Assembly (NCBI RefSeq): GCF_001258055.1
Contig: NZ_CVRM01000031.1
Coordinates: 372,001-436,000 of the forward strand
Direction of reading: 5' to 3'
DNA from: Phaeobacter italicus
GTDB taxonomy: Bacteria; Pseudomonadota; Alphaproteobacteria; Rhodobacterales; Rhodobacteraceae
DNA: 64,000 nucleotides
A program made the translations under genes and the position numbers. Below are positions 1 through 64,000 of the stretch, piece after piece (the stretch's first letter is position 1; each line of letters opens with the position of its first letter). The notes beneath the pieces were generated by a model. That model was given only the letters and a program-made list of their open reading frames with translations, was not told where the DNA came from and ran no database searches.

Positions 1-1
1 G

Positions 2-1276
2 TTTCTGCCCTATCAGAACCTCGGCCTCATCATCGTGGATGAGGAACATGACACCTCTTACAAACAGGACGATGGCGTCTGTTACAACGCTCGCGACATG
101 GCGGTTTTGCGCGCGGCGATGTGTTCGGCGCAGGTCGTGCTGGCGTCGGCAACACCCAGCCTTGAAACCTGGGCCAATGCCGAAGCCGGCAAATACCAGC
201 GCCTTGATCTGAAATCCCGGTTCGGTGCCTCGGTCCTGCCGGATATGCGCGCCATCGACATGCGGGCAGAGCAGCTGGCCCCCTCCACCTGGATCTCGCC
301 CAGCCTGCGTCAGGCTATGGCAACCCGGCTCGAGAGGGGGGAGCAGTCGCTCCTGTTCCTCAACCGTCGTGGCTTTGCGCCGGTCACCATCTGCCGCGCC
401 TGCGGCGGCCATGTGACCTGCGATCACTGCGACTCCCGCATGGTTGAACACCGTTTCATGAAACGACTGATGTGCCACCAATGCGGCGAAACGAAACCAG
501 TGCCCGAGGCCTGCCCGACCTGTCAGGTCGAGGGCAAGATGGCCCCCGTCGGCCCCGGCATCGAACGTCTGGGAGAGGAAACCGCAGCCCTTTTTCCAGA
601 GGCAAGGATCGCGGTTCTCTCCTCGGATCTTTTCGGCTCTGCCCGCGCGCTCAAGCAGCGGATCGAGGAAATCGCAGCGGGGGAGGCCGATATCGTGCTG
701 GGCACCCAACTGGTGGCCAAGGGACATAACTTCCCGCTCCTCACGTTGGTCGGCGTGATCGATGCCGACCTTGGCCTGCAGGGGTCGGATCTGCGCGCGG
801 CAGAGCGCACCTTTCAGCTGATGCGTCAGGTCGCAGGCCGGGCAGGGCGGGCCGACAAACCCGGTGAGGCCCTGATGCAGACCTTCCAGCCTGAACACCC
901 CGTGATCCGGGCGATTCTTTCCGGGGATGAGGAAGCCTTCTGGAAAGCCGAGGCTGCCGAACGACAGGCCGCAGGCGTGCCCCCCTATGGCCGCATGGCG
1001 GGCATTGTGCTGTCCGGGCCAGATCTGCCCGCGGTGATGGATCTGGGGTTGGCGTTGTCGCGCAATGACATGCCGCTGCGCCAGATCGGAGCACAGGTCT
1101 TTGGCCCAGCACCGGCCCCCATCGCCCGCATCCGTGGCCGCCACCGCGTGCGTCTTCTGATCAAGGCCGCCAAGGGCACGCCCCTTCAGGACGCCATCGC
1201 CCGCTGGATCAGACCGGTGAGGCTCAAGGGGGATCTGCGCCTCTCTGTCGATATCGACCCGCAGAACTTCTTCTGA
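2..1276 (+). CDS. priA: Primosomal protein N' (PriA helicase), 3' part only
   Basis: The frame is open from base 2, so the gene starts upstream of the window and only its last 424 residues are present. PriA is the 3'-5' helicase that reloads the replisome at stalled forks. The DEEH helicase motif II is visible at the very start, followed by the RecA-like second half. A zinc-binding block has paired cysteines (CRAC, CDHC, CHQC, CPTC) at about bases 393-525. The helicase motif containing GTQLVAKGHNF is at about 700-733 and QVAGRAGRADKPG at about 826-864. The end matches usual PriA C-termini. The next gene is convergent. Confidence 0.96.
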   Translation, partial: FLPYQNLGLIIVDEEHDTSYKQDDGVCYNARDMAVLRAAMCSAQVVLASATPSLETWANAEAGKYQRLDLKSRFGASVLPDMRAIDMRAEQLAPSTWISPSLRQAMATRLERGEQSLLFLNRRGFAPVTICRACGGHVTCDHCDSRMVEHRFMKRLMCHQCGETKPVPEACPTCQVEGKMAPVGPGIERLGEETAALFPEARIAVLSSDLFGSARALKQRIEEIAAGEADIVLGTQLVAKGHNFPLLTLVGVIDADLGLQGSDLRAAERTFQLMRQVAGRAGRADKPGEALMQTFQPEHPVIRAILSGDEEAFWKAEAAERQAAGVPPYGRMAGIVLSGPDLPAVMDLGLALSRNDMPLRQIGAQVFGPAPAPIARIRGRHRVRLLIKAAKGTPLQDAIARWIRPVRLKGDLRLSVDIDPQNFF

Positions 1277-1319
1277 GGGATCGGTTGGGGGCTCTGCCTA
1301 CAAACTTGTGGCCTTTCCC

Positions 1320-1379
1320 GGAATATTTCAGACCAGAAGATGATCTGTGTGCCGCTTCTTCTGGCCCCAAATATCCCGG
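1320..1379. repeat. Dispersed intergenic repeat, two convergent copies
   Basis: Bases 1320-1342 (GGAATATTTCAG then ACCAGAAGATG) match 8667-8689 at 21 of 23 positions. Bases 1355-1377 read on the minus strand give a second, inverted copy (GGGATATTTGGGG then CCAGAAGAAG). The two copies face each other between the convergent priA and yeeE-family genes. Confidence 0.7.
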
Positions 1380-1382
1380 AGC

Positions 1383-1399
1383 GCGAGGCAGCGCCTCGC
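1383..1399 (-). terminator. Hairpin downstream of the YeeE-family gene
   Basis: GCGAGGC, a 3-base loop and GCCTCGC form a 7-bp stem starting 7 bases after the minus-strand stop codon at 1407. It is followed on that strand by the ATATTT-containing repeat tail. It is probably the terminator of the minus-strand gene. Confidence 0.55.
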
Positions 1400-1406
1400 A
1401 TCCTGT

Positions 1407-2471
1407 CTAAGCGGGTGCCGCAACACTGCGCTGATCCACCAGAAGGTCGGTCAGCACAGCCCCGACCCACATGGAAAACAGCGCCAGCCAGGCGGTGCCT
1501 GCAAAGATCGACCCGCCCGTGACACCGGCGCCAATCGCGCACCCTCCCGCCAGCATGCCGCCAAACCCCATCAGCGCCGCGCCGATCATGGCCTTGCGCA
1601 TGGTCACAGCCCCGTCAAAGGCCTGAATGCGCATCTCTCCCGCCAAAGCCGCAGCACCCATTGCGCCCCCAAAAACACCTGCGACCAGCCCGACGTCGAA
1701 TTCCAGAACCGAGGCGCGATCCAGAAAGAACATCAGCATCCGGGCGGATGGGCCCGTGAAGGTCACGCTTTCGATCTGCACCGGATCAAACGCCACCTGC
1801 GCCAGCGTCGATGTCAGCCCCCAGCCAAGCGCGACGGCAAAGCCGACACCAGAGGCAAAGATCAGCCGCGCGGCCCCGATCCGGTTTTGCAGGGACAGGC
1901 CAAGCGCAAAGACAGCACACCCAACCCCCAGCGCCAGTCCGGACCAATCGGGCAGGCCTAGGGCTGCCAACAGATCCAGATTGCGCCCGCCAGAGGTGAT
2001 CCAGAGACCAGCCAGATAATCCCGCAACGGCGCCAGATGCCCTGCGAGGCTCATCTGGGCGACCACCGCAAAAATCAGGCCAGAGACAACGCTGCGCAGG
2101 TTGCCGGTCGCCGCCAGCACCAGCAGCCGCCCCGAACAGCCGCGCGCCAGCACCATGCCCGCGCCAAAGATCAGCCCGCCGATGATGGCGCCCGACCAGC
2201 TGCCGGGCACCGCCATCATCCGCGCCTCATCGGTGTCGATCCAGCCAATCAGCCGTCCCGCCTGCACCCAGACCAAGGCGGTAGAAAAGGTCAGCAGCCA
2301 GACCGCCACCCGATCGCCCAACTGGCCGCGGGCAAACTCTACCGTGGCGGCGCGCAGGCAAAATCGCGACCGCAGCGCTGCGACGCCGAAAATACCACCC
2401 GTGAGCAGCCCGAACAGCGCAGCGGCGCCGGGCTCTCCCACCCATTCGACAAACTCAACAAGCCCGGTCAC
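1407..2471 (-). CDS. YeeE/YedE family (DUF395) sulfur-transport-type membrane protein
   Basis: This is a polytopic inner-membrane protein of about 354 residues with many hydrophobic helices. It has two half-repeats carrying the family signatures: RGCSGRLLVL in the first half and GGCAIGAGVTGGSIF near the C-terminus, both with a cysteine in a glycine-rich loop. Family members move thiosulfate or other reduced sulfur compounds. I prefer the GTG start at 2471 because GGAGG lies 7-8 bases upstream; an ATG at 2495 is possible in frame. The gene stands alone on its strand, divergent from an MFS permease. A palindrome matching the SqrR/BigR operator pattern lies just upstream, suggesting control by reactive sulfur species (inference). 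Confidence 0.85.
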   Translation of the reverse strand: MTGLVEFVEWVGEPGAAALFGLLTGGIFGVAALRSRFCLRAATVEFARGQLGDRVAVWLLTFSTALVWVQAGRLIGWIDTDEARMMAVPGSWSGAIIGGLIFGAGMVLARGCSGRLLVLAATGNLRSVVSGLIFAVVAQMSLAGHLAPLRDYLAGLWITSGGRNLDLLAALGLPDWSGLALGVGCAVFALGLSLQNRIGAARLIFASGVGFAVALGWGLTSTLAQVAFDPVQIESVTFTGPSARMLMFFLDRASVLEFDVGLVAGVFGGAMGAAALAGEMRIQAFDGAVTMRKAMIGAALMGFGGMLAGGCAIGAGVTGGSIFAGTAWLALFSMWVGAVLTDLLVDQRSVAAPA

Positions 2472-2489
2472 GCCATGTCCTCCATTTGC

Positions 2490-2505
2490 ATTCATATTCT
2501 TGAAT
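2490..2505. promoter_or_regulatory. Candidate SqrR/BigR-type operator (ATTC-N8-GAAT)
   Basis: ATTC at 2490-2493 and GAAT at 2502-2505 are separated by exactly 8 bases, inside a nested palindrome CATATTC-TT-GAATATG (2492-2507). This matches the pattern I recall for the persulfide-sensing ArsR-family repressor SqrR. It sits 19-34 bases upstream of the YeeE-family start, where a repressor would act. Confidence 0.5.
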
Positions 2506-2599
2506 ATGGGTGCCGTCACAACCGTGCATTGATGCAGATCAGATGTGCGCACGGCTTTTTTGCTCGCCAGAGGGGGCGGATGGGCGTAGAGCCTTGGAC

Positions 2600-3835
2600 A
2601 TGTTCAAGCCATTTCCCACCGATGCGGCTGCCTCGCTGCCGCTGTGGCGCCGCCCCACGACCCTGTTGTTTGTGATGGCGCTGACCATGCCCATCGCCTT
2701 CAACACCTGGAGCGCGCTGCTCAACAACTTTGTCATCGAGGCTGCGAATTTCGATGGCGCCGACATTGGCCTGCTGCACACAGTGCGCGAGATTCCGGGC
2801 TTTCTGGCGGTTGGGGTGATCGCGGTCATCATGTTCGTGCGCGAGCAGGTGCTGGGGATGGTGTCGCTGATGATGCTGGGGATTGCCACTGCAGTGACGG
2901 CCTGGTTCCCCAGCCTGGGTGGGCTGCTGGCGGTGACACTGCTCAGTTCGATCGGCTTTCATTACTATGAGACGGTGAACCAGTCATTGCAGCTGCAATG
3001 GCTCCCTAAGCTGCGCGCGCCGCAAATTCTGGGCTGGCTCGTGGCCGCGGGATCGGCGGCAACACTGGTGGTCTACGGGTTGATCGCGCTCCTGTGGGAG
3101 CCGCTCAATCTGTCCTACAATCTGGTGTTCATGCTGGCAGGTGGCGCGACAACCTTGCTCGCCCTGTTCTGTCTGGTCGCCTATCCCCAGTTCGAGGCAC
3201 CGCACCCGCAGACCAAACGCCTGATCCTGCGCCGCCGCTATTGGCTCTATTATGCGCTGCAGTTCATGGCGGGCGCACGGCGCCAGATCTTCGTGGTCTT
3301 TGCGGGCTTCATGATGGTAGAGAAATTCGGCTTTGACGTGCATGAACTGACCGGGCTCTATCTGATCAATCTGGTCATCAACATGACCGTGGCGCCATTG
3401 CTGGGGCGCGCGGTTGCCCGGTTTGGAGAGCGTCGCACGCTGATCTTTGAATACGCGGGCCTGGCGATGGTCTTTGCGGCCTATGGCGGGTTGTACTGGT
3501 TCAGCTGGGGCGTGATGCTGGCCGGGGTGCTTTACGTGGTGGATCACATCCTTTTTGCGCTGGCATTGGCGTTGAAGACCTATTTCCAGAAGATCGCCGA
3601 TCCGGGGGATATCGCCCCAACTGCGGCGGTGGCTTTCACCATCAACCATATCGCAGCGGTGGTGCTGCCCGTGCTCTTGGGGCTTTTGTGGGTGGCCTCT
3701 CCGCCTGCGGTCTTTGCGTTGGCGGCTTGTATGGCACTGGTGTCGCTGACCCTTGCGCTGCTGATCCCGCGCCACCCCGAGCCGGGCAACGAGACGATCT
3801 TCTGCAAATGGCAAAGCGCAGCCCCGGCTGAGTGA
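2600..3835 (+). CDS. Major facilitator superfamily permease
   Basis: A protein of 411 residues with about 12 hydrophobic segments and no clear signal peptide, typical of MFS carriers. The first helix contains LLFVMALTMPIAFNTWSALL. The start at 2600 (MFKPFPTD) fits the membrane topology better than the longer frame from 2510, whose extra residues look like untranslated leader. The substrate is unknown. It is divergent from the YeeE-family gene, so a role linked to sulfur compounds is possible but unsupported. Confidence 0.8.
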   Translation: MFKPFPTDAAASLPLWRRPTTLLFVMALTMPIAFNTWSALLNNFVIEAANFDGADIGLLHTVREIPGFLAVGVIAVIMFVREQVLGMVSLMMLGIATAVTAWFPSLGGLLAVTLLSSIGFHYYETVNQSLQLQWLPKLRAPQILGWLVAAGSAATLVVYGLIALLWEPLNLSYNLVFMLAGGATTLLALFCLVAYPQFEAPHPQTKRLILRRRYWLYYALQFMAGARRQIFVVFAGFMMVEKFGFDVHELTGLYLINLVINMTVAPLLGRAVARFGERRTLIFEYAGLAMVFAAYGGLYWFSWGVMLAGVLYVVDHILFALALALKTYFQKIADPGDIAPTAAVAFTINHIAAVVLPVLLGLLWVASPPAVFALAACMALVSLTLALLIPRHPEPGNETIFCKWQSAAPAE

Positions 3836-3843
3836 TCTGCAGC

Positions 3844-3859
3844 CCCCAAAGGGGGGCGA
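3844..3859 (+). terminator. Terminator-like hairpin after the MFS gene
   Basis: GCCCCC-AAA-GGGGGGC lies 9 bases after the stop codon. There is no T-tract, so it may be only a weak or Rho-assisted terminator. Confidence 0.4.
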
Positions 3860-3982
3860 CATAGGCAACGCCACGCCAATACCGGCCAATCGCCCCTTCC
3901 GCCGCGCGCTGAGGGGGCGCTGCCCCTTGACCTGACCCGCCGCTCAGCCTAGGCGCTGTGCAACCAATGTCCGGAGACAGCC

Positions 3983-4855
3983 ATGCCCACCTTTACCGCC
4001 CTGACCACCCTGACCGGAAAAGCCGCCGCCGAAGCGCTTGGCGAGGCGATGGAGCGTCTGACGCCGGAACCCACCGGTCTTGGCGTCTTTGAGGTCGAGG
4101 ATGATTCCGGCCTGTGGGAAGTGGGCGGTTATTTTCTGGAAACCCCGGACGAAGCCGGTCTCGCGCTTCTGGCAAAGATGTTTGATGCCCAGCCCTTCGT
4201 GATCTCCGAACTGCCGGAAACCGATTGGGTTGCGCATGTCCGTCGTGAACTGGCCCCGGTCGAGGCCGGCCGTTTCTTTGTTTACGGCAGCCATGACGCC
4301 GACAAGGTGCCCGCCGACCGCATCCCGCTGCTGATCGAGGCGGCGATGGCTTTTGGCACAGGTCACCACGGCACCACCCTGGGCTGCCTGAAGGCACTGG
4401 ACAAGCTGATCACAGACGGGTTTGTCGGCCACAAGGTGGCTGACATCGGTTGCGGCACCGCAGTTCTTGCGATGGCAGCAGCGCGGGTCTGGGACGGTCA
4501 GATCCTGGCCAGCGACATCGATCAGGTCGCCGTCGAAGTGGCCGAAGCAAACCTCAAGGCCAACGACATGGAAGGCGCTGTCGACTGTATGGAAGCAGCC
4601 GGTTTCGACGCCCCCGCCCTGGCAGAGGCCGCGCCTTTTGATCTGATCTTCGCCAACATCCTCAAGGGGCCTCTGGTTGCGCTGGCGCCCGATGTGGCGG
4701 CGCATCTGCGCGACGAAGGTTACGCGATTCTGTCCGGTTTGCTGAACGATCAGGCCGAAGAGGTGATGACCGTTTATGCACAAAACGGCATCAATCTTGT
4801 CGAACGCACCTCCATTGGTGACTGGACAACCCTGCTTTTGCAGAAAAAGGGCTGA
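3983..4855 (+). CDS. prmA: Ribosomal protein L11 methyltransferase
   Basis: This SAM-dependent enzyme trimethylates ribosomal protein L11. At 290 residues it is the usual length. It has the conserved AFGTGHHGTTLGCL segment, the SAM-binding ADIGCGTAVLAMAAA motif near the middle, and the FANILKGPLVALAPD motif characteristic of PrmA. It appears monocistronic, with 146 bases separating it from the upstream permease. Confidence 0.95.
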   Translation: MPTFTALTTLTGKAAAEALGEAMERLTPEPTGLGVFEVEDDSGLWEVGGYFLETPDEAGLALLAKMFDAQPFVISELPETDWVAHVRRELAPVEAGRFFVYGSHDADKVPADRIPLLIEAAMAFGTGHHGTTLGCLKALDKLITDGFVGHKVADIGCGTAVLAMAAARVWDGQILASDIDQVAVEVAEANLKANDMEGAVDCMEAAGFDAPALAEAAPFDLIFANILKGPLVALAPDVAAHLRDEGYAILSGLLNDQAEEVMTVYAQNGINLVERTSIGDWTTLLLQKKG

Positions 4856-4959
4856 ATCGCTCGCATTTGTTGAGCATTTTAATGAAGCGCCCCAAAATCG
4901 ACGCATTACCTACCTAGGCTTTAACCAGCTGATGGTGGGAGCCATAGCGAGGTTTTGGT

Positions 4960-5304
4960 ATGGGTGAGCAAAGTAACAACTTTTATGCACGTCTTGAGCG
5001 TCTCGAGCAAAAGCACGAGGCCATGTCACGTGGATACACTGCACGGGTGCGGTCTGATGGTCTGATTGTGGTTTCTCCACGCAGGCTTCAGTCCCGGATT
5101 TCCGGCCGTTCCGTCGTTCTCTTTGTTGCCGCCTTTTTGCTGTTCAAGGGCTTCCTGATGGCCGCCCTTGGATTTGGCAGCTACGACTTCCGTGTCGATC
5201 AGCTACGAGCCGGATCCGGCCTTGAAAAGGCCGGTGCATTTGTCATGCAACGGGATCCGGTATCTCAGTTCATCGCGGAAAAGATCGGACCTGTGCTGCG
5301 GTAG
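4960..5304 (+). CDS. Small single-pass membrane protein, unknown function
   Basis: A protein of 114 residues. The N-terminal 30 residues are charged and helical (NNFYARLERLEQKHEAMSRG), a possible short coiled coil. One membrane segment follows at about residues 50-72 (VVLFVAAFLLFKGFLMAALGF), then a soluble tail. A GAGG-like site precedes the ATG. It lies 104 bases after prmA and ends before a bidirectional terminator. I do not recognise a family. Confidence 0.7.
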   Translation: MGEQSNNFYARLERLEQKHEAMSRGYTARVRSDGLIVVSPRRLQSRISGRSVVLFVAAFLLFKGFLMAALGFGSYDFRVDQLRAGSGLEKAGAFVMQRDPVSQFIAEKIGPVLR

Positions 5305-5432
5305 AGGGGCCGGCTGACGGATCGCGTAACGGGCGCTGGGGGGCATCCGTTACATCCGATTGCGCAGCTATGTCCGCCGCATCAGGGTCGCGCCACAGAC
5401 AGGCGCTGACCATTCCGACCTCGACAAAAGAA

Positions 5433-5461
5433 AACGCCGCACTCCGAAAGGAGGCGGCGTT
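5433..5461. terminator. Bidirectional rho-independent terminator
   Basis: AACGCCGC, a bulged A, CTCC, a GAAA tetraloop, then GGAG and GCGGCGTT form a 12-bp stem flanked by an A-rich left side and TTCTTCTTTTCC on the right. It lies between convergent genes and can serve both. Confidence 0.85.
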
Positions 5462-5548
5462 CTTCTTTTCCAGCACCTGACCGAGGGAGGAGACTGCCCG
5501 AGGGAGACCAGGCAGGGCAGGTGCGGAAAATGTCGGTCTTGAACCCGA

Positions 5549-5767
5549 TCAGTAGGCAGAGCGACCTTCGGCAACGACGTCGATGTCGCTGCGGGTCATG
5601 CCGATGTCGGCCAGCTCGCGGTCGGTCAGTTTGTTCAGCGCATTGCGGGTCATGCGTGCGTCGTTCCAGTCAACAACGGTGGAAACAACAGCGCCAAAAA
5701 CTGCGGCGACACGGCCAAACAGGTTGCCGGAGCCATAGGTGGTGCGGGTGGTGTCAAATGCGGCCAT
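5549..5767 (-). CDS. DUF1127 small protein
   Basis: A 72-residue protein ending in the DUF1127 signature: LTDRELADIGMTRSDIDVVAEGRSAY. The start at 5767 has AAGGA about 9 bases upstream. The N-terminal half contains a hydrophobic stretch around GRVAAVFGAVVSTVVDW. Some alphaproteobacterial DUF1127 proteins (for example CcaF1 of Rhodobacter) bind RNA and affect stress responses; transferring that role here is inference. It is a monocistronic unit ending at the terminator at 5433-5461. Confidence 0.88.
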   Translation of the reverse strand: MAAFDTTRTTYGSGNLFGRVAAVFGAVVSTVVDWNDARMTRNALNKLTDRELADIGMTRSDIDVVAEGRSAY

Positions 5768-6151
5768 GTCCTCGTCCTTTCGAGTTCTGGAATTTCTGTG
5801 ATGCCATGTGGCGATGGACGGCAGATAGAGACGGAATCTGACGCGCACAATCGCTGAAAACGCATGTGTCCCATGCGCAAACTGCATGGCTTATTGCCCT
5901 TAAAAACAAGGGAATTCCCTGCATCTTTTGGCGTATTACGGGCAATGTCCGTTTCCGAAATACGGGAGGTCGCTTTCAGAACAGGTTTGGCCCATTTTGC
6001 CCCTGATCCACCCGGTGCGATGCCGTGATGAGGGGGCAGATTGCTGTCCCGTAACCGGTGAAAGCGGTTGGATATGTTCGCGTTTTGTGCTAATCCTGCG
6101 ACAAATATGACCACCCGGATTATCGCCGGGGCAGGCAGGGATAGGGCAGAC
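5768..6151. other. 384-bp divergent intergenic region without a gene
   Basis: This lies between the DUF1127 start and ruvC and holds the promoters of both. I see no convincing ORF or tRNA. The visible elements are a LexA-like half-palindrome at 6076-6090 and A/T-richer stretches near 5880-5945. A small RNA cannot be excluded by eye. Confidence 0.5.
6076..6090 (+). promoter_or_regulatory. Degenerate alphaproteobacterial LexA box upstream of ruvCAB
   Basis: GTTC at 6076-6079, seven bases, then GTGC. The alphaproteobacterial SOS box is GTTC-N7-GTTC, so there is one mismatch. It lies 62 bases upstream of the ruvC start, a plausible operator position. Confidence 0.35.
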
Positions 6152-6649
6152 ATGCGAATACTTGGCATCGATCCGGGGTTGCGGAACCTCGGTTGGGGGG
6201 TGATCGAATCACGCGGCACCCGCCTGTCCCATGTCGCAAACGGTGTCTGCACCTCTGACGGGGATGATCTGGGCGAACGTCTGCTGTCGCTCCACAATCA
6301 GGTGATCGAGGTGATCGAGGCCTACCGCCCCGATCAGGCCGCCATCGAACAGACCTTCGTCAACAAAGACGGCGCCGGTACGCTGAAACTGGGGCAGGCG
6401 CGGGGGGTTGCGCTGATGACGCTGGCGCAGGCCGGTCTGCCAGTTGGCGAATACGCCCCCAACCGGGTGAAGAAAACCGTGGTCGGGGTTGGTCACGCGG
6501 CCAAGGAACAGATCCTGCATATGGTGAAACTGCAGCTGCCCGGGTGCCTGCCAAAGAATGCCGACGCGGCAGATGCTCTGGCCATTGCCATCTGTCATGC
6601 GTTTTATGGGGGCACACAGGCCCGCCAGCTGAAGGAGAAACGCGCGTGA
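6152..6649 (+). CDS. ruvC: Crossover junction endodeoxyribonuclease RuvC
   Basis: A 165-residue Holliday junction resolvase. It begins [16 protein letters not shown], with the first catalytic aspartate in GIDPG. The catalytic glutamate is in [11 protein letters not shown], and the C-terminal acidic pair is in [11 protein letters not shown]. The start at 6152 gives the standard length; the frame extends upstream without family resemblance. Its TGA overlaps the GTG start of ruvA, so the two are translationally coupled. Confidence 0.96.
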
Positions 6650-7335
6650 TCGGAAAACTGACCGGACGACTGGAATACCGCAGCAGCGACCACGTGCTGA
6701 TCGATGTGCGCGGTGTGGGCTATATCGTCTATTGCTCCGAGCGCACGATGGCCGCTCTGCCGGGCGTGGGAGAGGCCGTTGCGCTTTATACCGATATGGT
6801 GGTGCGCGAGGATCTGATGCAGCTTTATGGCTTTCCCTCGCTGGTGGAAAAGGAATGGCACCGCCTGTTGACCTCGGTGCAGGGGGTGGGGGCCAAGGTC
6901 TCTCTGGCGATCTTGGGCGCGCTTGGTCCCGATGGCGTCAGCCGCGCGATTGCACTGGGCGACTGGGCCGCCGTAAAGGCCGCCAAGGGCGTTGGCCCCA
7001 AGACCGCGCAGCGCATCGTCCTGGATCTGAAGGACAAGGCACCGGGCGTGATGGCGATGGGTGGCACCGTGGCAGACGCGATGGATGGTCCCGGTCTGGA
7101 TGTGGTCGAACCTGCCGATCCGGTGGAGCCTGCGAAAAAGCCCCGCAAGGCCCCGCCGAAGAAGCCCAGCGGAGCGGCTGCGGCCTCTGCTGGTGCGCTG
7201 TCGGCGCTTGGCAACCTTGGCTATGGCCCGTCAGATGCCGCGGCAGCGGTTGCAGAGGCGGCGGCCACCTATCCGGAGGCCAACGAGGCAGAGCTGATCC
7301 GCGCTGCCCTGCGTCTCCTCGCGCCGAAGGGGTGA
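6646..7335 (+). CDS. ruvA: Holliday junction branch migration protein RuvA
   Basis: A 229-residue RuvA. An N-terminal OB-like domain begins [30 protein letters not shown]. Helix-hairpin-helix motifs follow ([21 protein letters not shown] and [22 protein letters not shown]). Then comes a lysine/proline-rich linker ([13 protein letters not shown]) and the C-terminal domain III that contacts RuvB ([18 protein letters not shown]). The GTG start at 6646 overlaps the ruvC stop as GTGA. RuvA tetramers bind four-way junctions and recruit RuvB. Confidence 0.96.
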
Positions 7336-7380
7336 GGCGTATGGGCGTTAAATTTCAATGTATCGCTCGGCCGATAGGCC

Positions 7381-7416
7381 GGGCAGCGCCCGACCGCCCG
7401 CGGCCGGGTGCTGCCC
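7381..7416 (+). terminator. Strong hairpin between ruvA and ruvB
   Basis: GGGCAGC-x-CCCG pairs with CGGG-x-GCTGCCC around an 11-base GC-rich loop, followed by TTTAT. It lies 46 bases after ruvA and 21 before ruvB. It may attenuate or process the mRNA within the operon. Confidence 0.45.
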
Positions 7417-7437
7417 TTTATGCCAGGGGAAATGATT

Positions 7438-8469
7438 ATGATTGACGCCGATCCCACCCTGCGCCCCGCGCCCCTGCCCGAAGACAGCGCCGCCGAAAAT
7501 GACCGCGCCTTGCGTCCGCAGGGGCTGGGGGAGTTCATCGGCCAGGCCGAGGCCCGCGCCAACCTGCGCGTCTTTATTGAATCCGCGCGCCGCCGGGGCG
7601 AGGCGATGGACCACACGCTGTTCCACGGGCCTCCGGGCCTCGGCAAGACCACGCTCGCTCAGATCGTCGCGCGTGAACTGGGCGTGAATTTTCGCATGAC
7701 ATCCGGCCCGGTGCTGGCCAAGGCCGGCGATCTTGCGGCGATCCTCACCAATCTTGAGGCCCGCGACGTGCTGTTCATCGACGAAATCCACCGGCTGAAC
7801 CCGGCGGTGGAAGAGGTGCTATACCCGGCGATGGAGGATTTCGAGCTGGATCTGGTGATCGGCGAAGGCCCGGCCGCTCGCACCGTGCGGATTGAGCTGC
7901 AGCCCTTTACCCTTGTTGGCGCGACCACCCGCATGGGGCTCCTGACGACCCCCCTGCGCGACCGCTTTGGCATCCCGACACGCCTGCAGTTCTACACCAT
8001 TGACGAGCTGTTCGAGATCGTCAGCCGCAATGCCCGCAAACTGGGCGCCCCCGCCGATGACGACGGCGCCCGCGAGATCGCGCGGCGCGCCCGCGGCACC
8101 CCCAGGATCGCTGGCCGGCTCCTGCGCCGCGTTGTGGACTTCGCGGTTGTCGAGGGCGATGGCACCATCACAAGGGATCTGGCCGATGGCGCGCTGACGC
8201 GTCTGGGGGTGGATCAACTGGGGCTGGATGGCGCCGACCGCCGCTATCTGCGGATGATCGCTGAGAACTATGGGGGCGGTCCGGTCGGGATCGAAACCAT
8301 GTCCGCAGCCCTCAGCGAAAGCCGCGATGCGCTGGAAGAGGTGATCGAGCCCTACCTGCTGCAACAGGGTCTGATCCAGCGCACGCCACGGGGTCGGATG
8401 CTGGCCCACAAGGCCTGGGAGCATCTGGGAATTCGCCCACCGCGCACCCAGGGCGATTTGCTGCTATAG
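7438..8469 (+). CDS. ruvB: Holliday junction branch migration ATPase RuvB
   Basis: A 343-residue AAA+ motor that drives branch migration with RuvA. Visible motifs are Walker [10 protein letters not shown], Walker [12 protein letters not shown], sensor 1 [19 protein letters not shown] and the C-terminal winged helix ([12 protein letters not shown]). I chose the ATG at 7438 over 7432 because AGGGGA lies at proper spacing from it. The gap of 102 bases from ruvA is longer than the coupled ruvC-ruvA junction and carries a hairpin. Confidence 0.97.
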
Positions 8470-8572
8470 CGCGTCAGTTGTCGCGTATTGGCGTCAGGTG
8501 GCTGTCAGCCTGGCGCAATCCCCGCGTCAAAGCCTTAAGGTGGATTTGAAAAATTCAATTCAAATTTAGCGT

Positions 8573-8592
8573 ATGTTTCGCACGCGAAACAT
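8573..8592. repeat. 20-bp palindromic element, copy 1
   Basis: ATGTTTCGCACGCGAAACAT has 9-bp arms around a 2-base centre. The exact reverse complement occurs at 63721-63740, the only other copy I found. It resembles, but is not, a ParB parS site, whose palindrome is 16 bp (TGTTTCAC/GTGAAACA). Confidence 0.8.
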
Positions 8593-8634
8593 TTGGTCAT
8601 GGCTGCTGACCTACGTGACAGGCTCTCGAATGAG

Positions 8635-8689
8635 GCGCCGCGCCAGACGCGGCGCTGCCTCCGGCGGGGATATTTCAGGCCAGAAGATG
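8635..8689 (+). repeat. Hairpin plus dispersed repeat tail
   Basis: GCGCCGCG-CCAGA-CGCGGCGC (8635-8655) is followed by TGCCTCCGGCGG and the tail at 8667-8689, which is shared with 1320-1342. The hairpin is 166 bases after ruvB, so any terminator role would be distal. Confidence 0.6.
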
Positions 8690-8777
8690 CAGGAGGGCGG
8701 CAGGTCGCAACCCTTGCCGTTGAGCCCGTGAGCGGGCATTAAGCCCCCATAGGACCGCAGTCTGAGTAGAGAGCCGC

Positions 8778-9446
8778 ATGATGACCCCAGCCGAGATCGA
8801 AGCCCTGTTTACCCGCGCGGACGGGTCTTATGCCTTTGCCCGCTGGGGGCGGCCCATCGCGCCGATCGTCTTTGGCGTAGAGGACAGCACGCTGGCCACC
8901 GTAAAAGGCGCGATCGAGGCGGTGGTGACCCTCGCCGGACATCAGATGGCAGAGACCGATCCGGAGCTGGGTTCAAACCTGATGGTGTTCTTTTTCCGCG
9001 ATTGGGACGAATTGATGGGTGTGCCCGATCTGGACCGGCTGATTCCGGGGCTTGATCCCTTGCTGGCGCGGCTGAAGGCGGCGGATGCCAGCCAGTACCG
9101 CGCCTTTCGATTTGACGATCAGGGGGCCATTCAGGCCTGTTTCGTCTTCCTGCGCATGAGCGGTGCGATGGCCAAATTGCCAGCCGAGACCCTGGCCCTG
9201 ACGCAGGCGGTTCAGGCGATCCTGATGTGGGGCGACAGCGCCTTTGCCGAGACTTCGCCCCTGGCCGTGATCCCGGACAGCGGCGCCACCATCCTGCGCC
9301 CTGACATCGCGGGCATCATCGCCGCGGCCTACGACCGGATGATGCCGGTTGCCGCGGCTGACCCGTCACATGCGCTGCGGCTGTTTGCGCGCCTGCAGGC
9401 CCCGATTGATCCGCCAGCGGGTGACCCTGGACCCACCAAACACTGA
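8778..9446 (+). CDS. Conserved hypothetical protein
   Basis: A protein of 222 residues (221 if the second ATG is used), soluble with no signal peptide or membrane segment. It is acidic and aromatic-rich, for example SYAFARWGRPIAPIVFGVEDST and NLMVFFFRDWDELMGVPDLDRLIP. I do not recognise a named domain. It lies 35 bases upstream of ybgC and may be cotranscribed with the tol-pal cluster. Codon usage resembles that of its neighbours. Confidence 0.75.
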   Translation: MMTPAEIEALFTRADGSYAFARWGRPIAPIVFGVEDSTLATVKGAIEAVVTLAGHQMAETDPELGSNLMVFFFRDWDELMGVPDLDRLIPGLDPLLARLKAADASQYRAFRFDDQGAIQACFVFLRMSGAMAKLPAETLALTQAVQAILMWGDSAFAETSPLAVIPDSGATILRPDIAGIIAAAYDRMMPVAAADPSHALRLFARLQAPIDPPAGDPGPTKH

Positions 9447-9481
9447 CCGACCACAGGCCCGCCCGGCAGGAGACCGCCCCA

Positions 9482-9868
9482 ATGATCCATCGCTTTCCGG
9501 TACGTGTGTACTATGAAGACACCGACATGGGCGGGATCGTCTATCACGCCAACTATCTGCGGTTCATCGAACGCGCTCGCAGTGACTGGGTGCGCAATCT
9601 GGGCAATGACCAGAACGCCATGCGCGACGCCGGTCTGATCTGGGTGGTGCGCCGGATTGAGGCAGATTACCTCGCGCCCGCCAAATTCGACGAAGAGCTG
9701 TTGATCGAAACCGAGGTGAAAAAGGTCACGCCTGCGCGGCTCACCATGTCGCAGCAGGTGTTTCGCGGCGAGACAGAGCTGTTTCGTGCAGAGGTCACGG
9801 TGGTTTGCGTGAACGCGGCGACAGGCGCGCCGATCCGGCTTCCGGCAGAGATTCGCGCATTGCTGTAA
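9482..9868 (+). CDS. ybgC: Tol-Pal associated acyl-CoA thioesterase
   Basis: A 128-residue hotdog-fold thioesterase. The family signature with the catalytic aspartate is visible: VYYEDTDMGGIVYHANYLRF. YbgC genes usually head tol-pal operons, as here, 114 bases before tolQ. The enzyme hydrolyses acyl-CoA esters and is linked to phospholipid metabolism; its exact contribution to Tol-Pal is unsettled. Confidence 0.95.
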   Translation: MIHRFPVRVYYEDTDMGGIVYHANYLRFIERARSDWVRNLGNDQNAMRDAGLIWVVRRIEADYLAPAKFDEELLIETEVKKVTPARLTMSQQVFRGETELFRAEVTVVCVNAATGAPIRLPAEIRALL

Positions 9869-9982
9869 CAATTCCTGCCGTCACAGCTGTTTCATTGGCT
9901 TTTGGCCTTGAACTGCGTTAGCCTTTTACCAAATGAAAGCCGAGAAACGGCTGAAAAACGGCCAAAAACATAGAGCAGGTCC

Positions 9983-10678
9983 ATGGAAGCAGAAACTCTG
10001 GCGTTGGCGCAGGAGATTGATTTCTCCATGTGGGGGCTATTCGAACGCGCGACGGTCACCGTCAAGCTGGTGATGGTGATGCTGGTGGCGTCCTCCATCT
10101 GGTCCTGGGCCATCATCCTGCAAAAGCTCATCAATTATCGTCAGGCCCGCCGCGAGGCGGCAGAGTTTGACCGCGCTTTCTGGTCGGGCGAGCCGCTGGA
10201 TGGGCTGTTTGACGACATCGGCCCACAGCCAAAGGGCCAGTCCCAACGCATTTTTGCAGCTGGCATGACCGAATGGCGCCGCAGCCACCGCACCGACGGG
10301 GCCCTGATCGCGGGCGCGCAGGCGCGGATCGAACGGTCGATGGATGTTGCCATCGCCAAGGAAAGCGAAAGCGTCCAAAGCGGTCTGTCTATCCTCGCGA
10401 CCATCGGCTCGACCGCGCCATTTGTCGGTCTTTTCGGGACTGTCTGGGGCATCATGACGGCGTTCATCGAGATTGCAGAACAGCAAAACACCAACCTCGC
10501 CGTTGTGGCGCCGGGCATTGCCGAGGCGCTGATGGCGACGGGGCTTGGCCTGCTGGCGGCGATCCCGGCGGTGATTTTCTACAACAAACTCAGCGCTGAC
10601 AGTGATCGCATCATCGGCAGCTACGAGGCATTTGCCGACGAGTTTGCAACCATTCTCAGCCGTCAGCTGGATTCCTGA
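9983..10678 (+). CDS. tolQ: Tol-Pal system proton channel subunit TolQ
   Basis: A 231-residue inner-membrane protein of the TolQ/ExbB/MotA family. The first membrane segment is near residues 20-45. Two more are near residues 135-160 and 175-195, including the conserved LSILATIGSTAPFVGLFGTVWGIMTAF block and the ATGLGLLAAIPAVIFYN segment. With TolR it uses the proton gradient to energise TolA. The stop is 3 bases before tolR. Confidence 0.95.
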   Translation: MEAETLALAQEIDFSMWGLFERATVTVKLVMVMLVASSIWSWAIILQKLINYRQARREAAEFDRAFWSGEPLDGLFDDIGPQPKGQSQRIFAAGMTEWRRSHRTDGALIAGAQARIERSMDVAIAKESESVQSGLSILATIGSTAPFVGLFGTVWGIMTAFIEIAEQQNTNLAVVAPGIAEALMATGLGLLAAIPAVIFYNKLSADSDRIIGSYEAFADEFATILSRQLDS

Positions 10679-10681
10679 GCC

Positions 10682-11170
10682 ATGGGTGCGTCGGTTCAGC
10701 CCAATGCCGCAAACGGGCGGCGCCGGGGGCGGCGGCGCAGCCGTGCGCGCCCCATGTCGGAAATCAACGTCACACCCTTTGTTGACGTGATGCTGGTGCT
10801 GCTCATCATCTTTATGGTGGCGGCCCCCTTGCTGACCGTGGGCGTGCCGGTTGAGTTGCCCAAAACCGCAGCTGGCGCATTGCCGGGAGACGAGGAAGAG
10901 CCGCTGACCGTTACCATGACGGCGGCTGGCGAGATTCAGATCCAGACAACGCCGGTGGCCGCGGATGAGCTGGTGGCGAAACTGCGCGCCATCGCGGCAG
11001 AGCGCTCATCGGATCAGGTGTTCCTGCGCGCTGATGGGGCGATCCCGTATGAGGCGGTGATGCAGGTGATGGGCGCTTTGAATGCAGGTGGATTTTCCAG
11101 CGTTGGCCTGGTGACGGATGTGGGTGGCCCGACCCTTGATGGGCGGGCTGTCGACGACAGCGGTCAATAA
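10682..11170 (+). CDS. tolR: Tol-Pal system protein TolR
   Basis: A 162-residue ExbD/TolR protein. A basic cytoplasmic tail (NGRRRGRRRSRARPMSEINVTP) is followed by one membrane helix with the proton-path aspartate in FVDVMLVLLIIFMVAAPLLTVG, then a periplasmic domain. It sits 3 bases after tolQ and about 13 bases before the preferred tolA start. Confidence 0.95.
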   Translation: MGASVQPNAANGRRRGRRRSRARPMSEINVTPFVDVMLVLLIIFMVAAPLLTVGVPVELPKTAAGALPGDEEEPLTVTMTAAGEIQIQTTPVAADELVAKLRAIAAERSSDQVFLRADGAIPYEAVMQVMGALNAGGFSSVGLVTDVGGPTLDGRAVDDSGQ

Positions 11171-11183
11171 GCGGGGCACGGGT

Positions 11184-12350
11184 GTGCAGACCGGAACCAA
11201 GATCTCTCTTGCAGGCCACGGATTGCTGGCGGGCTGGGTTGTGTTCGGCGCCTGGTTTCCGTCGGAACCGCTGCCGATGGCAGTGCAGGACGTATCCATC
11301 ATCTCAACCGAAGAATTCGCCCGCCTGAGCCAGCAGCGCGCTGCGCCGGTGATTGCGGATAGCGCTGCGCCTTTGACCCCGCCAGAGACGGAGACCCCGC
11401 CGGAGGTCACACCGCCCGCTGCGCCTGCCGAACCTGCGGTGACGCAACCCGATCCCGTCGCGCCACCTGCGCCGGATCCCGAAGTGGCCGATGTGCCAGA
11501 GCCGCAGCCAGAACCGACCCCGCCGGTGACAGCGCCTGCCGCGCCAGAGCCGCCGCAGACACCAAGCGTTGTGCCCGATGTGGCAGAGACCCCGCAGCTG
11601 CGTCCAACCGATCGTGTGGCGCCAACGCCGGTTGCGCCGCCAGAGCCGGACGTGCGCATTGACGATGTCGCACAGCCCGAAATCGCCACTGCACCCGGCA
11701 GCGAGACCAATCAGGACGCGCAGGAAGAAACCGCCGAAGCGGCGGCCAACGACCGGATTGTGACCGAAGAAACAGAGGCCGATACCGATCAGGTGGCAAG
11801 CGCCGCGCCAGAGCGATCCCTGCGCCCGCAGGCCCGCCCCAATCGCCCTGCACCCACGCCCGAGCCAGAGCCCGATCCCGCACCGCAGACCACGGCCGCG
11901 CGCGAACCAGAGCCCGCTGCACCGTCGGAGCCGGAACCGCGGGAAGATCGCGCCGCCGCGGTTGAGGATGCGCTGGCGGCTGCGCTTGCAGGCGGAGGGG
12001 ATGTTGTTGCGCCCGAACCTTCGGGGCCACCGCTGACCTCGGGCGAGCGGGAGGCGCTGCGCCTTGTGGTGCAGAACTGCTGGAACGTCGGGTCGCTGTC
12101 GTCAGAGGCGCTGCGCACCACCGTCGTGGTGGCACTGTCGCTGACGCCTGATGGCCGCCCGGAGGAGGGCAGTATCCGCCTTTTGTCCAGCACCGGTGGA
12201 TCCGGCGCTGCGGCCAATCAGGCCTTTGGCGCGGCACGACGGGCGATTTTGCGCTGTGGTGCGCGTGGTTTCCAACTTCCGTCTGACAAATACGCCCAGT
12301 GGCGTAATATCGAAATGACCTTCAATCCCGAAAGGATGCGGAACAGATGA
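11184..12350 (+). CDS. tolA: Tol-Pal system energy-transducing protein TolA
   Basis: The preferred GTG start at 11184 gives 388 residues beginning [18 protein letters not shown]; an ATG at 11118 would overlap tolR by 53 bases. One N-terminal membrane helix is followed by a long low-complexity Pro/Glu/Ala region (about residues 55-285) spanning the periplasm. A short C-terminal domain includes [15 protein letters not shown] and the conserved cysteine pair region ending in [10 protein letters not shown]. The domain order matches TolA, while the linker is proline-rich rather than the Lys/Ala helix of enterobacteria. The stop overlaps the tolB start (ATGA). Confidence 0.9.
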
Positions 12351-13687
12351 GGACATATCTGGCGAGCCTTGCGATGGGTGCGGCCCTTGTGGGGGCGGCG
12401 ATCATGGGGACCGGACAGCCGGTCAAGGCGCAAGATGGCCCCCTTCGGATCGAGATCACCGATGGTGTCATTGAACCGCTGCCTTATGCGGTGCCCGACT
12501 TTGTGCCCGAAACCCCTGCCGCTGCTGAACTGGCGCGGGAAATCTCGCGGGTGATTGCCGCAGATTTGAGCGGGACGGGCCTGTTCCGCGAAATCCCGGC
12601 ATCGGCGCATATCTCGAAGATCAGCAATTTTGACAGCCCCGTCAGCTATGCCGACTGGAAGGCGATCAATGCTCAGGCGCTGATCACTGGCGGGCTGAGC
12701 GTCAATGGCAACCGGCTGACGGTGCGGTTCCGCGGTCACGACGTGTTTGCAGAGAAAGAGCTGGGCAGCGGTCTGCAGTTTGCAGGCACCACCGACGGCT
12801 GGCGCCGCATGGCCCATAAGGTGGCGGATGTCATCTATAACCGCATTACCGGCGAAAGCGGCTATTTCGACAGCCGTGTGGTGTTTGTCTCCGAAAGCGG
12901 CCCGAAGAATGACCGCCGCAAGCGGCTGGCGATCATGGATTATGATGGCGCAAATGTTCAGTATCTGACCAACAGCGCCTCTATCGTGCTCGCGCCGCGG
13001 TTTTCGCCCACTGGCGACCGGGTTCTTTACACCAGCTACGAAAGCGGCTTTCCCCAGATCCATGTTCTGGATGTGGGCAGCGTTCAGCGGCGCGTGCTGT
13101 CTTCGGACAATGGCATCATGAGTTTTGCGCCGCGCTTTGCTCCGGATGGGCGCACGGTGGTCTATTCGCAGGCGCAGGGCGGCAATACCGACATCTACAC
13201 GCTGGACATCAACAGCGGCGCACGCCAGCGCCTGACCAGCGCCCCCTCGATCGAGACGGCACCGTCCTATTCCCCCGATGGCAGCCAGATCGTCTTTGAA
13301 AGCGACCGATCCGGTGCGCCGCAGCTTTATGTGATGCCCGCCTCCGGCGGAGAGGCCCGGCGGATCAGTTTTGGGGCAGGGCGCTATGGCACCCCTGTCT
13401 GGTCCCCGCGCGGTGATCTGATCGCCTTTACCAAGCAGAACAAGGGCCGCTTCCATATCGGGGTGATGCGGACCGATGGCAGCGAAGAGCGCCTGTTGAC
13501 CGCCTCCTTCCTGGATGAGGGGCCAACCTGGTCGCCCAATGGACGGGTCATCATGTTCACCCGTGAAACCCAGGGGGAAAACGGGCGTGCGCTTTTGTAT
13601 TCGGTGGACATCACTGGCCGAAACCTCAAGCCTGTGCGCACCCCCGATGGGGCGTCAGACCCGGCGTGGTCTCCGCTTCAGAATTGA
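12347..13687 (+). CDS. tolB: Tol-Pal system beta-propeller protein TolB
   Basis: A 446-residue periplasmic protein. It has a signal peptide with likely cleavage after VKAQ near residue 28, and an N-terminal domain to about residue 165. The beta-propeller follows with repeated SPDG-type motifs ([72 protein letters not shown]). It binds Pal and is essential to the Tol-Pal machine. Its start overlaps the tolA stop. Confidence 0.97.
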
Positions 13688-13815
13688 ATTGGCAGATCGC
13701 CCGTGACCCTTTGGCGGGCAGGGCGATCACCGAGATGTAACAAGACCAAAGTGGCACCCGCACCGGGCCTGTGTTAAATCTGGTGCAACAAATGGAATGG
13801 GACGAGGCGTTTAAG

Positions 13816-14325
13816 ATGAGTGGTTTGAAGAAGGCATTTTTGGTGGCGGCTCTCCTGGGGCTTGCAGCATGTAGTGGCAACCCTTGGGATGACACAGACG
13901 CCTATGGTGGCAGCGGTCCGGGCGCAGGGATTGGGGCGCCAGGGCAGCTTGACCCGCAAAGCCCCGCGTATTTCCAGCAGGAAGTCGGCGACCGTGTGCT
14001 GTTTGCCGTCGATCAATCCACCCTGTCTGAGGCGGCCAAGGCCACTTTGGTGGGGCAGGCGCGCTGGCTGACGTCCAACCCGGATTACATCGTGACCATT
14101 GAAGGCCACGCCGATGAGCAGGGCACCCGCGAATACAACCTTGCACTGGGCGCCCGCCGCGCCAACGCCGCGCGGGAATTTCTGATTTCCCAAGGTGTTG
14201 CAGGTAGCCGCTTGCAAGTGGTCTCTTATGGCAAGGAACGCCCGCTGGAGATCTGCTCGAACGAGGCCTGCTATGCCAAGAACCGCCGCGCCGTCACGGT
14301 GCTGGCAGGTGGGCTGACAGGATAA
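13816..14325 (+). CDS. pal: Peptidoglycan-associated lipoprotein Pal
   Basis: A 169-residue outer-membrane lipoprotein. The signal peptide ends in the lipobox LAAC at about residue 19-20. A short Gly-rich linker leads to an OmpA-like peptidoglycan-binding domain (VDQSTLSEAAKATL, IEGHADEQGTREYNLALGARRANA, SYGKERP). I chose the start at 13816 because it puts a normal signal peptide at the N-terminus; the frame from 13771 adds 15 atypical residues. The 128-base gap after tolB probably carries its own promoter. Confidence 0.95.
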   Translation: MSGLKKAFLVAALLGLAACSGNPWDDTDAYGGSGPGAGIGAPGQLDPQSPAYFQQEVGDRVLFAVDQSTLSEAAKATLVGQARWLTSNPDYIVTIEGHADEQGTREYNLALGARRANAAREFLISQGVAGSRLQVVSYGKERPLEICSNEACYAKNRRAVTVLAGGLTG

Positions 14326-14329
14326 GGGG

Positions 14330-15193
14330 ATGCGGATGCGTTCTTTTGTTCCTGCCGCTGCCACCGCGCTGAGCCTGGCATTTGCGGTTGCGATCACCCC
14401 GCTGAAGGCGACAGCGCAGGATCAGCAGACCCTTGCGGACATCCGGCAGGAACTGACGATCCTGCATGTTGAAATCCAGCGCCTGAAGCGTGAGATGTCC
14501 ACCACGGGCAGCCCGCAGGTCAACCTGTCGGGCAACAGCGTTCTGGATCGTGTCACCGCCATCGAAGAAGAGCTGCAGCGCCTCACCGCCCAGACGGAAC
14601 AGCTGTCCTTCAAGGTCGAGCGTGTGGTGCAGGACGGGACCAACCGGATCGGCGATCTGGAGTTCCGTCTGGTTGAGCTGGAGGGAGGCGACATCTCTCA
14701 GCTTGGCGAAACCACCACGCTTGGCGGTGTGGATCTGCCAGAAGGCGGAACGGGCGCGGAACCCGCCCTGCCTGCAACGCCGGGTTCGGCGCCGGCCGAT
14801 ACCGAGCTGGCGGTCGGCGAGCAGCGCGACTTTGACGCCGCCAAGGCCGCCCTTGATGAGGGAAGCTATCAGGCGGCGGCAGAGCAGTTTGTTGCCTTCA
14901 CCCTGGCCTATCCCGGCAGCCCGCTGACCTCTGCGGCGGAATACCACCGCGGCAAGGCGTTGGATGGGCTGGGCGACACCCGTGAAGCAGCGCGTGCCTA
15001 TCTGGCCGCGTTTTCCGCCAACCCGGCAGGTCAGACCGCGCCGGATGCCCTGTTTGAACTGGGGGCGGCGTTGGGGCGTCTGGGCCAGACCAGTCAGGCC
15101 TGCGTGACCTTGTCCGAAGTTGGGGGGCGGTTCCCCGCCTCCGAGGCCGTGGCCGCAGCAGAGGCTGAACGCGCGAAACTGGCCTGCAATTGA
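14330..15193 (+). CDS. cpoB: Tol-Pal associated division coordinator CpoB (YbgF)
   Basis: A 287-residue periplasmic protein. It has a signal peptide (cleavage near ATAQ), a coiled-coil segment (ADIRQELTILHVEIQRLKRE and EELQRLTAQTEQLSFKVERV), an Ala/Pro linker, and a C-terminal TPR domain (FDAAKAALDEGSYQAAAEQF and YHRGKALDGLGDTREAARAY). This is the CpoB architecture, which links peptidoglycan synthesis to outer-membrane constriction. It lies 4 bases after pal. Confidence 0.93.
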   Translation: MRMRSFVPAAATALSLAFAVAITPLKATAQDQQTLADIRQELTILHVEIQRLKREMSTTGSPQVNLSGNSVLDRVTAIEEELQRLTAQTEQLSFKVERVVQDGTNRIGDLEFRLVELEGGDISQLGETTTLGGVDLPEGGTGAEPALPATPGSAPADTELAVGEQRDFDAAKAALDEGSYQAAAEQFVAFTLAYPGSPLTSAAEYHRGKALDGLGDTREAARAYLAAFSANPAGQTAPDALFELGAALGRLGQTSQACVTLSEVGGRFPASEAVAAAEAERAKLACN

Positions 15194-16443
15194 GCGGGCG
15201 AAGGCGCGATATCCATGCCGTCGTGCGGGAGCAGTTCAGATCTGCCCTGCCGGCGCGCATGGGCGTCGCGGTCTCTGGTGGGGGCGATTCGATGGCGCTC
15301 CTGCATCTGCTGCACGATTGTTTTGCCGATGTCGGCGTGACGCTTTGTGTCGCGACGGTCGATCATGGTCTGCGTGATGGCTCGCATGATGAGGCGATGA
15401 TGGTGGCGGCTGAGGCCGCAAAACTCGGCCTGTCCCACGATGTTCTGGAATGGCGGGATCGCCCGGAAGGGGGCAACCTGCAGGATGAAGCGCGCAATGC
15501 GCGTTATGGTCTTTTGACCAATTGGGCGCGGATCAACGATCTGTCGGTCATCGCTCTTGGCCATACGGCGGACGATCAGGCCGAAACCCTGCTGATGCGC
15601 CTTGGCCGGGCCTCTGGCGTGTCGGGTCTGTCGGCGATGCCGCGTATGCGGGCGATGGATGGCGTCTCTCTGATGCGCCCCCTGCTGGATGTGACCCGTG
15701 ACCAGCTGCGGGCCTATCTGCGCAAGAAACAGGTCGCCTGGGTCGATGATCCGAGCAACGAAGACACGCGGTTTGAGCGGATCCGCATTCGTCAGGCAAT
15801 GGCGTCTCTGGCCCCGATTGGCCTGACGGTGGAACGTCTGGCTGCGGTGGCGCAGAATCTGGGTGCCGCCCGTGAAGCGCTGGATTGGTATACGTTTCTT
15901 GCCGCGCGCGAGATGCTGGAGATCCGCGATGGTGCCATTGTCATCGACCAGCGGGAGTTTCGCACCCTGCCGGATGAAATTGCGCATCGTCTGCTGGTGC
16001 GGGCGGTGCAATGGGTTGGTGGCGCTGTCTATCCACCGCGGCGCGATCCGATGATGCAGGCGCAACGGACGGCCCGGCAGGGTGGCTCCTTTACCCTTGC
16101 AGGCTGCCGGATCCTGACACGGGTGCAGAAAGTCTGGATCTGCCGGGAGGTAAAGCGCGTGGCTGACGAGGTTGTCGAACCCGGCGCCACCTGGGACGGG
16201 CGCTGGCGGATTTATGGCGGCGACATCCACGGCCATCAGGTGCGCGCGCTTGGTTCCGTCGGGCTGGCACAGGTGCCTGACTGGCGCAGCACGGGCCTGC
16301 CCGGACCGGTTCTGGAGGCCACGCCGGCGGTCTGGCAGAACCACCATCTGGTGGCCGCACCATCGGCAGGTTTTGCCCAAGGATGGATCGCGGAAGAGGT
16401 CCGCAACGGCGAAGAGTTCTTCGCAGCTCTTTTATCGCATTGA
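15190..16443 (+). CDS. tilS: tRNA(Ile)-lysidine synthetase
   Basis: A 417-residue enzyme that converts C34 of the minor isoleucine tRNA to lysidine. The PP-loop signature is visible (GVAVSGGGDSMALLHLLHD), as are VDHGLRDGS and ALGHTADDQAETLLMRLGRASG. The TTG at 15190 overlaps the cpoB stop as TTGA, implying coupling; a downstream GTG is an alternative start. Its position between cpoB and ftsH is common in this lineage. Confidence 0.93.
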   Translation: MSGRRRDIHAVVREQFRSALPARMGVAVSGGGDSMALLHLLHDCFADVGVTLCVATVDHGLRDGSHDEAMMVAAEAAKLGLSHDVLEWRDRPEGGNLQDEARNARYGLLTNWARINDLSVIALGHTADDQAETLLMRLGRASGVSGLSAMPRMRAMDGVSLMRPLLDVTRDQLRAYLRKKQVAWVDDPSNEDTRFERIRIRQAMASLAPIGLTVERLAAVAQNLGAAREALDWYTFLAAREMLEIRDGAIVIDQREFRTLPDEIAHRLLVRAVQWVGGAVYPPRRDPMMQAQRTARQGGSFTLAGCRILTRVQKVWICREVKRVADEVVEPGATWDGRWRIYGGDIHGHQVRALGSVGLAQVPDWRSTGLPGPVLEATPAVWQNHHLVAAPSAGFAQGWIAEEVRNGEEFFAALLSH

Positions 16444-16523
16444 ACCTTATCGAAGGATCCCTATTTTAAGGGACAACGAAGGCCCCCTCGCAGGGTGGTC
16501 TCGAATTTTGGGAGATTTTTTCC

Positions 16524-18443
16524 TTGGGCAACGTACGTAATATCGCCTTCTGGGTTGTTCTGTTCGTTCTGGTGCTGGCGCTGTTCAATCTGTTCAGTGG
16601 TTCCGGCAGCACCATGCAGAGCCGTGAGCGGACCTTTTCCGATTTTGTCAGTGCTGTAGAAAACGGCAATGTCAGCACTGTGACCCTGGATGGGGAACAG
16701 GTGCGCTATACCACATCGGACGGCCAGAACTTCATAACCATCAAGCCCGGCGATGCCGAGGTGACGTCGCTTCTGATCCAGAACGATATCCCCGTGCGCG
16801 CCGAGAAACAGCAGCAGTCCGGGTTCCAATCCTTCCTGCTGACGCTGTTGCCGTTCCTTCTGCTGATCGGTGTGTGGATCTATTTCATGAACCGCATGCA
16901 AGGTGGCGGCAAAGGTGGCGCCATGGGCTTTGGCAAATCCAAGGCCAAGATGCTGACCGAAAAGCACGGTCGGGTAACGTTTGATGACGTTGCAGGCATT
17001 GATGAGGCCAAGGAAGAGCTGGAGGAAATCGTGGAATTCCTGCGCAACCCGCAGAAATTCTCGCGTCTGGGCGGCAAGATCCCCAAGGGGGCGCTGCTTG
17101 TTGGTCCTCCGGGTACCGGTAAGACACTGCTGGCGCGCGCGATCGCAGGCGAGGCAGGGGTTCCGTTCTTTACCATCTCCGGTTCCGACTTTGTCGAGAT
17201 GTTCGTGGGTGTTGGCGCAAGCCGCGTGCGCGACATGTTCGAGCAGGCCAAGAAAAACGCGCCCTGCATCGTCTTTATCGACGAGATCGACGCCGTTGGT
17301 CGCCACCGTGGCGCGGGCTACGGCGGCGGTAACGACGAACGCGAACAGACCTTGAACCAGCTGCTGGTTGAGATGGACGGCTTTGAGGCCAACGAAGGTG
17401 TTATCATCCTTGCGGCCACCAACCGCCGCGATGTTCTGGACCCCGCTTTGCTGCGTCCGGGCCGTTTTGACCGCAACGTGACCGTTGGCAACCCTGACAT
17501 CAAGGGCCGCGAAAAGATCCTGGGCGTTCATGCGCGTAAGACCCCGCTTGGCCCCGATGTCGATCTGCGCATCATCGCGCGCGGCACGCCCGGCTTTTCC
17601 GGTGCGGATCTTGCGAACCTCGTCAATGAGGCCGCTTTGATGGCAGCGCGCGTGGGTCGCCGGTTTGTCACCATGGAGGACTTCGAAAACGCGAAGGACA
17701 AGGTGATGATGGGGGCAGAGCGCCGGTCGATGGTGCTGACCCAAGACCAGAAGGAAAAGACCGCCTATCACGAGGCAGGTCACGCCGTTGTCGGCCTTGA
17801 GCTGCCGCTGTGTGATCCCGTCTACAAGGCGACCATCATCCCGCGCGGTGGTGCATTGGGTATGGTTGTTTCGCTGCCGGAAATGGACCGTCTGAACTAT
17901 CACCGTGACGAGTGTCAGCAAAAGCTGGCGATGACGATGGCGGGCAAGGCCGCTGAGGTCATCAAATACGGCGAAGACCATGTGTCCAACGGCCCGGCAG
18001 GTGACATTCAGCAGGCGTCGGCGCTGGCGCGGGCGATGGTGCTGCAGTGGGGCATGTCCGACAAGGTGGGCAACATCGACTACCGCGAAGCGGCAGAAGG
18101 CTATTCGGGCAACACCGCTGGCTTCTCGGTTTCGGCCAACACCAAAGAGCTGATCGAAGAAGAGGTGAAACGCTTTATTCAGGAGGGGTATGCGCGTGCG
18201 CTGCAGATCCTGAAGGACAAGAACACCGAATGGGAGCGTCTGGCGCAGGGGCTTCTGGAATACGAAACGCTGACCGGTGACGAGATCAAGCGCGTGATGA
18301 ACGGTGAGCCTCCGCATTCTGATGATGGTGAAAGCGATGACAGTGATGCGGGCAACGCATCGGTCACTGCGATCCCCAAGGCAAAGCCGAAGAAAACCAC
18401 TTCTGAGGATGATGGCGGCCTGGAGCCGGAACCCTCCTCCTGA
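16524..18443 (+). CDS. ftsH: ATP-dependent zinc metalloprotease FtsH
   Basis: A 639-residue membrane protease. The TTG start at 16524 gives the usual N-terminus [14 protein letters not shown], with GGGAG about 8-10 bases upstream. Two membrane helices lie near residues 7-25 and 100-120. The AAA+ domain has Walker A GPPGTGKT, Walker [13 protein letters not shown] and second region of homology [20 protein letters not shown]. The zinc site is HEAGH near residue 417. The acidic Ser/Glu-rich tail is variable in the family. A terminator follows. Confidence 0.97.
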
Positions 18444-18474
18444 TCGCTGCAGGATCAGAACCCTGAAAACGCTG

Positions 18475-18507
18475 AACCCGGATGTCTGACCAGACGTCCG
18501 GGTTTTT
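18475..18507 (+). terminator. Rho-independent terminator of ftsH
   Basis: AACCCGGA-x-GTCT, a GACC loop, then AGAC-x-TCCGGGTT form a 13-bp stem with one G-T wobble, followed by TTTCATTTTC. It lies 32 bases after the ftsH stop. Confidence 0.9.
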
Positions 18508-18607
18508 CATTTTCGCAAAAGGGTTTGGGGCAATTCGCCCTTTCTATTCCGGCCGTGCGTTCCTAGGGTTGGCGCAATCAGTGATGGTGCAGGGAAGGAA
18601 CGAGACC

Positions 18608-19186
18608 ATGCCGGTTTTGCGGGAAACAGAATTCGTCGCAGAAATCACGTGGCTTGGGCATGTTCCACAAGAGACCGGCGGCTTGCGGTCGGTTGCAGAT
18701 CAGGCGCTGACCCTTGGCTTTGATGGTATCGCAGGTGAGCGCCATCAGGGTGCGCTGCGCAAGTCCTGCGGGCGGGTGCGCAATCTGCACCCAGAGGGAA
18801 CCGAGATTCGCAATCTTCGTCAGTTGAGCATCCTGTCGGCAGAAGAGATGGCGCAGATGGCCGCCGACATGGGAATGGAGTCGCTGGATCCGATCTATCT
18901 GGGCGCCACGATTGTCCTTAAAGGTATTCCCGATTTCAGCCACATCCCCCCATCAAGCCGCCTGCAGGGGCCGGATGGCGTGACGTTGACAGTCGATCTG
19001 GAAAACCGGCCCTGCATTTTTCCGGGCAAGGAAATTGAGAAAGATCACAAGGGCTTCGGTCCAAAGTTCAAGCCAGCGGCAACCGGTCGTCGCGGTGTGA
19101 TGGCCTGGGTTGAGCGCCCCGGGGCGCTGAAAATCGGGGATCAACTGCGTTTGTTTGTCCCCGATCAGCCCGCCTGGAGGGGCTGA
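18608..19186 (+). CDS. MOSC domain-containing protein
   Basis: A 192-residue protein with the MOSC (molybdenum cofactor sulfurase C-terminal) fold features, including GFDGIAGERHQGALRKSCGR with a cysteine, IRNLRQLSILSAEEM, and GRRGVMAWVERPGALKIGDQLRL near the end. MOSC proteins bind molybdenum cofactor or sulfur compounds in sulfur-transfer roles; the substrate here is unknown. I chose the start at 18608 because a GGAAGG-type site precedes it. The gene is monocistronic. Confidence 0.82.
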   Translation: MPVLRETEFVAEITWLGHVPQETGGLRSVADQALTLGFDGIAGERHQGALRKSCGRVRNLHPEGTEIRNLRQLSILSAEEMAQMAADMGMESLDPIYLGATIVLKGIPDFSHIPPSSRLQGPDGVTLTVDLENRPCIFPGKEIEKDHKGFGPKFKPAATGRRGVMAWVERPGALKIGDQLRLFVPDQPAWRG

Positions 19187-19336
19187 GTCGGTCCCGCATT
19201 GACGCACATAGACGTCAGAGCGGCCGGATAGGCGATCTTTGACTGCCCTAGCGTGAATGAACGCCGTTTCAATGCACCATCATGTCGGAAATCACGCGCA
19301 CAGAATGTCGCAGAAGAGCTAAGTCTGGCGGGAAAC

Positions 19337-19352
19337 CGGCACGGCTGTGCCG
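19337..19352 (+). terminator. Small hairpin plus T-run just upstream of fhs
   Basis: CGGCAC-GGCT-GTGCCG is followed by TTACTTTTTG, 37 bases before the fhs ATG. It may be an upstream terminator or a leader attenuator. No leader peptide or known riboswitch was recognised. Confidence 0.35.
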
Positions 19353-19388
19353 TTACTTTTTGCGACCTCAAAATTCAGGAACCCTGAC

Positions 19389-21065
19389 ATGAGCTACAAG
19401 TCGGATATTGAAATCGCCCGCGAGGCGCAGAAGCGCCCGATCCAGGAAATTGGTGAAAAGATCGGCATTTCCAGCGCCGACCTGCTGCCTTACGGCCACG
19501 ACAAGGCGAAGGTAAGCCAGGACTTCATCAACTCCGTCCAGGACAAAGAAGACGGCAAGCTGATCCTCGTGACCGCGATCAACCCGACGCCTGCGGGCGA
19601 AGGCAAGACCACCACCACCGTTGGTCTGGGTGACGGTCTGAACCGCATCGGCAAAAACGCGATGATCTGTATCCGCGAAGCGTCCCTCGGCCCGAACTTC
19701 GGCATGAAGGGTGGCGCTGCTGGTGGCGGTTACGCACAGGTTGTTCCGATGGAGGAAATGAACCTCCACTTTACCGGTGACTTCCACGCCATCACCTCTG
19801 CCCACTCGCTGCTGTCGGCAATGATCGACAACCACATCTACTGGGGCAACGAGTGCGAAATCGACATCCGTCGTGTTGCATGGCGTCGTGTGGTCGACAT
19901 GAACGACCGTGCTCTGCGTCAGATCACTGCGTCCCTGGGTGGCGTGTCCAACGGTTTCCCGCGTGAAACCGGTTTTGACATCACCGTGGCGTCCGAAGTC
20001 ATGGCGATCCTCTGCCTGGCCAACGACCTCAAGGATCTGGAAAAGCGTCTGGGCGACATCATTGTGGCCTACCGCCGCGACAAGACCCCGGTTTACTGCC
20101 GCGACATCAAAGCAGAAGGCGCAATGACCGTTCTGCTGAAAGACGCGATGCAGCCGAACCTGGTGCAGACCCTGGAAAACAACCCGGCGTTTGTTCACGG
20201 TGGCCCGTTCGCAAACATCGCCCACGGCTGTAACTCCGTGATCGCAACCAAGACCGCGCTGAAAGTGGCTGACTATGTTGTCACCGAAGCAGGCTTTGGT
20301 GCGGACCTCGGTGCCGAGAAGTTCATGAACATCAAGTGCCGCAAGGCAGGCATCGCGCCCGACGCGGTTGTTCTGGTTGCGACCGTGCGCGCGATGAAGA
20401 TGAACGGTGGTGTTGCCAAGGCCGACCTCGGCGCGGAAAACGTCGAAGCGGTCAACAAAGGCTGTGCAAACCTCGGCCGTCACATCGAGAACGTCAAATC
20501 CTTCGGCGTGCCGGTTGTGGTTGCCATCAACCACTTTGTCACCGACACCGACGCAGAGATCCAGGCGGTCAAGGACTATGTTGCGACCCACGGTTGCGAA
20601 GCGGTTCTGTCCCGTCACTGGGAACTGGGTTCGGAAGGCTCCGCTCCGCTGGCGGAAAAAGTCGTCGAGATCGTCGAAGGTGGCTCTGCCAACTTCTCCC
20701 CGATCTACCCGGACGAAATGCCGCTCTTCGAGAAGATCGAAACCATCGCCAAGCGCATCTACCGTGCTGACGAGGTTCTGGCCGATCAGAAGATCCGCAA
20801 CCAGCTGAAAGAGTGGGAAGACGCGGGCTACGGCAACCTGCCGGTCTGCATGGCGAAGACCCAGTACTCCTTCTCCACCGACCCGAACCTGCGCGGCGCG
20901 CCGACCGGTCACTCGGTTCCGGTTCGCGAAGTTCGCCTGTCCGCAGGTGCCGGCTTCATCGTTGTGGTCTGCGGTGAGATCATGACCATGCCGGGTCTGC
21001 CGCGCAAACCTGCGTCGGAATCGATCCGCCTGAACGAAGCAGGCCAGATCGAAGGCTTGTTCTAA
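19389..21065 (+). CDS. fhs: Formate--tetrahydrofolate ligase
   Basis: A 558-residue enzyme that makes 10-formyl-THF from formate and ATP. The P-loop [18 protein letters not shown] lies at about residues 64-82. Conserved blocks include [40 protein letters not shown] and [13 protein letters not shown]. The start [13 protein letters not shown] at 19389 gives the family length. Codon choice is strongly biased, suggesting high expression. In marine roseobacters Fhs with FolD oxidises or assimilates C1 units, for example from methylated compounds. Confidence 0.97.
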
Positions 21066-21082
21066 GGCCTGAAATAGGCAAT

Positions 21083-21113
21083 CTGCGGCCCGGGGAGCCT
21101 CCCCGGGCCGCAG
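21083..21113 (+). promoter_or_regulatory. 14-bp-stem hairpin abutting the chorismate mutase ribosome binding site
   Basis: CTGCGGCCCGGGGA, loop GCC, TCCCCGGGCCGCAG: a perfect 14-bp stem. Its last base is part of the AGGAG at 21112-21116 that precedes the ATG at 21126. There is no T-tract, so this looks more like an mRNA stability or translation-control element than a simple terminator. Confidence 0.65.
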
Positions 21114-21125
21114 GAGTTTGAAGCG

Positions 21126-21431
21126 ATGACTGAACGACACCCGCCGCAGGACTGTGCCGACATGGCAACGTTGCGGCAGCAGATCGACCAGCTGGACCGT
21201 GAACTGATCGCGCGTCTGGCCGAGCGGGCCAGCTACATCGACCGCGCGATCGAGCTGAAGACGGAGAACGGCTGGCCAGCCCGCATCCCGGCCCGTGTCG
21301 AAGAGGTGGTCATGAATGCCCGGACCACAGCCGAGGCCACAGGGCTTGACCCTGATCTGATCGAAACGATCTGGCGGCAGCTGGTGGACTGGTCGATTGC
21401 CCGCGAGGCGCGGGTGATCCGCGAGGAGTAA
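21126..21431 (+). CDS. Chorismate mutase (AroQ-type)
   Basis: A 101-residue all-helical chorismate mutase type II protein. It carries the helix 1 pattern [22 protein letters not shown] and a closing [22 protein letters not shown]. It would convert chorismate to prephenate; related proteins act as isochorismate pyruvate lyases, which cannot be told apart here. It sits between fhs and folD, 60 bases after the first and 38 before the second, an arrangement I associate with roseobacters. Confidence 0.88.
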
Positions 21432-21469
21432 CGCGCAGCCCCCTGGCGCGCAGCAAGAGGACAAAAGCA

Positions 21470-22360
21470 ATGGCAGCGAATATCATCGACGGGAAGGCCT
21501 TTGCCGCCACCGTGCGTGAGAAAGTGGCAGGCCACGTGGCCCGTCTGAAGGAAGAGCACGACATCACCCCCGGTCTGGCGGTTGTGCTGGTGGGCGAAGA
21601 CCCCGCATCCCAGGTCTATGTGCGCTCCAAGGGCAAGCAGACCGTTGAAGCGGGCATGAACTCCTTTGAGCACAAGCTGGACGCGGACACGTCCGAGGCG
21701 GATCTGCTGGCTGTTGTCGATCAGCTGAACAAGGATCCTGCCGTTCACGGTATCCTCGTGCAGCTGCCGCTGCCGGGTCATCTGAACGAAGACCTGATCA
21801 TCAACTCCATCGCGCCCGAAAAGGACGTGGATGGGTTCCACATTTCCAACGTCGGCCTTCTGGGCACCGGTCAGAAGTCCATGGTGCCCTGCACCCCGCT
21901 GGGCTGTCTGATGATGCTGCGCGACTATCACGGTTCGCTGTCGGGTATGGATGCAGTTGTGATTGGCCGCTCCAACATCGTCGGCAAGCCGATGGCGCAG
22001 CTGCTCTTGGGCGATAGCTGCACCGTCACCATCGCACACAGCCGCACCAAAGACCTGCCGGATGTCGTGCGTCGCGCAGATATCGTGGTTGCCGCTGTGG
22101 GCCGCCCCGAGATGGTGCCCGGTGACTGGATCAAGGAAGGCGCCACCGTGATTGACGTGGGCATCAACCGGATCGAACGTGACGGCAAGAACGTGCTGGT
22201 TGGTGACGTCGATTTCGCCTCCTGCGCCGAACGCGCAGGCGCGATCACCCCGGTGCCGGGCGGCGTTGGTCCTATGACCATTGCCTGCCTGCTGGCGAAC
22301 ACCGTGACAGCCTGCTGCCGCGCCAACGGTCTGGCAGAGCCGGAAGGGTTGACCGCCTGA
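21470..22360 (+). CDS. folD: Bifunctional methylene-THF dehydrogenase / methenyl-THF cyclohydrolase
   Basis: A 296-residue enzyme that interconverts 5,10-methylene-, 5,10-methenyl- and 10-formyl-THF. Signatures are [15 protein letters not shown] with the catalytic lysine region, [11 protein letters not shown], the NADP-binding [17 protein letters not shown], and [19 protein letters not shown]. Together with fhs it makes a complete formate-to-methylene-THF route in one locus. Confidence 0.97.
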
Positions 22361-22390
22361 AGCGCAGACCGCTGAGGTCCGAACAGATCT

Positions 22391-22440
22391 GCTCCCGCCG
22401 GAACGCCTCCGGCGGGAGTATTTTTTTGGAAAGGTGACAG
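22391..22440 (+). terminator. folD terminator with dispersed repeat tail
   Basis: CTCCCGCCGGA, a 5-base loop and TCCGGCGGGAG are followed by TATTTTTTT, a textbook terminator. The 3' tail (22416-22440, GAGTATTT...AAAGGTGACAG) resembles 61964-61986, linking it to the dispersed intergenic repeat. Confidence 0.88.
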
Positions 22441-22449
22441 GTGCCCCGA

Positions 22450-22857
22450 TCAGCGCGTGACCGGCACCATCGTGCCCTGCAATAGGGCGACGAGCTTTTC
22501 TTCGGGGCCGGTGATCGCGTGGACCTCGGCTGTGACAATCACCAGACGACGACCGGGTTTGATCACCTTGCCGGTGGCACGCAGATAGTCCCCTGCGCCG
22601 GGTGCGAGCAGGTTGATCTTCATCTCGGCTGTCATCACCTCGCTGTCTTCGGGCATCAGCGTGAGGGCCGCATAGCCCGCAGCGCTATCACCGATGGCAA
22701 AGCTGAGCGCGGCATGGGCGACGCCATGCTGCTGGCGACTGCCCGGCAGGATGGGGGCGGTGATGGTGACGCTGCCCTGACCCACATCCGTGATTTCTGC
22801 CCCCAGTGTCTGCATCATCGTCTGGCTGGCAAAGCTGTTGCGAATGCGGTTGTCCAT
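22450..22857 (-). CDS. PaaI-family hotdog thioesterase
   Basis: A 135-residue hotdog thioesterase. The helix region HGVAHAALSFAIGDSAAGYAAL carries the typical HG...D pattern of PaaI-like enzymes, and strands follow (EVMTAEMKINLLAPGAGDYLRATGKVIKPGRRL). It probably hydrolyses an acyl-CoA; the substrate is unknown. It stands 89 bases downstream of pdeM on the same strand. Confidence 0.87.
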   Translation of the reverse strand: MDNRIRNSFASQTMMQTLGAEITDVGQGSVTITAPILPGSRQQHGVAHAALSFAIGDSAAGYAALTLMPEDSEVMTAEMKINLLAPGAGDYLRATGKVIKPGRRLVIVTAEVHAITGPEEKLVALLQGTMVPVTR

Positions 22858-22946
22858 CTGTGCGCTCCCTCATCTGGTCTGATGCAGGCTACGGTGAAAT
22901 GCGCAACCTGGGGCCGTGACGTTGCGCCACGGGCGGGCTTGGCCCA

Positions 22947-23615
22947 TTAGCGTGGCATCGGGCAGGGCAGGGCGCGGGGGCCGGTGAGAATGGCGAGGGC
23001 CTGTTTTGCCATCAGGCCGCGCAGTGCGGCATGTGTTGTGCAAAGACCACCCGTATAGGTGCCAAAGGCGGGCAGGATCAGCCGCTGATGATCCAGGAGA
23101 AAAGCCGGGCGGGAGGCGCCGCGCAGGCGTACCTTTGGGTGGTAATGGCCTGTGACTTCGCCTGCTGAGTGCGGCTGTGGCGAAAACCCCGGCTCGGCGA
23201 TATGGCGAAAGATCAGTGGCCCCAGTGAAAGCGTGTTTCGCGCCTCGCCCCCCAAGCCGACAGGGGCGGGGTCGTGATTGCCGGTGATCCAGATCCAGTG
23301 GCGCTGCGCCATCAGTGCTTCAAGCGCTGAGCGTTCGCTCTCTGCCAGGGCCTGCACCGCCGCGTCATCATCGAAACTGTCCCCCAGGCAGATCACGGTC
23401 TGCGGGACCAGATTGCCGATCAAAACGCCGAGGCGATCCAGCGTGTCACGGGTTTCATAGGGGGGCAGGGCCGCACCACCACGGCGGAGATGGCGTTCGG
23501 ATTTGCCCAGATGCAGGTCAGAGACGCAAAGCAGCTGCTGTGCAGGCCACCACAGCGCGCCTGCGCCAAGGGCAACGAGATCTGCGCCAGCAAGGGAGAA
23601 GGAATAGCCGCTCAT
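22947..23615 (-). CDS. pdeM: PdeM-type metallophosphoesterase (ligase-associated DNA damage response)
   Basis: A 222-residue calcineurin-like phosphoesterase with all metal-binding motifs: VSDLHLGKSERH, CLGDSFDDD, WITGNHDP and GHYHPKV. It lies 54 bases downstream of a large Lhr-like helicase on the same strand, the pairing that defines the ligase-associated DNA damage response endonuclease family. The partner ligase and exonuclease of the four-gene version are not in this window. Confidence 0.87.
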   Translation of the reverse strand: MSGYSFSLAGADLVALGAGALWWPAQQLLCVSDLHLGKSERHLRRGGAALPPYETRDTLDRLGVLIGNLVPQTVICLGDSFDDDAAVQALAESERSALEALMAQRHWIWITGNHDPAPVGLGGEARNTLSLGPLIFRHIAEPGFSPQPHSAGEVTGHYHPKVRLRGASRPAFLLDHQRLILPAFGTYTGGLCTTHAALRGLMAKQALAILTGPRALPCPMPR

Positions 23616-23669
23616 GGTCTGGTGATCGCCGGTTTTCAGGGCAGGTGCAAGGGGCGTCCGTTCGGCGTA

Positions 23670-26087
23670 TCAGCCGGGCAGATCGGTGAGCCCTGCGCGT
23701 CGCATCATCTCTTCTGTTTCGCGTTCCAGGAGCTTTTCCTGCGCAGCCCCTTTGACGGGCACCTTGCCAACCTCCAGCAGAAGAGGGGCCGCCAACGGAG
23801 AGATCTGATCAAGTCGAAGAAGCCGGGTGCGGCCACGGGTGCGGGCCAGCATCTCCTCGATGCGGCCAAAGTCCACCAGACCGCTCAGCGCTTCCTGCCG
23901 GGTGATCTGCATCAGCAGATGGTCGGGATCATATTTGCGTAGCGTGTCATAGAGGATGTCGGAGGAAAAGGTCGCCTGCCGCCCGGATTTGCGCTGTCCG
24001 GGGGTGTTGCGTTCAATGAGCCCGGCAATGGTCGCAACGGCGCGAAAACTGCGTTTCATCACGGCATTGCCGGCCAGCCAGCCATCCAGACCGTCCCGCA
24101 GCGCCTGTGCATCAAAGAGTGGTTCGGCATCCGTGATCTCCTCCAGCCCCCAGATGAGCGTGGCATAATCGGTGGCGACGAACCCCAGCGGGTCGAGGCC
24201 CAGCTCCTCCATCCGTTTGGTGAGCAACAGGCCCAGCGTCTGCATCGCGTTGCGCCCGGCAAAGCCGTAGACGCAGAGGTATTCGCGGCCTTTGAACGGA
24301 AAGCTCTCCAGCAACAGTTCACCCCGCCGCGGCATCTGTGACACAGAGCGCTGCAGCTCCAGCCATTGGGCCGTGTGGGGGGGAAGGTCGGGCCAGCTGT
24401 CCTGCTTGAGGATGGTCAGGATGCGGTCGCTCAGCTGGGTTGATGTGGCGAATTTCGTGCCGGAGAAGACCGCGACCTTGGGGGTTTTGCTGGCGTTTCG
24501 GCTGACCTCTACCGTCATTTCGCGCAGGCCCTCATAGCGCACGATCTGGCCGCCGATCAGAAAGGTGTCGCCCGCGCTGAGCGTGGCGGCAAAGCTTTCC
24601 TCGATTTCACCAAGAGGTTTTCCCCCCCGGCTGCGCTTCAGCCGCACTTTGAGCAGGTCAGCGTCCTGGATGGTGCCGATATTCATGCGGATGCGACGCG
24701 CAGCGCGCGGGTCGCGCAGTTGCCACTGGCCATCGGGGCGTTGCAGCAGACGCTGCCATTGGTCATAGGCCCGCAACGCGTAGCCACCGGTTGCGCAGAA
24801 GGCGAGACAGTCGTCGAACTCTTCGCGACTGAGCGCGCTGTATGCCCCGACGGAGGTGATCTCGGCAAAGAGGGATTCGGCGCAGAAGGGGCCGGCGCAG
24901 GCGCGGATCAGGATATGCTGGCACAGCACATCGCGCGGGCCGTGTGTGCGGGGCGTGCCATCCAGCGTGCCCGCCTCGACGGCCTGCAGAGCGGCCTGAC
25001 ATTCCACCACTTCAAATCGGTTGGCTGGCACTAGAAGCGCCTTGGAGGGGGCGTTGTAGCGGTGGTTGGCCCGGCCGATACGCTGGACCAGTCGTTTGAC
25101 GTTCTTTGGTGCGCCGATCTGGATCACCAGATCCACGTTGCCCCAGTCAATCCCCAGATCAAGCGAGCCGGTGCAGACAACGGCGCGCAGTTCGTTTCGC
25201 ACCATCGCAGCCTCGACCCGTTCGCGTTGGGTCCGATCCAGAGAGCCGTGGTGAATGCCGATCGGCAGGCCATCGTCATTGGCGAGCCAGAGGTTGCGAA
25301 AAAAGATCTCTGCCTGGGCGCGGGTGTTGTGAAAGATCAAGGTGGTCTGGTGCGCCTTGATCTGCTCCAGCACGGCGGGGATGGCATGGGCCGCGCCGCC
25401 CCCCGCCCAGGGTGGGGCGGCATCGGTCTGCAGCATCCGGATATCGGGCGCGGGGCCGGGATCGGCGAGCACGATATCACAAGGGTCAGGATGACGGGCC
25501 AGATAGTGGGCGATGGCGGCGGGGTCATCCACCGTGGCAGAGAGGCCAACGCGGCGCAGATCGGGGCAGAGCGCCTGCAGCCGGCTCAGCGCCAGCATCA
25601 GCTGGTCGCCACGCTTGTTTTCCGCAAGCGCATGGATTTCGTCGATGACCACCCGTTTCAATCCGGCAAACATGCGCGGGGCATCCTCGTATGAGGTCAG
25701 CAACGCAAGGCTCTCTGGGGTGGTGAGCAGGATATTGGGGGGATCGGCGCGCTGGCTGCGACGGCGCGATGATGGCGTGTCGCCGGTGCGGTCATCAATG
25801 CGGATGGGCAGGCCCATCTCGTCGACAGGTGTGCGCAGGTTGCGTTTGATGTCCGCTGCCAGCGCCTTGAGGGGCGAAACATAGAGCGTATGCAGCCCGT
25901 CATGAGAGCCGGCCGCGAGCTCTGCCAAAGTCGGCAGAAACCCGGCCATCGTCTTGCCGCCGCCGGTGGGCGCAATCAGCAGGGTTGCAGGATCATCGGC
26001 GCGCGCCAGCATGTCCTGCTGGTGCGGATGGATGGTCCAGCCACGCGAGCTGAACCAAGTGGTGATAACATCGGGAAGACGGCTCAT
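23670..26087 (-). CDS. Lhr-like DEXH-box helicase (ligase-associated DNA damage response)
   Basis: An 805-residue superfamily 2 helicase. Walker A is APTGGGKTMAGFLPTL near residue 40 and motif II is VVIDEIHALAENKRGDQ. RecA2 motifs include VCTGSLDLGIDWGNVDLVIQIG and VQRIGRANHRY. A long Lhr-type C-terminal region (about residues 400-800) follows. It forms a two-gene unit with pdeM. Such helicases act in DNA repair; the precise substrate is not settled. Very long opposite-strand frames here are antisense shadows. Confidence 0.92.
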   Translation of the reverse strand: MSRLPDVITTWFSSRGWTIHPHQQDMLARADDPATLLIAPTGGGKTMAGFLPTLAELAAGSHDGLHTLYVSPLKALAADIKRNLRTPVDEMGLPIRIDDRTGDTPSSRRRSQRADPPNILLTTPESLALLTSYEDAPRMFAGLKRVVIDEIHALAENKRGDQLMLALSRLQALCPDLRRVGLSATVDDPAAIAHYLARHPDPCDIVLADPGPAPDIRMLQTDAAPPWAGGGAAHAIPAVLEQIKAHQTTLIFHNTRAQAEIFFRNLWLANDDGLPIGIHHGSLDRTQRERVEAAMVRNELRAVVCTGSLDLGIDWGNVDLVIQIGAPKNVKRLVQRIGRANHRYNAPSKALLVPANRFEVVECQAALQAVEAGTLDGTPRTHGPRDVLCQHILIRACAGPFCAESLFAEITSVGAYSALSREEFDDCLAFCATGGYALRAYDQWQRLLQRPDGQWQLRDPRAARRIRMNIGTIQDADLLKVRLKRSRGGKPLGEIEESFAATLSAGDTFLIGGQIVRYEGLREMTVEVSRNASKTPKVAVFSGTKFATSTQLSDRILTILKQDSWPDLPPHTAQWLELQRSVSQMPRRGELLLESFPFKGREYLCVYGFAGRNAMQTLGLLLTKRMEELGLDPLGFVATDYATLIWGLEEITDAEPLFDAQALRDGLDGWLAGNAVMKRSFRAVATIAGLIERNTPGQRKSGRQATFSSDILYDTLRKYDPDHLLMQITRQEALSGLVDFGRIEEMLARTRGRTRLLRLDQISPLAAPLLLEVGKVPVKGAAQEKLLERETEEMMRRAGLTDLPG

Positions 26088-26132
26088 CCGACTTATCTAG
26101 GCGCGGGTGCAGAACTTTTCTAAACGTTCTGG

Positions 26133-26155
26133 CCAAAGTTTTTCAAAAACTTTGG
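26133..26155 (-). terminator. Terminator of the AAA+ ATPase gene
   Basis: CCAAAGTTTTT, one base, AAAAACTTTGG: 11-bp arms, 6 bases after the minus-strand stop at 26162. Its internal T/A tracts make it a plausible terminator in either direction. Confidence 0.65.
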
Positions 26156-26161
26156 GCTGGC

Positions 26162-27469
26162 TCATTTGACGATGTGCTCGTCCTTGACGAACATATTGGC
26201 CCAGGCCCGGTCGATGAGCTCGGGTGACATCTGGTAGGGGATGCCTTCAAAATCGCAGATCGCCTTCATCTGATCGATGAGGAACACCGGCTGGTAGTTG
26301 GCATAGACGTTGTCGATGGTCGGGTATTTGCGTTTCAGCAGATGCACCAAGGCTGCTTCGTCCAGTGGCACGCCCTTCTTCTGCGCGACCATCGCAAAGA
26401 TCTTGAGGAAGTTTTCCTGGTCCGGTCCGTCGATCTTGATCTTGAAGAAGATCCGGCGCAGGGCCGCCTGGTCGAAGATCTCGTTTGGGTGAAAGTTGGT
26501 GGAGAAAATCACCAGCGTGTCGAAGGGCACTTCAAATTTTTCACCCGATTGCAGGGCGAGGATGTCGCGGCCTTCTTCCAGCGGAACAATCCAGCGGTTG
26601 ACCAGCGCCTGCGGTGGTTCTGCCTGACGGCCAAGGTCATCAACGATAAAGATGCCGCCGGTGGACTTGAGCTGCAGTGGCGCCTGATAGGTGCGTGCGG
26701 TGGGGTTGTAGACCAGATCCAGCATGTTCAGGGACAATTCGCCCCCGGTGATCACCGTTGGGCGTTCACACATCACGTAGCGGGTATCAAACCGGCGGGC
26801 GCGGCGCAGGCTGTTTGGGTCGTCTTCCGGAAGAGGCACTGCATTGTGCACGATCGGGTCGTAGACGGTGATGACCTGGCCTGCGTATTCGATGGCGCGC
26901 GGCACATAGACGTGATCGCCAAGCGCGTCACGGATCCCGTTTGAGATCGAGGATTTACCGTTGCCGGGTGGGCCATACATCAGGATCGAGCGGCCGGCGC
27001 TGACGGCGGGGCCAAGATGGTCGAGCAAGCTGTCGGGCAGCACAAGATGGCCCATCGCATCAACAAGCTGCTGGCGGGTCACGAGGATATTGCGGATCGA
27101 CTGGCGTTTGACCTGCTCGCGGTAGACCTCCAGCGGGACCGGCATGGCGCCGTAGTATTCCGACTGGCTGAGGGCATCCATTGCGCGCGCTTTGCCTGCG
27201 TCTGTCAGCTGATAGCCCATTTCATTGCCGGCATTCGCATTGAGCGTGCCTGTGGCCTCCAGCAGTTTCTGTTCGCGGGCGATATCCACCAGTTCCTGGG
27301 TGACGGGGATCGGCAGGCAGATGGCTGCGGCGATCTCGCTGACGTTTTCGCAGGTCTTGCGAAAGATCGTCTTGAGCAGAATGTCCCGCATCATCACAAG
27401 GGGGAGCTGCATCTGTTCCAGGCCACGCGGGGCCGGGGGCGCGATCACGGCGGATGTCTGCATGTTCAT
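26162..27469 (-). CDS. AAA+ ATPase associated with the tad pilus locus
   Basis: A 435-residue protein with a helical N-terminal region (about 1-150). The AAA+ core has Walker A LMYGPPGNGKSSISN near residue 165, Walker B GIFIVDDLGRQ near residue 275, and a sensor-like VIFSTNFHPNEIFDQAALRRIFFKI. The C-terminal domain is helical. I do not recognise a specific subfamily name. It follows the prepilin peptidase gene on the same strand after a 164-base gap, so it may work with Flp pilus assembly, but it is not one of the standard Tad components. Confidence 0.8.
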   Translation of the reverse strand: MNMQTSAVIAPPAPRGLEQMQLPLVMMRDILLKTIFRKTCENVSEIAAAICLPIPVTQELVDIAREQKLLEATGTLNANAGNEMGYQLTDAGKARAMDALSQSEYYGAMPVPLEVYREQVKRQSIRNILVTRQQLVDAMGHLVLPDSLLDHLGPAVSAGRSILMYGPPGNGKSSISNGIRDALGDHVYVPRAIEYAGQVITVYDPIVHNAVPLPEDDPNSLRRARRFDTRYVMCERPTVITGGELSLNMLDLVYNPTARTYQAPLQLKSTGGIFIVDDLGRQAEPPQALVNRWIVPLEEGRDILALQSGEKFEVPFDTLVIFSTNFHPNEIFDQAALRRIFFKIKIDGPDQENFLKIFAMVAQKKGVPLDEAALVHLLKRKYPTIDNVYANYQPVFLIDQMKAICDFEGIPYQMSPELIDRAWANMFVKDEHIVK

Positions 27470-27633
27470 GGTGCGGCCTGCCTTCTTGTTGCTCGCTGAC
27501 GGCTGAGAACGGCAGCCCGCAGGCTGCGTCAGGCAAGAGTTTATTCAGCACTGTGGCACAAGCGGGGCAAAGCTGGTGCAATTCCGCGAAAGCCGATGCG
27601 AGATAGGCAGGATTTTAGCAAGCTGTGGTGGGG

Positions 27634-28140
27634 TCAGCCGGTTGCGACCTGACCCAGCCGTGCCCCAAGGATGAGGTAGACCACAAGCGTGCCACCAAGG
27701 CAGAGCCCCATGGGAAATTTGCTGCCGACATCCCAGCTTTTCCAGTCGGGGGCCAGTCGGCGCAGGGGGGTGTATTTGACGAGGCGATGGGTCAGGAACC
27801 CGGCCAGCAGCATGGCCGAAAAGATCATGACCACGATCGACAGATCGCCAAAGGCCACGAACGGGGCTGCGGCGCCTGCGAATTTGGCGTCTCCTGCGCC
27901 CACCATGCCAGCGCTGTAGCACAAAAAGCCAAGCGCAATGCCCGCTGGCAGATGGACGAGCTGCCAGCCGTAGTCTGACCAGCTCATCAGGAACGGGCCG
28001 ACGATCACGAAGATCGCCGCCAGCAGGTCAACCGTCCAATTCGGGATACGCATCTGGCGCAGGTCGCTCAGCGCCACGACAAAGCACAGGGGCGCGACGA
28101 AGGGCAGGAACCACAGGGCGACATGGGCCGAGATCACCAT
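27634..28140 (-). CDS. cpaA: Prepilin peptidase CpaA/TadV (A24 family)
   Basis: A 168-residue inner-membrane aspartic protease that trims Flp prepilins. The two catalytic aspartates are visible, in ALSDLRQMRIPN (near residue 27) and GAGDAKFAGA (near residue 83). About five to six hydrophobic helices are predicted, without the N-terminal methylase domain, as in CpaA/TadV. It lies 17 bases downstream of a TPR lipoprotein gene in the tad locus. Confidence 0.93.
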   Translation of the reverse strand: MVISAHVALWFLPFVAPLCFVVALSDLRQMRIPNWTVDLLAAIFVIVGPFLMSWSDYGWQLVHLPAGIALGFLCYSAGMVGAGDAKFAGAAAPFVAFGDLSIVVMIFSAMLLAGFLTHRLVKYTPLRRLAPDWKSWDVGSKFPMGLCLGGTLVVYLILGARLGQVATG

Positions 28141-28157
28141 TTCAGGCTGGCTCCGTC

Positions 28158-29006
28158 TTAGCCGTTTTCCAGCGCTTCGAGCGCGCGTGCGGCGGCGTCG
28201 AAATGCTGCGGGTGGGTGGAAATTGCCTGACGCAGCAGGCTTTCGCCGGTCTGGATGTCGCCCTGCTTGATCGCAGAGAGACCGAGCGTGTGCAGCAGTT
28301 CTGCGCGCTCAACCTGATCAAGCGGGATCACCGGCAGGGTGTAGTTGCGCTGAGCACCGCGGGCCAGAACCATGTTGTTCTTGGCGGTGAACAGGTTGGG
28401 ATCCTGGCGGATGGCGTCTGCAAACAGGCGCTCTGCCTCGGCGTAGTCGCCGCGGGTCAGTTTGGAATAGCCCCAGTTGTTCATCACTCGCGCGGGCTGC
28501 GTGGTGAGGCCGACGGCGGTTTGATAAAAACTGTCAGCGCGGCTCCAGTCCTTGGAGGAGTCGGCAACCATCGCCTCAAGGCGGTAGCGTTGATAGGTCT
28601 CGTGGGTGGGGGGCACGGCGTTGAGGGTGGATTTCGCCGCATCCCAGTTGCTGGTGCGGATCAACGCATCGGCCAGCTGGACGCGATCTTCGTTGGTGGC
28701 CCCGGGGAGCGATACGACCTTTTGCCAGGCAGAGACCGCTTCGGTGTTGCGCTTGGCGCGGATCAGCGACAACGCCAGGCCGCGGTTCAGGTCGATGCGG
28801 TCCGGATCTGATTTGAGAGTGCGCTGGAAGTAGGTCACGGCCTCGTTCGGGTCCGCAACAGTCAGCATCACGTCGTTGAGGTTGCTTTCGTCGACGACGT
28901 TCACTTCCTGAAAGGCGCGATCGACGGCTTCGGTGTCATCCTTGGCGCAGGCCGACAGGACCAGCCCACCAACCAGACATGCGGATACGAAAAACTGCTG
29001 GCGCAT
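28158..29006 (-). CDS. TPR lipoprotein of the tad locus (TadD-like)
   Basis: A 282-residue protein. The signal peptide has lipobox LSAC (MRQQFFVSACLVGGLVLSAC), predicting an outer-membrane lipoprotein. TPR repeats are visible (AVTYFQRTLKSDPDRIDLNRGLAL, AVSAWQKVV, AERLFADAIRQDPNLF, GESLLRQAISTHPQHF). TadD-type TPR lipoproteins help assemble the CpaC secretin. It is one of two such genes in tandem; which of them is the true TadD is unclear. Confidence 0.87.
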   Translation of the reverse strand: MRQQFFVSACLVGGLVLSACAKDDTEAVDRAFQEVNVVDESNLNDVMLTVADPNEAVTYFQRTLKSDPDRIDLNRGLALSLIRAKRNTEAVSAWQKVVSLPGATNEDRVQLADALIRTSNWDAAKSTLNAVPPTHETYQRYRLEAMVADSSKDWSRADSFYQTAVGLTTQPARVMNNWGYSKLTRGDYAEAERLFADAIRQDPNLFTAKNNMVLARGAQRNYTLPVIPLDQVERAELLHTLGLSAIKQGDIQTGESLLRQAISTHPQHFDAAARALEALENG

Positions 29007-29051
29007 TTTTGCGTCCTTTGTGCTGCTCTGCCTCGCTCTCGCAGGTGCGGC

Positions 29052-29654
29052 CTAGGGGGACGTGCGAATCAAATAGCTGCCACCACCGCGCTGCACCAAT
29101 GCGTAGCCTTGTTTTTGCGTTTCACTATGTGCGCTTTGGTCAAGCTTGGCGAGGGCGAGGCGGAAATTTTCACGGATTGCGTCACTTTCGCCATTATTGA
29201 GCGCAAAGGCCCGGCGCAGGATTTGCTCTGCTTCGGGGTATTTCTGCCGTTCCATCAGCACCACGCCGAGGTTGTTGAGCGCGGCAGGCCACTCCGGATC
29301 ACGTTCGACAGCGCGGCGCAGGTGGGTTTCAGCCTGACCCAGCCGGCCCAGACCCAGGTTGGCGCTGCCAAGGCCGGACAGCACCTCGGCGGTGAGCCCC
29401 TCTTCCAGTGCGGCGCGGGTAAAGGCGTCGAGCGCCAGCTCATATTCTTCGGCGGCCATCAGACGATGGCCCACGATCAGCCCGCTGGTGGTTTCGCCGC
29501 GCGGATCCACCCCCGGTGCCAGCGGAGAGGCAAGCGGATCGTCGGGGTCTGGTTTGCCGCCCGCAGACATGCAAGCCGCCACCAACGCAGTTGCGAGGGT
29601 GGCGGACATCAGTCGACACAGACGGGAGGGGAGGGCCCAACCCAAAGTCATCAT
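29052..29654 (-). CDS. tadD: TPR lipoprotein of the tad locus (TadD-like)
   Basis: A 200-residue protein with a lipoprotein signal peptide (lipobox VAAC near residue 28). The TPR segment contains LALDAFTRAALEEGLTAEVLSGLGSANLGLGRLGQAETHLRRAVERDPEWPAALNN in outline. ATG codons at 29654 and 29651 are both possible starts. It begins 3 bases after the tadC stop, so it is coupled to the pilus operon. The short length matches classic TadD better than its downstream paralogue. Confidence 0.85.
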   Translation of the reverse strand: MMTLGWALPSRLCRLMSATLATALVAACMSAGGKPDPDDPLASPLAPGVDPRGETTSGLIVGHRLMAAEEYELALDAFTRAALEEGLTAEVLSGLGSANLGLGRLGQAETHLRRAVERDPEWPAALNNLGVVLMERQKYPEAEQILRRAFALNNGESDAIRENFRLALAKLDQSAHSETQKQGYALVQRGGGSYLIRTSP

Positions 29655-29657
29655 GTG

Positions 29658-30641
29658 TTATTTGCTCATATTGCCCAGGTTGGCGATGCCCTGCGCCGAA
29701 GGTCCGACCAGAATGATCAGCAGCGGCGGCACCGTGAGTGTCATTGTGGCAAGGGTCATTTTTGTTGGCAACTTGTTTGCGGCCTCTTCGGCGCGCATCA
29801 CACGTTTGTCACGCATTTCCCCGGCATAGACCCGCAGCGCATCAGCGATGGAGGTACCAAAAGTGGCCGACTGGATCATCACGGTCACAAAGGAGGACAC
29901 ATCCTGCACACCGCAGCGGGTGCCCATGTCGCGCAGAACCTTGTCCTTTTCCTTGCCCGCCTTCATTTCGTAGGCGACGACCTCGAACTCTTCGGCGAGA
30001 GCGGGGTAGGAGGCATGGAGTTCCTTGGCCACACGCACAATCGCCTGATCCAGAGACTGACCGGCCTCGACGCAGACCAGCATCATATCAAGCGCATCTG
30101 GAAAGCCGGAGGTGATTTCCTGTTTGCGCTCTTCGATGCGGCGGGTGATCCAGTACTTTGGCAGCATGTAAGCCGCCGCACCGGGGCCGATGATGCGGAT
30201 GATCATCTGCTGGCTGTCGTATTCCATGTCGGCGTTCAGCACATAGACATAGACCAGGCCGGCAGCCAGACCGACAAGGCCCAAGGCGAACTGGGCAAAG
30301 TGGAACAGGCGCACGGAGTCTTTGGACTGATAGCCCGCCTGCCGCAGTTTCAGCTCCATCGCGGAGAGTTCGTCTGCGTTCTGGGGTTCCAGGAAGGAGG
30401 CGAATTTCTGCAGCTGTTCGTTGCGGTCCGCCTGGCGGAGGCGTTCCTTTTGCGGCTTCTTGTCCCGTGTGCTTTCCGACATGCTGCGCTGCAGCTTCTT
30501 CATCGGGTCTTCGGGCTGGTTCAGCAGCAGCGGAATGGCCAGAAGGATCATGAAAAGACCCAGAAGACCAACCGCCAGCAAGGGGCCGAAGGGGCCGAAT
30601 TGGTTGATGAGAAGATCGTTGATATCGTTCAGAGATGTCAT
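29658..30641 (-). CDS. tadC: Tad pilus inner-membrane platform protein TadC
   Basis: A 327-residue type II secretion F-domain protein with about four hydrophobic helices. The conserved T2SSF region reads GFPDALDMMLVCVEAGQSLDQAIVRVAKEL, and the C-terminus ends in a long helix (LTVPPLLIILVGPSAQGIANLG). It forms the inner-membrane platform with TadB. It lies 10 bases downstream of tadB. Confidence 0.93.
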   Translation of the reverse strand: MTSLNDINDLLINQFGPFGPLLAVGLLGLFMILLAIPLLLNQPEDPMKKLQRSMSESTRDKKPQKERLRQADRNEQLQKFASFLEPQNADELSAMELKLRQAGYQSKDSVRLFHFAQFALGLVGLAAGLVYVYVLNADMEYDSQQMIIRIIGPGAAAYMLPKYWITRRIEERKQEITSGFPDALDMMLVCVEAGQSLDQAIVRVAKELHASYPALAEEFEVVAYEMKAGKEKDKVLRDMGTRCGVQDVSSFVTVMIQSATFGTSIADALRVYAGEMRDKRVMRAEEAANKLPTKMTLATMTLTVPPLLIILVGPSAQGIANLGNMSK

Positions 30642-30651
30642 GATCGGGTCC

Positions 30652-31619
30652 TCATACCTTGATGTTTGTCAGCATGCGCATGACAAAGAGGTTTACGGTC
30701 AGCATGGCGCCGACGACAAAGCAGGCCGGAATGAACCACGGGTGGTCGATGACACTGTCGTAATAGCCCGGATCCTTGGCCAGAATGCCGCCCAGGCAGA
30801 ACAGCGGGAAACCCGAAAGGAACTTGCCCGACCACTGCGCTTCGGCGGTGATCGCCTTCACGCGGCGAAACAGGCGGAAGCGGGCCCGGATCACCTTGGC
30901 AAGACCTGCCAGAACCTCAGCCAGGTTGCCGCCGGATTGCTGCTGGATGGTCACCGCCACCGCAAGGAAACGCATATCCTGCATGTCCAGACGTTCGGCC
31001 ATTTCCTTGAGCGCCTCACCGACATCGCGGCCATAGGCGCTTTCGTCTGCGATGATGCCGAATTCGGTGGCGAGCGGGTCTTCGACTTCGTTGGCAACAA
31101 TCTGCACGGCAGAGGCAAACGGGTGGCCCACCCGCAGGGAGCGCACCATCAGTTCAACCGCGTCGGGCAGCTGTTCCTCGATCATGGACATCCGCTTGGC
31201 GGCTTTTTTGTTGACCCAGAAAAAGACCGCACCGACGCCGATGATGATAGAGGCCATCACCCGCAGCGGAACTTCGGCCGAGGTGCCGACGCTCAGCCCG
31301 ACAAAGGCCAACGCGGCAACCCCAGCCATCACCAGAATCAACTGGCGCGGGGTAAAGGCGATCGCCGCCTTTTGGGCGCGTTCAGCCAGCAGAGAGTAAA
31401 GCGGAATGGACTTGGCGCTCATGTGCTGGCGCATTTCCTTGCGCAGCTGCTCCAGCACCTGTTCGCGATTGGCACCCTTGTCCATCATCTCCAGCCGGCG
31501 GTTCACCTTGCTGTTGAGGCTGATGGATTTGCCAAACGTCACCAGATAGAGACCTTCGACCAGCACCAGAACGCCGATGAAGATCAGGCCATAGATGATT
31601 GGTTCTGCACTCAGTTGCA

Positions 31620-31620
<1 letters not shown>
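30652..31620 (-). CDS. tadB: Tad pilus inner-membrane platform protein TadB
   Basis: A 322-residue T2SSF-domain membrane protein. The F-domain reads QLPDAVELMVRSLRVGHPFASAVQIVANEVEDPLATEFG, and membrane helices lie at both ends. Its ATG overlaps the tadA stop (ATGA), implying translational coupling with the motor ATPase. It is paralogous to the downstream TadC. Confidence 0.93.
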
Positions 31621-33077
<1,457 letters not shown>

Positions 33078-33103
33078 GGAAAACGCCCCAGGTTACGGTC
33101 GGT

Positions 33104-34333
33104 TCAGGCAGCAGCTTCGCTCTGTCCGAGGTCGTGCAATGATTGCGCCAGTTTCAGGATCTCCTTACGCAGCGGGTTCTTTGCCGCCGAGCTGGCCAGC
33201 GGAGAGCCGTGATCGCAGCTCTGCGCGACCTGCTTGCCGCCGTCGGGCAGCTGCAGGTCAATGGAGATACCCAGTGATTCCGCCATCCGTTTCACGCGGC
33301 TCTTGCCGCTGAGATCGGTGAATTTGGGCGCGCGGTTGAGGGCAAAGCGCAGTTTTTCAAACGGCAGGTCCTCAGATTGCAGCGCCCGTTTCAGGCGAAG
33401 CGCGTTCTGCGCCGAGCGCATGTCCAGTTCCAGCATGGAGAAATAGACATGGGCCATGTTCAGGACGGTTTCCGACCACTGCACCAGCGTGTGGGGCATG
33501 TCGATCACCACAAAGTCAAAGTGGCTGCGGGCCAGTTCGATCACGCGCTCGATGTCTTCTGGTGTGATGAAATCAAGCGGGATCATGTCGACCGGCGCGG
33601 TGAGAACCTGCAGCTTGTCCTGGAAGGTCACCAGCGCCTGGCCAAAGACGTCTTCGTCCAGCGTTTCGGTTTCGCTGAGCATTTCCATCACCACTTCGCG
33701 GCGTGGCAGATCAAGATAGGTCGCAACCGAGCCGTATTGCAGATCAAGATCGAGAAGGCCGACACTGGGGGTTTCGCTGCTGGACAGCTGGGCGAGTTCC
33801 CAGGCGAGGTTCACGGCCATTGTGGTTGATCCGCAACCACCGGCAAGCCCGTGACAGACGATGACCGCCCCGTCGCGCTTGCTGCCGCTTTTCAGCTGGT
33901 GCTGGGGTTCCTGATGGCGCTCTGCCTCTGCCATGCGCAGACGTTCGATTGCTGACTGCAGCTCTTGTTCGGGCAGCGGGTAGGGGATGAACTCATCCGC
34001 GCCCTGACGCAGCAGGCTGTGCAGGGCGGTCGGCGTGACATCCTCGGCGATCAGGATCACCTTGATATTGCGGGCTTTCGCCTCGGTGATGATGGTGCCC
34101 ATCAGGGCCAGATTGGATTCATCTTCGCTGTCCAGCGCCAGCGCTACGAATTCCAGCGCTTCGGCTTCGCTTTGGTTGAAGAAAGCCAATGCCTCGTTGA
34201 AGCCCAGATCGCCCCAGGATTCCCCCATGGCGGTTTCCATGTCTTCGATCAGCAGATCGAAGTTCTGCACATCGCGACTGATCGTGCAGGCAACAATTGC
34301 ATTCGCTTCTGTCTGCGGCATACCGCTGCTCAT
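33104..34333 (-). CDS. cpaE: Tad pilus localisation protein CpaE/TadZ
   Basis: A MinD/ParA-like protein of 409 residues with an N-terminal receiver-like domain (about 10-130). Its Walker A is atypical: CHGLAGGCGSTTMAVNLAWE near residues 161-180, lacking the usual lysines. The rest of the fold is MinD-like (VGLLDLDLQYGSVATYLDLP and FDFVVIDMPHTLVQW). TadZ proteins position the pilus machine at a pole. I chose the ATG at 34333 over the GTG at 34336 because AAGGA is better spaced. The locus is interrupted upstream by a terminator. Confidence 0.92.
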   Translation of the reverse strand: MSSGMPQTEANAIVACTISRDVQNFDLLIEDMETAMGESWGDLGFNEALAFFNQSEAEALEFVALALDSEDESNLALMGTIITEAKARNIKVILIAEDVTPTALHSLLRQGADEFIPYPLPEQELQSAIERLRMAEAERHQEPQHQLKSGSKRDGAVIVCHGLAGGCGSTTMAVNLAWELAQLSSSETPSVGLLDLDLQYGSVATYLDLPRREVVMEMLSETETLDEDVFGQALVTFQDKLQVLTAPVDMIPLDFITPEDIERVIELARSHFDFVVIDMPHTLVQWSETVLNMAHVYFSMLELDMRSAQNALRLKRALQSEDLPFEKLRFALNRAPKFTDLSGKSRVKRMAESLGISIDLQLPDGGKQVAQSCDHGSPLASSAAKNPLRKEILKLAQSLHDLGQSEAAA

Positions 34334-34482
34334 CACCGTTATCCTTCTCTCAGGCGTGTCACCAGATTCGGGCAGTCACGCTTCACGTGAATCCTGCGTC
34401 TGGATACACTTTGCCTCTGAGAACAATGTCGGGGAAGATCTGGGCGAGATTGGGGCCAAGGCCGCCCATTTGTGGGGAATTG

Positions 34483-34497
34483 TTAATCAGGCGTAAA
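34483..34497. promoter_or_regulatory. Weak CtrA-like site upstream of cpaE
   Basis: TTAA, seven bases, TAAA: one mismatch from the CtrA consensus TTAA-N7-TTAA, about 150 bases upstream of the cpaE start. Such patterns occur by chance in A/T-rich spacers. Confidence 0.2.
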
Positions 34498-34523
34498 CAA
34501 GGTTAACCGATGCTAACCTTGTT
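34496..34523 (-). terminator. Hairpin downstream of the OmpA-family gene
   Basis: AACAAGGTTA, an 8-base loop, TAACCTTGTT: a perfect 10-bp stem beginning 19 bases after the minus-strand stop at 34543. It separates the cpaB-cpaC-ompA part of the pilus locus from cpaE onward. Confidence 0.6.
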
Positions 34524-34542
34524 GCCGGACAGTCCGCGCGGC

Positions 34543-35169
34543 TTATTCCAGCGTTGTGCGCAAAGACCGCTCGCTGGTCAGCGTGGTGCGCGGTACGGCG
34601 CTTTCCACATATTCGCGGTAGATGATTTGCGCGTATTTCCCATCAAGAACAGTCGGATGACGCTTCAGGAAACCGCTGACCTCGGTGACGGTGCGGCGGT
34701 TGCGGCGTTCGCGATCCGATGTCGGAATGAGCGGCTGTGTTTCGCCAAAGGAAACAACGGCTTGCAAGCGGCTGCGGCTGATTCCACGTGAAACGAGGTA
34801 GGACACGGCAGCGCGGGCGCGGCGCAGGCCAAGGGTCTTGTTGTAGCTGTTGGAGCCCACGGCATCGGTGTGGCCGTAGACGCGGAAGCGCACTTCGGGG
34901 AATTGGCGGATCCAATGGGCCTGCTGGTCCAGGATCGCGCGGGCCTCGGCATCGAGCTGGGCGCTGTCGAAGGCAAAGTTGATGGTGGTCGGGACGTCTT
35001 CTGCAAAACGGGTAGCGAGCTGGATGGCGAAATCCCGCTCGCCCGCCATCACCGCGGCATTGGATGTGGTGGCATTGCCAAAGACAGCGCGATCCAGAGG
35101 TTCGCCTGCTTCGTTGCTACAGGCCGCAACCGTCAGGGACAGGCCAAAGAGTGCTGCATATCTGATCAT
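34543..35169 (-). CDS. OmpA-family lipoprotein of the tad locus
   Basis: Starting at the ATG at 35169 gives 208 residues (a TTG at 35178 is possible). The signal peptide ends in lipobox VAAC (MIRYAALFGLSLTVAAC). The C-terminal OmpA domain is clear: INFAFDSAQLDAEARAIL, VYGHTDAVGSNSYNKTLGLRRARA and SFGETQPL. It probably anchors the pilus secretin complex to peptidoglycan. It follows cpaC by 20 bases. Confidence 0.9.
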   Translation of the reverse strand: MIRYAALFGLSLTVAACSNEAGEPLDRAVFGNATTSNAAVMAGERDFAIQLATRFAEDVPTTINFAFDSAQLDAEARAILDQQAHWIRQFPEVRFRVYGHTDAVGSNSYNKTLGLRRARAAVSYLVSRGISRSRLQAVVSFGETQPLIPTSDRERRNRRTVTEVSGFLKRHPTVLDGKYAQIIYREYVESAVPRTTLTSERSLRTTLE

Positions 35170-35189
35170 CTGCCCCAATTCCCTTCAGT

Positions 35190-36596
35190 TCAGTCCAAGA
35201 CGTAGCCGTAAGAGCCGTTGAAATCCTGTTTCGCGACTTCGCTGGCCGGCCCTTTGCGTTCGCGCGCAACATTGCCAAACAGGAAGAGGTCGGTTTCGCT
35301 CGGCGGGCGAATGCGATCGGTCGGCAGGCTGAGCGCTTCGCCGCGGGTTGGTGTGACCAGATGAGCGCTGACGATAATCACGAGTTCGGTCTGAGCCCGC
35401 TGGTAGTTGGCGCTGCGGAACAGCGATCCAAGCACCGGCACATCACCGATCCACGGCAATTGGGAGGAATTGTCACGAAATTCGTCGCGGATCAGGCCCG
35501 CAATCGCAAAGCTCTCTCCGTCGCGCATTTCAACGGTCGTGACGCTTTCGCGGCGGGAGAAGGCTGCGATGCTGAGGCCGTTCAATTCGATAGAGTTGGT
35601 GGGATCAATGGCAGAGACCGCGGCCTTCATTTCCAGATTGATCACATCCGCATCAACGACGCGGGGGATGAAATTCAGCTCGATCCCGAAAGGTTTGAAC
35701 TCAATCGTGATAACGCCGTCTTCCTGCGCGACGGGGATAGGATATTCACCACCTGCGAGGAATTTGGCCTCTTGTCCCGACAGGGCAGAGAGGTTCGGCT
35801 CCGCCAGGGTGCGCACAACGCCTTTCTGCTCCAGCGCCTCGAGCAGCAGGTTCACCTGGAATGCGCCTGCGTTGAAGCCGAAGACAAACGCGCCGGTGTT
35901 GTCATTGGCAGCCGGGATATTGCCGGTCAGGCTGTTGGTCAGGGCGCCTTGGGTGTTGAGGGTGCTGGTCCCGCCGTTCACGCCAACGCTGTTGCCGCCG
36001 TTCACACCGAGCGATGCGCTGAGGGATTTGGAAACGGTGCGCTGCATTTCTGCAAAGCGAACTTTCAGCATGACCTGCTGAACGCCGCCCACCGACATCA
36101 GATTGCTGACGCGATCAGGCGCATAGCGTTCGGCCAAATCCAGCGCCCGTTGCAGGCGGGCAGAGCTGGACACCACACCGGACAGCACGATGCCGTCGTT
36201 TGCGGTGCGGACTTCGATCTTTTCGCCGGGCAGGATCTGACGGAGGCGTTCCTTGAACTCGCTCACGTCGGCCGCAACGCGCACATCGACGTTGGTGATC
36301 AGGCGACCCGACGCATCCAAAAGCGTGAGGGTGGTCAGGCCCGGCGATTTGCCCAGCACATAGATGGTGCGGTCGGAAAGAGAGGAAATGTCAGCGATGC
36401 TGGGGTTCGCGATGCTGAGTTCGGAAAACGGAACGTCGCTCTCGACAACCACCGCCCGGTTCATCGGGACTTCGAGGTTGGAGGACGTGCCCTTTTTGAC
36501 CACGCGCAAACCTTCGGCCCAAGCACCCTGTGCACTGGGCATTACCATAAGCGAAAGCCCCGTCAGGGCCGCCGCAAAATACCGTCTAAAAGCCAT
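35190..36596 (-). CDS. cpaC: Tad pilus outer-membrane secretin CpaC/RcpA
   Basis: About 468 residues from the ATG at 36596, which has AGGCAGG upstream. A signal peptide is cleaved near AWAEG. An N-terminal domain with a BON-like fold follows (LTTLTLLDASGRLITNVDVRVA), and the secretin domain ends with VPVLGSLFRSANYQRAQTELVIIVSAHLVTP in outline. It forms the outer-membrane channel for the Flp pilus. A 215-base gap and a terminator precede it, so it likely has its own promoter. Confidence 0.93.
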   Translation of the reverse strand: MAFRRYFAAALTGLSLMVMPSAQGAWAEGLRVVKKGTSSNLEVPMNRAVVVESDVPFSELSIANPSIADISSLSDRTIYVLGKSPGLTTLTLLDASGRLITNVDVRVAADVSEFKERLRQILPGEKIEVRTANDGIVLSGVVSSSARLQRALDLAERYAPDRVSNLMSVGGVQQVMLKVRFAEMQRTVSKSLSASLGVNGGNSVGVNGGTSTLNTQGALTNSLTGNIPAANDNTGAFVFGFNAGAFQVNLLLEALEQKGVVRTLAEPNLSALSGQEAKFLAGGEYPIPVAQEDGVITIEFKPFGIELNFIPRVVDADVINLEMKAAVSAIDPTNSIELNGLSIAAFSRRESVTTVEMRDGESFAIAGLIRDEFRDNSSQLPWIGDVPVLGSLFRSANYQRAQTELVIIVSAHLVTPTRGEALSLPTDRIRPPSETDLFLFGNVARERKGPASEVAKQDFNGSYGYVLD

Positions 36597-36734
36597 GTGA
36601 CCTGCCTTTCCGATCACGCCTCAATACCGGGTCTTTTTGCCCGCTGTTTGCGCCACTGTGCGCGAGAACGAGAATTTTTGCAATAATCAATGGTTTCCAA
36701 GAGGTTTCTACAGTCGCTCACCTGTGGGGCAGAG

Positions 36735-36746
36735 GTCACATGACAT
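36735..36746. promoter_or_regulatory. Candidate motif shared with the 39.5 kb palindrome
   Basis: GTCACATGACAT here is the exact reverse complement of bases 39509-39520, which form part of an 18-bp palindrome. It lies in the cpaB-cpaC gap, about 140 bases upstream of cpaC. A 12-base match can arise by chance at this window size. Confidence 0.25.
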
Positions 36747-36748
36747 AT

Positions 36749-36777
36749 AAACGCCGCCCAGGGTATGAGCGGCGTTT
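36749..36777 (-). terminator. Terminator after cpaB
   Basis: AAACGCCGC, an 11-base loop and GCGGCGTTT, followed on the minus strand by ATATGTC, 34 bases after the cpaB stop. It should reduce readthrough from cpaB into cpaC. Confidence 0.7.
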
Positions 36778-36811
36778 AATGTGTTATCTGATTGATTGTC
36801 TTGCAGGAAAC

Positions 36812-37672
36812 TCAGTTCGTGCAGGGGATCGGGATTTCGACAACTTCCGCGCCCCGGCGGGTCCGGATGGTGCAGACCTTCTCTTTTTCGGCCTGCTGCG
36901 GCGCTTCGATGGCGGTCAGACCAAGGAGCGATCGCTGGTCGACCTCGATCACGGAGGCCACAGTGTCATCCTCGGCACCGACAAGTGACAAGGTCAGGCG
37001 ACCGGTGCTCTGGGCCTGTGCCAGAGCGGCGACCTGTTCGGGCCGTGCAGAGACGGTCACCGTGCGGGCGATGGTGGCTCCGTCGAGATCCGAGCCAGCG
37101 CTCTGGTCGATTGCGATCAGTTCGATGTTGGCTTGGATCAAGCGGGTGAAATCGCCACTGCGTTCGCTCGTCTGGTCGTCGACGCGGCCTGTCCAGTAGA
37201 CATCGACCCGGTCGCCGGGACGCAGAAAACCCGACACGCCAGAGGAGACGTCGACCCGGATGGCAAATGCCCGCATGCCGCGTTCCAGCCGCGATGTCAG
37301 GCCCGCATCCTCACCGGGTTTGGTGACTTTGATCGCCAGGATTGCCTCGTCTTTTTCCATGGTCCGCAAAACCACGCGGGGCTTTTCCTCGGCTTGAGGT
37401 GGAAACAGTTCTTCTGCGGTCAGGAACGCCCCTTCGGGAATGGCATTTTGCGGCCATCGCACAGCGCGGACACGTTCCGGTGTTAGGCGTTCGCCATATT
37501 TCAGCGGCTCGTTTGCGATAAAGACATCAACCAGCGGGATCACCTCTCCGCGGGATGCCCGTTCCTCAGCGAGCGCATTCTGGTAGGCTGTGATGTAATT
37601 CTTTGCCATCATGACCGCCCCCCCGGCGAGGGCGATACCGACAATTAGGACAAGTCCGAAAACTGCACGCAT
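36812..37672 (-). CDS. cpaB: Flp pilus assembly protein CpaB/RcpC
   Basis: Starting at 37672 (MRAVFGLVLIVGIALAGG) gives 286 residues, with GAGAGG upstream at good spacing. One N-terminal membrane helix is followed by a SAF-like domain (VDVFIANEPLKYGERLTPERVRAVRWP) and an RcpC-type domain (RAFAIRVDVSSGVSGFLRPGDRVDVYWTG). CpaB acts with the secretin in the periplasm. It lies 127 bases downstream of the small pilin gene. Confidence 0.92.
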   Translation of the reverse strand: MRAVFGLVLIVGIALAGGAVMMAKNYITAYQNALAEERASRGEVIPLVDVFIANEPLKYGERLTPERVRAVRWPQNAIPEGAFLTAEELFPPQAEEKPRVVLRTMEKDEAILAIKVTKPGEDAGLTSRLERGMRAFAIRVDVSSGVSGFLRPGDRVDVYWTGRVDDQTSERSGDFTRLIQANIELIAIDQSAGSDLDGATIARTVTVSARPEQVAALAQAQSTGRLTLSLVGAEDDTVASVIEVDQRSLLGLTAIEAPQQAEKEKVCTIRTRRGAEVVEIPIPCTN

Positions 37673-37696
37673 AGTGGTACCTCTCATCAGTAGCAG

Positions 37697-37720
37697 CCGG
37701 TGTTGTCGTAACAACACCGG
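37697..37720 (-). terminator. Hairpin between pilin 1 and cpaB
   Basis: CCGGTGTTGT-CGTA-ACAACACCGG, a perfect 10-bp stem with a tetraloop. There is no T-tract, so partial termination or RNA protection of the upstream pilin message is more likely than full termination. Confidence 0.5.
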
Positions 37721-37798
37721 TGCCTGGATCGATCAAACCGTTGCCTGAACCGGGCGTTCTGTCCCGTCACCGCATAAATGCGGGAAGACGATTGGAAA

Positions 37799-37975
37799 TC
37801 AGCTGAATGACCAGTTGGACATGTAAGCTGCCAGCAGATCAGCCAGCCCCAACGCGCCTTCTTCCATCGAGGCGGCGATAAGAACAGCCAGCCCGACGAT
37901 TGCAGCGGTCAGAACAACCCAGTCCACGGTGACGGCACCGTCTTCTTTGGCAAGGAATTGCTTGAACGTATTCAT
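37799..37975 (-). CDS. Flp-type pilin (small, 58 residues)
   Basis: Translating the minus strand from ATG 37975 gives 58 residues: MNTFKQFLAKEDGAVTVDWV and a hydrophobic helix, ending YMSNWSFS. The short leader, the Gly-Ala cleavage site (G13/A14) and the single long hydrophobic helix identify a Flp prepilin. It shares the 13-residue core GAVTVDWVVLTAA with the pilin at 38066. At mature positions 5-6 it has D-W where classic Flp pilins have E-Y. Confidence 0.9.
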   Translation of the reverse strand: MNTFKQFLAKEDGAVTVDWVVLTAAIVGLAVLIAASMEEGALGLADLLAAYMSNWSFS

Positions 37976-38010
37976 GGTGGACCTCGCAGACCGAAGGTTC
38001 CTTGGGCAAA

Positions 38011-38040
38011 GGGCCGCGCCTTCGACAAAAGACGCGGCCC
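38011..38040 (-). terminator. Hairpin between pilin 2 and pilin 1
   Basis: GGGCCGCG, a loop with a small inner stem, CGCGGCCC, followed on the minus strand by TTTGCC. It sits 25 bases after the pilin 2 stop and 35 before the pilin 1 start, so it may set the ratio of the two pilins. Confidence 0.55.
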
Positions 38041-38065
38041 AATAACTCGTCAGATCAGATACGAC

Positions 38066-38251
38066 TTAGGAGTCGGTCGGACCTTTGGTGCCCAGGTAGG
38101 AACCGGTCGCGGAGGTCAGGTTGGACGCGCCGTTTTCGATGGAGGTGTAAACAACACCTGCCAGAGCAGCAACAGCAGCGGTCAGAACAACCCAGTCAAC
38201 AGTCACGGCGCCGGATTCGTCTTTGCGGAAGTTTTTGAAGAATTTGATCAT
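38066..38251 (-). CDS. Flp-type pilin (61 residues)
   Basis: From ATG 38251, with GGAGGG 8-9 bases upstream: MIKFFKNFRKDESGAVTVDWVV and one hydrophobic helix, ending in a polar tail NLTSATGSYLGTKGPTDS. It is the first gene of the pilus locus and so probably the major pilin. The leader ends at a Gly-Ala junction suited to the CpaA peptidase encoded further down. It has the same D-W at mature positions 5-6 as its neighbour. Confidence 0.92.
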   Translation of the reverse strand: MIKFFKNFRKDESGAVTVDWVVLTAAVAALAGVVYTSIENGASNLTSATGSYLGTKGPTDS

Positions 38252-38604
38252 GGTTCGTCCCTCCAAAGGATCTAAGGTTTAAGTAACCCTGTCGTCCGTT
38301 GTGAGCCTGCTCTCTCCTGCGAAGCTCTGTCCGACTTGGTATGAACACATATAGCCAGTGGAGCGTGGCAGGATTTGGGCTGAAACGCGGACTCATTTGC
38401 CGAAGTTTAACTTTTTGGGGAAGATCGCCCTAGTAGACTGATTTATAAGGGAATTAACTTTTACGTCTCGTAAATACCCGTGACCCTGGGGCGGCAGATC
38501 TTGGTAAATATGGCAAAACCGCCAGAATCTTGGCCGCAAAACTGGATTTCGGGCGCCGACTCGCAGAGGCTTTCGGCAAAAGAATCCCGAGTCCGAGCGG
38601 CGAA
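38252..38604. other. 353-bp divergent promoter region of pilins and lytic transglycosylase
   Basis: No gene was seen. It contains two direct TTAACTTTT motifs (38405-38413 and 38455-38463) and A/T-rich stretches suitable for promoters. The transglycosylase frame continues upstream to 38530 but lacks a signal peptide there. Confidence 0.5.
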
Positions 38605-39447
38605 ATGAGATATCCCACCGCTGTTTTGCTGGTCCTGAGCTGTTTTCTGGCTGTTTCTGGTCTTCCCGGCAGGGAATCACAGGCCCAGGAGGCTGCCGAT
38701 TCTGTTCGCAAGGTGCCTGCCCCCTTTCCGGAGTTCGAAGCCAAACGTATCCGGCCACCGAAACCGGGCGCCCAAAAACGCATTACCATTCAGATCGAAC
38801 CGGAGCCGGAGATCACCTCCGCTGTCCTGGCACCGGATGGTCATGTTGTGCCTGATGCGCCTGAGGGGAGCTATAGTGGGTTCTGGGGCAGTGTTTCAGA
38901 CAAGCTGAGTGACGCAGGGCCGGGCCGATTGAGCCAGGCCCTTGCCGCCCTTGGAGGGGAAACGCCGGTGGCCGCGCCGCGATTGCAGGTCTTGCAGGAT
39001 ATCGCATCAGAACGCGGCATCGATATCCTGACCGCGAGCGTTGGAACAGATGTCTCGCCGGCATTGGTCTTGGCGGTGATCGCAGTCGAGTCCGCGGGCA
39101 AGACTGGCGCGGTGAGCCGTGTGGGGGCCGAGGGGCTGATGCAGCTGATGCCGGACACGGCCCGCCGCTTTGGTGTCGAGGACGCTTTTGACAGTGCACA
39201 GAACATCAGGGGCGGGGTGAGCTATCTGAACTGGTTGATGGCAGAGTTCGATCGCGACCCGATCTTGGTGCTTGCGGGCTATAACGCGGGAGAGGGCGCG
39301 GTGCGCAGCCATGCCGGTGTGCCGCCCTTTGCCGAGACGCGTGACTATGTGCCAAAGGTTCTGGCCGCCTTTCAGGTGGCGCGGGGCCTGTGTATGACCC
39401 CGCCAGAGTTGATCACTGATGGCTGTGTCTTTCGTCAGATGAACTGA
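38605..39447 (+). CDS. Lytic murein transglycosylase (SLT domain)
   Basis: Starting at 38605 gives 280 residues with a proper signal peptide (MRYPTAVLLVLSCFLAVSGLP). The C-terminal half is an SLT domain with the catalytic glutamate in VIAVESAGKTGAVSRVGAEGLMQLMPDTARRFGV in outline, then GYNAGEGAVRSHAGVPPFAETRDYV. It cleaves peptidoglycan. Divergent from the pilins, it may open the wall for pilus assembly, though that is inference from position only. Confidence 0.9.
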   Translation: MRYPTAVLLVLSCFLAVSGLPGRESQAQEAADSVRKVPAPFPEFEAKRIRPPKPGAQKRITIQIEPEPEITSAVLAPDGHVVPDAPEGSYSGFWGSVSDKLSDAGPGRLSQALAALGGETPVAAPRLQVLQDIASERGIDILTASVGTDVSPALVLAVIAVESAGKTGAVSRVGAEGLMQLMPDTARRFGVEDAFDSAQNIRGGVSYLNWLMAEFDRDPILVLAGYNAGEGAVRSHAGVPPFAETRDYVPKVLAAFQVARGLCMTPPELITDGCVFRQMN

Positions 39448-39506
39448 AGCCCGGATCGGGTGCGACCATTCTCTTTTCGGCGAGTCTCTTTTTGATAAAT
39501 CGCAAT

Positions 39507-39524
39507 TGATGTCATGTGACATCA
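39507..39524. promoter_or_regulatory. 18-bp palindrome, candidate operator
   Basis: TGATGTCA-TG-TGACATCA has perfect 8-bp arms, 68 bases upstream of the membrane protein at 39592. Its core 12 bases recur inverted at 36735-36746. Confidence 0.4.
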
Positions 39525-39591
39525 TTATTCTGCCCGAATTCTGGTGTCTTACTGAGGCATATTTGAGACCTCTGTATTTGGAGACAGTGAT

Positions 39592-40089
39592 TTGGATTTG
39601 GGTATTGATCCGGCGGCCATTGCCGCAGGTTCCCAAGGGATGAGCAGCAATCTCATCCTGATCGGAACCATCGCCTTTGTCGGCTTTTTCGGACGTTTGG
39701 TTTTTGTTGCCTTCGCACCAAGTATCGCCAAGGCCAACCCGTTGGCCAATTTCTCGGGCTTTGGCCTGATTGCCGTCGCGGTTGCACTGATCTTTGGTGG
39801 CCTGTTTGTCACCGGCAAGACGGTCAAGGCGACCGTGCTGGTGCAGCGGCATCTCATTGATCCTGTGATCGTCAGCGTATTGGGGCGGGACAGTTGTGAC
39901 CTGAACTCGGACGACTACTGTGTTGTCGTATTCGAGGATGGTCGCGAGATGAGCGTTAATTGGCACGACAAGCGGGTTCATATGTATGAGATCCTGACAC
40001 CCGCAACATTGCCGCTCTGGACGTCGCTCAGGCCCCGCAGCCGCCCGGGAGATCCGGCGATGGCCACACCAGAAATAAGTGGCGCGTGA
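39592..40089 (+). CDS. Hypothetical membrane protein
   Basis: A 165-residue protein with two membrane segments (about residues 20-42 and 54-75), then a soluble domain of about 80 residues with two cysteines (GRDSCDLNSDDYCVVVFEDGREMSVNWHDKRVHMYE). I chose the TTG start at 39592 because GGAG lies exactly 8 bases upstream. No family is recognised. It lies beside the transglycosylase and near the pilus locus but is not obviously cotranscribed with either. Confidence 0.68.
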   Translation: MDLGIDPAAIAAGSQGMSSNLILIGTIAFVGFFGRLVFVAFAPSIAKANPLANFSGFGLIAVAVALIFGGLFVTGKTVKATVLVQRHLIDPVIVSVLGRDSCDLNSDDYCVVVFEDGREMSVNWHDKRVHMYEILTPATLPLWTSLRPRSRPGDPAMATPEISGA

Positions 40090-40121
40090 AAGCACCATCG
40101 CGGTGGCGCACCCTGGAAAAG

Positions 40122-40153
40122 AAAAGGCCCGCCGGGAAACCTGGCGGGCCTTT
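40122..40153. terminator. Bidirectional terminator
   Basis: AAAGGCCCGCC, loop, GGCGGGCCTTT, flanked by GAAAAG on the left and TTTGTCGTTC on the right. It lies between the convergent genes ending at 40089 and 40185. Confidence 0.85.
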
Positions 40154-40184
40154 GTCGTTCTGGGTCGATCTACTGGGGCAGCGT

Positions 40185-40814
40185 TCAGTCGACGATGGTC
40201 GCCTGTGTCGCTGCGCGCAGCTCATCTTCGCTGACGCCCTCGGCGGTCTCGACGATCTTCAAACCGCCCTCGACCACATCCAGCACGCCAAGGTTGGTGA
40301 TGATGCGGTCCACCACGCCCTTGCCGGTCAGGGGCAGGGTGCATTCTTTCAGCACCTTGCTGTCGCCATGTTTGTTGGTGTGGTCCATGACCACCACCAC
40401 GCGGCCGACACCGGCCACCAGATCCATTGCGCCGCCCATGCCCTTCACGAGCTTGCCCGGGATCATCCAGTTTGCCAGATCGCCGTTTTCGGCCACTTCC
40501 ATCGCGCCAAGGATCGCCATGGCGATCTTGCCGCCGCGGATCATCGCAAAGGACTGCGCGGAGTCGAAATATGCGGTCTGCGGCAGTTCGGTGATGGTCT
40601 GCTTGCCGGCGTTGATCAGGTCGGCGTCTTCTTCACCTTCGATCGGGAAGGGGCCCATGCCCAGCATGCCGTTTTCGGACTGCAGCGTGACTTCGACGCC
40701 TTCGGGAATGTGGTTGCTGACCAGCGTCGGGATCCCGATGCCGAGGTTCACATACCAACCGTCCTGCAGTTCCTGCGCCGCGCGGGCGGCCATTTGATTG
40801 CGGTCCCATGCCAT
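40185..40814 (-). CDS. 3-oxoacid CoA-transferase subunit B
   Basis: A 209-residue beta subunit. The catalytic glutamate region is [14 protein letters not shown], and other family blocks include [15 protein letters not shown] and [24 protein letters not shown]. With the A subunit it moves CoA between succinyl-CoA and acetoacetate or a similar 3-oxoacid (ScoB/AtoA type). It lies 12 bases after the A subunit gene. Confidence 0.93.
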
Positions 40815-40826
40815 ATCGCGGTCTCC

Positions 40827-41546
40827 TTACTTTGCTGCCGGGCGCACAGTGCGCTGTTCGATGCGTTTCTCGTGCTCGCCCTTGATGATGCGGTGCACAT
40901 AGATGCCGGGCAGGTGGATCGAGTCCGGATCGAGCGAGCCGGTGGGCACGATTTCCTCGACTTCAACCACGCAGACCTTGCCGCAGGTCGCAGCAGGCAC
41001 GTTGAAGTTGCGTGCGGTCTTGCGGAACACCAGATTGCCGGTTTCATCCGCTTTCCATGCCTTGACGATGGCGAGGTCGGCAAAGATGCCTTCCTCCATG
41101 ATGTAGTCTTCCATCGCGCCGTCCGGCCCGGTGGGGAACTGCTTTTCCATCTTGCCTTCGGCAATCACGGTGCCCACGCCGGTCTTGGTGAAAAAGCCGG
41201 GGATGCCCGCACCGCCGGCGCGCATGCGCTCTGCCAGGGTGCCTTGCGGGTTGAACTCAAGCTCCAGCTCGCCGCTCAGATACTGGCGCATGAATTCGGC
41301 GTTTTCCCCCACGTAGGAGGAGATCATCTTTTTCACCTGCTTGGTCTGCAGCAGAATGCCGATGCCGAAATCATCAACGCCTGCGTTGTTGGAGGCAAAG
41401 GTCAGATCCTTTGTGCCTGCCTCCTTGATGGCCTCCAGCAGCAGTTCCGGAATGCCGCACAGACCAAAGCCGCCAGCCGCGATGAACATGCCATCGTGCA
41501 ACAGCCCGTCCAGCGCCTCGGCAGCGTTGGCGTAAACCTTCTTCAT
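40827..41546 (-). CDS. 3-oxoacid CoA-transferase subunit A
   Basis: From the ATG at 41546 (MKKVYANAAEALDGL), with GGGAG upstream, the protein has 239 residues. Family features are GGFGLCGIPELL, the NNAGVDDFGIGILL block and RAGGAGIPGFFTKTGVGT. It pairs with the B subunit downstream to form the heteromeric enzyme used in ketone body or poly-3-hydroxybutyrate metabolism. Confidence 0.93.
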   Translation of the reverse strand: MKKVYANAAEALDGLLHDGMFIAAGGFGLCGIPELLLEAIKEAGTKDLTFASNNAGVDDFGIGILLQTKQVKKMISSYVGENAEFMRQYLSGELELEFNPQGTLAERMRAGGAGIPGFFTKTGVGTVIAEGKMEKQFPTGPDGAMEDYIMEEGIFADLAIVKAWKADETGNLVFRKTARNFNVPAATCGKVCVVEVEEIVPTGSLDPDSIHLPGIYVHRIIKGEHEKRIEQRTVRPAAK

Positions 41547-41740
41547 ATCCATCTCCCTCATCAGCCAGGTTGCAGAAGTTCTGACCAACACCCGTAGGGA
41601 AGTCAACGATACGGAGAAGACCGCGTATTTCTACGGATCGGGTCTCTATCGCAAACGTGATCGATCTGCGGGCCTAGGATTACCCTACGTTAAGCTGTGT
41701 CTGGAATGTTGAGAATCGGAAATTACTACGAGAGGTCAAC

Positions 41741-42985
41741 ATGCCGAACTATACGTTTAAGGCCATCTATATCGGGACATTTTCCGATATGGACCCGGAC
41801 GAAACGAACTGGACCTCGGAAAACGCCAACGCCCTTGTGGGAATGCGCTTTGGTTCCAATCAGAACCCGCTCTACCAACAAATCGAAGATCTGACCCTGG
41901 AGGATGCCGACGGTGATGGCATCACACAGGCAAACGACATGGGCCAAACGTCTGAAGATGTGACCTATCAGGGGGCCTCCTCCGAACTCGACAGCGTTGT
42001 CGAATACACTGTTCGCCTGTCTTTTGTCGGGGGTGGGCGGGTCGAGGCCACGATGGTTGCCCTGCAGGATGACATGGGGCGGGTGTTTCTCGCGCCATAT
42101 GCCGATGGATCGATCAGGAACGATGTCTTCGACGATGCGCCAATCAAATCGATCAAAATCACCAAACTGTCGGGCGACGAATATATGGGCGCCTATAGCG
42201 ACCGGGATCCGAATGCCTTTGTCGTCTGCTTTGCGCAGGGCACCCGCCTGCGTACACCGGCAGGCGAGGTCGCTGTGGAAAATATGCAAATCGGGGAATA
42301 TCTGCAGACATTGGACAATGGTCCTCAGCCAGTCGTCTGGATCGGGCAGGAGGAGGTGCACGCCTCGCCGCGTACGGCGCCGATCCATATCGCGGCTGGG
42401 GCGCTGGGGCGGGATGGTGCTGGCAGGCCGCTACCTGCCGTCGCACTTCGGGTTTCGCCCCAGCATCGTGTCCTGATCGCCTCGCGTGTTGCCGAGCGTC
42501 TGTTCGCCACCCCTGAGGTTTTTGTTCCCGCCAAAAAGCTGCTGGGACTGGATGGCATCACTCAGGCGACAGGCGCTGGAGTGGTCCGCTATTGGCATGT
42601 GATGTTGCCCGCGCATGAGGTGGTGTTCGCCGATGGCGCCCCGGTAGAGAGCTTTCTGCCCGGTCCAATGGCGCTGCAGGCGCTGTCCAATCCCTGTCGC
42701 GCCAGTCTTTTTGCTACGCGGCCTGGGCTCAGGGCGGGGCTGGGCGTGCCATCTCTGGCCCGTCCCCACGCCAAGGGGGAAAAACTGCGTCTGCTGCTCC
42801 TGCGTCATGAAAAGAACGGCAAGGCGCTTGTTGATGGTGACATTCTGGCCCGCCACGGTTGCGACAATCAGAACCGCCCCGGCGTGCCCGGCTATGGTCG
42901 CAGCGTGGTGCAGAATTTGGCACAGCTGCGACGTCAGCGCCCGGCTTTTGCTGCGCCAACCGCAGGCGTCGCCGTCAACGGCTAA
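41741..42985 (+). CDS. Hint-domain protein (Hint_2 type), possibly secreted or self-cleaving
   Basis: A protein of 414 residues. The first 160 residues are a beta-rich domain of unknown function containing a calcium-loop-like D-x-D-x-D-G run (DADGDGITQAND near 55-66). The Hint domain starts at Cys163 (VVCFAQGTRLRTPAGEVAVENMQIG) and contains RVSPQHRVLI with the conserved histidine near 242. There is no signal peptide, so an RTX-like or other leaderless export route is possible. Hint domains can self-cleave or act in cell-surface processing; activity is not shown by sequence. GAGGTC precedes the ATG. Confidence 0.82.
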   Translation: MPNYTFKAIYIGTFSDMDPDETNWTSENANALVGMRFGSNQNPLYQQIEDLTLEDADGDGITQANDMGQTSEDVTYQGASSELDSVVEYTVRLSFVGGGRVEATMVALQDDMGRVFLAPYADGSIRNDVFDDAPIKSIKITKLSGDEYMGAYSDRDPNAFVVCFAQGTRLRTPAGEVAVENMQIGEYLQTLDNGPQPVVWIGQEEVHASPRTAPIHIAAGALGRDGAGRPLPAVALRVSPQHRVLIASRVAERLFATPEVFVPAKKLLGLDGITQATGAGVVRYWHVMLPAHEVVFADGAPVESFLPGPMALQALSNPCRASLFATRPGLRAGLGVPSLARPHAKGEKLRLLLLRHEKNGKALVDGDILARHGCDNQNRPGVPGYGRSVVQNLAQLRRQRPAFAAPTAGVAVNG

Positions 42986-43014
42986 GCCAAGCCCAAGCGG
43001 GTCTGCCCGCCAAC

Positions 43015-43050
43015 AAAAATGCCGATCAGCTGGGGCTGACCGGCATTTTT
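43015..43050. terminator. Bidirectional terminator
   Basis: AAAAATGCCG-x-TCAGC, loop, GCTGA-x-CGGCATTTTT: a long stem with one mismatch, an A-run on the left and a T-run on the right, between convergent genes (Hint protein and topA). Confidence 0.88.
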
Positions 43051-43074
43051 CGTTTGGGAAGGGCCAAGGCGAGC

Positions 43075-45735
43075 TTATTCCGCGTCCTTGGCCGCCGCTT
43101 TTTTGGTGGTTTTCTTTGCGGCCGTCTTTTTCGGAGCTGCTTTCTTCTTGGCGGGCGCCTTCTTCTTCGACTTGCCGGCCTTTTCCTCGATCAGCTTGAC
43201 GGCCATCTCAACGGTGACGTCCTTGGGCTCCACATCCTTGGGCAGGGTGGCGTTCACCTTCTCCCACTTGACGTAGGGACCATAGCGGCCATCCACGATG
43301 CTGATTGCCCCACCGCTTTCCGGGTGATCGCCCAGCTCCTTGAGCGCCTTGGCGGCGGCGCGGCGGCCACGGCCCGGATTGGCGCGTTTTTCCGCCAGCA
43401 TCTCCACCGCGCGGTTCATGCCGATTTCAAAGACGTCGAGCGTTTCCTTGAGGTTCACATAAACCGGCTTTTCCTCGTCGGGCTTCTGGTGCGCAATATA
43501 GGGCCCAAAGCGGCCGAGGTTGGCCTGAACCATGCCACCCTCGGGGTGTTGGCCCACGTCGCGGGGCAGCGTCAGCAGAGTGACCGCCTGCTCCAGCCCG
43601 ATCTCATTCGGACCCCAGCCGGGCAGAAAGTCGCGGCCCTGTTTGGGCAGCGAGGACCGCGGCGGTTTCTTGTTTTCTGGCGTTGCCTCGCCGCGCTGAA
43701 CATAGGGGCCAAAGCGGCCGGATTTCAGGTGGATTTCGTCGCCGTCGTCTTCACCCAGGATGCGTTCGTACCCTTCGGCACCTTCGCCTGAAATCGGGCG
43801 TGTGTAGTTGCATTCCGGGTAGTTGCCACAGCCAACAAAACCACCGGTGCGCGAGGTTTTAAGATGCAGCTGCCCGGCGCCACATTTGGGGCAGACACGC
43901 GGGTCTGTTCCGTCTTCGCGGGGCGGGTAAAGCTGCGGCGCAAGCGCCTCGTCCAGAACATCCAGAACCTCTGAGATCCGCAGATCCGAAGTCTCTGAAA
44001 TGGCGGCCGAGAAATCGCGCCAGAACTTGCTCAGCAACTCCTTGTAATCGGCATCACCTGCCGACACGTCATCCAGCTGGTTTTCAAGATTGGCGGTGAA
44101 CTCATAGCCCACATAGGTGCGGAAGAAGTTCAGCAAGAAGATCGTGACGATCCGGCCCTTGTCCTCTGGGAACAGGCGGTTTTTGTCCTTGCGGACATAC
44201 TCACGGTCCTGAATCGTGGTGATCACCGATGCGTAGGTCGAGGGGCGGCCAATGCCCAGCTCTTCCATGCGCTTGACCAGTGTTGCCTCGGTATAGCGCG
44301 GCGGTGGCTGCGTGTGGTGCTGCAGCGCCAGCACGGCACTGTTGTCGGACAGGACCGAAGCCTCCTTGCCCGCCTTTTCCGCCTGCGCATTGAGCGAGGC
44401 GGCGAATTTCATCGCGTCGCCCTGCATCACCTGCGGCAGGCGCTTGTCATCCTCGTCGGCCACATCATCGCGGCCTTCCTCGTAAACCCGCAGGAAGCCG
44501 TCAAACAGAACCACCTGACCGGTGGCGCGCAGAACAACCTGCTGGTCGGCAGAACCGATATCAACGGTGGTGCGCTCCAGGCGGGCGCCGGCCATCTGAC
44601 ATGCGATGGTCCGTTTCCAGATCAGATCATAGAGCTTGCGCTGGTCGTCTTCGCTCAGCTTCAGGCTGGCGGCGTCCCGGCTCATGTCCGTGGGGCGGAT
44701 ACATTCGTGCGCTTCCTGCGCGTTCTTGGCCTTGTTCTTGTAGATGCGCGGCGAGGAGGGCACGTAGTCGGCGCCATAGCGGCTTTCGATTTCGGCGCGG
44801 GTGGCCTGCACAGCCTCAGGCGCCATGTCGATGCCGTCGGTTCGCATATAGGTGATATGACCCGCCTCATAGAGACGCTGCGCCGCGTTCATGCACTGGC
44901 GCGCGCCCATGCCGAACTTGCGGCTGGCCTCTTGTTGCAGGGTCGAGGTCATGAAGGGGGCAGAGGGGTTCCGGGAGGCGGGCTTTGCCTCGACCGATGT
45001 AACTGATAGCGCCCGGCTGGCGACCGCCTGCACAGCCAGCTCCGCAGCGGTGGAGTTGGCAAGATCAAACTTGTCCAGCTTGTCGCCGCCCAGAACCGTC
45101 AGTCGGGCTTCCAGCTCCTGTCCACGCGGCGTGGTCAGCGCGGCCTTTACCGACCAGTATTCCTGTGGATTGAACGCCTCGATTTCCATCTCGCGTTCGA
45201 CGATGAGGCGCAGGCAGACCGATTGCACACGACCCGCAGAGCGGGCGCCGGGCAGTTTGCGCCACAGAACCGGTGACAGGTTAAAGCCCACAAGGTAGTC
45301 CAGCGCGCGGCGGGCCAGATAGGCCTCTACCAGCGGCATGTCGACCTGGCGGGGGTTTTTCATCGCCTCGGCAACGGCGTCTTTGGTGATCGCGTTAAAG
45401 GTCACGCGGCTGACAGCAGTGTCCTTTTTGATGGAGCGGCGCTTGGTCAACGCTTCCTGCAGGTGCCAACTGATTGCTTCTCCTTCGCGATCAGGGTCGG
45501 TCGCGAGGATCAGTGCGTTGTCGTCTTTCAAGGCATCTGCGATGGCTTTTACATGCTTGCGGCTGTCCGCTCCGACCTCCCAAGTCATGGCAAAATCGTC
45601 GTCGGGTTCAACCGAACCGTTCTTTGCAGGCAGGTCGCGCACATGTCCGTAGGAGGCCAGCACAGTATAGTCAGAGCCAAGATACTTGTTAATTGTCTTG
45701 GCCTTAGCAGGCGATTCTACAACAACGACTGGCAT
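43075..45735 (-). CDS. topA: DNA topoisomerase I
   Basis: An 886-residue type IA topoisomerase. The start at 45735 gives the family N-terminus MPVVVVESPAKAKTINKYLG (Toprim). DPDREGEAISWHL and the catalytic tyrosine in GHITYMRTDGIDM are visible. The C-terminal zinc-like module has CPKCGAGQLHLKTSRTGGFVGC in outline. Repeat modules with GRFGPYV follow, then a very lysine/alanine-rich tail that probably binds DNA. It lies 159 bases downstream of dprA. Confidence 0.97.
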   Translation of the reverse strand: MPVVVVESPAKAKTINKYLGSDYTVLASYGHVRDLPAKNGSVEPDDDFAMTWEVGADSRKHVKAIADALKDDNALILATDPDREGEAISWHLQEALTKRRSIKKDTAVSRVTFNAITKDAVAEAMKNPRQVDMPLVEAYLARRALDYLVGFNLSPVLWRKLPGARSAGRVQSVCLRLIVEREMEIEAFNPQEYWSVKAALTTPRGQELEARLTVLGGDKLDKFDLANSTAAELAVQAVASRALSVTSVEAKPASRNPSAPFMTSTLQQEASRKFGMGARQCMNAAQRLYEAGHITYMRTDGIDMAPEAVQATRAEIESRYGADYVPSSPRIYKNKAKNAQEAHECIRPTDMSRDAASLKLSEDDQRKLYDLIWKRTIACQMAGARLERTTVDIGSADQQVVLRATGQVVLFDGFLRVYEEGRDDVADEDDKRLPQVMQGDAMKFAASLNAQAEKAGKEASVLSDNSAVLALQHHTQPPPRYTEATLVKRMEELGIGRPSTYASVITTIQDREYVRKDKNRLFPEDKGRIVTIFLLNFFRTYVGYEFTANLENQLDDVSAGDADYKELLSKFWRDFSAAISETSDLRISEVLDVLDEALAPQLYPPREDGTDPRVCPKCGAGQLHLKTSRTGGFVGCGNYPECNYTRPISGEGAEGYERILGEDDGDEIHLKSGRFGPYVQRGEATPENKKPPRSSLPKQGRDFLPGWGPNEIGLEQAVTLLTLPRDVGQHPEGGMVQANLGRFGPYIAHQKPDEEKPVYVNLKETLDVFEIGMNRAVEMLAEKRANPGRGRRAAAKALKELGDHPESGGAISIVDGRYGPYVKWEKVNATLPKDVEPKDVTVEMAVKLIEEKAGKSKKKAPAKKKAAPKKTAAKKTTKKAAAKDAE

Positions 45736-45894
45736 ATATACGTAAACCTCTGTGCGACGGATTCCGGGCGCTCTATGGCGGGGCAAGATGTGGGGTGCAA
45801 GGGGAGATTGTCAATCCGGCATTCATTGGCCGGGTGCGGTTGCGGCTTTGCAGCGCAGGCGTTGGCGTCAATTCGGCGGGCGGGGGCAAGGCAG

Positions 45895-47088
45895 CTAGCG
45901 GCCAAAGTCGCCCCGGATCAACATGCCGCCGGGTTGGCGGGTGATGTCGCCGGAGAGCTCCAGATCAGTCAGAACCGGTGACAAGTCCTTGGCGGCCAGT
46001 GACAAGTCCCGAAGCAGCTGGTCTTCCGTCAGGGGCGAGGGGCCAAGCCGGTCCAGGATCTCCTGATGCAGGGCGGCGGTTTCCTGCAGGCTGCGCTGCT
46101 CCGATGGAGGCGGCGGCAGGTCCGGTGGCGCGGTGGTGTTTGTCACATCAGGCAAGGAGGCGGGGTGCGGGGCCGTGACCACCGGGCAATGATCCATCGG
46201 GGGCAGGGCTGCGATGACATCATCGGCGCTGCGGACCAGCTGCGCGCCATCGCGGATCAGCATGTTGCATCCGGCTGCGCGGGCATCAAAGGGGTGACCG
46301 GGAACCGCCAGAACCTCGCGGCCGAGATCCAGCGCATCGCGCGCAGTGATGAGAGAGCCGGATTTTGCCGCCCCTTCCACAACCACGACCGCCTGTGCGG
46401 CGCCTGCAATAATGCGATTGCGGGCGGGAAAGTGGCGGGCCTGCGGTGACATGCCGGGGGGGTGTTCGGACAGCAACAGCCCTTGATCTGCAATGTCGCG
46501 GGCAAGTTGCAGATTTTCGGCCGGGTAGATCACATCAACACCACCAGCCATGACCGCGCAGGTACCGGAGCCGACAGAGGCCACGTGGGCTGCGGTATCA
46601 ATCCCGCGCGCCAGCCCGGAGATCACGGTATATCCGGCCTCTGCCAGGTCTCTGGCCAATGCCCGCGCCATCCGGATCCCGAGAGAAGAGGCATTGCGCG
46701 CCCCGACAATGGCAATGGTGGGCCGGGCCAGAACAGAGGTATCGCCCACAGCCCACATCAGGGGCGGAGCGTCGCGCAGATCCTTGAGAAGAGAGGGGTA
46801 GTCAGCGTCATGAAAGCACAGAAGCCGCGCATTGGCGGCTTCTGCGGCCTTTATTTCGGCTATTGCCGCATCGGCAGAGCATATTTCATACCCTTGAATG
46901 CCAGCGGCGCGTGCCATTTCGGGCAACGCGGACAATGCGTTCTGCACTGACCCATGTTTGGCGATCAGACGGTGATAGGTCACCGCACCAACCTTTCTGG
47001 AGCGCAACAGACGGAGGCAAGATATCCGCAAATCTTCCGTGGTGGGTGGGAGTGGGGGGTGAGTGGAAGAAAGTGCTTCTTCGGTCAT
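45895..47088 (-). CDS. dprA: DNA processing protein DprA
   Basis: A 397-residue protein that loads RecA on incoming single-stranded DNA. An N-terminal SAM-like region is followed by the Rossmann core (IVGARNASSLGIRMARALARDLAEAGYTVISGLARGIDTAAH and VVVEGAAKSGSLITARDALDLGREVLAVPGHP in outline). A proline-rich linker then leads to the C-terminal winged helix (ELSGDITRQPGGMLIRGDFGR). Its presence suggests that competence genes may exist elsewhere in the genome. Confidence 0.93.
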   Translation of the reverse strand: MTEEALSSTHPPLPPTTEDLRISCLRLLRSRKVGAVTYHRLIAKHGSVQNALSALPEMARAAGIQGYEICSADAAIAEIKAAEAANARLLCFHDADYPSLLKDLRDAPPLMWAVGDTSVLARPTIAIVGARNASSLGIRMARALARDLAEAGYTVISGLARGIDTAAHVASVGSGTCAVMAGGVDVIYPAENLQLARDIADQGLLLSEHPPGMSPQARHFPARNRIIAGAAQAVVVVEGAAKSGSLITARDALDLGREVLAVPGHPFDARAAGCNMLIRDGAQLVRSADDVIAALPPMDHCPVVTAPHPASLPDVTNTTAPPDLPPPPSEQRSLQETAALHQEILDRLGPSPLTEDQLLRDLSLAAKDLSPVLTDLELSGDITRQPGGMLIRGDFGR

Positions 47089-47298
47089 CCTGCGCTCCGC
47101 CTTGTTGCAGGATTATGATTACCTTTTTGGTGGTTAACAGTTGATGAACGGGGCGGGTTTGATGAAAGCTTTTCTCAAACTGAAAACTAACATCCTAAAT
47201 TATATAGACAAATTTTCATCAAGCGGAGCGTGTCGGGTCACCCGGCCTTGGGGGCTGTGGCGAAAACTGCTGCCGACTCGCCCTCAAATGTTAAAAAA

Positions 47299-47327
47299 CC
47301 GCCGACTCGGGCGGGGCGAGTCGGCGG
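47299..47327 (-). terminator. Rho-independent terminator of tldD
   Basis: CCGCCGACTCG, a 7-base loop, CGAGTCGGCGG, with a run of six Ts on the minus strand after the stem, 32 bases beyond the tldD stop. The stem is 11 bp and GC-rich. Confidence 0.9.
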
Positions 47328-47358
47328 CGATTCCGGGTTTTGGCTGTTCAGATCGCGG

Positions 47359-48780
47359 TCAGGTCGCTGATCCCCCAACCGTCAGGCCGCCCATCAATAC
47401 GCTTGGTTGGCCAACGCCCACCGGCACCCACTGGCCTTGCTTGCCGCAATTGCCCATGCCGGGATCCAGTGCCATGTCGTTGCCAAGCGCGCGGATCTGG
47501 TGCAGCGCGGTTGCGCCGTCGCCGATCAATGTCGCGCCTTTGACCGGCGCGCCGATCTTGCCGTCCTTCACCCGATAGGCTTCTGTGCAAGAAAACACGA
47601 ATTTGCCATTGGTGATGTCGACCTGACCGCCGCCAAAGCCAACGGCCCAGATCCCATCCTTGATCGAGGCCACCAGATCGTCGGGGTTCGCGTCGCCCCC
47701 TAACATATAAGTGTTGGTCATCCGCGGCATGGGGGCGTGGGCATAGCTTTCACGTCGTCCATTTCCGGTGCTTTCCACTCCCATCAGGCGGGCATTCTGG
47801 CGGTCCTGCATGAAACCGACCAATTTGCCGTCCTCGATGAGGGTGGTTTTCTGGCTCGGTGTGCCCTCGTCATCGACAGTGATAGAGCCGCGACGGTCGG
47901 GGATGGTGCCGTCATCCAGCACTGTCACGCCCTTGGCAGCGATCTGCTGGCCCATCAGCCCCGCAAAGGCAGAAGATCCCTTGCGGTTGAAATCGCCCTC
48001 AAGCCCATGACCGATGGCTTCGTGCAAAAGAATACCGGGCCAGCCGGGGCCAAGCACCACATCCATCTCTCCGGCTGGCGCGGGCACTGCATCCAGGTTC
48101 ACACAGGCAATGCGCAGGGCTTCGCGCACCTTTCCCTGCCAGTCGGCGGGATCGACCAGACCATCCAGCCCAACACGCCCGCCACCGCCGGCAGAGCCGC
48201 TCTCGCGGCGTCCGTCCTGTTCCACGATGACAGAGACATTGAGCCGGGTCATGGGGCGCACATCTCGCACGCGTGTTCCGTCGGCGCGCAGGATCTCAAC
48301 CTCCTGAAGGGAGGCCGCAAGCATGGCCGTCACCTGAACCACACGTGGGTCAATGTCGCGCGCAAAGGCATCGATTTCGCGCAGTGTCTCGACCTTGACC
48401 GCAAAGGGCATCGCCCCGATGGGGTCGGCGTCAGTATAAAGACGTGTGTTGGTGCGCACCGGAGGCGGCGCCATTGTGCCGCCGCCATCGCCAACCGCAA
48501 GACGCGCGGTTTCGGCCGCCCGCTTCAGCCCGGCGATTGATACGTCGGTCGAGTGGGCATAACCGGCCACTTCGCCATTCACGGCCCGCAGGCCAAACCC
48601 CTCGGCAGCGTCATAGTTGGCGCTGCGCAGCCGACCATCATCGAACACCAGTGCTTCGGATTTGCGCCGCTCAACAAAGATCTCTCCGTCGTCGGCACCA
48701 GCAAGCGCCTGACGCAGCACCCCCAGCGCCTCATCCTCGGGCAGGGTGGTTTCAAAGGGCCGGAAGGCTGCGGTATCCAT
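47359..48780 (-). CDS. tldD: TldD-type metalloprotease
   Basis: A 473-residue protein of the TldD/PmbA family. It has the HExxxH motif (LLHEAIGHGLEGDFNRKGSSAFAG), and the rest of the metal-protease domain (GSITVDDEGTPSQKTTLIEDG, YMLGGDANPDDLVASI). With TldE/PmbA it degrades or matures peptides such as microcins or CcdA; the target here is unknown. The tldE partner is not in the window. A perfect FNR box lies 20 bases upstream of its start. Confidence 0.93.
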   Translation of the reverse strand: MDTAAFRPFETTLPEDEALGVLRQALAGADDGEIFVERRKSEALVFDDGRLRSANYDAAEGFGLRAVNGEVAGYAHSTDVSIAGLKRAAETARLAVGDGGGTMAPPPVRTNTRLYTDADPIGAMPFAVKVETLREIDAFARDIDPRVVQVTAMLAASLQEVEILRADGTRVRDVRPMTRLNVSVIVEQDGRRESGSAGGGGRVGLDGLVDPADWQGKVREALRIACVNLDAVPAPAGEMDVVLGPGWPGILLHEAIGHGLEGDFNRKGSSAFAGLMGQQIAAKGVTVLDDGTIPDRRGSITVDDEGTPSQKTTLIEDGKLVGFMQDRQNARLMGVESTGNGRRESYAHAPMPRMTNTYMLGGDANPDDLVASIKDGIWAVGFGGGQVDITNGKFVFSCTEAYRVKDGKIGAPVKGATLIGDGATALHQIRALGNDMALDPGMGNCGKQGQWVPVGVGQPSVLMGGLTVGGSAT

Positions 48781-48799
48781 GGTTTTGACCTCAGTTTTT

Positions 48800-48813
48800 T
48801 TGATCTAAATCAA
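48800..48813. promoter_or_regulatory. FNR/FnrL box
   Basis: TTGAT-CTAA-ATCAA is a perfect match to the FNR consensus TTGAT-N4-ATCAA. It sits in the divergent promoter between tldD (start 48780) and the cytochrome oxidase operon (start 48976). Confidence 0.75.
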
Positions 48814-48975
48814 GAAAGCGACGCTTTGACGCGAGCATTCCTCTTTAACTGCACGATGGAATATGATTTTTAGCAGCGTCAAAGACAACGGGTCCGGTGC
48901 GTTTTGTGGAATCAAATTTTTCCACCAGGGCGACGTCGGCACAGGAACAACTCGATCAACCGATCAGGACATGAC

Positions 48976-49815
48976 ATGAAGAACGCTTTGATGCTTTCAG
49001 GCCTTTTCACTGGCCTTTCGAGCCTTCCAGCAATGGCGCAAGAAGGTCTGGAAACCATTGGTAAGCCGGTCGATGGCGGCCTTGGCTTCCAGCCGGCGGC
49101 GACCGAACTCGCTGAAGGCATCCACACTCTGGACAACATGATCCTGGTGATCATCACCGCCGTGTGTGTATTCGTTGGTGCGCTGCTGCTTTACGCGATC
49201 GTGCGCTTTAACCGCCGTGCGAACCCGACCGCGGCGTCCTTTACCCACAACACCCCGATCGAAATCGCCTGGACCGTTGTGCCGATCCTGATCCTGGTTT
49301 TCATCGGTTCCTTCTCGCTGCCGGAGCTGTTCCGCCAGCAGGAGATCCCCGAGGGCGACATCAACATCAAGGTGACAGGCTACCAGTGGTACTGGGGCTA
49401 TGAGTACACCGACCACGAATTCGGCTTTGAGAGCTTCATGCTCGCCAAGGAAGACCTGGCAGCAAACGGCTATGCCGAAGACGAATACCTGCTGGCAACC
49501 GATACCGCCGTTGTCGTGCCTGTTGGCAAGACCGTCGTGATGCAGGTGACTGGCGCGGACGTGATCCACTCCTGGACCATCCCGGCCTTTGGTGTGAAGC
49601 AGGACGCCGTTCCCGGCCGTCTGGCAGAGCTGTGGTTCAAAGCAGAGAAGGAAGGCATCTACTTCGGTCAGTGCTCCGAACTTTGCGGCAAGGACCACGC
49701 CTACATGCCGATCACCGTCAAAGTGGTCAGCGAAGAAGCCTACCAGGAGTGGCTGGACGGCGCGATCGAGGAATACGCAGGTATCCCGCGCTCCTACCAG
49801 GTCGCCTCCAACTAA
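48976..49815 (+). CDS. ctaC: Cytochrome c oxidase subunit II (aa3 type)
   Basis: A 279-residue subunit that takes electrons from cytochrome c. The start at 48976 provides a signal peptide (cleaved near AMAQEG). Two membrane helices follow. The CuA site is complete: [17 protein letters not shown] and [12 protein letters not shown], preceded by YQWYWGYEY. It is the first gene of ctaC-ctaB-(small gene)-ctaG-ctaE. Codon use suggests high expression. Confidence 0.96.
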
Positions 49816-49961
49816 GCGATACGACCGGCGCTTGCCCCGGGGTAGGCGCCAGCTAGCTATCTCGTGAACACAGAAACTGGGTGCGCCTCAACCGCGCGCC
49901 CGATTTCGATAAGCCAATTCACGTCGTGATCACGACCACAGAGTGACCCAGAGAGTGAGCG

Positions 49962-50903
49962 ATGACTGACGCAAGCATCAATGCAAGCACCGTCCGGGAA
50001 GGGGACGCGGAGTTCGGGGACTACTTTGCCCTGCTGAAACCGCGTGTCATGTCCCTTGTGGTGTTTACGGCGCTTGTTGGCCTGCTGGCCGCGCCGGTGG
50101 CCGTGCATCCCGTTGTGGGCTTTTGCGCAATCCTGTTCATTGCCATCGGCGGCGGTGCATCCGGTGCGCTGAACATGTGGTGGGATGCGGATATCGATCA
50201 GGTGATGAAACGCACCAAGTCGCGTCCGATCCCCGCAGGCAAGGTCGAACCGGGTGAAGCCCTGTCGCTGGGACTGGCGCTGTCGGGCATGTCCGTGATC
50301 ATGCTGGCGCTGGCAACGAATATCTTTGCCGGGGCCTTTCTGGCCTTCACCATCTTCTTTTACGTGGTGATCTATACCATGTGGCTGAAACGGGCGACGC
50401 CGCAGAACATCGTGATCGGTGGCGCGGCTGGTGCATTCCCGCCGGTGATCGGCTGGATCGCAGCGACCGGTTCGATGGCAATCGAACCCTGGCTGATGTT
50501 TGCCCTGACCTTCATGTGGACACCGCCCCATTTCTGGGCGCTGGCGCTGTTCATGCGCTCTGATTACGACGATGCCGGTGTGCCGATGCTGACCGTGACC
50601 CACGGCCGCCCGGCAACCCGTAAACATATCCTGATTTACACCATCCTGCTGGCGCTCCTGGCTGTTGGCACCGCCTTCTCTGGCGTGGGTGGCCCGATTT
50701 ACCTGGCCGTTGCTGTTGTGCTGAACGCCCTGTTCCTGCACGGCGCGTGGAAAATTTCGCGCCGCGACGAGAACGACAGCGAGGCGGACAATTTCAAGGT
50801 CGAGCGCAGCTTCTTCAAGCTGTCGCTGCTGTACCTTTTCCTTCACTTCGGTGCGATCCTCGCTGAGGCCGTGCTGAAGCCCTATGGCCTGGGAGGCTGG
50901 TAA
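49962..50903 (+). CDS. ctaB: Protoheme IX farnesyltransferase (heme O synthase)
   Basis: A 313-residue UbiA-family prenyltransferase that makes heme O for the oxidase. The prenyl-pyrophosphate motif is NMWWDADIDQVMKRTKSRPIP, and several membrane helices follow, including the FMWTPPHFWALALF segment. It lies 146 bases after ctaC and is coupled to the small gene at 50905. Confidence 0.95.
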   Translation: MTDASINASTVREGDAEFGDYFALLKPRVMSLVVFTALVGLLAAPVAVHPVVGFCAILFIAIGGGASGALNMWWDADIDQVMKRTKSRPIPAGKVEPGEALSLGLALSGMSVIMLALATNIFAGAFLAFTIFFYVVIYTMWLKRATPQNIVIGGAAGAFPPVIGWIAATGSMAIEPWLMFALTFMWTPPHFWALALFMRSDYDDAGVPMLTVTHGRPATRKHILIYTILLALLAVGTAFSGVGGPIYLAVAVVLNALFLHGAWKISRRDENDSEADNFKVERSFFKLSLLYLFLHFGAILAEAVLKPYGLGGW

Positions 50904-50904
50904 C

Positions 50905-51087
50905 ATGAGCTTGCGCAAAGAGCATGAGCTGCACCAGCGCCGCAAGGGTCGCAACGTGGGCGTCGGTGTCCTGTTGGCTTCTTTCGTGGTGCTGGTTCTG
51001 GCCTTGACCATCGTCAAGGTCACATCGGCAGGCTTCAAGTTCCCCAACACCTCCTCGGATGTGCAACAGACAGAGGGGCAAAACTGA
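50905..51087 (+). CDS. Small membrane protein of the oxidase cluster
   Basis: A 60-residue protein, MSLRKEHELHQRRKGRNVGV followed by one membrane helix (about 18-40) and a short tail. The start lies 1 base after the ctaB stop, and its TGA overlaps the ctaG ATG, so all three are coupled. Similar small single-pass proteins sit at this place in related oxidase operons and probably help assembly; I cannot name it with certainty. Confidence 0.8.
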   Translation: MSLRKEHELHQRRKGRNVGVGVLLASFVVLVLALTIVKVTSAGFKFPNTSSDVQQTEGQN

Positions 51088-51674
51088 TGGCTTTGCAAGG
51101 ACCGCAGAAAACCGTTGTTCAGTTGGTTGGCGTCGTCGTGGTGATGGGGGCGCTCTCCTGGGCGTCGGTTCCGTTCTACGACTGGTTCTGCCGTGTGACT
51201 GGCTTTGGCGGTGTGACAGGTGTCGCATCCCAGGGCTCTGACACCATTCTGGACAAGACCATCACAGTGCGTTTCGACGCATCCAAGGAACGCGGCATGC
51301 CCTGGGAATTCACCCCCAAGGTGCGCGAGATGGAAATCAAGATCGGCGAGACCGGTCTGGCCTTTTACGAGGCCTACAATCCCACAGACCGCCCCGTAGC
51401 CGGGCAGGCGTCCTATAACGTGACGCCCTATTCCGCCGGTGGCTACTTTGACAAGATCGCATGCTTCTGCTTCGAAGAGCAGGTGCTGCAACCGGGTGAG
51501 CGGGTTGAAATGCCCGTAACCTTCTTCGTGGATCCTGAAATTGTTGAGGATCGCGATGGAAAATACGTGCATACGATCACGCTGTCGTACACATTCTATG
51601 AAATCGATCTGCCCGAAGGCTATGCGGCCCTCGAGACCGGTGATAAAGCCGGGGCAGACACAATCACGAACTAG
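51087..51674 (+). CDS. ctaG: Cytochrome c oxidase assembly protein CtaG (Cox11)
   Basis: A 195-residue copper chaperone for the CuB site of subunit I. One N-terminal membrane helix is followed by a periplasmic domain with the copper-binding CFCF motif (IACFCFEEQVLQPGERVEMP) and FVDPEIVED. Its ATG overlaps the stop of the upstream small gene. Confidence 0.95.
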   Translation: MALQGPQKTVVQLVGVVVVMGALSWASVPFYDWFCRVTGFGGVTGVASQGSDTILDKTITVRFDASKERGMPWEFTPKVREMEIKIGETGLAFYEAYNPTDRPVAGQASYNVTPYSAGGYFDKIACFCFEEQVLQPGERVEMPVTFFVDPEIVEDRDGKYVHTITLSYTFYEIDLPEGYAALETGDKAGADTITN

Positions 51675-51697
51675 GCCGCTAGGTGAGGGACACTTAA

Positions 51698-52513
51698 ATG
51701 GCGCACGCTAAAAATCACGACTATCATATTCTTCCGCCGTCGATCTGGCCGCTGCTCAGCTCCGTCGGTACCTTCATCATGCTGTTCGGTGCGGTTCTGT
51801 GGATGCACGGCGTCACCGCATGGGCTTTCTGGGGCGGCTTTGTCATGGTGCTTTACAGCGCCTATGCCTGGTGGGCCGAAGTTGTGGTAGAGGCCCGTCA
51901 GGGCGATCACACCCCGGTTGTCCGCATCGGTCTGCGCTATGGCTTCATCCTCTTCGTGATGTCCGAAGTCATGTTCTTCTTCGCGTGGTTCTGGTCGTTC
52001 TTCAAGCACGCCATCTACCCGATGGAGACCTATGTCGGCACCGAATATGTCGCACCGGAGATCTACCCGGTTGACGCATTCCACCTGCCGCTGATCAACA
52101 CTCTGGTCCTGCTGCTGTCCGGCTGTGCGGTGACCTGGGCGCACCACGCGCTGGTCCACAACAACGACCGCAAGGCGCTGATCCAGGGCCTGGCCATCGG
52201 TATCGTTCTGGGCGTGTTCTTCACCTTCCTGCAGGGTTACGAATACTACCACCTGCTGCACGAAGGCTGGCAGTTCGGCGGTGATGAGTTCTACTCGAAC
52301 TTCTTCATGGCAACCGGCTTCCACGGCTTCCACGTGATCATCGGCACCATCTTCCTGACTGTCTGCCTCATCCGCGCGATGAAGGGTGATTTCACGCCGA
52401 AGCAGCACGTCGGTTTCGAAGCGGCAGCTTGGTACTGGCACTTTGTTGACGTGGTGTGGCTGTTCCTCTTCGTGGCGGTCTACATCTGGGGCACCGCGGG
52501 CCTGGCCCACTAA
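51698..52513 (+). CDS. ctaE: Cytochrome c oxidase subunit III
   Basis: A 271-residue, seven-helix subunit. Typical features are [16 protein letters not shown] near the start, [18 protein letters not shown] and the conserved [14 protein letters not shown] and [15 protein letters not shown] helices. It closes the main cta cluster and is followed by a hairpin before the SURF1 gene. Confidence 0.97.
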
Positions 52514-52580
52514 GCCTTTTCAAATTGTACGGGGCACAGGTTTTTGGTTCCAAATCCTGACCTGACCCCGTAAGACATGC

Positions 52581-52607
52581 AGCGCGCGGAGCCATGCTCC
52601 GCGCGCT
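52581..52607 (+). terminator. Hairpin between ctaE and SURF1
   Basis: AGCGCGCGGAGC-CAT-GCTCCGCGCGCT followed by TTCTC, a perfect 12-bp stem 67 bases after ctaE and 23 before the SURF1 ATG. It may partially terminate, giving less of the assembly factor than of the structural subunit. Confidence 0.65.
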
Positions 52608-52630
52608 TTCTCATTCGCAAGGACAGCGGT

Positions 52631-53302
52631 ATGCGGCGGTTGATCTTTCTTTCCCTTGTTGGCGGTCTGGGCCTAGCGGCGCTGGTGTCGCTCGGGGTCT
52701 GGCAGATCCAGCGACTGGCGTGGAAGGGCGAGCTGCTGCAAACGATCGAGACCCGCATCGCGGCGGCACCGGTTGCCTTGCCCGACGCACCCAGCGAGAC
52801 CACGGACCGCTATCGTGCCGTCCGTGTAAACGGCGAGATCGAACCGGGTGAACTGCATGTTTTCTGGGTCACCAAAGCGGCGGAGACGGGCTATCGCGTC
52901 ATCGCCCCCTTCGTGACCGAAGATGGCCGCCGGGTGTTGTTGGACCGTGGTTTTATTCCGTCCGCCGCCAAGGCCGAAGACCGCCCCATCGGTGGTGCCA
53001 CCGTGACCGGAAACCTCCTGTGGCCGGACGAAGGTGACTGGACCACACCAGAGCCTGATACCGCCGCCAATATCCTCTATGCCCGCGACATTGCCTATAT
53101 GTCGGACAAGCTGGGCACAGAGCCCGTTCTGATCGTGGCCCGCGACAGCGCAGCGGCCGGGATCACCGCCCAGCCTGTGACAACAGCGGGTATTCAGAAC
53201 AATCACTTGCAATACGCGATCACCTGGTTTTCGCTGGCCCTGATCTGGGCCGCCATGACCACCTATTTCCTGTGGCGCTCGCGCCCAAAATCCGAAGGCT
53301 GA
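52631..53302 (+). CDS. SURF1-family cytochrome oxidase assembly protein
   Basis: A 223-residue protein with membrane helices at each end (LIFLSLVGGLGLAALVSLGVWQ and YAITWFSLALIWAAMTTYFLW) and a periplasmic loop with the SURF1 motifs RYRAVRVNGEIEPGE and VLLDRGFIP. The C-terminal NNHLQYAITW is conserved. It helps insert heme a. The start at 52631 restores the usual N-terminal helix. Confidence 0.92.
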   Translation: MRRLIFLSLVGGLGLAALVSLGVWQIQRLAWKGELLQTIETRIAAAPVALPDAPSETTDRYRAVRVNGEIEPGELHVFWVTKAAETGYRVIAPFVTEDGRRVLLDRGFIPSAAKAEDRPIGGATVTGNLLWPDEGDWTTPEPDTAANILYARDIAYMSDKLGTEPVLIVARDSAAAGITAQPVTTAGIQNNHLQYAITWFSLALIWAAMTTYFLWRSRPKSEG

Positions 53303-53306
53303 AGCG

Positions 53307-54695
53307 ATGAAATATATCTCGACCCGGGGCCAGGCGCCCGAGCTGACCTTTGAAGAAGCCATGCTGACTGGCCTTGCCCGTGATGGCGGTCTTTATGTGC
53401 CGGCAGAAATCCCGACCATGTCCAAGGACGAGATCGCGGCGCTGGCGGGTCTGTCTTACGAAGAGGTCGCGTTTCGTGTGATGCGCCCCTTCATCGGTGA
53501 TTGCTTCAGCGATGATGAATTCCGCGCCATCATCGGCCGCGCCTACGAAAGCTTTGGCCACGCCGCACGCGCGCCGATGGTGCAGCTGGCGCCCAACCAT
53601 TTCCTGATGGAGCTGTTCCACGGCCCGACGCTGGCGTTCAAGGATTTCGCCATGCAGCTGATCGGGCAGTTGTTTGAAACCGCGCTGAAACGGCGCGGCG
53701 ACAGCGTGACCATCGTGGGGGCAACCTCTGGCGATACCGGGTCTGCGGCGATCCAGGCCTTTGGCGGGCTGGAAGCGGTGAATGTGTTCATCCTCTACCC
53801 GCACGGGCGCGTCTCCGAGGTGCAGCGCCGCCAGATGACCACGCCGAGCGATGCGAATGTGCACGCCCTGGCCGTCGATGGCGATTTCGATGATTGCCAG
53901 GCTGCGCTCAAGGACATGTTCAACGATTTCGACTTCCGCGACGAGGTCAAGCTGGCCGGCGTGAACTCCATCAACTTTGCCCGCGTTCTGGCGCAGGTGG
54001 TTTACTACTTCTTCTCTGCGGTCTCCCTCGGCGCGCCAGAGCGCAAGCTGAGCTTTACCGTACCGACCGGCAACTTTGGTGATATCTTTGCGGGCTTTAT
54101 CGCCAAGCAGATGGGCCTGCCGATTGACAAGCTGGTGGTGGCGACCAATCAGAACGACATTCTGCACCGCTGCCTGAGCGGGCAGGGCTATCACAAGGGC
54201 GACACCATCCCGTCGATCTCTCCGTCGATGGACATTCAGGTGTCCTCGAACTTTGAACGCGCGCTTTTCTATGCCTACAATCAGGATGGCGCAGCCGTGG
54301 CTCAGCTGATGGAAGAGCTGAAATCCGGTGGTTTCGAGGTCAGCCAGGGTGCCATGCAAGCCCTGCAGGAGCACTATGTCTCCGGCCGCTGCTCGGAAGA
54401 GGAAACCTCTGCCACCATCGCATCTGAGTACAAGGCGTCGGGCGAACTGCTGTGTCCGCACAGCGCCATTGGTGTCAAAGTCGCCAACGAACTGCGCGAT
54501 CCTGCCGTGCCGATGGTCACTCTTGCCACCGCGCATCCGGCGAAATTCCCCGCTGCGGTCGAGGCCGCCAGCGACGTGCATCCGCCTCTTCCCCCGCGCA
54601 TGGCAGATCTGTATGACAAACCAGAGCGCGTGACGCGGATCGCCAACGATCTTGCCGCGCTTGAAAGCCACATCAGAGAGCAGATCGCGAATTGA
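53307..54695 (+). CDS. thrC: Threonine synthase
   Basis: A 462-residue PLP enzyme making threonine from O-phosphohomoserine. The PLP lysine is in HGPTLAFKDFAMQLIGQLF. The phosphate-binding and substrate motifs (VGATSGDTGSAAIQAFGG and VPTGNFGDIFAGFIAKQMG) are clear. It lies 4 bases after SURF1 and overlaps the next gene (TTGA). Confidence 0.96.
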   Translation: MKYISTRGQAPELTFEEAMLTGLARDGGLYVPAEIPTMSKDEIAALAGLSYEEVAFRVMRPFIGDCFSDDEFRAIIGRAYESFGHAARAPMVQLAPNHFLMELFHGPTLAFKDFAMQLIGQLFETALKRRGDSVTIVGATSGDTGSAAIQAFGGLEAVNVFILYPHGRVSEVQRRQMTTPSDANVHALAVDGDFDDCQAALKDMFNDFDFRDEVKLAGVNSINFARVLAQVVYYFFSAVSLGAPERKLSFTVPTGNFGDIFAGFIAKQMGLPIDKLVVATNQNDILHRCLSGQGYHKGDTIPSISPSMDIQVSSNFERALFYAYNQDGAAVAQLMEELKSGGFEVSQGAMQALQEHYVSGRCSEEETSATIASEYKASGELLCPHSAIGVKVANELRDPAVPMVTLATAHPAKFPAAVEAASDVHPPLPPRMADLYDKPERVTRIANDLAALESHIREQIAN

Positions 54696-55954
54696 CAGTC
54701 AAACAGCACCAACTCGCCAACGGGTTCCGCGTCGTCACTGAAACCATGCCGGGGCTGCAATCCGCAGCGATCGGCCTGTGGGTGACGGCTGGCGGGCGGC
54801 ACGAGCGGATCGAACAGAACGGTATTGCCCATTTTCTTGAGCATATGGCGTTCAAAGGCACCAAGCGTCGCAGCGCGCTGGAGATTGCCGAAGCGATCGA
54901 GGATGTGGGCGGATATATCAACGCCTACACCAGCCGCGAAGTAACCGCTTATTATGCCCGCGTTCTCAAGGACGACGTGCCGCTGGCGATGGATGTTGTG
55001 GCTGATATCGTTCTGAACCCGATTTTCGATCAACGCGAAATCGAGATCGAGCGCGGTGTCATCCTGCAGGAGATCGGTCAGGCGCTGGATACGCCTGATG
55101 ACGTGATCTTCGACTGGCTGCAGGAAGAGAGCTATCATGACCAGCCCATCGGGCGGACCATTCTTGGCCCGGCGGAGCGGGTGCGTGCATTTGGGCGCGC
55201 GGATCTGGAAGGCTTCGTGGCCGAACATTACGGCCCCGGTCAGATGATCCTCGCAGCCTCTGGTGCCGTGGATCACGACGCGATTGTCAAACTGGCCGAA
55301 GACCTGTTTGGTCACATGCGCCCGAAACCCCTGTTCGAGGTAGCCCCGGCACGGTTTACCGGTGGTGAGGCCCGGCACGAAAAGGCGCTGGAGCAGGCCC
55401 ATATCGCGCTGGCTTTCGAAGGGCCGGGATACCGTGACGATGACATCTATACGGCGCAGATCTATTCCAGCGCGCTGGGGGGCGGCATGTCGAGCCGCCT
55501 GTTCCAGGAGGTGCGCGAAAAGCGCGGGCTTTGCTACACGATCTTTGCCCAGACCGGCGCCTACGCCGATACCGGCGCGCTGACGCTTTATGCCGGCACC
55601 TCTGGCGCGCAGCTGGATCAGCTCGCCCAGATCACCATCGACGAGATGAAGCGCGCGGCAGACGACATGAGCGATGCCGAGGTTGATCGCGCCCGCGCCC
55701 AGATGAAGGCGGGGATGTTGATGGGGCTGGAAAGCCCGACCAACCGCGCCGAACGTCTGGCCCGGCTGGTGCAGATCTGGGACAAGGTGCCGCCGCTTGA
55801 GGAAACGGTTGCCCGCATCGACGCCGTGACCACCGCTGATGTGCGCGCGATGGCGCAGGCTATGGCACATGAGGCCCCGATGGCGCTGGCGCTTTACGGT
55901 CCGGTAGGGGATGCTGCCCGTCTGGAGGCATTGCAGGAGAGGCGCGCCGCCTGA
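54692..55954 (+). CDS. M16-family zinc peptidase
   Basis: A 420-residue processing-peptidase-like protein. The inverted zinc motif HxxEH is in GIAHFLEHMAFKGT, with the downstream glutamate region EIEIERGVILQEI. The R/Y pair region is present near GGGMSSRLFQEVREKRGLCY. The TTG start at 54692 overlaps the thrC stop, so the genes are coupled. The substrate is unknown; roseobacters keep this gene next to thrC. Confidence 0.93.
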   Translation: MTVKQHQLANGFRVVTETMPGLQSAAIGLWVTAGGRHERIEQNGIAHFLEHMAFKGTKRRSALEIAEAIEDVGGYINAYTSREVTAYYARVLKDDVPLAMDVVADIVLNPIFDQREIEIERGVILQEIGQALDTPDDVIFDWLQEESYHDQPIGRTILGPAERVRAFGRADLEGFVAEHYGPGQMILAASGAVDHDAIVKLAEDLFGHMRPKPLFEVAPARFTGGEARHEKALEQAHIALAFEGPGYRDDDIYTAQIYSSALGGGMSSRLFQEVREKRGLCYTIFAQTGAYADTGALTLYAGTSGAQLDQLAQITIDEMKRAADDMSDAEVDRARAQMKAGMLMGLESPTNRAERLARLVQIWDKVPPLEETVARIDAVTTADVRAMAQAMAHEAPMALALYGPVGDAARLEALQERRAA

Positions 55955-56544
55955 TGTTGCTGACCGGTCGCAAGGTACGTATCGAGACCGAGCGCCTGAC
56001 CCTCAGGCCGCCGATTCATGCGGATTTCCGCGAATGGGCGGCGCTGCGCCAGCACAGCGAGAGCTATCTGACCCCGTGGGAGCCGAGCTGGGCGCCCGAT
56101 CATCTCAGTCGCAAAAGTTTTACCAACCGTGTCTATTGGGCGCGCCGGGCCGTCAGCTCAGGGTCGGCGCTGCCTATGTTTCTGGTCCGTCGCTCCGATC
56201 AGGCGCTTGTGGGTGCGATCACGCTCGACAATATCCGTCGTGGCCCGGCGCAGGCCGGGACGCTCGGCTACTGGACCGGTCTGCCCTATGCGCGCAACGG
56301 CTATATGCGAGAGGCCATTGGCGCGATGGTCCACCACGCGTTCACCAAGCTGGACCTCAGCCGCATCGAGGCCGCCTGCCTGCCGGAAAACGCGGCCTCG
56401 CGGGGGCTTTTGGAAAGCGCGGGCTTCAAATACGAGGGCGTGGCCCAGTCTTATTTGCAAATCAACGGGCGATGGCGGACCCACGTGCTATATGCATCTC
56501 TGCGCCACGACCGGCGGGGCCGGACCCAGGTTGGGCAAGCCTGA
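55954..56544 (+). CDS. GNAT N-acetyltransferase (RimJ-like)
   Basis: A 196-residue acetyltransferase. The N-terminus reads IETERLTLRPPIHADFREWAALR, and the acetyl-CoA binding region is GTLGYWTGLPYARNGYMREAIGAMV. The rest resembles RimJ/RimL-type ribosomal protein acetyltransferases, including IEAACLPENAASRGLLESAGF. Its ATG overlaps the stop of the M16 gene, so it is part of the thrC unit. Confidence 0.9.
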   Translation: MLLTGRKVRIETERLTLRPPIHADFREWAALRQHSESYLTPWEPSWAPDHLSRKSFTNRVYWARRAVSSGSALPMFLVRRSDQALVGAITLDNIRRGPAQAGTLGYWTGLPYARNGYMREAIGAMVHHAFTKLDLSRIEAACLPENAASRGLLESAGFKYEGVAQSYLQINGRWRTHVLYASLRHDRRGRTQVGQA

Positions 56545-56620
56545 CAGACTGCCTTGGTTGCTGCCGGTGAACACCGGGGCCGCCCATATTCAAGGCCCCG
56601 GAACAAAAGGGATAGCTGAC

Positions 56621-58045
56621 ATGACACTGACCCCTGCCGACACCGCATTCCTCGACAAGCTGCGCCTGCAATTGCCAGAGGGCACGCTGCGCGCGCCCGA
56701 GCCCCGCTACCTGGAAGAGCCAAGAGGCCGCTACAATGGCCAGGCCGCCGCAATCGCTATGCCGCGCACCACGCAGGAGGTCGCAACCCTTGTGCGCGCC
56801 GCCCATGACGCCCGCGTCGCAGTTGTCCCTTACGGTGGCGGCACCGGTCTTGTCGGCGGTCAGATCATGGAAGCGGATGGCCCGCTTCCGCTGGTGATTT
56901 CGCTGGAACGGATGACTGCCCTGCGCGGGATCTACCCCCAGGAAAACGTGATGACCGTCGAGGCCGGCATGGTCCTTGCTGATGTGCAAGCCGCCGCACA
57001 AGAGGCGGGGCGTTTGTTCCCGCTGTCGCTCGCTGCCGAAGGAACGGCACGGATCGGCGGAACCCTCGCCACCAATGCTGGCGGTGTGAATGTGCTGCGC
57101 TACGGCAATGCGCGGGATCTGTGTCTGGGTCTTGAGGCGGTGCTGCCCAATGGTGAGATCTGGCATGGCCTCAGCCGCTTGCGCAAGGACAACACCGGTT
57201 ACGATCTGCGCAACCTGCTGATCGGGGCCGAGGGCACGCTGGGCATCATTACCGCTGCCGCGCTGAAACTCTCTGCGATCCCGGCAGAGCAGGGCACCGC
57301 GATCCTCTCCGTTAGCTCACCTGCGGCGGCAATTGATCTGCTGGCACTGGCCCGCGACCAGCTGGGCGAGACAATCAGCGCCTTTGAACTGATCCACCGA
57401 CAGGGGCTTGCCTTTCTGCGCGAAACGCTGCCGGATCTGCGGCTTCCGTTTGATGATCTGCCGGAATGGTGCGTGCTGGTGGATCTGGGCCTGCCCAAGG
57501 GGCGCGCGCCGCAGGATGAGCTGGCAGCGCTGTTTGAAGGTGCCTATGAGGCCGGGCTGAGCGATGATGGGGTGATCGCCCAATCCGAGGCCCAGCGAGA
57601 GGCCCTGTGGGCGGTCCGCGAACACATCCCAGAGGCCAATCGCCGGATTGGCTCTGTGTCCAGTCATGATATCTCGATCCCGATCTCCCGAATTCCGGAA
57701 TTCATCGTCGAAGGGGGCAAGCGGATCGCGGCGCTTGGCGATCTGCGGATCAATTGCTTTGGGCATCTTGGAGATGGCAATCTGCACTACAACGTCTTTC
57801 CCGCGCAGGGCAAAGACCGCAGCGCCTACGAGCATCTGCGCAGCGACGTGAAACGCACCGTTCACGATCTCACTCATGAAATGCAGGGGTCCGTCAGTGC
57901 GGAACACGGCGTCGGTCGGCTCAAGGTCGGGGATCTGGAGCGCTACGGCGATCCGGTCAAACTGGCCGCGATGCAGGCGATCAAACAGGCGCTGGACCCA
58001 CACGGCATCATGAACCCCGGCGCAGTTGTGCCCGCTGGACGCTGA
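56621..58045 (+). CDS. FAD-linked oxidase (D-2-hydroxyacid dehydrogenase type)
   Basis: A 474-residue protein. The FAD-binding PCMH domain (VVPYGGGTGLVGGQ, GGTLATNAGGVNVLRYGNARD and GAEGTLGIITAAALKL) is followed by an FAD-oxidase C domain ending with NCFGHLGDGNLHYNVFP and SAEHGVGRLKV. These are features of D-lactate, glycolate or D-2-hydroxyglutarate dehydrogenases; the substrate cannot be read from sequence. The long frame upstream to 56129 is a shadow of the acetyltransferase gene. Confidence 0.9.
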   Translation: MTLTPADTAFLDKLRLQLPEGTLRAPEPRYLEEPRGRYNGQAAAIAMPRTTQEVATLVRAAHDARVAVVPYGGGTGLVGGQIMEADGPLPLVISLERMTALRGIYPQENVMTVEAGMVLADVQAAAQEAGRLFPLSLAAEGTARIGGTLATNAGGVNVLRYGNARDLCLGLEAVLPNGEIWHGLSRLRKDNTGYDLRNLLIGAEGTLGIITAAALKLSAIPAEQGTAILSVSSPAAAIDLLALARDQLGETISAFELIHRQGLAFLRETLPDLRLPFDDLPEWCVLVDLGLPKGRAPQDELAALFEGAYEAGLSDDGVIAQSEAQREALWAVREHIPEANRRIGSVSSHDISIPISRIPEFIVEGGKRIAALGDLRINCFGHLGDGNLHYNVFPAQGKDRSAYEHLRSDVKRTVHDLTHEMQGSVSAEHGVGRLKVGDLERYGDPVKLAAMQAIKQALDPHGIMNPGAVVPAGR

Positions 58046-58061
58046 GCCGCCGCAATACGGC

Positions 58062-59282
58062 TCAGGCCATCTGCGCGTTGCGTCTGGCAGGGCGGCTGCG
58101 CATCAAAAGCAGGACCATGATGATGATGTTGATCCCGTTCCACAGGATCCCGTTCACAAAGGCCAGCTGATAAGAGCCGCTGACGTCATAGATCCAGCCG
58201 GACATCCAGCCCCCCAGCGCCATGCCGACAATCGTCATCATCATGACGAAACCCACCCGCGCCCCGGCCTCATGCGGCGGCATATACTCGCGCACCACCA
58301 GCGCATAGCTCGGCACAATGCCCCCTTGGGCCAGTCCAAAGACCGCGCTGACAAGATACAGCGAGACCATCCCGTCATAGGGCAGGTACAGGAACAGCGC
58401 GATACACTGAAGGATAGAGCCAACCAGCAGGGTCTTTACCCCCCCAAAGCGGTCGGCCACCAAGCCCGAGATAATCCGGCTGACCACCCCGCCAAGCAGC
58501 ATGAGAGACAGCATCTCTGCCCCGACCGCGGGCCCGTATCCCAGCCCGACGCAGTAGGCGACGATATGCACCTGTGGCATTGCCATCGCAATACAGCAGC
58601 CGATCCCCGCAAGGCCCAGCACCCATTGCAGCTGGCGCGCCGACAGCCCGGAGCGCGCGGCATTCCCGGCCGAGGCGGCCGCGCTGGCGCTTTGCTCTGC
58701 CGCAGACACCCGCCGCCGCAGGATCAGCGACAACGGAATGACCGTGACCAGCGTCACCAGCGCCAAGGTTGCATAGACGCTGCGCCAGCCGCTGTCGGCC
58801 AGCATATCTGCCAGCGCGGTCGGCCAGATGGCCCCGGACAGATAGTTGCCGCTTGCGACCAGGGCGACGGCAATGCCGCGCCTGCGCTGAAACCAATGAG
58901 AGATATCCGCAATCAGCGGACCAAACCCCGCCGCCGTGCCCAGCCCCAACAAAAGATGCGCTGCCGACAGCCAGACCATATTCGGCGCCAGCATCGCCAG
59001 CCCATAGCTGGCAGCGCTCAGCAGTGCGGCGGCAATCAAGGCTATGGTAATCCCAAAACGGTCGACCAGCCGACCGATCAGCAGATTGCCAAGGGCAAAG
59101 CCCACCATGGTGAGCGTATAGGGCATGGATGCGGTGGCGCGATCGGCCTGAAACTCGGCCTCGAGCGCGGGCATCACCACAATGACAGCCCACATGCCGA
59201 CATTGGCCACCGTGGCGATGGCAAGTGTGACCGCAAGGCGGGTCCAGGCATAGCTGCTGTCAAGGCGATGGGCGAGTTGCAT
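58062..59282 (-). CDS. Major facilitator superfamily transporter
   Basis: A 406-residue carrier with about 12 membrane helices and a short arginine-rich C-terminal tail (LLMRSRPARRNAQMA). The first helix pair contains TLAIATVANVGMWAVIVVMP, and the MFS motif is GNLLIGRLVDRFG. It is convergent with the FAD oxidase gene with only 16 bases between stops. The substrate is unknown. The 466-residue opposite-strand frame is antisense noise. Confidence 0.88.
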   Translation of the reverse strand: MQLAHRLDSSYAWTRLAVTLAIATVANVGMWAVIVVMPALEAEFQADRATASMPYTLTMVGFALGNLLIGRLVDRFGITIALIAAALLSAASYGLAMLAPNMVWLSAAHLLLGLGTAAGFGPLIADISHWFQRRRGIAVALVASGNYLSGAIWPTALADMLADSGWRSVYATLALVTLVTVIPLSLILRRRVSAAEQSASAAASAGNAARSGLSARQLQWVLGLAGIGCCIAMAMPQVHIVAYCVGLGYGPAVGAEMLSLMLLGGVVSRIISGLVADRFGGVKTLLVGSILQCIALFLYLPYDGMVSLYLVSAVFGLAQGGIVPSYALVVREYMPPHEAGARVGFVMMMTIVGMALGGWMSGWIYDVSGSYQLAFVNGILWNGINIIIMVLLLMRSRPARRNAQMA

Positions 59283-59380
59283 GTCGGCACGCTAGGCGCA
59301 GGGCCGACATGCTGCAACGATAATCTGGCGCAACCAGGAGGGGAAATTCGCAATCCGCCGGATTACCTTTGCAATCTATA

Positions 59381-59411
59381 TCGGCAGCGGCGTGTAGGGC
59401 ACCGCTGCCGA
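59381..59411. terminator. Intergenic hairpin between minus-strand genes
   Basis: TCGGCAGCGG, an 11-base loop, CCGCTGCCGA. A second hairpin, GCTGCTGCC-loop-GGCAGCAGC (59481-59508), lies 12 bases after the fasciclin stop and is the likelier terminator of that gene. Confidence 0.45.
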
Positions 59412-59480
59412 CGCCGACAGACCTGACAACTGGTTGAGAAAAATATGGAAAAATCCAACCACTACATCAGGTGTCGTCAG

Positions 59481-59508
59481 GCTGCTGCCCCCGGGCGAAG
59501 GCAGCAGC
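59481..59508 (-). terminator. Terminator-like hairpin of the fasciclin gene
   Basis: GCTGCTGCC, a 10-base loop, GGCAGCAGC, beginning 12 bases after the minus-strand stop at 59520. There is no T-tract. Confidence 0.45.
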
Positions 59509-59519
59509 TCTGTCTTGTG

Positions 59520-59996
59520 TTAGGGCATGATGACCTTGTCGATCACGTGGATCACACCGTTGTCTGCTTCGATATCGGCGGTCACGACGGTGGCTTCGTC
59601 AACCATCACGCCATTATCCAGATCGATCGTGATCTCACCACCTTGGACAGTGGCTGCCTTCATATCGTCGCTGAGGTCGGTGGACATGACCTTACCCGGC
59701 ACGACGTGGTAGGTCAGGATTGCGACCAGCTGGTCTTTGTTTTCGGGCTTCAGCAGGGTCTCGACGGTGCCCTCGGGCAGCGCAGCAAAGGCGGCGTCGG
59801 TCGGGGCAAATACGGTGAACGGGCCATCGCCCTTCAGAGTGTCAACGAGCCCTGCTGCCTCGACAGCTGCAACCAGCGTGGTGAAATCACCCGCGCCGAC
59901 GGCGGTGTCGACGATGTCCTTGGCATGGCCACCTGCAAATGCGGCGGTGGAGAAGGCCACGGTGGCTACGGCGCTCAGTACGGTCTTGCGGATCAT
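59520..59996 (-). CDS. Secreted fasciclin (FAS1) domain protein
   Basis: A 158-residue protein. The start at 59996 gives a signal peptide ([20 protein letters not shown]) with AGAGGA upstream. The single FAS1 domain has the H1 motif ([30 protein letters not shown]) and the H2 motif ([12 protein letters not shown]) at the very end. FAS1 proteins are surface adhesins. It is convergent with no neighbour and appears monocistronic. Confidence 0.93.
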
Positions 59997-60214
59997 ATGT
60001 TCATTCCTCTGTCGCTGTGATGTTGCCCAATCAGGCAATGTCGGGGTTACGCAGAGGGATGCAGTTTGGATCTGGCGGGTTTTCGCCAGTCGGCAATTGA
60101 CGAAAAAGGCGCGCGACCTAAGCCGCGCGCCCTTGGAAAATCCACTCACATTTATGTGATAAATACGCTGTCTCTTTCCGTGATCCGGGTCAGAAAAACA
60201 CGGATCCAGGCAGC

Positions 60215-60754
60215 TTAGGCGCCTTCGAATTCACACAGAACGGTGACGTCCATCCCCAGATCTTCGAGCACCTTGCGGCCACCAAGTTCCGGCAAGTCGA
60301 TGATGAAGGCGCAGGACACGATCTCGCCGCCCAGACGTTCGATCAGCTTGATCCCCGCCGCAGCGGTGCCGCCGGTCGCCAGAAGATCATCCACCACCAG
60401 AACCTTTTCACCGGGCTGGATCGCGTCGTCATGGATCTCCATGATCGCCTCGCCGTACTCCAGCTTGTATTCCTGGCTGATGGTGGTGCCGGGCAGCTTG
60501 CCCTTTTTGCGGATCGGCACAAAGCCGACGCTCAGCTGGTGGGCAATGGCGCCGCCGAGGATGAAACCACGTGCCTCAAGCCCCACAACCTTGTCGATCT
60601 GCTCGCCCGCATAGGGGTGCAGCATCTGGTCGATCGCCATGCGAAAGCCGCGCGGATCGGCAAACAGGGTGGTGACATCGCGGAACATGATGCCTTCGTG
60701 GGGGAAATCCACAATGGTGCGGATGTAGTCTTTGACAGCGGTTTTGCGGGCCAT
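60215..60754 (-). CDS. apt: Adenine phosphoribosyltransferase
   Basis: A 179-residue purine salvage enzyme. The PRPP-binding motif is [20 protein letters not shown], and the N-terminal [23 protein letters not shown] and the loop [17 protein letters not shown] are typical. It is in the same direction as mtnP upstream, 213 bases apart. The pair joins adenine release by MTA phosphorylase with adenine reuse. Confidence 0.96.
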
Positions 60755-60967
60755 TGTGGCCTCCCTCGTCTAGGTCGTCACTAAGGCCGACCACAGGCGG
60801 GCCGGATATGCCCGCCGCCAGAGTTGGCGCGCGGGGCCGGTGGTTTGTGGCCCAAGGCGGGCGCGCAGGCAAGGGCAGGCAATGCCCTTGTCCGTGGTCT
60901 TTTGGGGTTGTGACCTTTCAGAACCAATCCGCACCGGGGGCAGGGCCCCTACGGGCGGTGTCCCAGG

Positions 60968-61855
60968 TCAGCCCAGGAGGCGCCCCGCAACCGCATCCAG
61001 TTTGGCCAGAAGAGCGGGGTCGCGTTTTTCAGGCGCGGTCATGATCGCGTATTCCAGCGCCTTGTCGCAGCCATGCGGGCAATCCGCACGGGTCTGCCCC
61101 AACAGCGCAGGCAGGCGGCGCACCAACTCGCGCCCATTGGCGGAATTGCCCTGCAGGGTGGCGATGATATCGGTGATCTCCACCGCGCCATGTTCCGGAT
61201 GCCAGCTGTCATAGTCGGTGACCATCGCGATGGAGGCGTAGCACAGCTCTGCCTCGCGGGCGAGTTTGGCCTCTGGCATGTTGGTCATGCCGATCACGTC
61301 ACAGCCCCAGCTGCGGTACATCTTGCTTTCCGCCATTGATGAAAACTGCGGCCCCTCCATGCAGAGATAGGTACCGCCGCGATGCACATTGATGCCTGCA
61401 TCGCGCGCCGCGGTCTCTGCTGCATCGGACAGCCGTTCGCAGGTGGGGTGCGCCACGCTGACATGAGCCACGCAGCCGGTGCCAAAAAAGCTCTTATCGC
61501 GGGCAAATGTCCGGTCGATGAACTGGTCGACAACCACGAAATCCCCCGGCGCCATTTCCTCGCGGAAGGAGCCACAGGCAGAAATCGAAAACACATCGGT
61601 GACGCCCAGACGCTTTAGCGCGTCGATATTGGCGCGATAGGGAACTTCGGTCGGGGAATGCACATGGCCGCGCCCGTGACGGGGCAGAAAGGCCATCTTC
61701 ACGCCGTCCAGCGTGCCGGTCAGGATCTGATCCGAAGGCGCCCCCCAGGGTGTCTCGACCGAGACCCACTCGGCATTCTGCAAACCGTCGATTTCATAAA
61801 GACCCGAGCCGCCGATCACGGCGATCATGGTGTCGCGAGAGGTTGAAGTGGTCAC
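60968..61855 (-). CDS. mtnP: S-methyl-5'-thioadenosine phosphorylase
   Basis: A 295-residue enzyme of the methionine salvage pathway. The phosphate motif MIAVIGGSGLYEIDGL is at the N-terminus, and conserved blocks include CMEGPQFSSMAESKMYRSWGCDVIGMTNMPEAKLAREAELCYASIAMVTDYD in outline. I chose the GTG at 61855 because AGGAGG lies 7 bases upstream; an ATG at 61828 lacks one. It releases adenine that the Apt product can recycle. Confidence 0.95.
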   Translation of the reverse strand: MTTSTSRDTMIAVIGGSGLYEIDGLQNAEWVSVETPWGAPSDQILTGTLDGVKMAFLPRHGRGHVHSPTEVPYRANIDALKRLGVTDVFSISACGSFREEMAPGDFVVVDQFIDRTFARDKSFFGTGCVAHVSVAHPTCERLSDAAETAARDAGINVHRGGTYLCMEGPQFSSMAESKMYRSWGCDVIGMTNMPEAKLAREAELCYASIAMVTDYDSWHPEHGAVEITDIIATLQGNSANGRELVRRLPALLGQTRADCPHGCDKALEYAIMTAPEKRDPALLAKLDAVAGRLLG

Positions 61856-61963
61856 GCGCTGCCCTCCTGGTGATGCTGGTCCGGTTGTGCCGATGATTGG
61901 CGCAGTTGGCAAGCACAGAGCCAAGGGAGGAGAGATGAGGACAGGTTGGGATGCCTTAGGCGA

Positions 61964-61986
61964 GAGTATTTGGGGAAAGATGACAG
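61964..61986 (+). repeat. Dispersed intergenic repeat tail, degenerate copy
   Basis: GAGTATTTGGGG-AAAGATGACAG resembles 22416-22440 (GAGTATTT...AAAGGTGACAG). Here it is not downstream of a plus-strand gene and has no clear hairpin, so it seems to be a relic or independent element. Confidence 0.5.
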
Positions 61987-61993
61987 GCGGGGC

Positions 61994-63025
61994 TCACTCG
62001 CGCCGGATGATCCCGGTCAAAGCCGCTGCGCCAAGGGCGGTGACAATCCAGCCAAAGAGCGTGAAGCCCCAGCGCGCCCACCAGAGATGCCAGCCACATG
62101 GCCCGCGCGTCGTGGAGGGGGCCCAGGCATCGGTCTGGCCTAGGTCAATGATGGGGACGACAAGATCTGCGGCATAAGCGTAGCGATTGAAGCTTTCCCA
62201 GTCGCGGCCAATGGTGGAGGTCAGGCTCCAATCTTTGGCGGGGTTGGGATGAGGCGGATAGCTATGATCTGCGCTGTATGTCGCCCAGCTTTCTGATTGT
62301 AGCGCAACTGCCGAATTGGGGGCAAAGCTGCCTTCCTCCCAGGCGAAGTGGGCGACGGTGGTGGCGAGAAGCCACAGGAGCACCAAGGCGATCAAGCTGT
62401 TTCCGGGGCGAAAGCCATGGCCCGTCAGGAGCAGGGAGAGGCTGTGCCAAATCCAAAGGCGGGGCGTTGTTGCCATGGCCCACAGGCGCTGGGCGCGATT
62501 TTTGGCGTTCGCAATGCGCTCTTTGCGGGCGTGGTGTCGCAGCTTTTTTCCGAGTGCGACCCGGACTTTGGTTGCTTCCTCCTCATGTCCCATTTCGTAC
62601 AACACCTTTGCGAGTTGTTTGTAGGGTTGGGGGAAGAATTCTCGTTCAGTTGGCGTTAGACTTTCGCCTTGTTCGAGCCATATCAGCCGCGTCTTGGCGT
62701 CGGTTGCTCCTTGAATTCTTGAATAGGTGAAGCCGTCTAGGTCGAGCTTTGGTGTGTTTCTGTGTCTGTCGCTAGCGGCGAGGTTTGTTCCACAGTCGCA
62801 GAATGTCGTGGCGCTGAGGTTCGTCAATTTTACATTGCCGGCACAGTCAGTGATGTCGGCAAAGTAAAATGTCTTACCGATAGTCGCATCAGTCAGATCG
62901 AGTGCGATGTGCGCAGAGCTGTCGTTTGCTGACTTGCTGACGTTGCATTGCGCGTGAGCTGCAGCACCGCAAAAAGAGGCGCACTGGAAATTGAGCTCAC
63001 CGCCTACTTTCAGATTGTTCATCAT
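61994..63025 (-). pseudogene. Pentapeptide-like membrane protein, C-terminal part of a frameshifted gene
   Basis: A 343-residue frame opening at ATG 63025. The N-terminal 90 residues have a pentapeptide-like beta-helix character (NNLKVGGELNFQCASF, LDLTDATIGKTFYF, VKLTNLSATTF). A linker follows, then membrane segments near residues 200-230 and 310-335. Reading this frame upstream of the ATG continues the repeat pattern (DGALLRETHFLGAVMMNNLK). That strongly suggests the 63022-63603 frame and this one were once one gene, now split by a one-base shift. Confidence 0.65.
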
Positions 63026-63603
63026 AACCGCGCCGAGAAAATGGGTTTCACGTAGAAGAGCCCCATCACGGATCTTTCGTCTTGCAGGTTCAGGGTAAAC
63101 GGTTCAGTTTGATCGGGCTCAACGGGAACTGGTTCTTTGGTGAACCCAAAAGAGCTGCCATCTGCATTTAGTTGCCCGCCAAGCTCTGCTCCGGACGCTT
63201 GAAAATACGGGATGCGGCAGTGGGTCAGCTGTAGGTCTTGCGTCCATCGGGTGCTCGTGGCTTTGAAACCGCATTCAAAAACGCAGTTGTGGGCATGGAA
63301 GCTGGGCAACTCAGCCTGATGCGACAGGTCAAGCGGCCCACTGATAAAACAACTCTCGATGCGAAGGGTCTGGAGATCACTCGGATCAAACCTGAAGTTT
63401 AACAAAATGGTTTTGAGAACGGTGGCACGAATATGTCTATCACCGTATTCGCCAGCGATGACTTCGGACCATGTTATATAGGGCAGTTTAGATTCGCCGG
63501 GATTCGAAACGAGATCTTCAGCGCGTCTCAAACGCTCGATTAACGCCCTCTCCGCCTTGGTGGCAGTTGGCTCAATCTCGTCCCAGCTCTTAAACCGCGG
63601 CAT
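63022..63603 (-). pseudogene. Pentapeptide-like protein, N-terminal part of a frameshifted gene
   Basis: From ATG 63603 (MPRFKSWDEIEPTATKAERALIERL), about 193 residues. The last two-thirds have the same beta-helix style repeats (LRIESCFISGPLDLSHQAEL, FECGFKATSTRWTQDLQLTHC, AELGGQLNADGSSFG). Its final 16 residues do not fit the repeat, while the other frame does. The stop overlaps the next ATG (ATGA), so translational coupling of two real genes is the alternative. Confidence 0.6.
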
Positions 63604-63720
63604 GTCAAATCCATTGGGTGCAATGACGCGACAGTTTCGTGAAAACACCGGCAAGTCAAGGTGGGGCGAGCTGCAATCCCTTAACAACCGTTTAAGTTTA
63701 ATGTCAGCAGCGCTGCCGCA

Positions 63721-63740
63721 ATGTTTCGCGTGCGAAACAT
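63721..63740. repeat. 20-bp palindromic element, copy 2
   Basis: ATGTTTCGCGTGCGAAACAT is the exact reverse complement of copy 1 at 8573-8592. It lies 118-137 bases upstream of the 63603 gene start and about 135 bases upstream of the SulP-like gene. Confidence 0.8.
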
Positions 63741-63874
63741 TCGGACAGGAGGGCTGACCCATCGGGGCAGAGCCCCCACGGGCAAGCCATGCAAAGGGCC
63801 GCGCCCTTGCCCCAATGGCGGTTTTCCGCTAGGGGCGGCGCTAACATGACCCTTTCCCGATCACAGGTGACCCC

Positions 63875-64000
63875 ATGACCCGCGGCATAATGGCGACGCT
63901 CGCCAAACAGATTTCACCGCCCAATCTCTCCATCATGCAGGATGAGGGCTTTACCGTCTCTCGCGTGCGCACCGAATTGCTGTCCGGCCTGACCGTGGCG
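63875..64000 (+). CDS. SulP-family anion permease, 5' end only
   Basis: The last 126 bases encode 42 residues: MTRGIMATLAKQISPPNLSI and a basic segment ending RTELLSGLTVA, which leads into the first membrane helix in SulP family members. The gene runs off the window. The substrate cannot be judged from this fragment. Confidence 0.6.
   Translation, partial: MTRGIMATLAKQISPPNLSIMQDEGFTVSRVRTELLSGLTVA

Follow-up and report, generated by a model that had tools for sequence, protein, structure and literature searches.

A probable recent one-base pseudogene of a beta-solenoid membrane protein between sulP and mtnP in Phaeobacter italicus

By comparing a stretch of 64,000 nucleotides from Phaeobacter italicus (hereafter, the window) with related genomes, we found that two adjacent minus-strand reading frames, A and B, are the two pieces of what is a single intact gene in the relatives. 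We consider it quite probable that this is a young pseudogene of a dispensable membrane protein, split by a one-base change. The first-pass annotation of this DNA had listed a decaying gene, a phase-variable tract, a sequencing error and programmed frameshifting as possible readings, of which gene decay is the best supported; its central claim of a one-base frameshift within one gene is borne out by the agreement of the single open frame in relatives, the repeat profile and the codon-usage switch described below. As a frameshift the case is ordinary, being either another young pseudogene or a slip in the assembly. The two frames should be annotated as pieces of a single gene, not as two proteins, and the sulP-mtnP locus that holds this gene presents a series of states in related genomes: intact, one-base break, internal deletion, remnant and absent.

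Under the favoured explanation, a single gene of ~535 codons would have encoded a protein with pentapeptide-like repeats forming a beta-solenoid at the N-terminus and a membrane domain after it, and would have been recently inactivated by the net loss of one base, most likely at positions 63073-63085. As read from the sequence, translation from 63603 leaves the native frame and stops at 63022, yielding a 193-residue fragment without the membrane domain. The 3' part would stay unreached unless ribosomes reinitiate at the ATGA overlap of the two frames; as a counter-point to the pseudogene reading, this overlap would permit some frame-B product. The mutation would have been tolerated since the gene is probably dispensable, as its repeated loss in relatives suggests.

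The split gene and its counterparts in related genomes

The coordinates of both frames and of their ATGA overlap, as given in the first-pass annotation, are correct on the minus strand (Table 1). Frame A follows the native frame to about 63085 and then continues as an out-of-frame tail of up to 19 residues. The split gene is located between a transporter gene of the sulP family and mtnP; the family name of the former is taken from its homologue in G003, which is cut at 388 residues and has a score below the cut-off of the model. A second copy of the split gene was sought in the window's own genome (a 37-contig draft of 4.05 Mb), and none was found.

Table 1. Features of the split gene and its flanks (positions in the window)
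Feature	Position	Strand	Details
Frame A, 5' part of split gene	63022..63603	minus	193 codons + stop; ATG at 63603, stop at 63024-63022
Frame B, 3' part of split gene	61994..63025	minus	343 codons + stop; ATG at 63025, stop ending at 61994; -1 relative to frame A
ATGA shared by the stop of frame A and the start of frame B	63022..63025	minus	not conserved in 4 intact congeners
Favoured interval of -1 frame change	63073..63085	minus	DNA net one base short vs relatives; holds GAAAG 63074-63078
Beta-solenoid (pentapeptide-like) repeat region	62741..63290	minus	approximate extent; boundaries inferred from alignments
Predicted transmembrane segment	62342..62398	minus	frame B residues 210-228, mean hydropathy 2.07
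Predicted transmembrane segment	62006..62062	minus	frame B residues 322-340, mean hydropathy 1.84
mtnP, S-methyl-5'-thioadenosine phosphorylase	60968..61828	minus	flanking gene, synteny anchor
sulP-family transporter	63875..64000	plus	flanking gene, 5' start; continues past window end

Using frame B as a query, we obtained matches in six of the seven genus genomes searched, counting the window's own. Four of these seven genomes have a single open frame, which counted from the aligned ATG comprises 554 codons in G004, 550 in G005, 511 in G002 and 510 in G006. In alignments with the intact proteins, frame A covers their N-terminal part and frame B the remainder, so that the combined translation, whose alignment with full-length homologues had been proposed earlier, corresponds to single proteins of 510-554 codons in four congeners. 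None of these four shares the frame break, and none has a methionine at the position aligned with the start of frame B. Relatives with two separate genes and the same ATGA overlap, which had been named as evidence against a split gene, were looked for in G002, G004, G005 and G006 and not found. The window gene thereby resembles the coding sequences interrupted by single-base indels in two respects: i) its two adjacent frames correspond to one intact gene in relatives, and ii) its break has no recoding motif and is unshared by relatives. According to the excerpt of the source used here, single unshared frame breaks are likely to represent an indel mutation or a sequencing error (PMC3711429). 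We see no essential difference from bacterial pseudogenes formed by single-base indels, the window case being a young one with no further stop.

The G005 protein has a match in 79 of 394 genomes of the wider family, a count that includes G005 and the window's own genome. The 28 loci kept from this search (L010-L037) have one open frame of 467-1023 codons that is stop-free in the listed match; these are best matches and thus biased to intact copies. Both records of uncultured Tateyamaria contain a 579-codon copy in a single open frame, and in the one record whose context was read this copy lies between a sulP-like gene and mtnP. The family alignment used below comprises 26 of 34 loci, as L018, L019 and L029 were missed by the motif filter, and L011, L015, L020, L022 and L034 were left out by hand.

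An intact copy is absent from three of the seven genomes of the genus, namely the window's own genome, G001 and G003. The G001 genome retains a remnant frame of 201 codons, from which the middle of the gene is deleted (L007/L058), and G003 has no match, its sulP and mtnP genes being about 345 bases apart (L049:1164-1500). In Phaeobacter marinintestinus (L045:4747-5114), 32 N-terminal and 37 C-terminal residues are recognizable in different frames between sulP and mtnP. Six loci were picked because they had been flagged with stops or short matches, and they give no rate of loss. Five of them are broken copies or remnants (G218, taken as the P. marinintestinus record, L066, and G128, G251, G375 and G211), and the sixth, in G116, contains one stop close to its 5' end, possibly ahead of the true start. 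The lesions differ among the copies in G128, G251, G375 and G211 (L067, L068, L069 and L071). Within the six fetched stretches, mtnP and sulP were found for G218 only, and not in G128, G251, G375 or G211. Because of the repeated loss in relatives, we regard the gene as dispensable.

Position of the frame change and age of the break

Frame B is open upstream as far as 63103 and both frames are open over 63025-63103, which places the frame change within 63022-63103. In a junction test at the protein level, frame A was joined to frame B at 27 positions and scored with a repeat profile derived from relatives alone. Scores of 23.2-26.6 bits were obtained for the five junctions at 63073-63085, with the top at 63082, and of 19.2-22.8 bits for the remaining 22; as unjoined controls, frame A alone scores 4.8 and the extended frame B alone 16.6. 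These sequence scores favour a frame change at 63073-63085, with a small margin at the edges of the interval. Counted by hand, the distance from LNLQ to the next GG is 28 residues in the repeats of G005 and G006, and it is also 28 residues in the window if the DNA is net one base short. In a codon-usage scan, the preferred frame changes from A to B between 63080 and 63050. The first-pass annotation had attributed the frame change to a missing A at a GAAAG run, which on the forward strand is the CTTTC at 63074-63078. This location is supported to the resolution of the favoured interval, inside which the run lies, and not to the single base. The additional claim that frame B continues the repeat pattern when read upstream of its ATG also holds: among 3000 residue shuffles only 11, and among 3000 random stop-free frames only 4, reach the repeat score of the joined sequence, and a chance fit of these residues is ruled out by the shuffles.

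No further stop is present in 533 codons of the split gene. Given that 3.55% of random substitutions create a stop, this bounds the neutral divergence since the break at about 0.053 substitutions per site, assuming neutrality of both pieces from the break onwards. The pairwise synonymous distance between the window and G006 is 0.51 for sulP and 0.63 for mtnP, so the bound amounts to about a tenth of this distance and, at equal rates, to about a fifth of the time since the window and G006 diverged. Of 58 family-conserved columns, five are changed in the window pieces (three of 10 for frame A and two of 48 for frame B), and the 26 intact members, each left out in turn, show 0-6 differences at 57-61 conserved columns. 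Since there is no further stop in the 533 codons and the conserved residues are largely kept, the break appears to be recent.

The dN/dS ratios, many of which involve distances near saturation, vary along the gene: in the C-terminal block they are 0.24-0.26 for the window versus G004 and G005 and 0.15-0.30 for other pairs; the whole frame B gives 0.41-0.42 versus G004 and G005, and frame A up to 63085 gives 0.48 versus G006, intact pairs being at 0.21-0.32 in both cases where measurable; and the first 120 codons give 0.62 for the window versus G006 and 0.10-0.40 for intact pairs. The raised ratios and the three changed columns out of ten in frame A hint that constraint had relaxed before the break, or that the repeats have diversified.

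Alternatives to gene decay

The gene may be intact in the organism, one base having been lost in the assembly. Such an error would agree with the draft state of the assembly (37 contigs), with the absence of a second lesion in 533 codons and with the retention of most conserved residues; however, the interval 63073-63085 contains no homopolymer of four or more bases, the break sits in a gene that is also lost in relatives, and the genes at >=75% identity in the rest of the window have no internal stops in the inner 85% of their alignments. The latter control is based on ~58 kb each of syntenic G005 and G004 sequence aligned with window positions 733-61828, and comprises 43 genes (15,397 codons) versus G005 and 46 genes (16,063 codons) versus G004, largely the same window genes; it covers window genes of at least 150 codons and at least 75% identity, beyond the first 15% of each alignment. 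Two rows of this strict control had a second frame nearby, one of which is an upstream neighbouring gene, while the other, at 62-79% identity, was set aside as a probable antisense frame. A loose filter, in which 101 frames were compared, flagged 23 rows, of which many were low-identity frames or stops lying in stop-to-stop extensions, and a three-frame row over 49953-52809 was set aside as antisense, as it lies opposite conserved-looking plus-strand frames. A generally poor assembly is ruled out by this gene comparison, which revealed no other confirmed break over the rest of the window, and we consider loss of a single base in the assembly unlikely.

The split could instead have been kept, its halves being made as separate subunits through termination-reinitiation at the ATGA overlap. 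Such translational coupling would make use of the overlapping stop and start at 63022-63025 and would be consistent with the constraint still acting on the C-terminal block, yet the split and the methionine are absent in all four intact congeners, no clear Shine-Dalgarno sequence is visible by eye upstream of 63025, and frame A ends in an out-of-frame tail. The excerpt of the source used here gives conserved co-location of stop and start as the criterion for coupling (PMC3711429), and we rate this explanation as very improbable. Programmed -1 ribosomal frameshifting, which would join both frames, fits the -1 position of frame B and the overlap of open frames over 63025-63103; against it, a zero-frame X XXY YYZ heptamer is absent over 63112-63019, the single weak near-match at 63049 falls outside the mapped interval, and the relatives need no shift. 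This mechanism, already described as less likely in the first-pass annotation, is rejected on the lack of a slippery heptamer at the frame change, and we assign it a minimal probability. An equally slight chance is left for a phase-variable tract that would switch the gene on and off by slippage. The membrane type of the protein and three consecutive A at the place of the frame change speak for it, but no run of four or more bases occurs in 63073-63085, the runs of four at 63064 and 63041 lying outside, and tracts of seven or more are named as the mark of phase variation in the same excerpt (PMC3711429); with no homopolymer tract in the interval, this earlier suggestion is also discarded. In sum, the lack of a heptamer, of a run of at least four bases in the interval and of the methionine in relatives makes programmed frameshifting, phase variation and a conserved pair of genes unlikely.

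Protein family, fold and mosaic structure

Neither frame A nor frame B matches Pfam. Pentapeptide_3 (PF13576) is matched by 20 of the 26 family members at E up to 0.1 (best 1.3e-11), so that the label 'pentapeptide-like' used in the first-pass annotation is fair, though neither window piece matches this domain. Further likeness to pentapeptide repeat proteins comes from the structure model of a Tateyamaria relative (L043), which predicts a beta-solenoid at about residues 72-340 with pLDDT mostly of 83-93 and dips of 51-77 in ten-residue blocks. Beyond residue 340 the model consists of low-confidence helices, 17 of 24 ten-residue blocks being under pLDDT 50; it was built on four sequences, and the membrane domain is not read from it. 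Two hydropathy peaks in frame B would suit membrane helices. A Foldseek search with the L043 model gave a best E of 0.018 and no hit at or below 0.001. When Foldseek's own hits were re-examined with VIA-align 2, the model came out among parallel beta-helices, with phage tailspikes at the top (Z 19.4); HetL (3du1) aligns with the N-terminal part of the Tateyamaria relative at Z 17.2 and 3.2 A over 232 residues. In contrast to a specific likeness to pentapeptide repeat proteins, phage tailspikes and other parallel beta-helices thus score equal or higher. The model suggests a parallel beta-helix fold class, within which several families tie, so neither family nor function follows from it. Our best guess from the fold, a weak one, is that the solenoid may bind a partner at the membrane.

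The combination of pentapeptide repeats and membrane spans is also found in HglK of Anabaena, as described in the excerpt used here (PMC8145042). In contrast to the window gene, the same description places the four spans of HglK at the N-terminus and the repeats at the C-terminus, which is the reversed order (PMC8145042). For the gene itself, neither PADLOC nor NCBIfam yielded a useful match, and no NCBIfam model of their own was found for the 26 family members. Two matches in a sequence search of solved structures (E 0.53 and 0.66) and a weak HopJ match in a G004 copy (E 0.04, below cut-off) were taken as chance. With the search terms used, no paper on the gene family was found.

Among the 20 records listed, of 30 matching plasmid records, relatives at 22-29% identity occur in Rhizobium, Streptomyces, Rhodococcus, Acaryochloris and others; judged by these sequences, the family of proteins extends far beyond this bacterial family. 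Three of these 20 records, from Streptomyces plasmids, are labelled 'oxidoreductase' or 'membrane-associated oxidoreductase', and the remaining 17 are hypothetical proteins or have no annotation. The three labelled proteins are alignable over 65-93% of the query at 24-27% identity. We do not adopt the oxidoreductase label for the family, as no domain found here backs it.

Comparison of the two ends of the gene reveals a mosaic. Over the first 120 codons, identity to the window is 78% for G006 and 29-38% for G002, G004 and G005, these three sharing 59-68% among themselves. Over the C-terminal block, identity to the window is 85-86% for G004 and G005 and 56-57% for G002 and G006, the latter two sharing 85%. 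All four combinations of the two N-terminal and two C-terminal types are found among five congeners (the window, L003, L004, L005 and L006), and we conclude that recombination has occurred inside the gene. By its sulP gene, the window clearly groups with G006 (97% identity vs 92-93% to others), and by mtnP it is only slightly nearer to G006 (dS of 0.63 vs 0.64 or more, with 95% identity shared with G002). The repeat region is highly variable between relatives: identity in 40-residue windows of the repeats between the N-terminal and C-terminal blocks is 17-42%, and that of the whole neighbouring genes is 91-98%.

Given the four-way mosaic, the very variable repeats between conserved neighbours and the repeated loss, the sulP-mtnP locus could be regarded as encoding a domain-shuffled, polymorphic beta-solenoid membrane protein under diversifying selection, for instance a putative surface receptor exploited by phages or rivals, so that the frameshift would be a selected loss and not neutral decay. 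We consider this quite unlikely. Apart from the pseudogene itself, the locus represents a widespread family that has no curated model of its own and mixes its domains by recombination.

An Rfam search of positions 61800-64000 found nothing at gathering scores. A promoter and terminator scan detected one promoter-like site (0.6 in shuffles) and five terminator-like sites (2.3 in shuffles), none of which was used in the analysis. The region 63604-63762, upstream of the ATG at 63603, has similar sequence in congeners, and for the same-frame upstream extension of 63603 the starts are TTG in G004 and G005 and ATG in the window; this region may represent a longer N terminus or a conserved leader.
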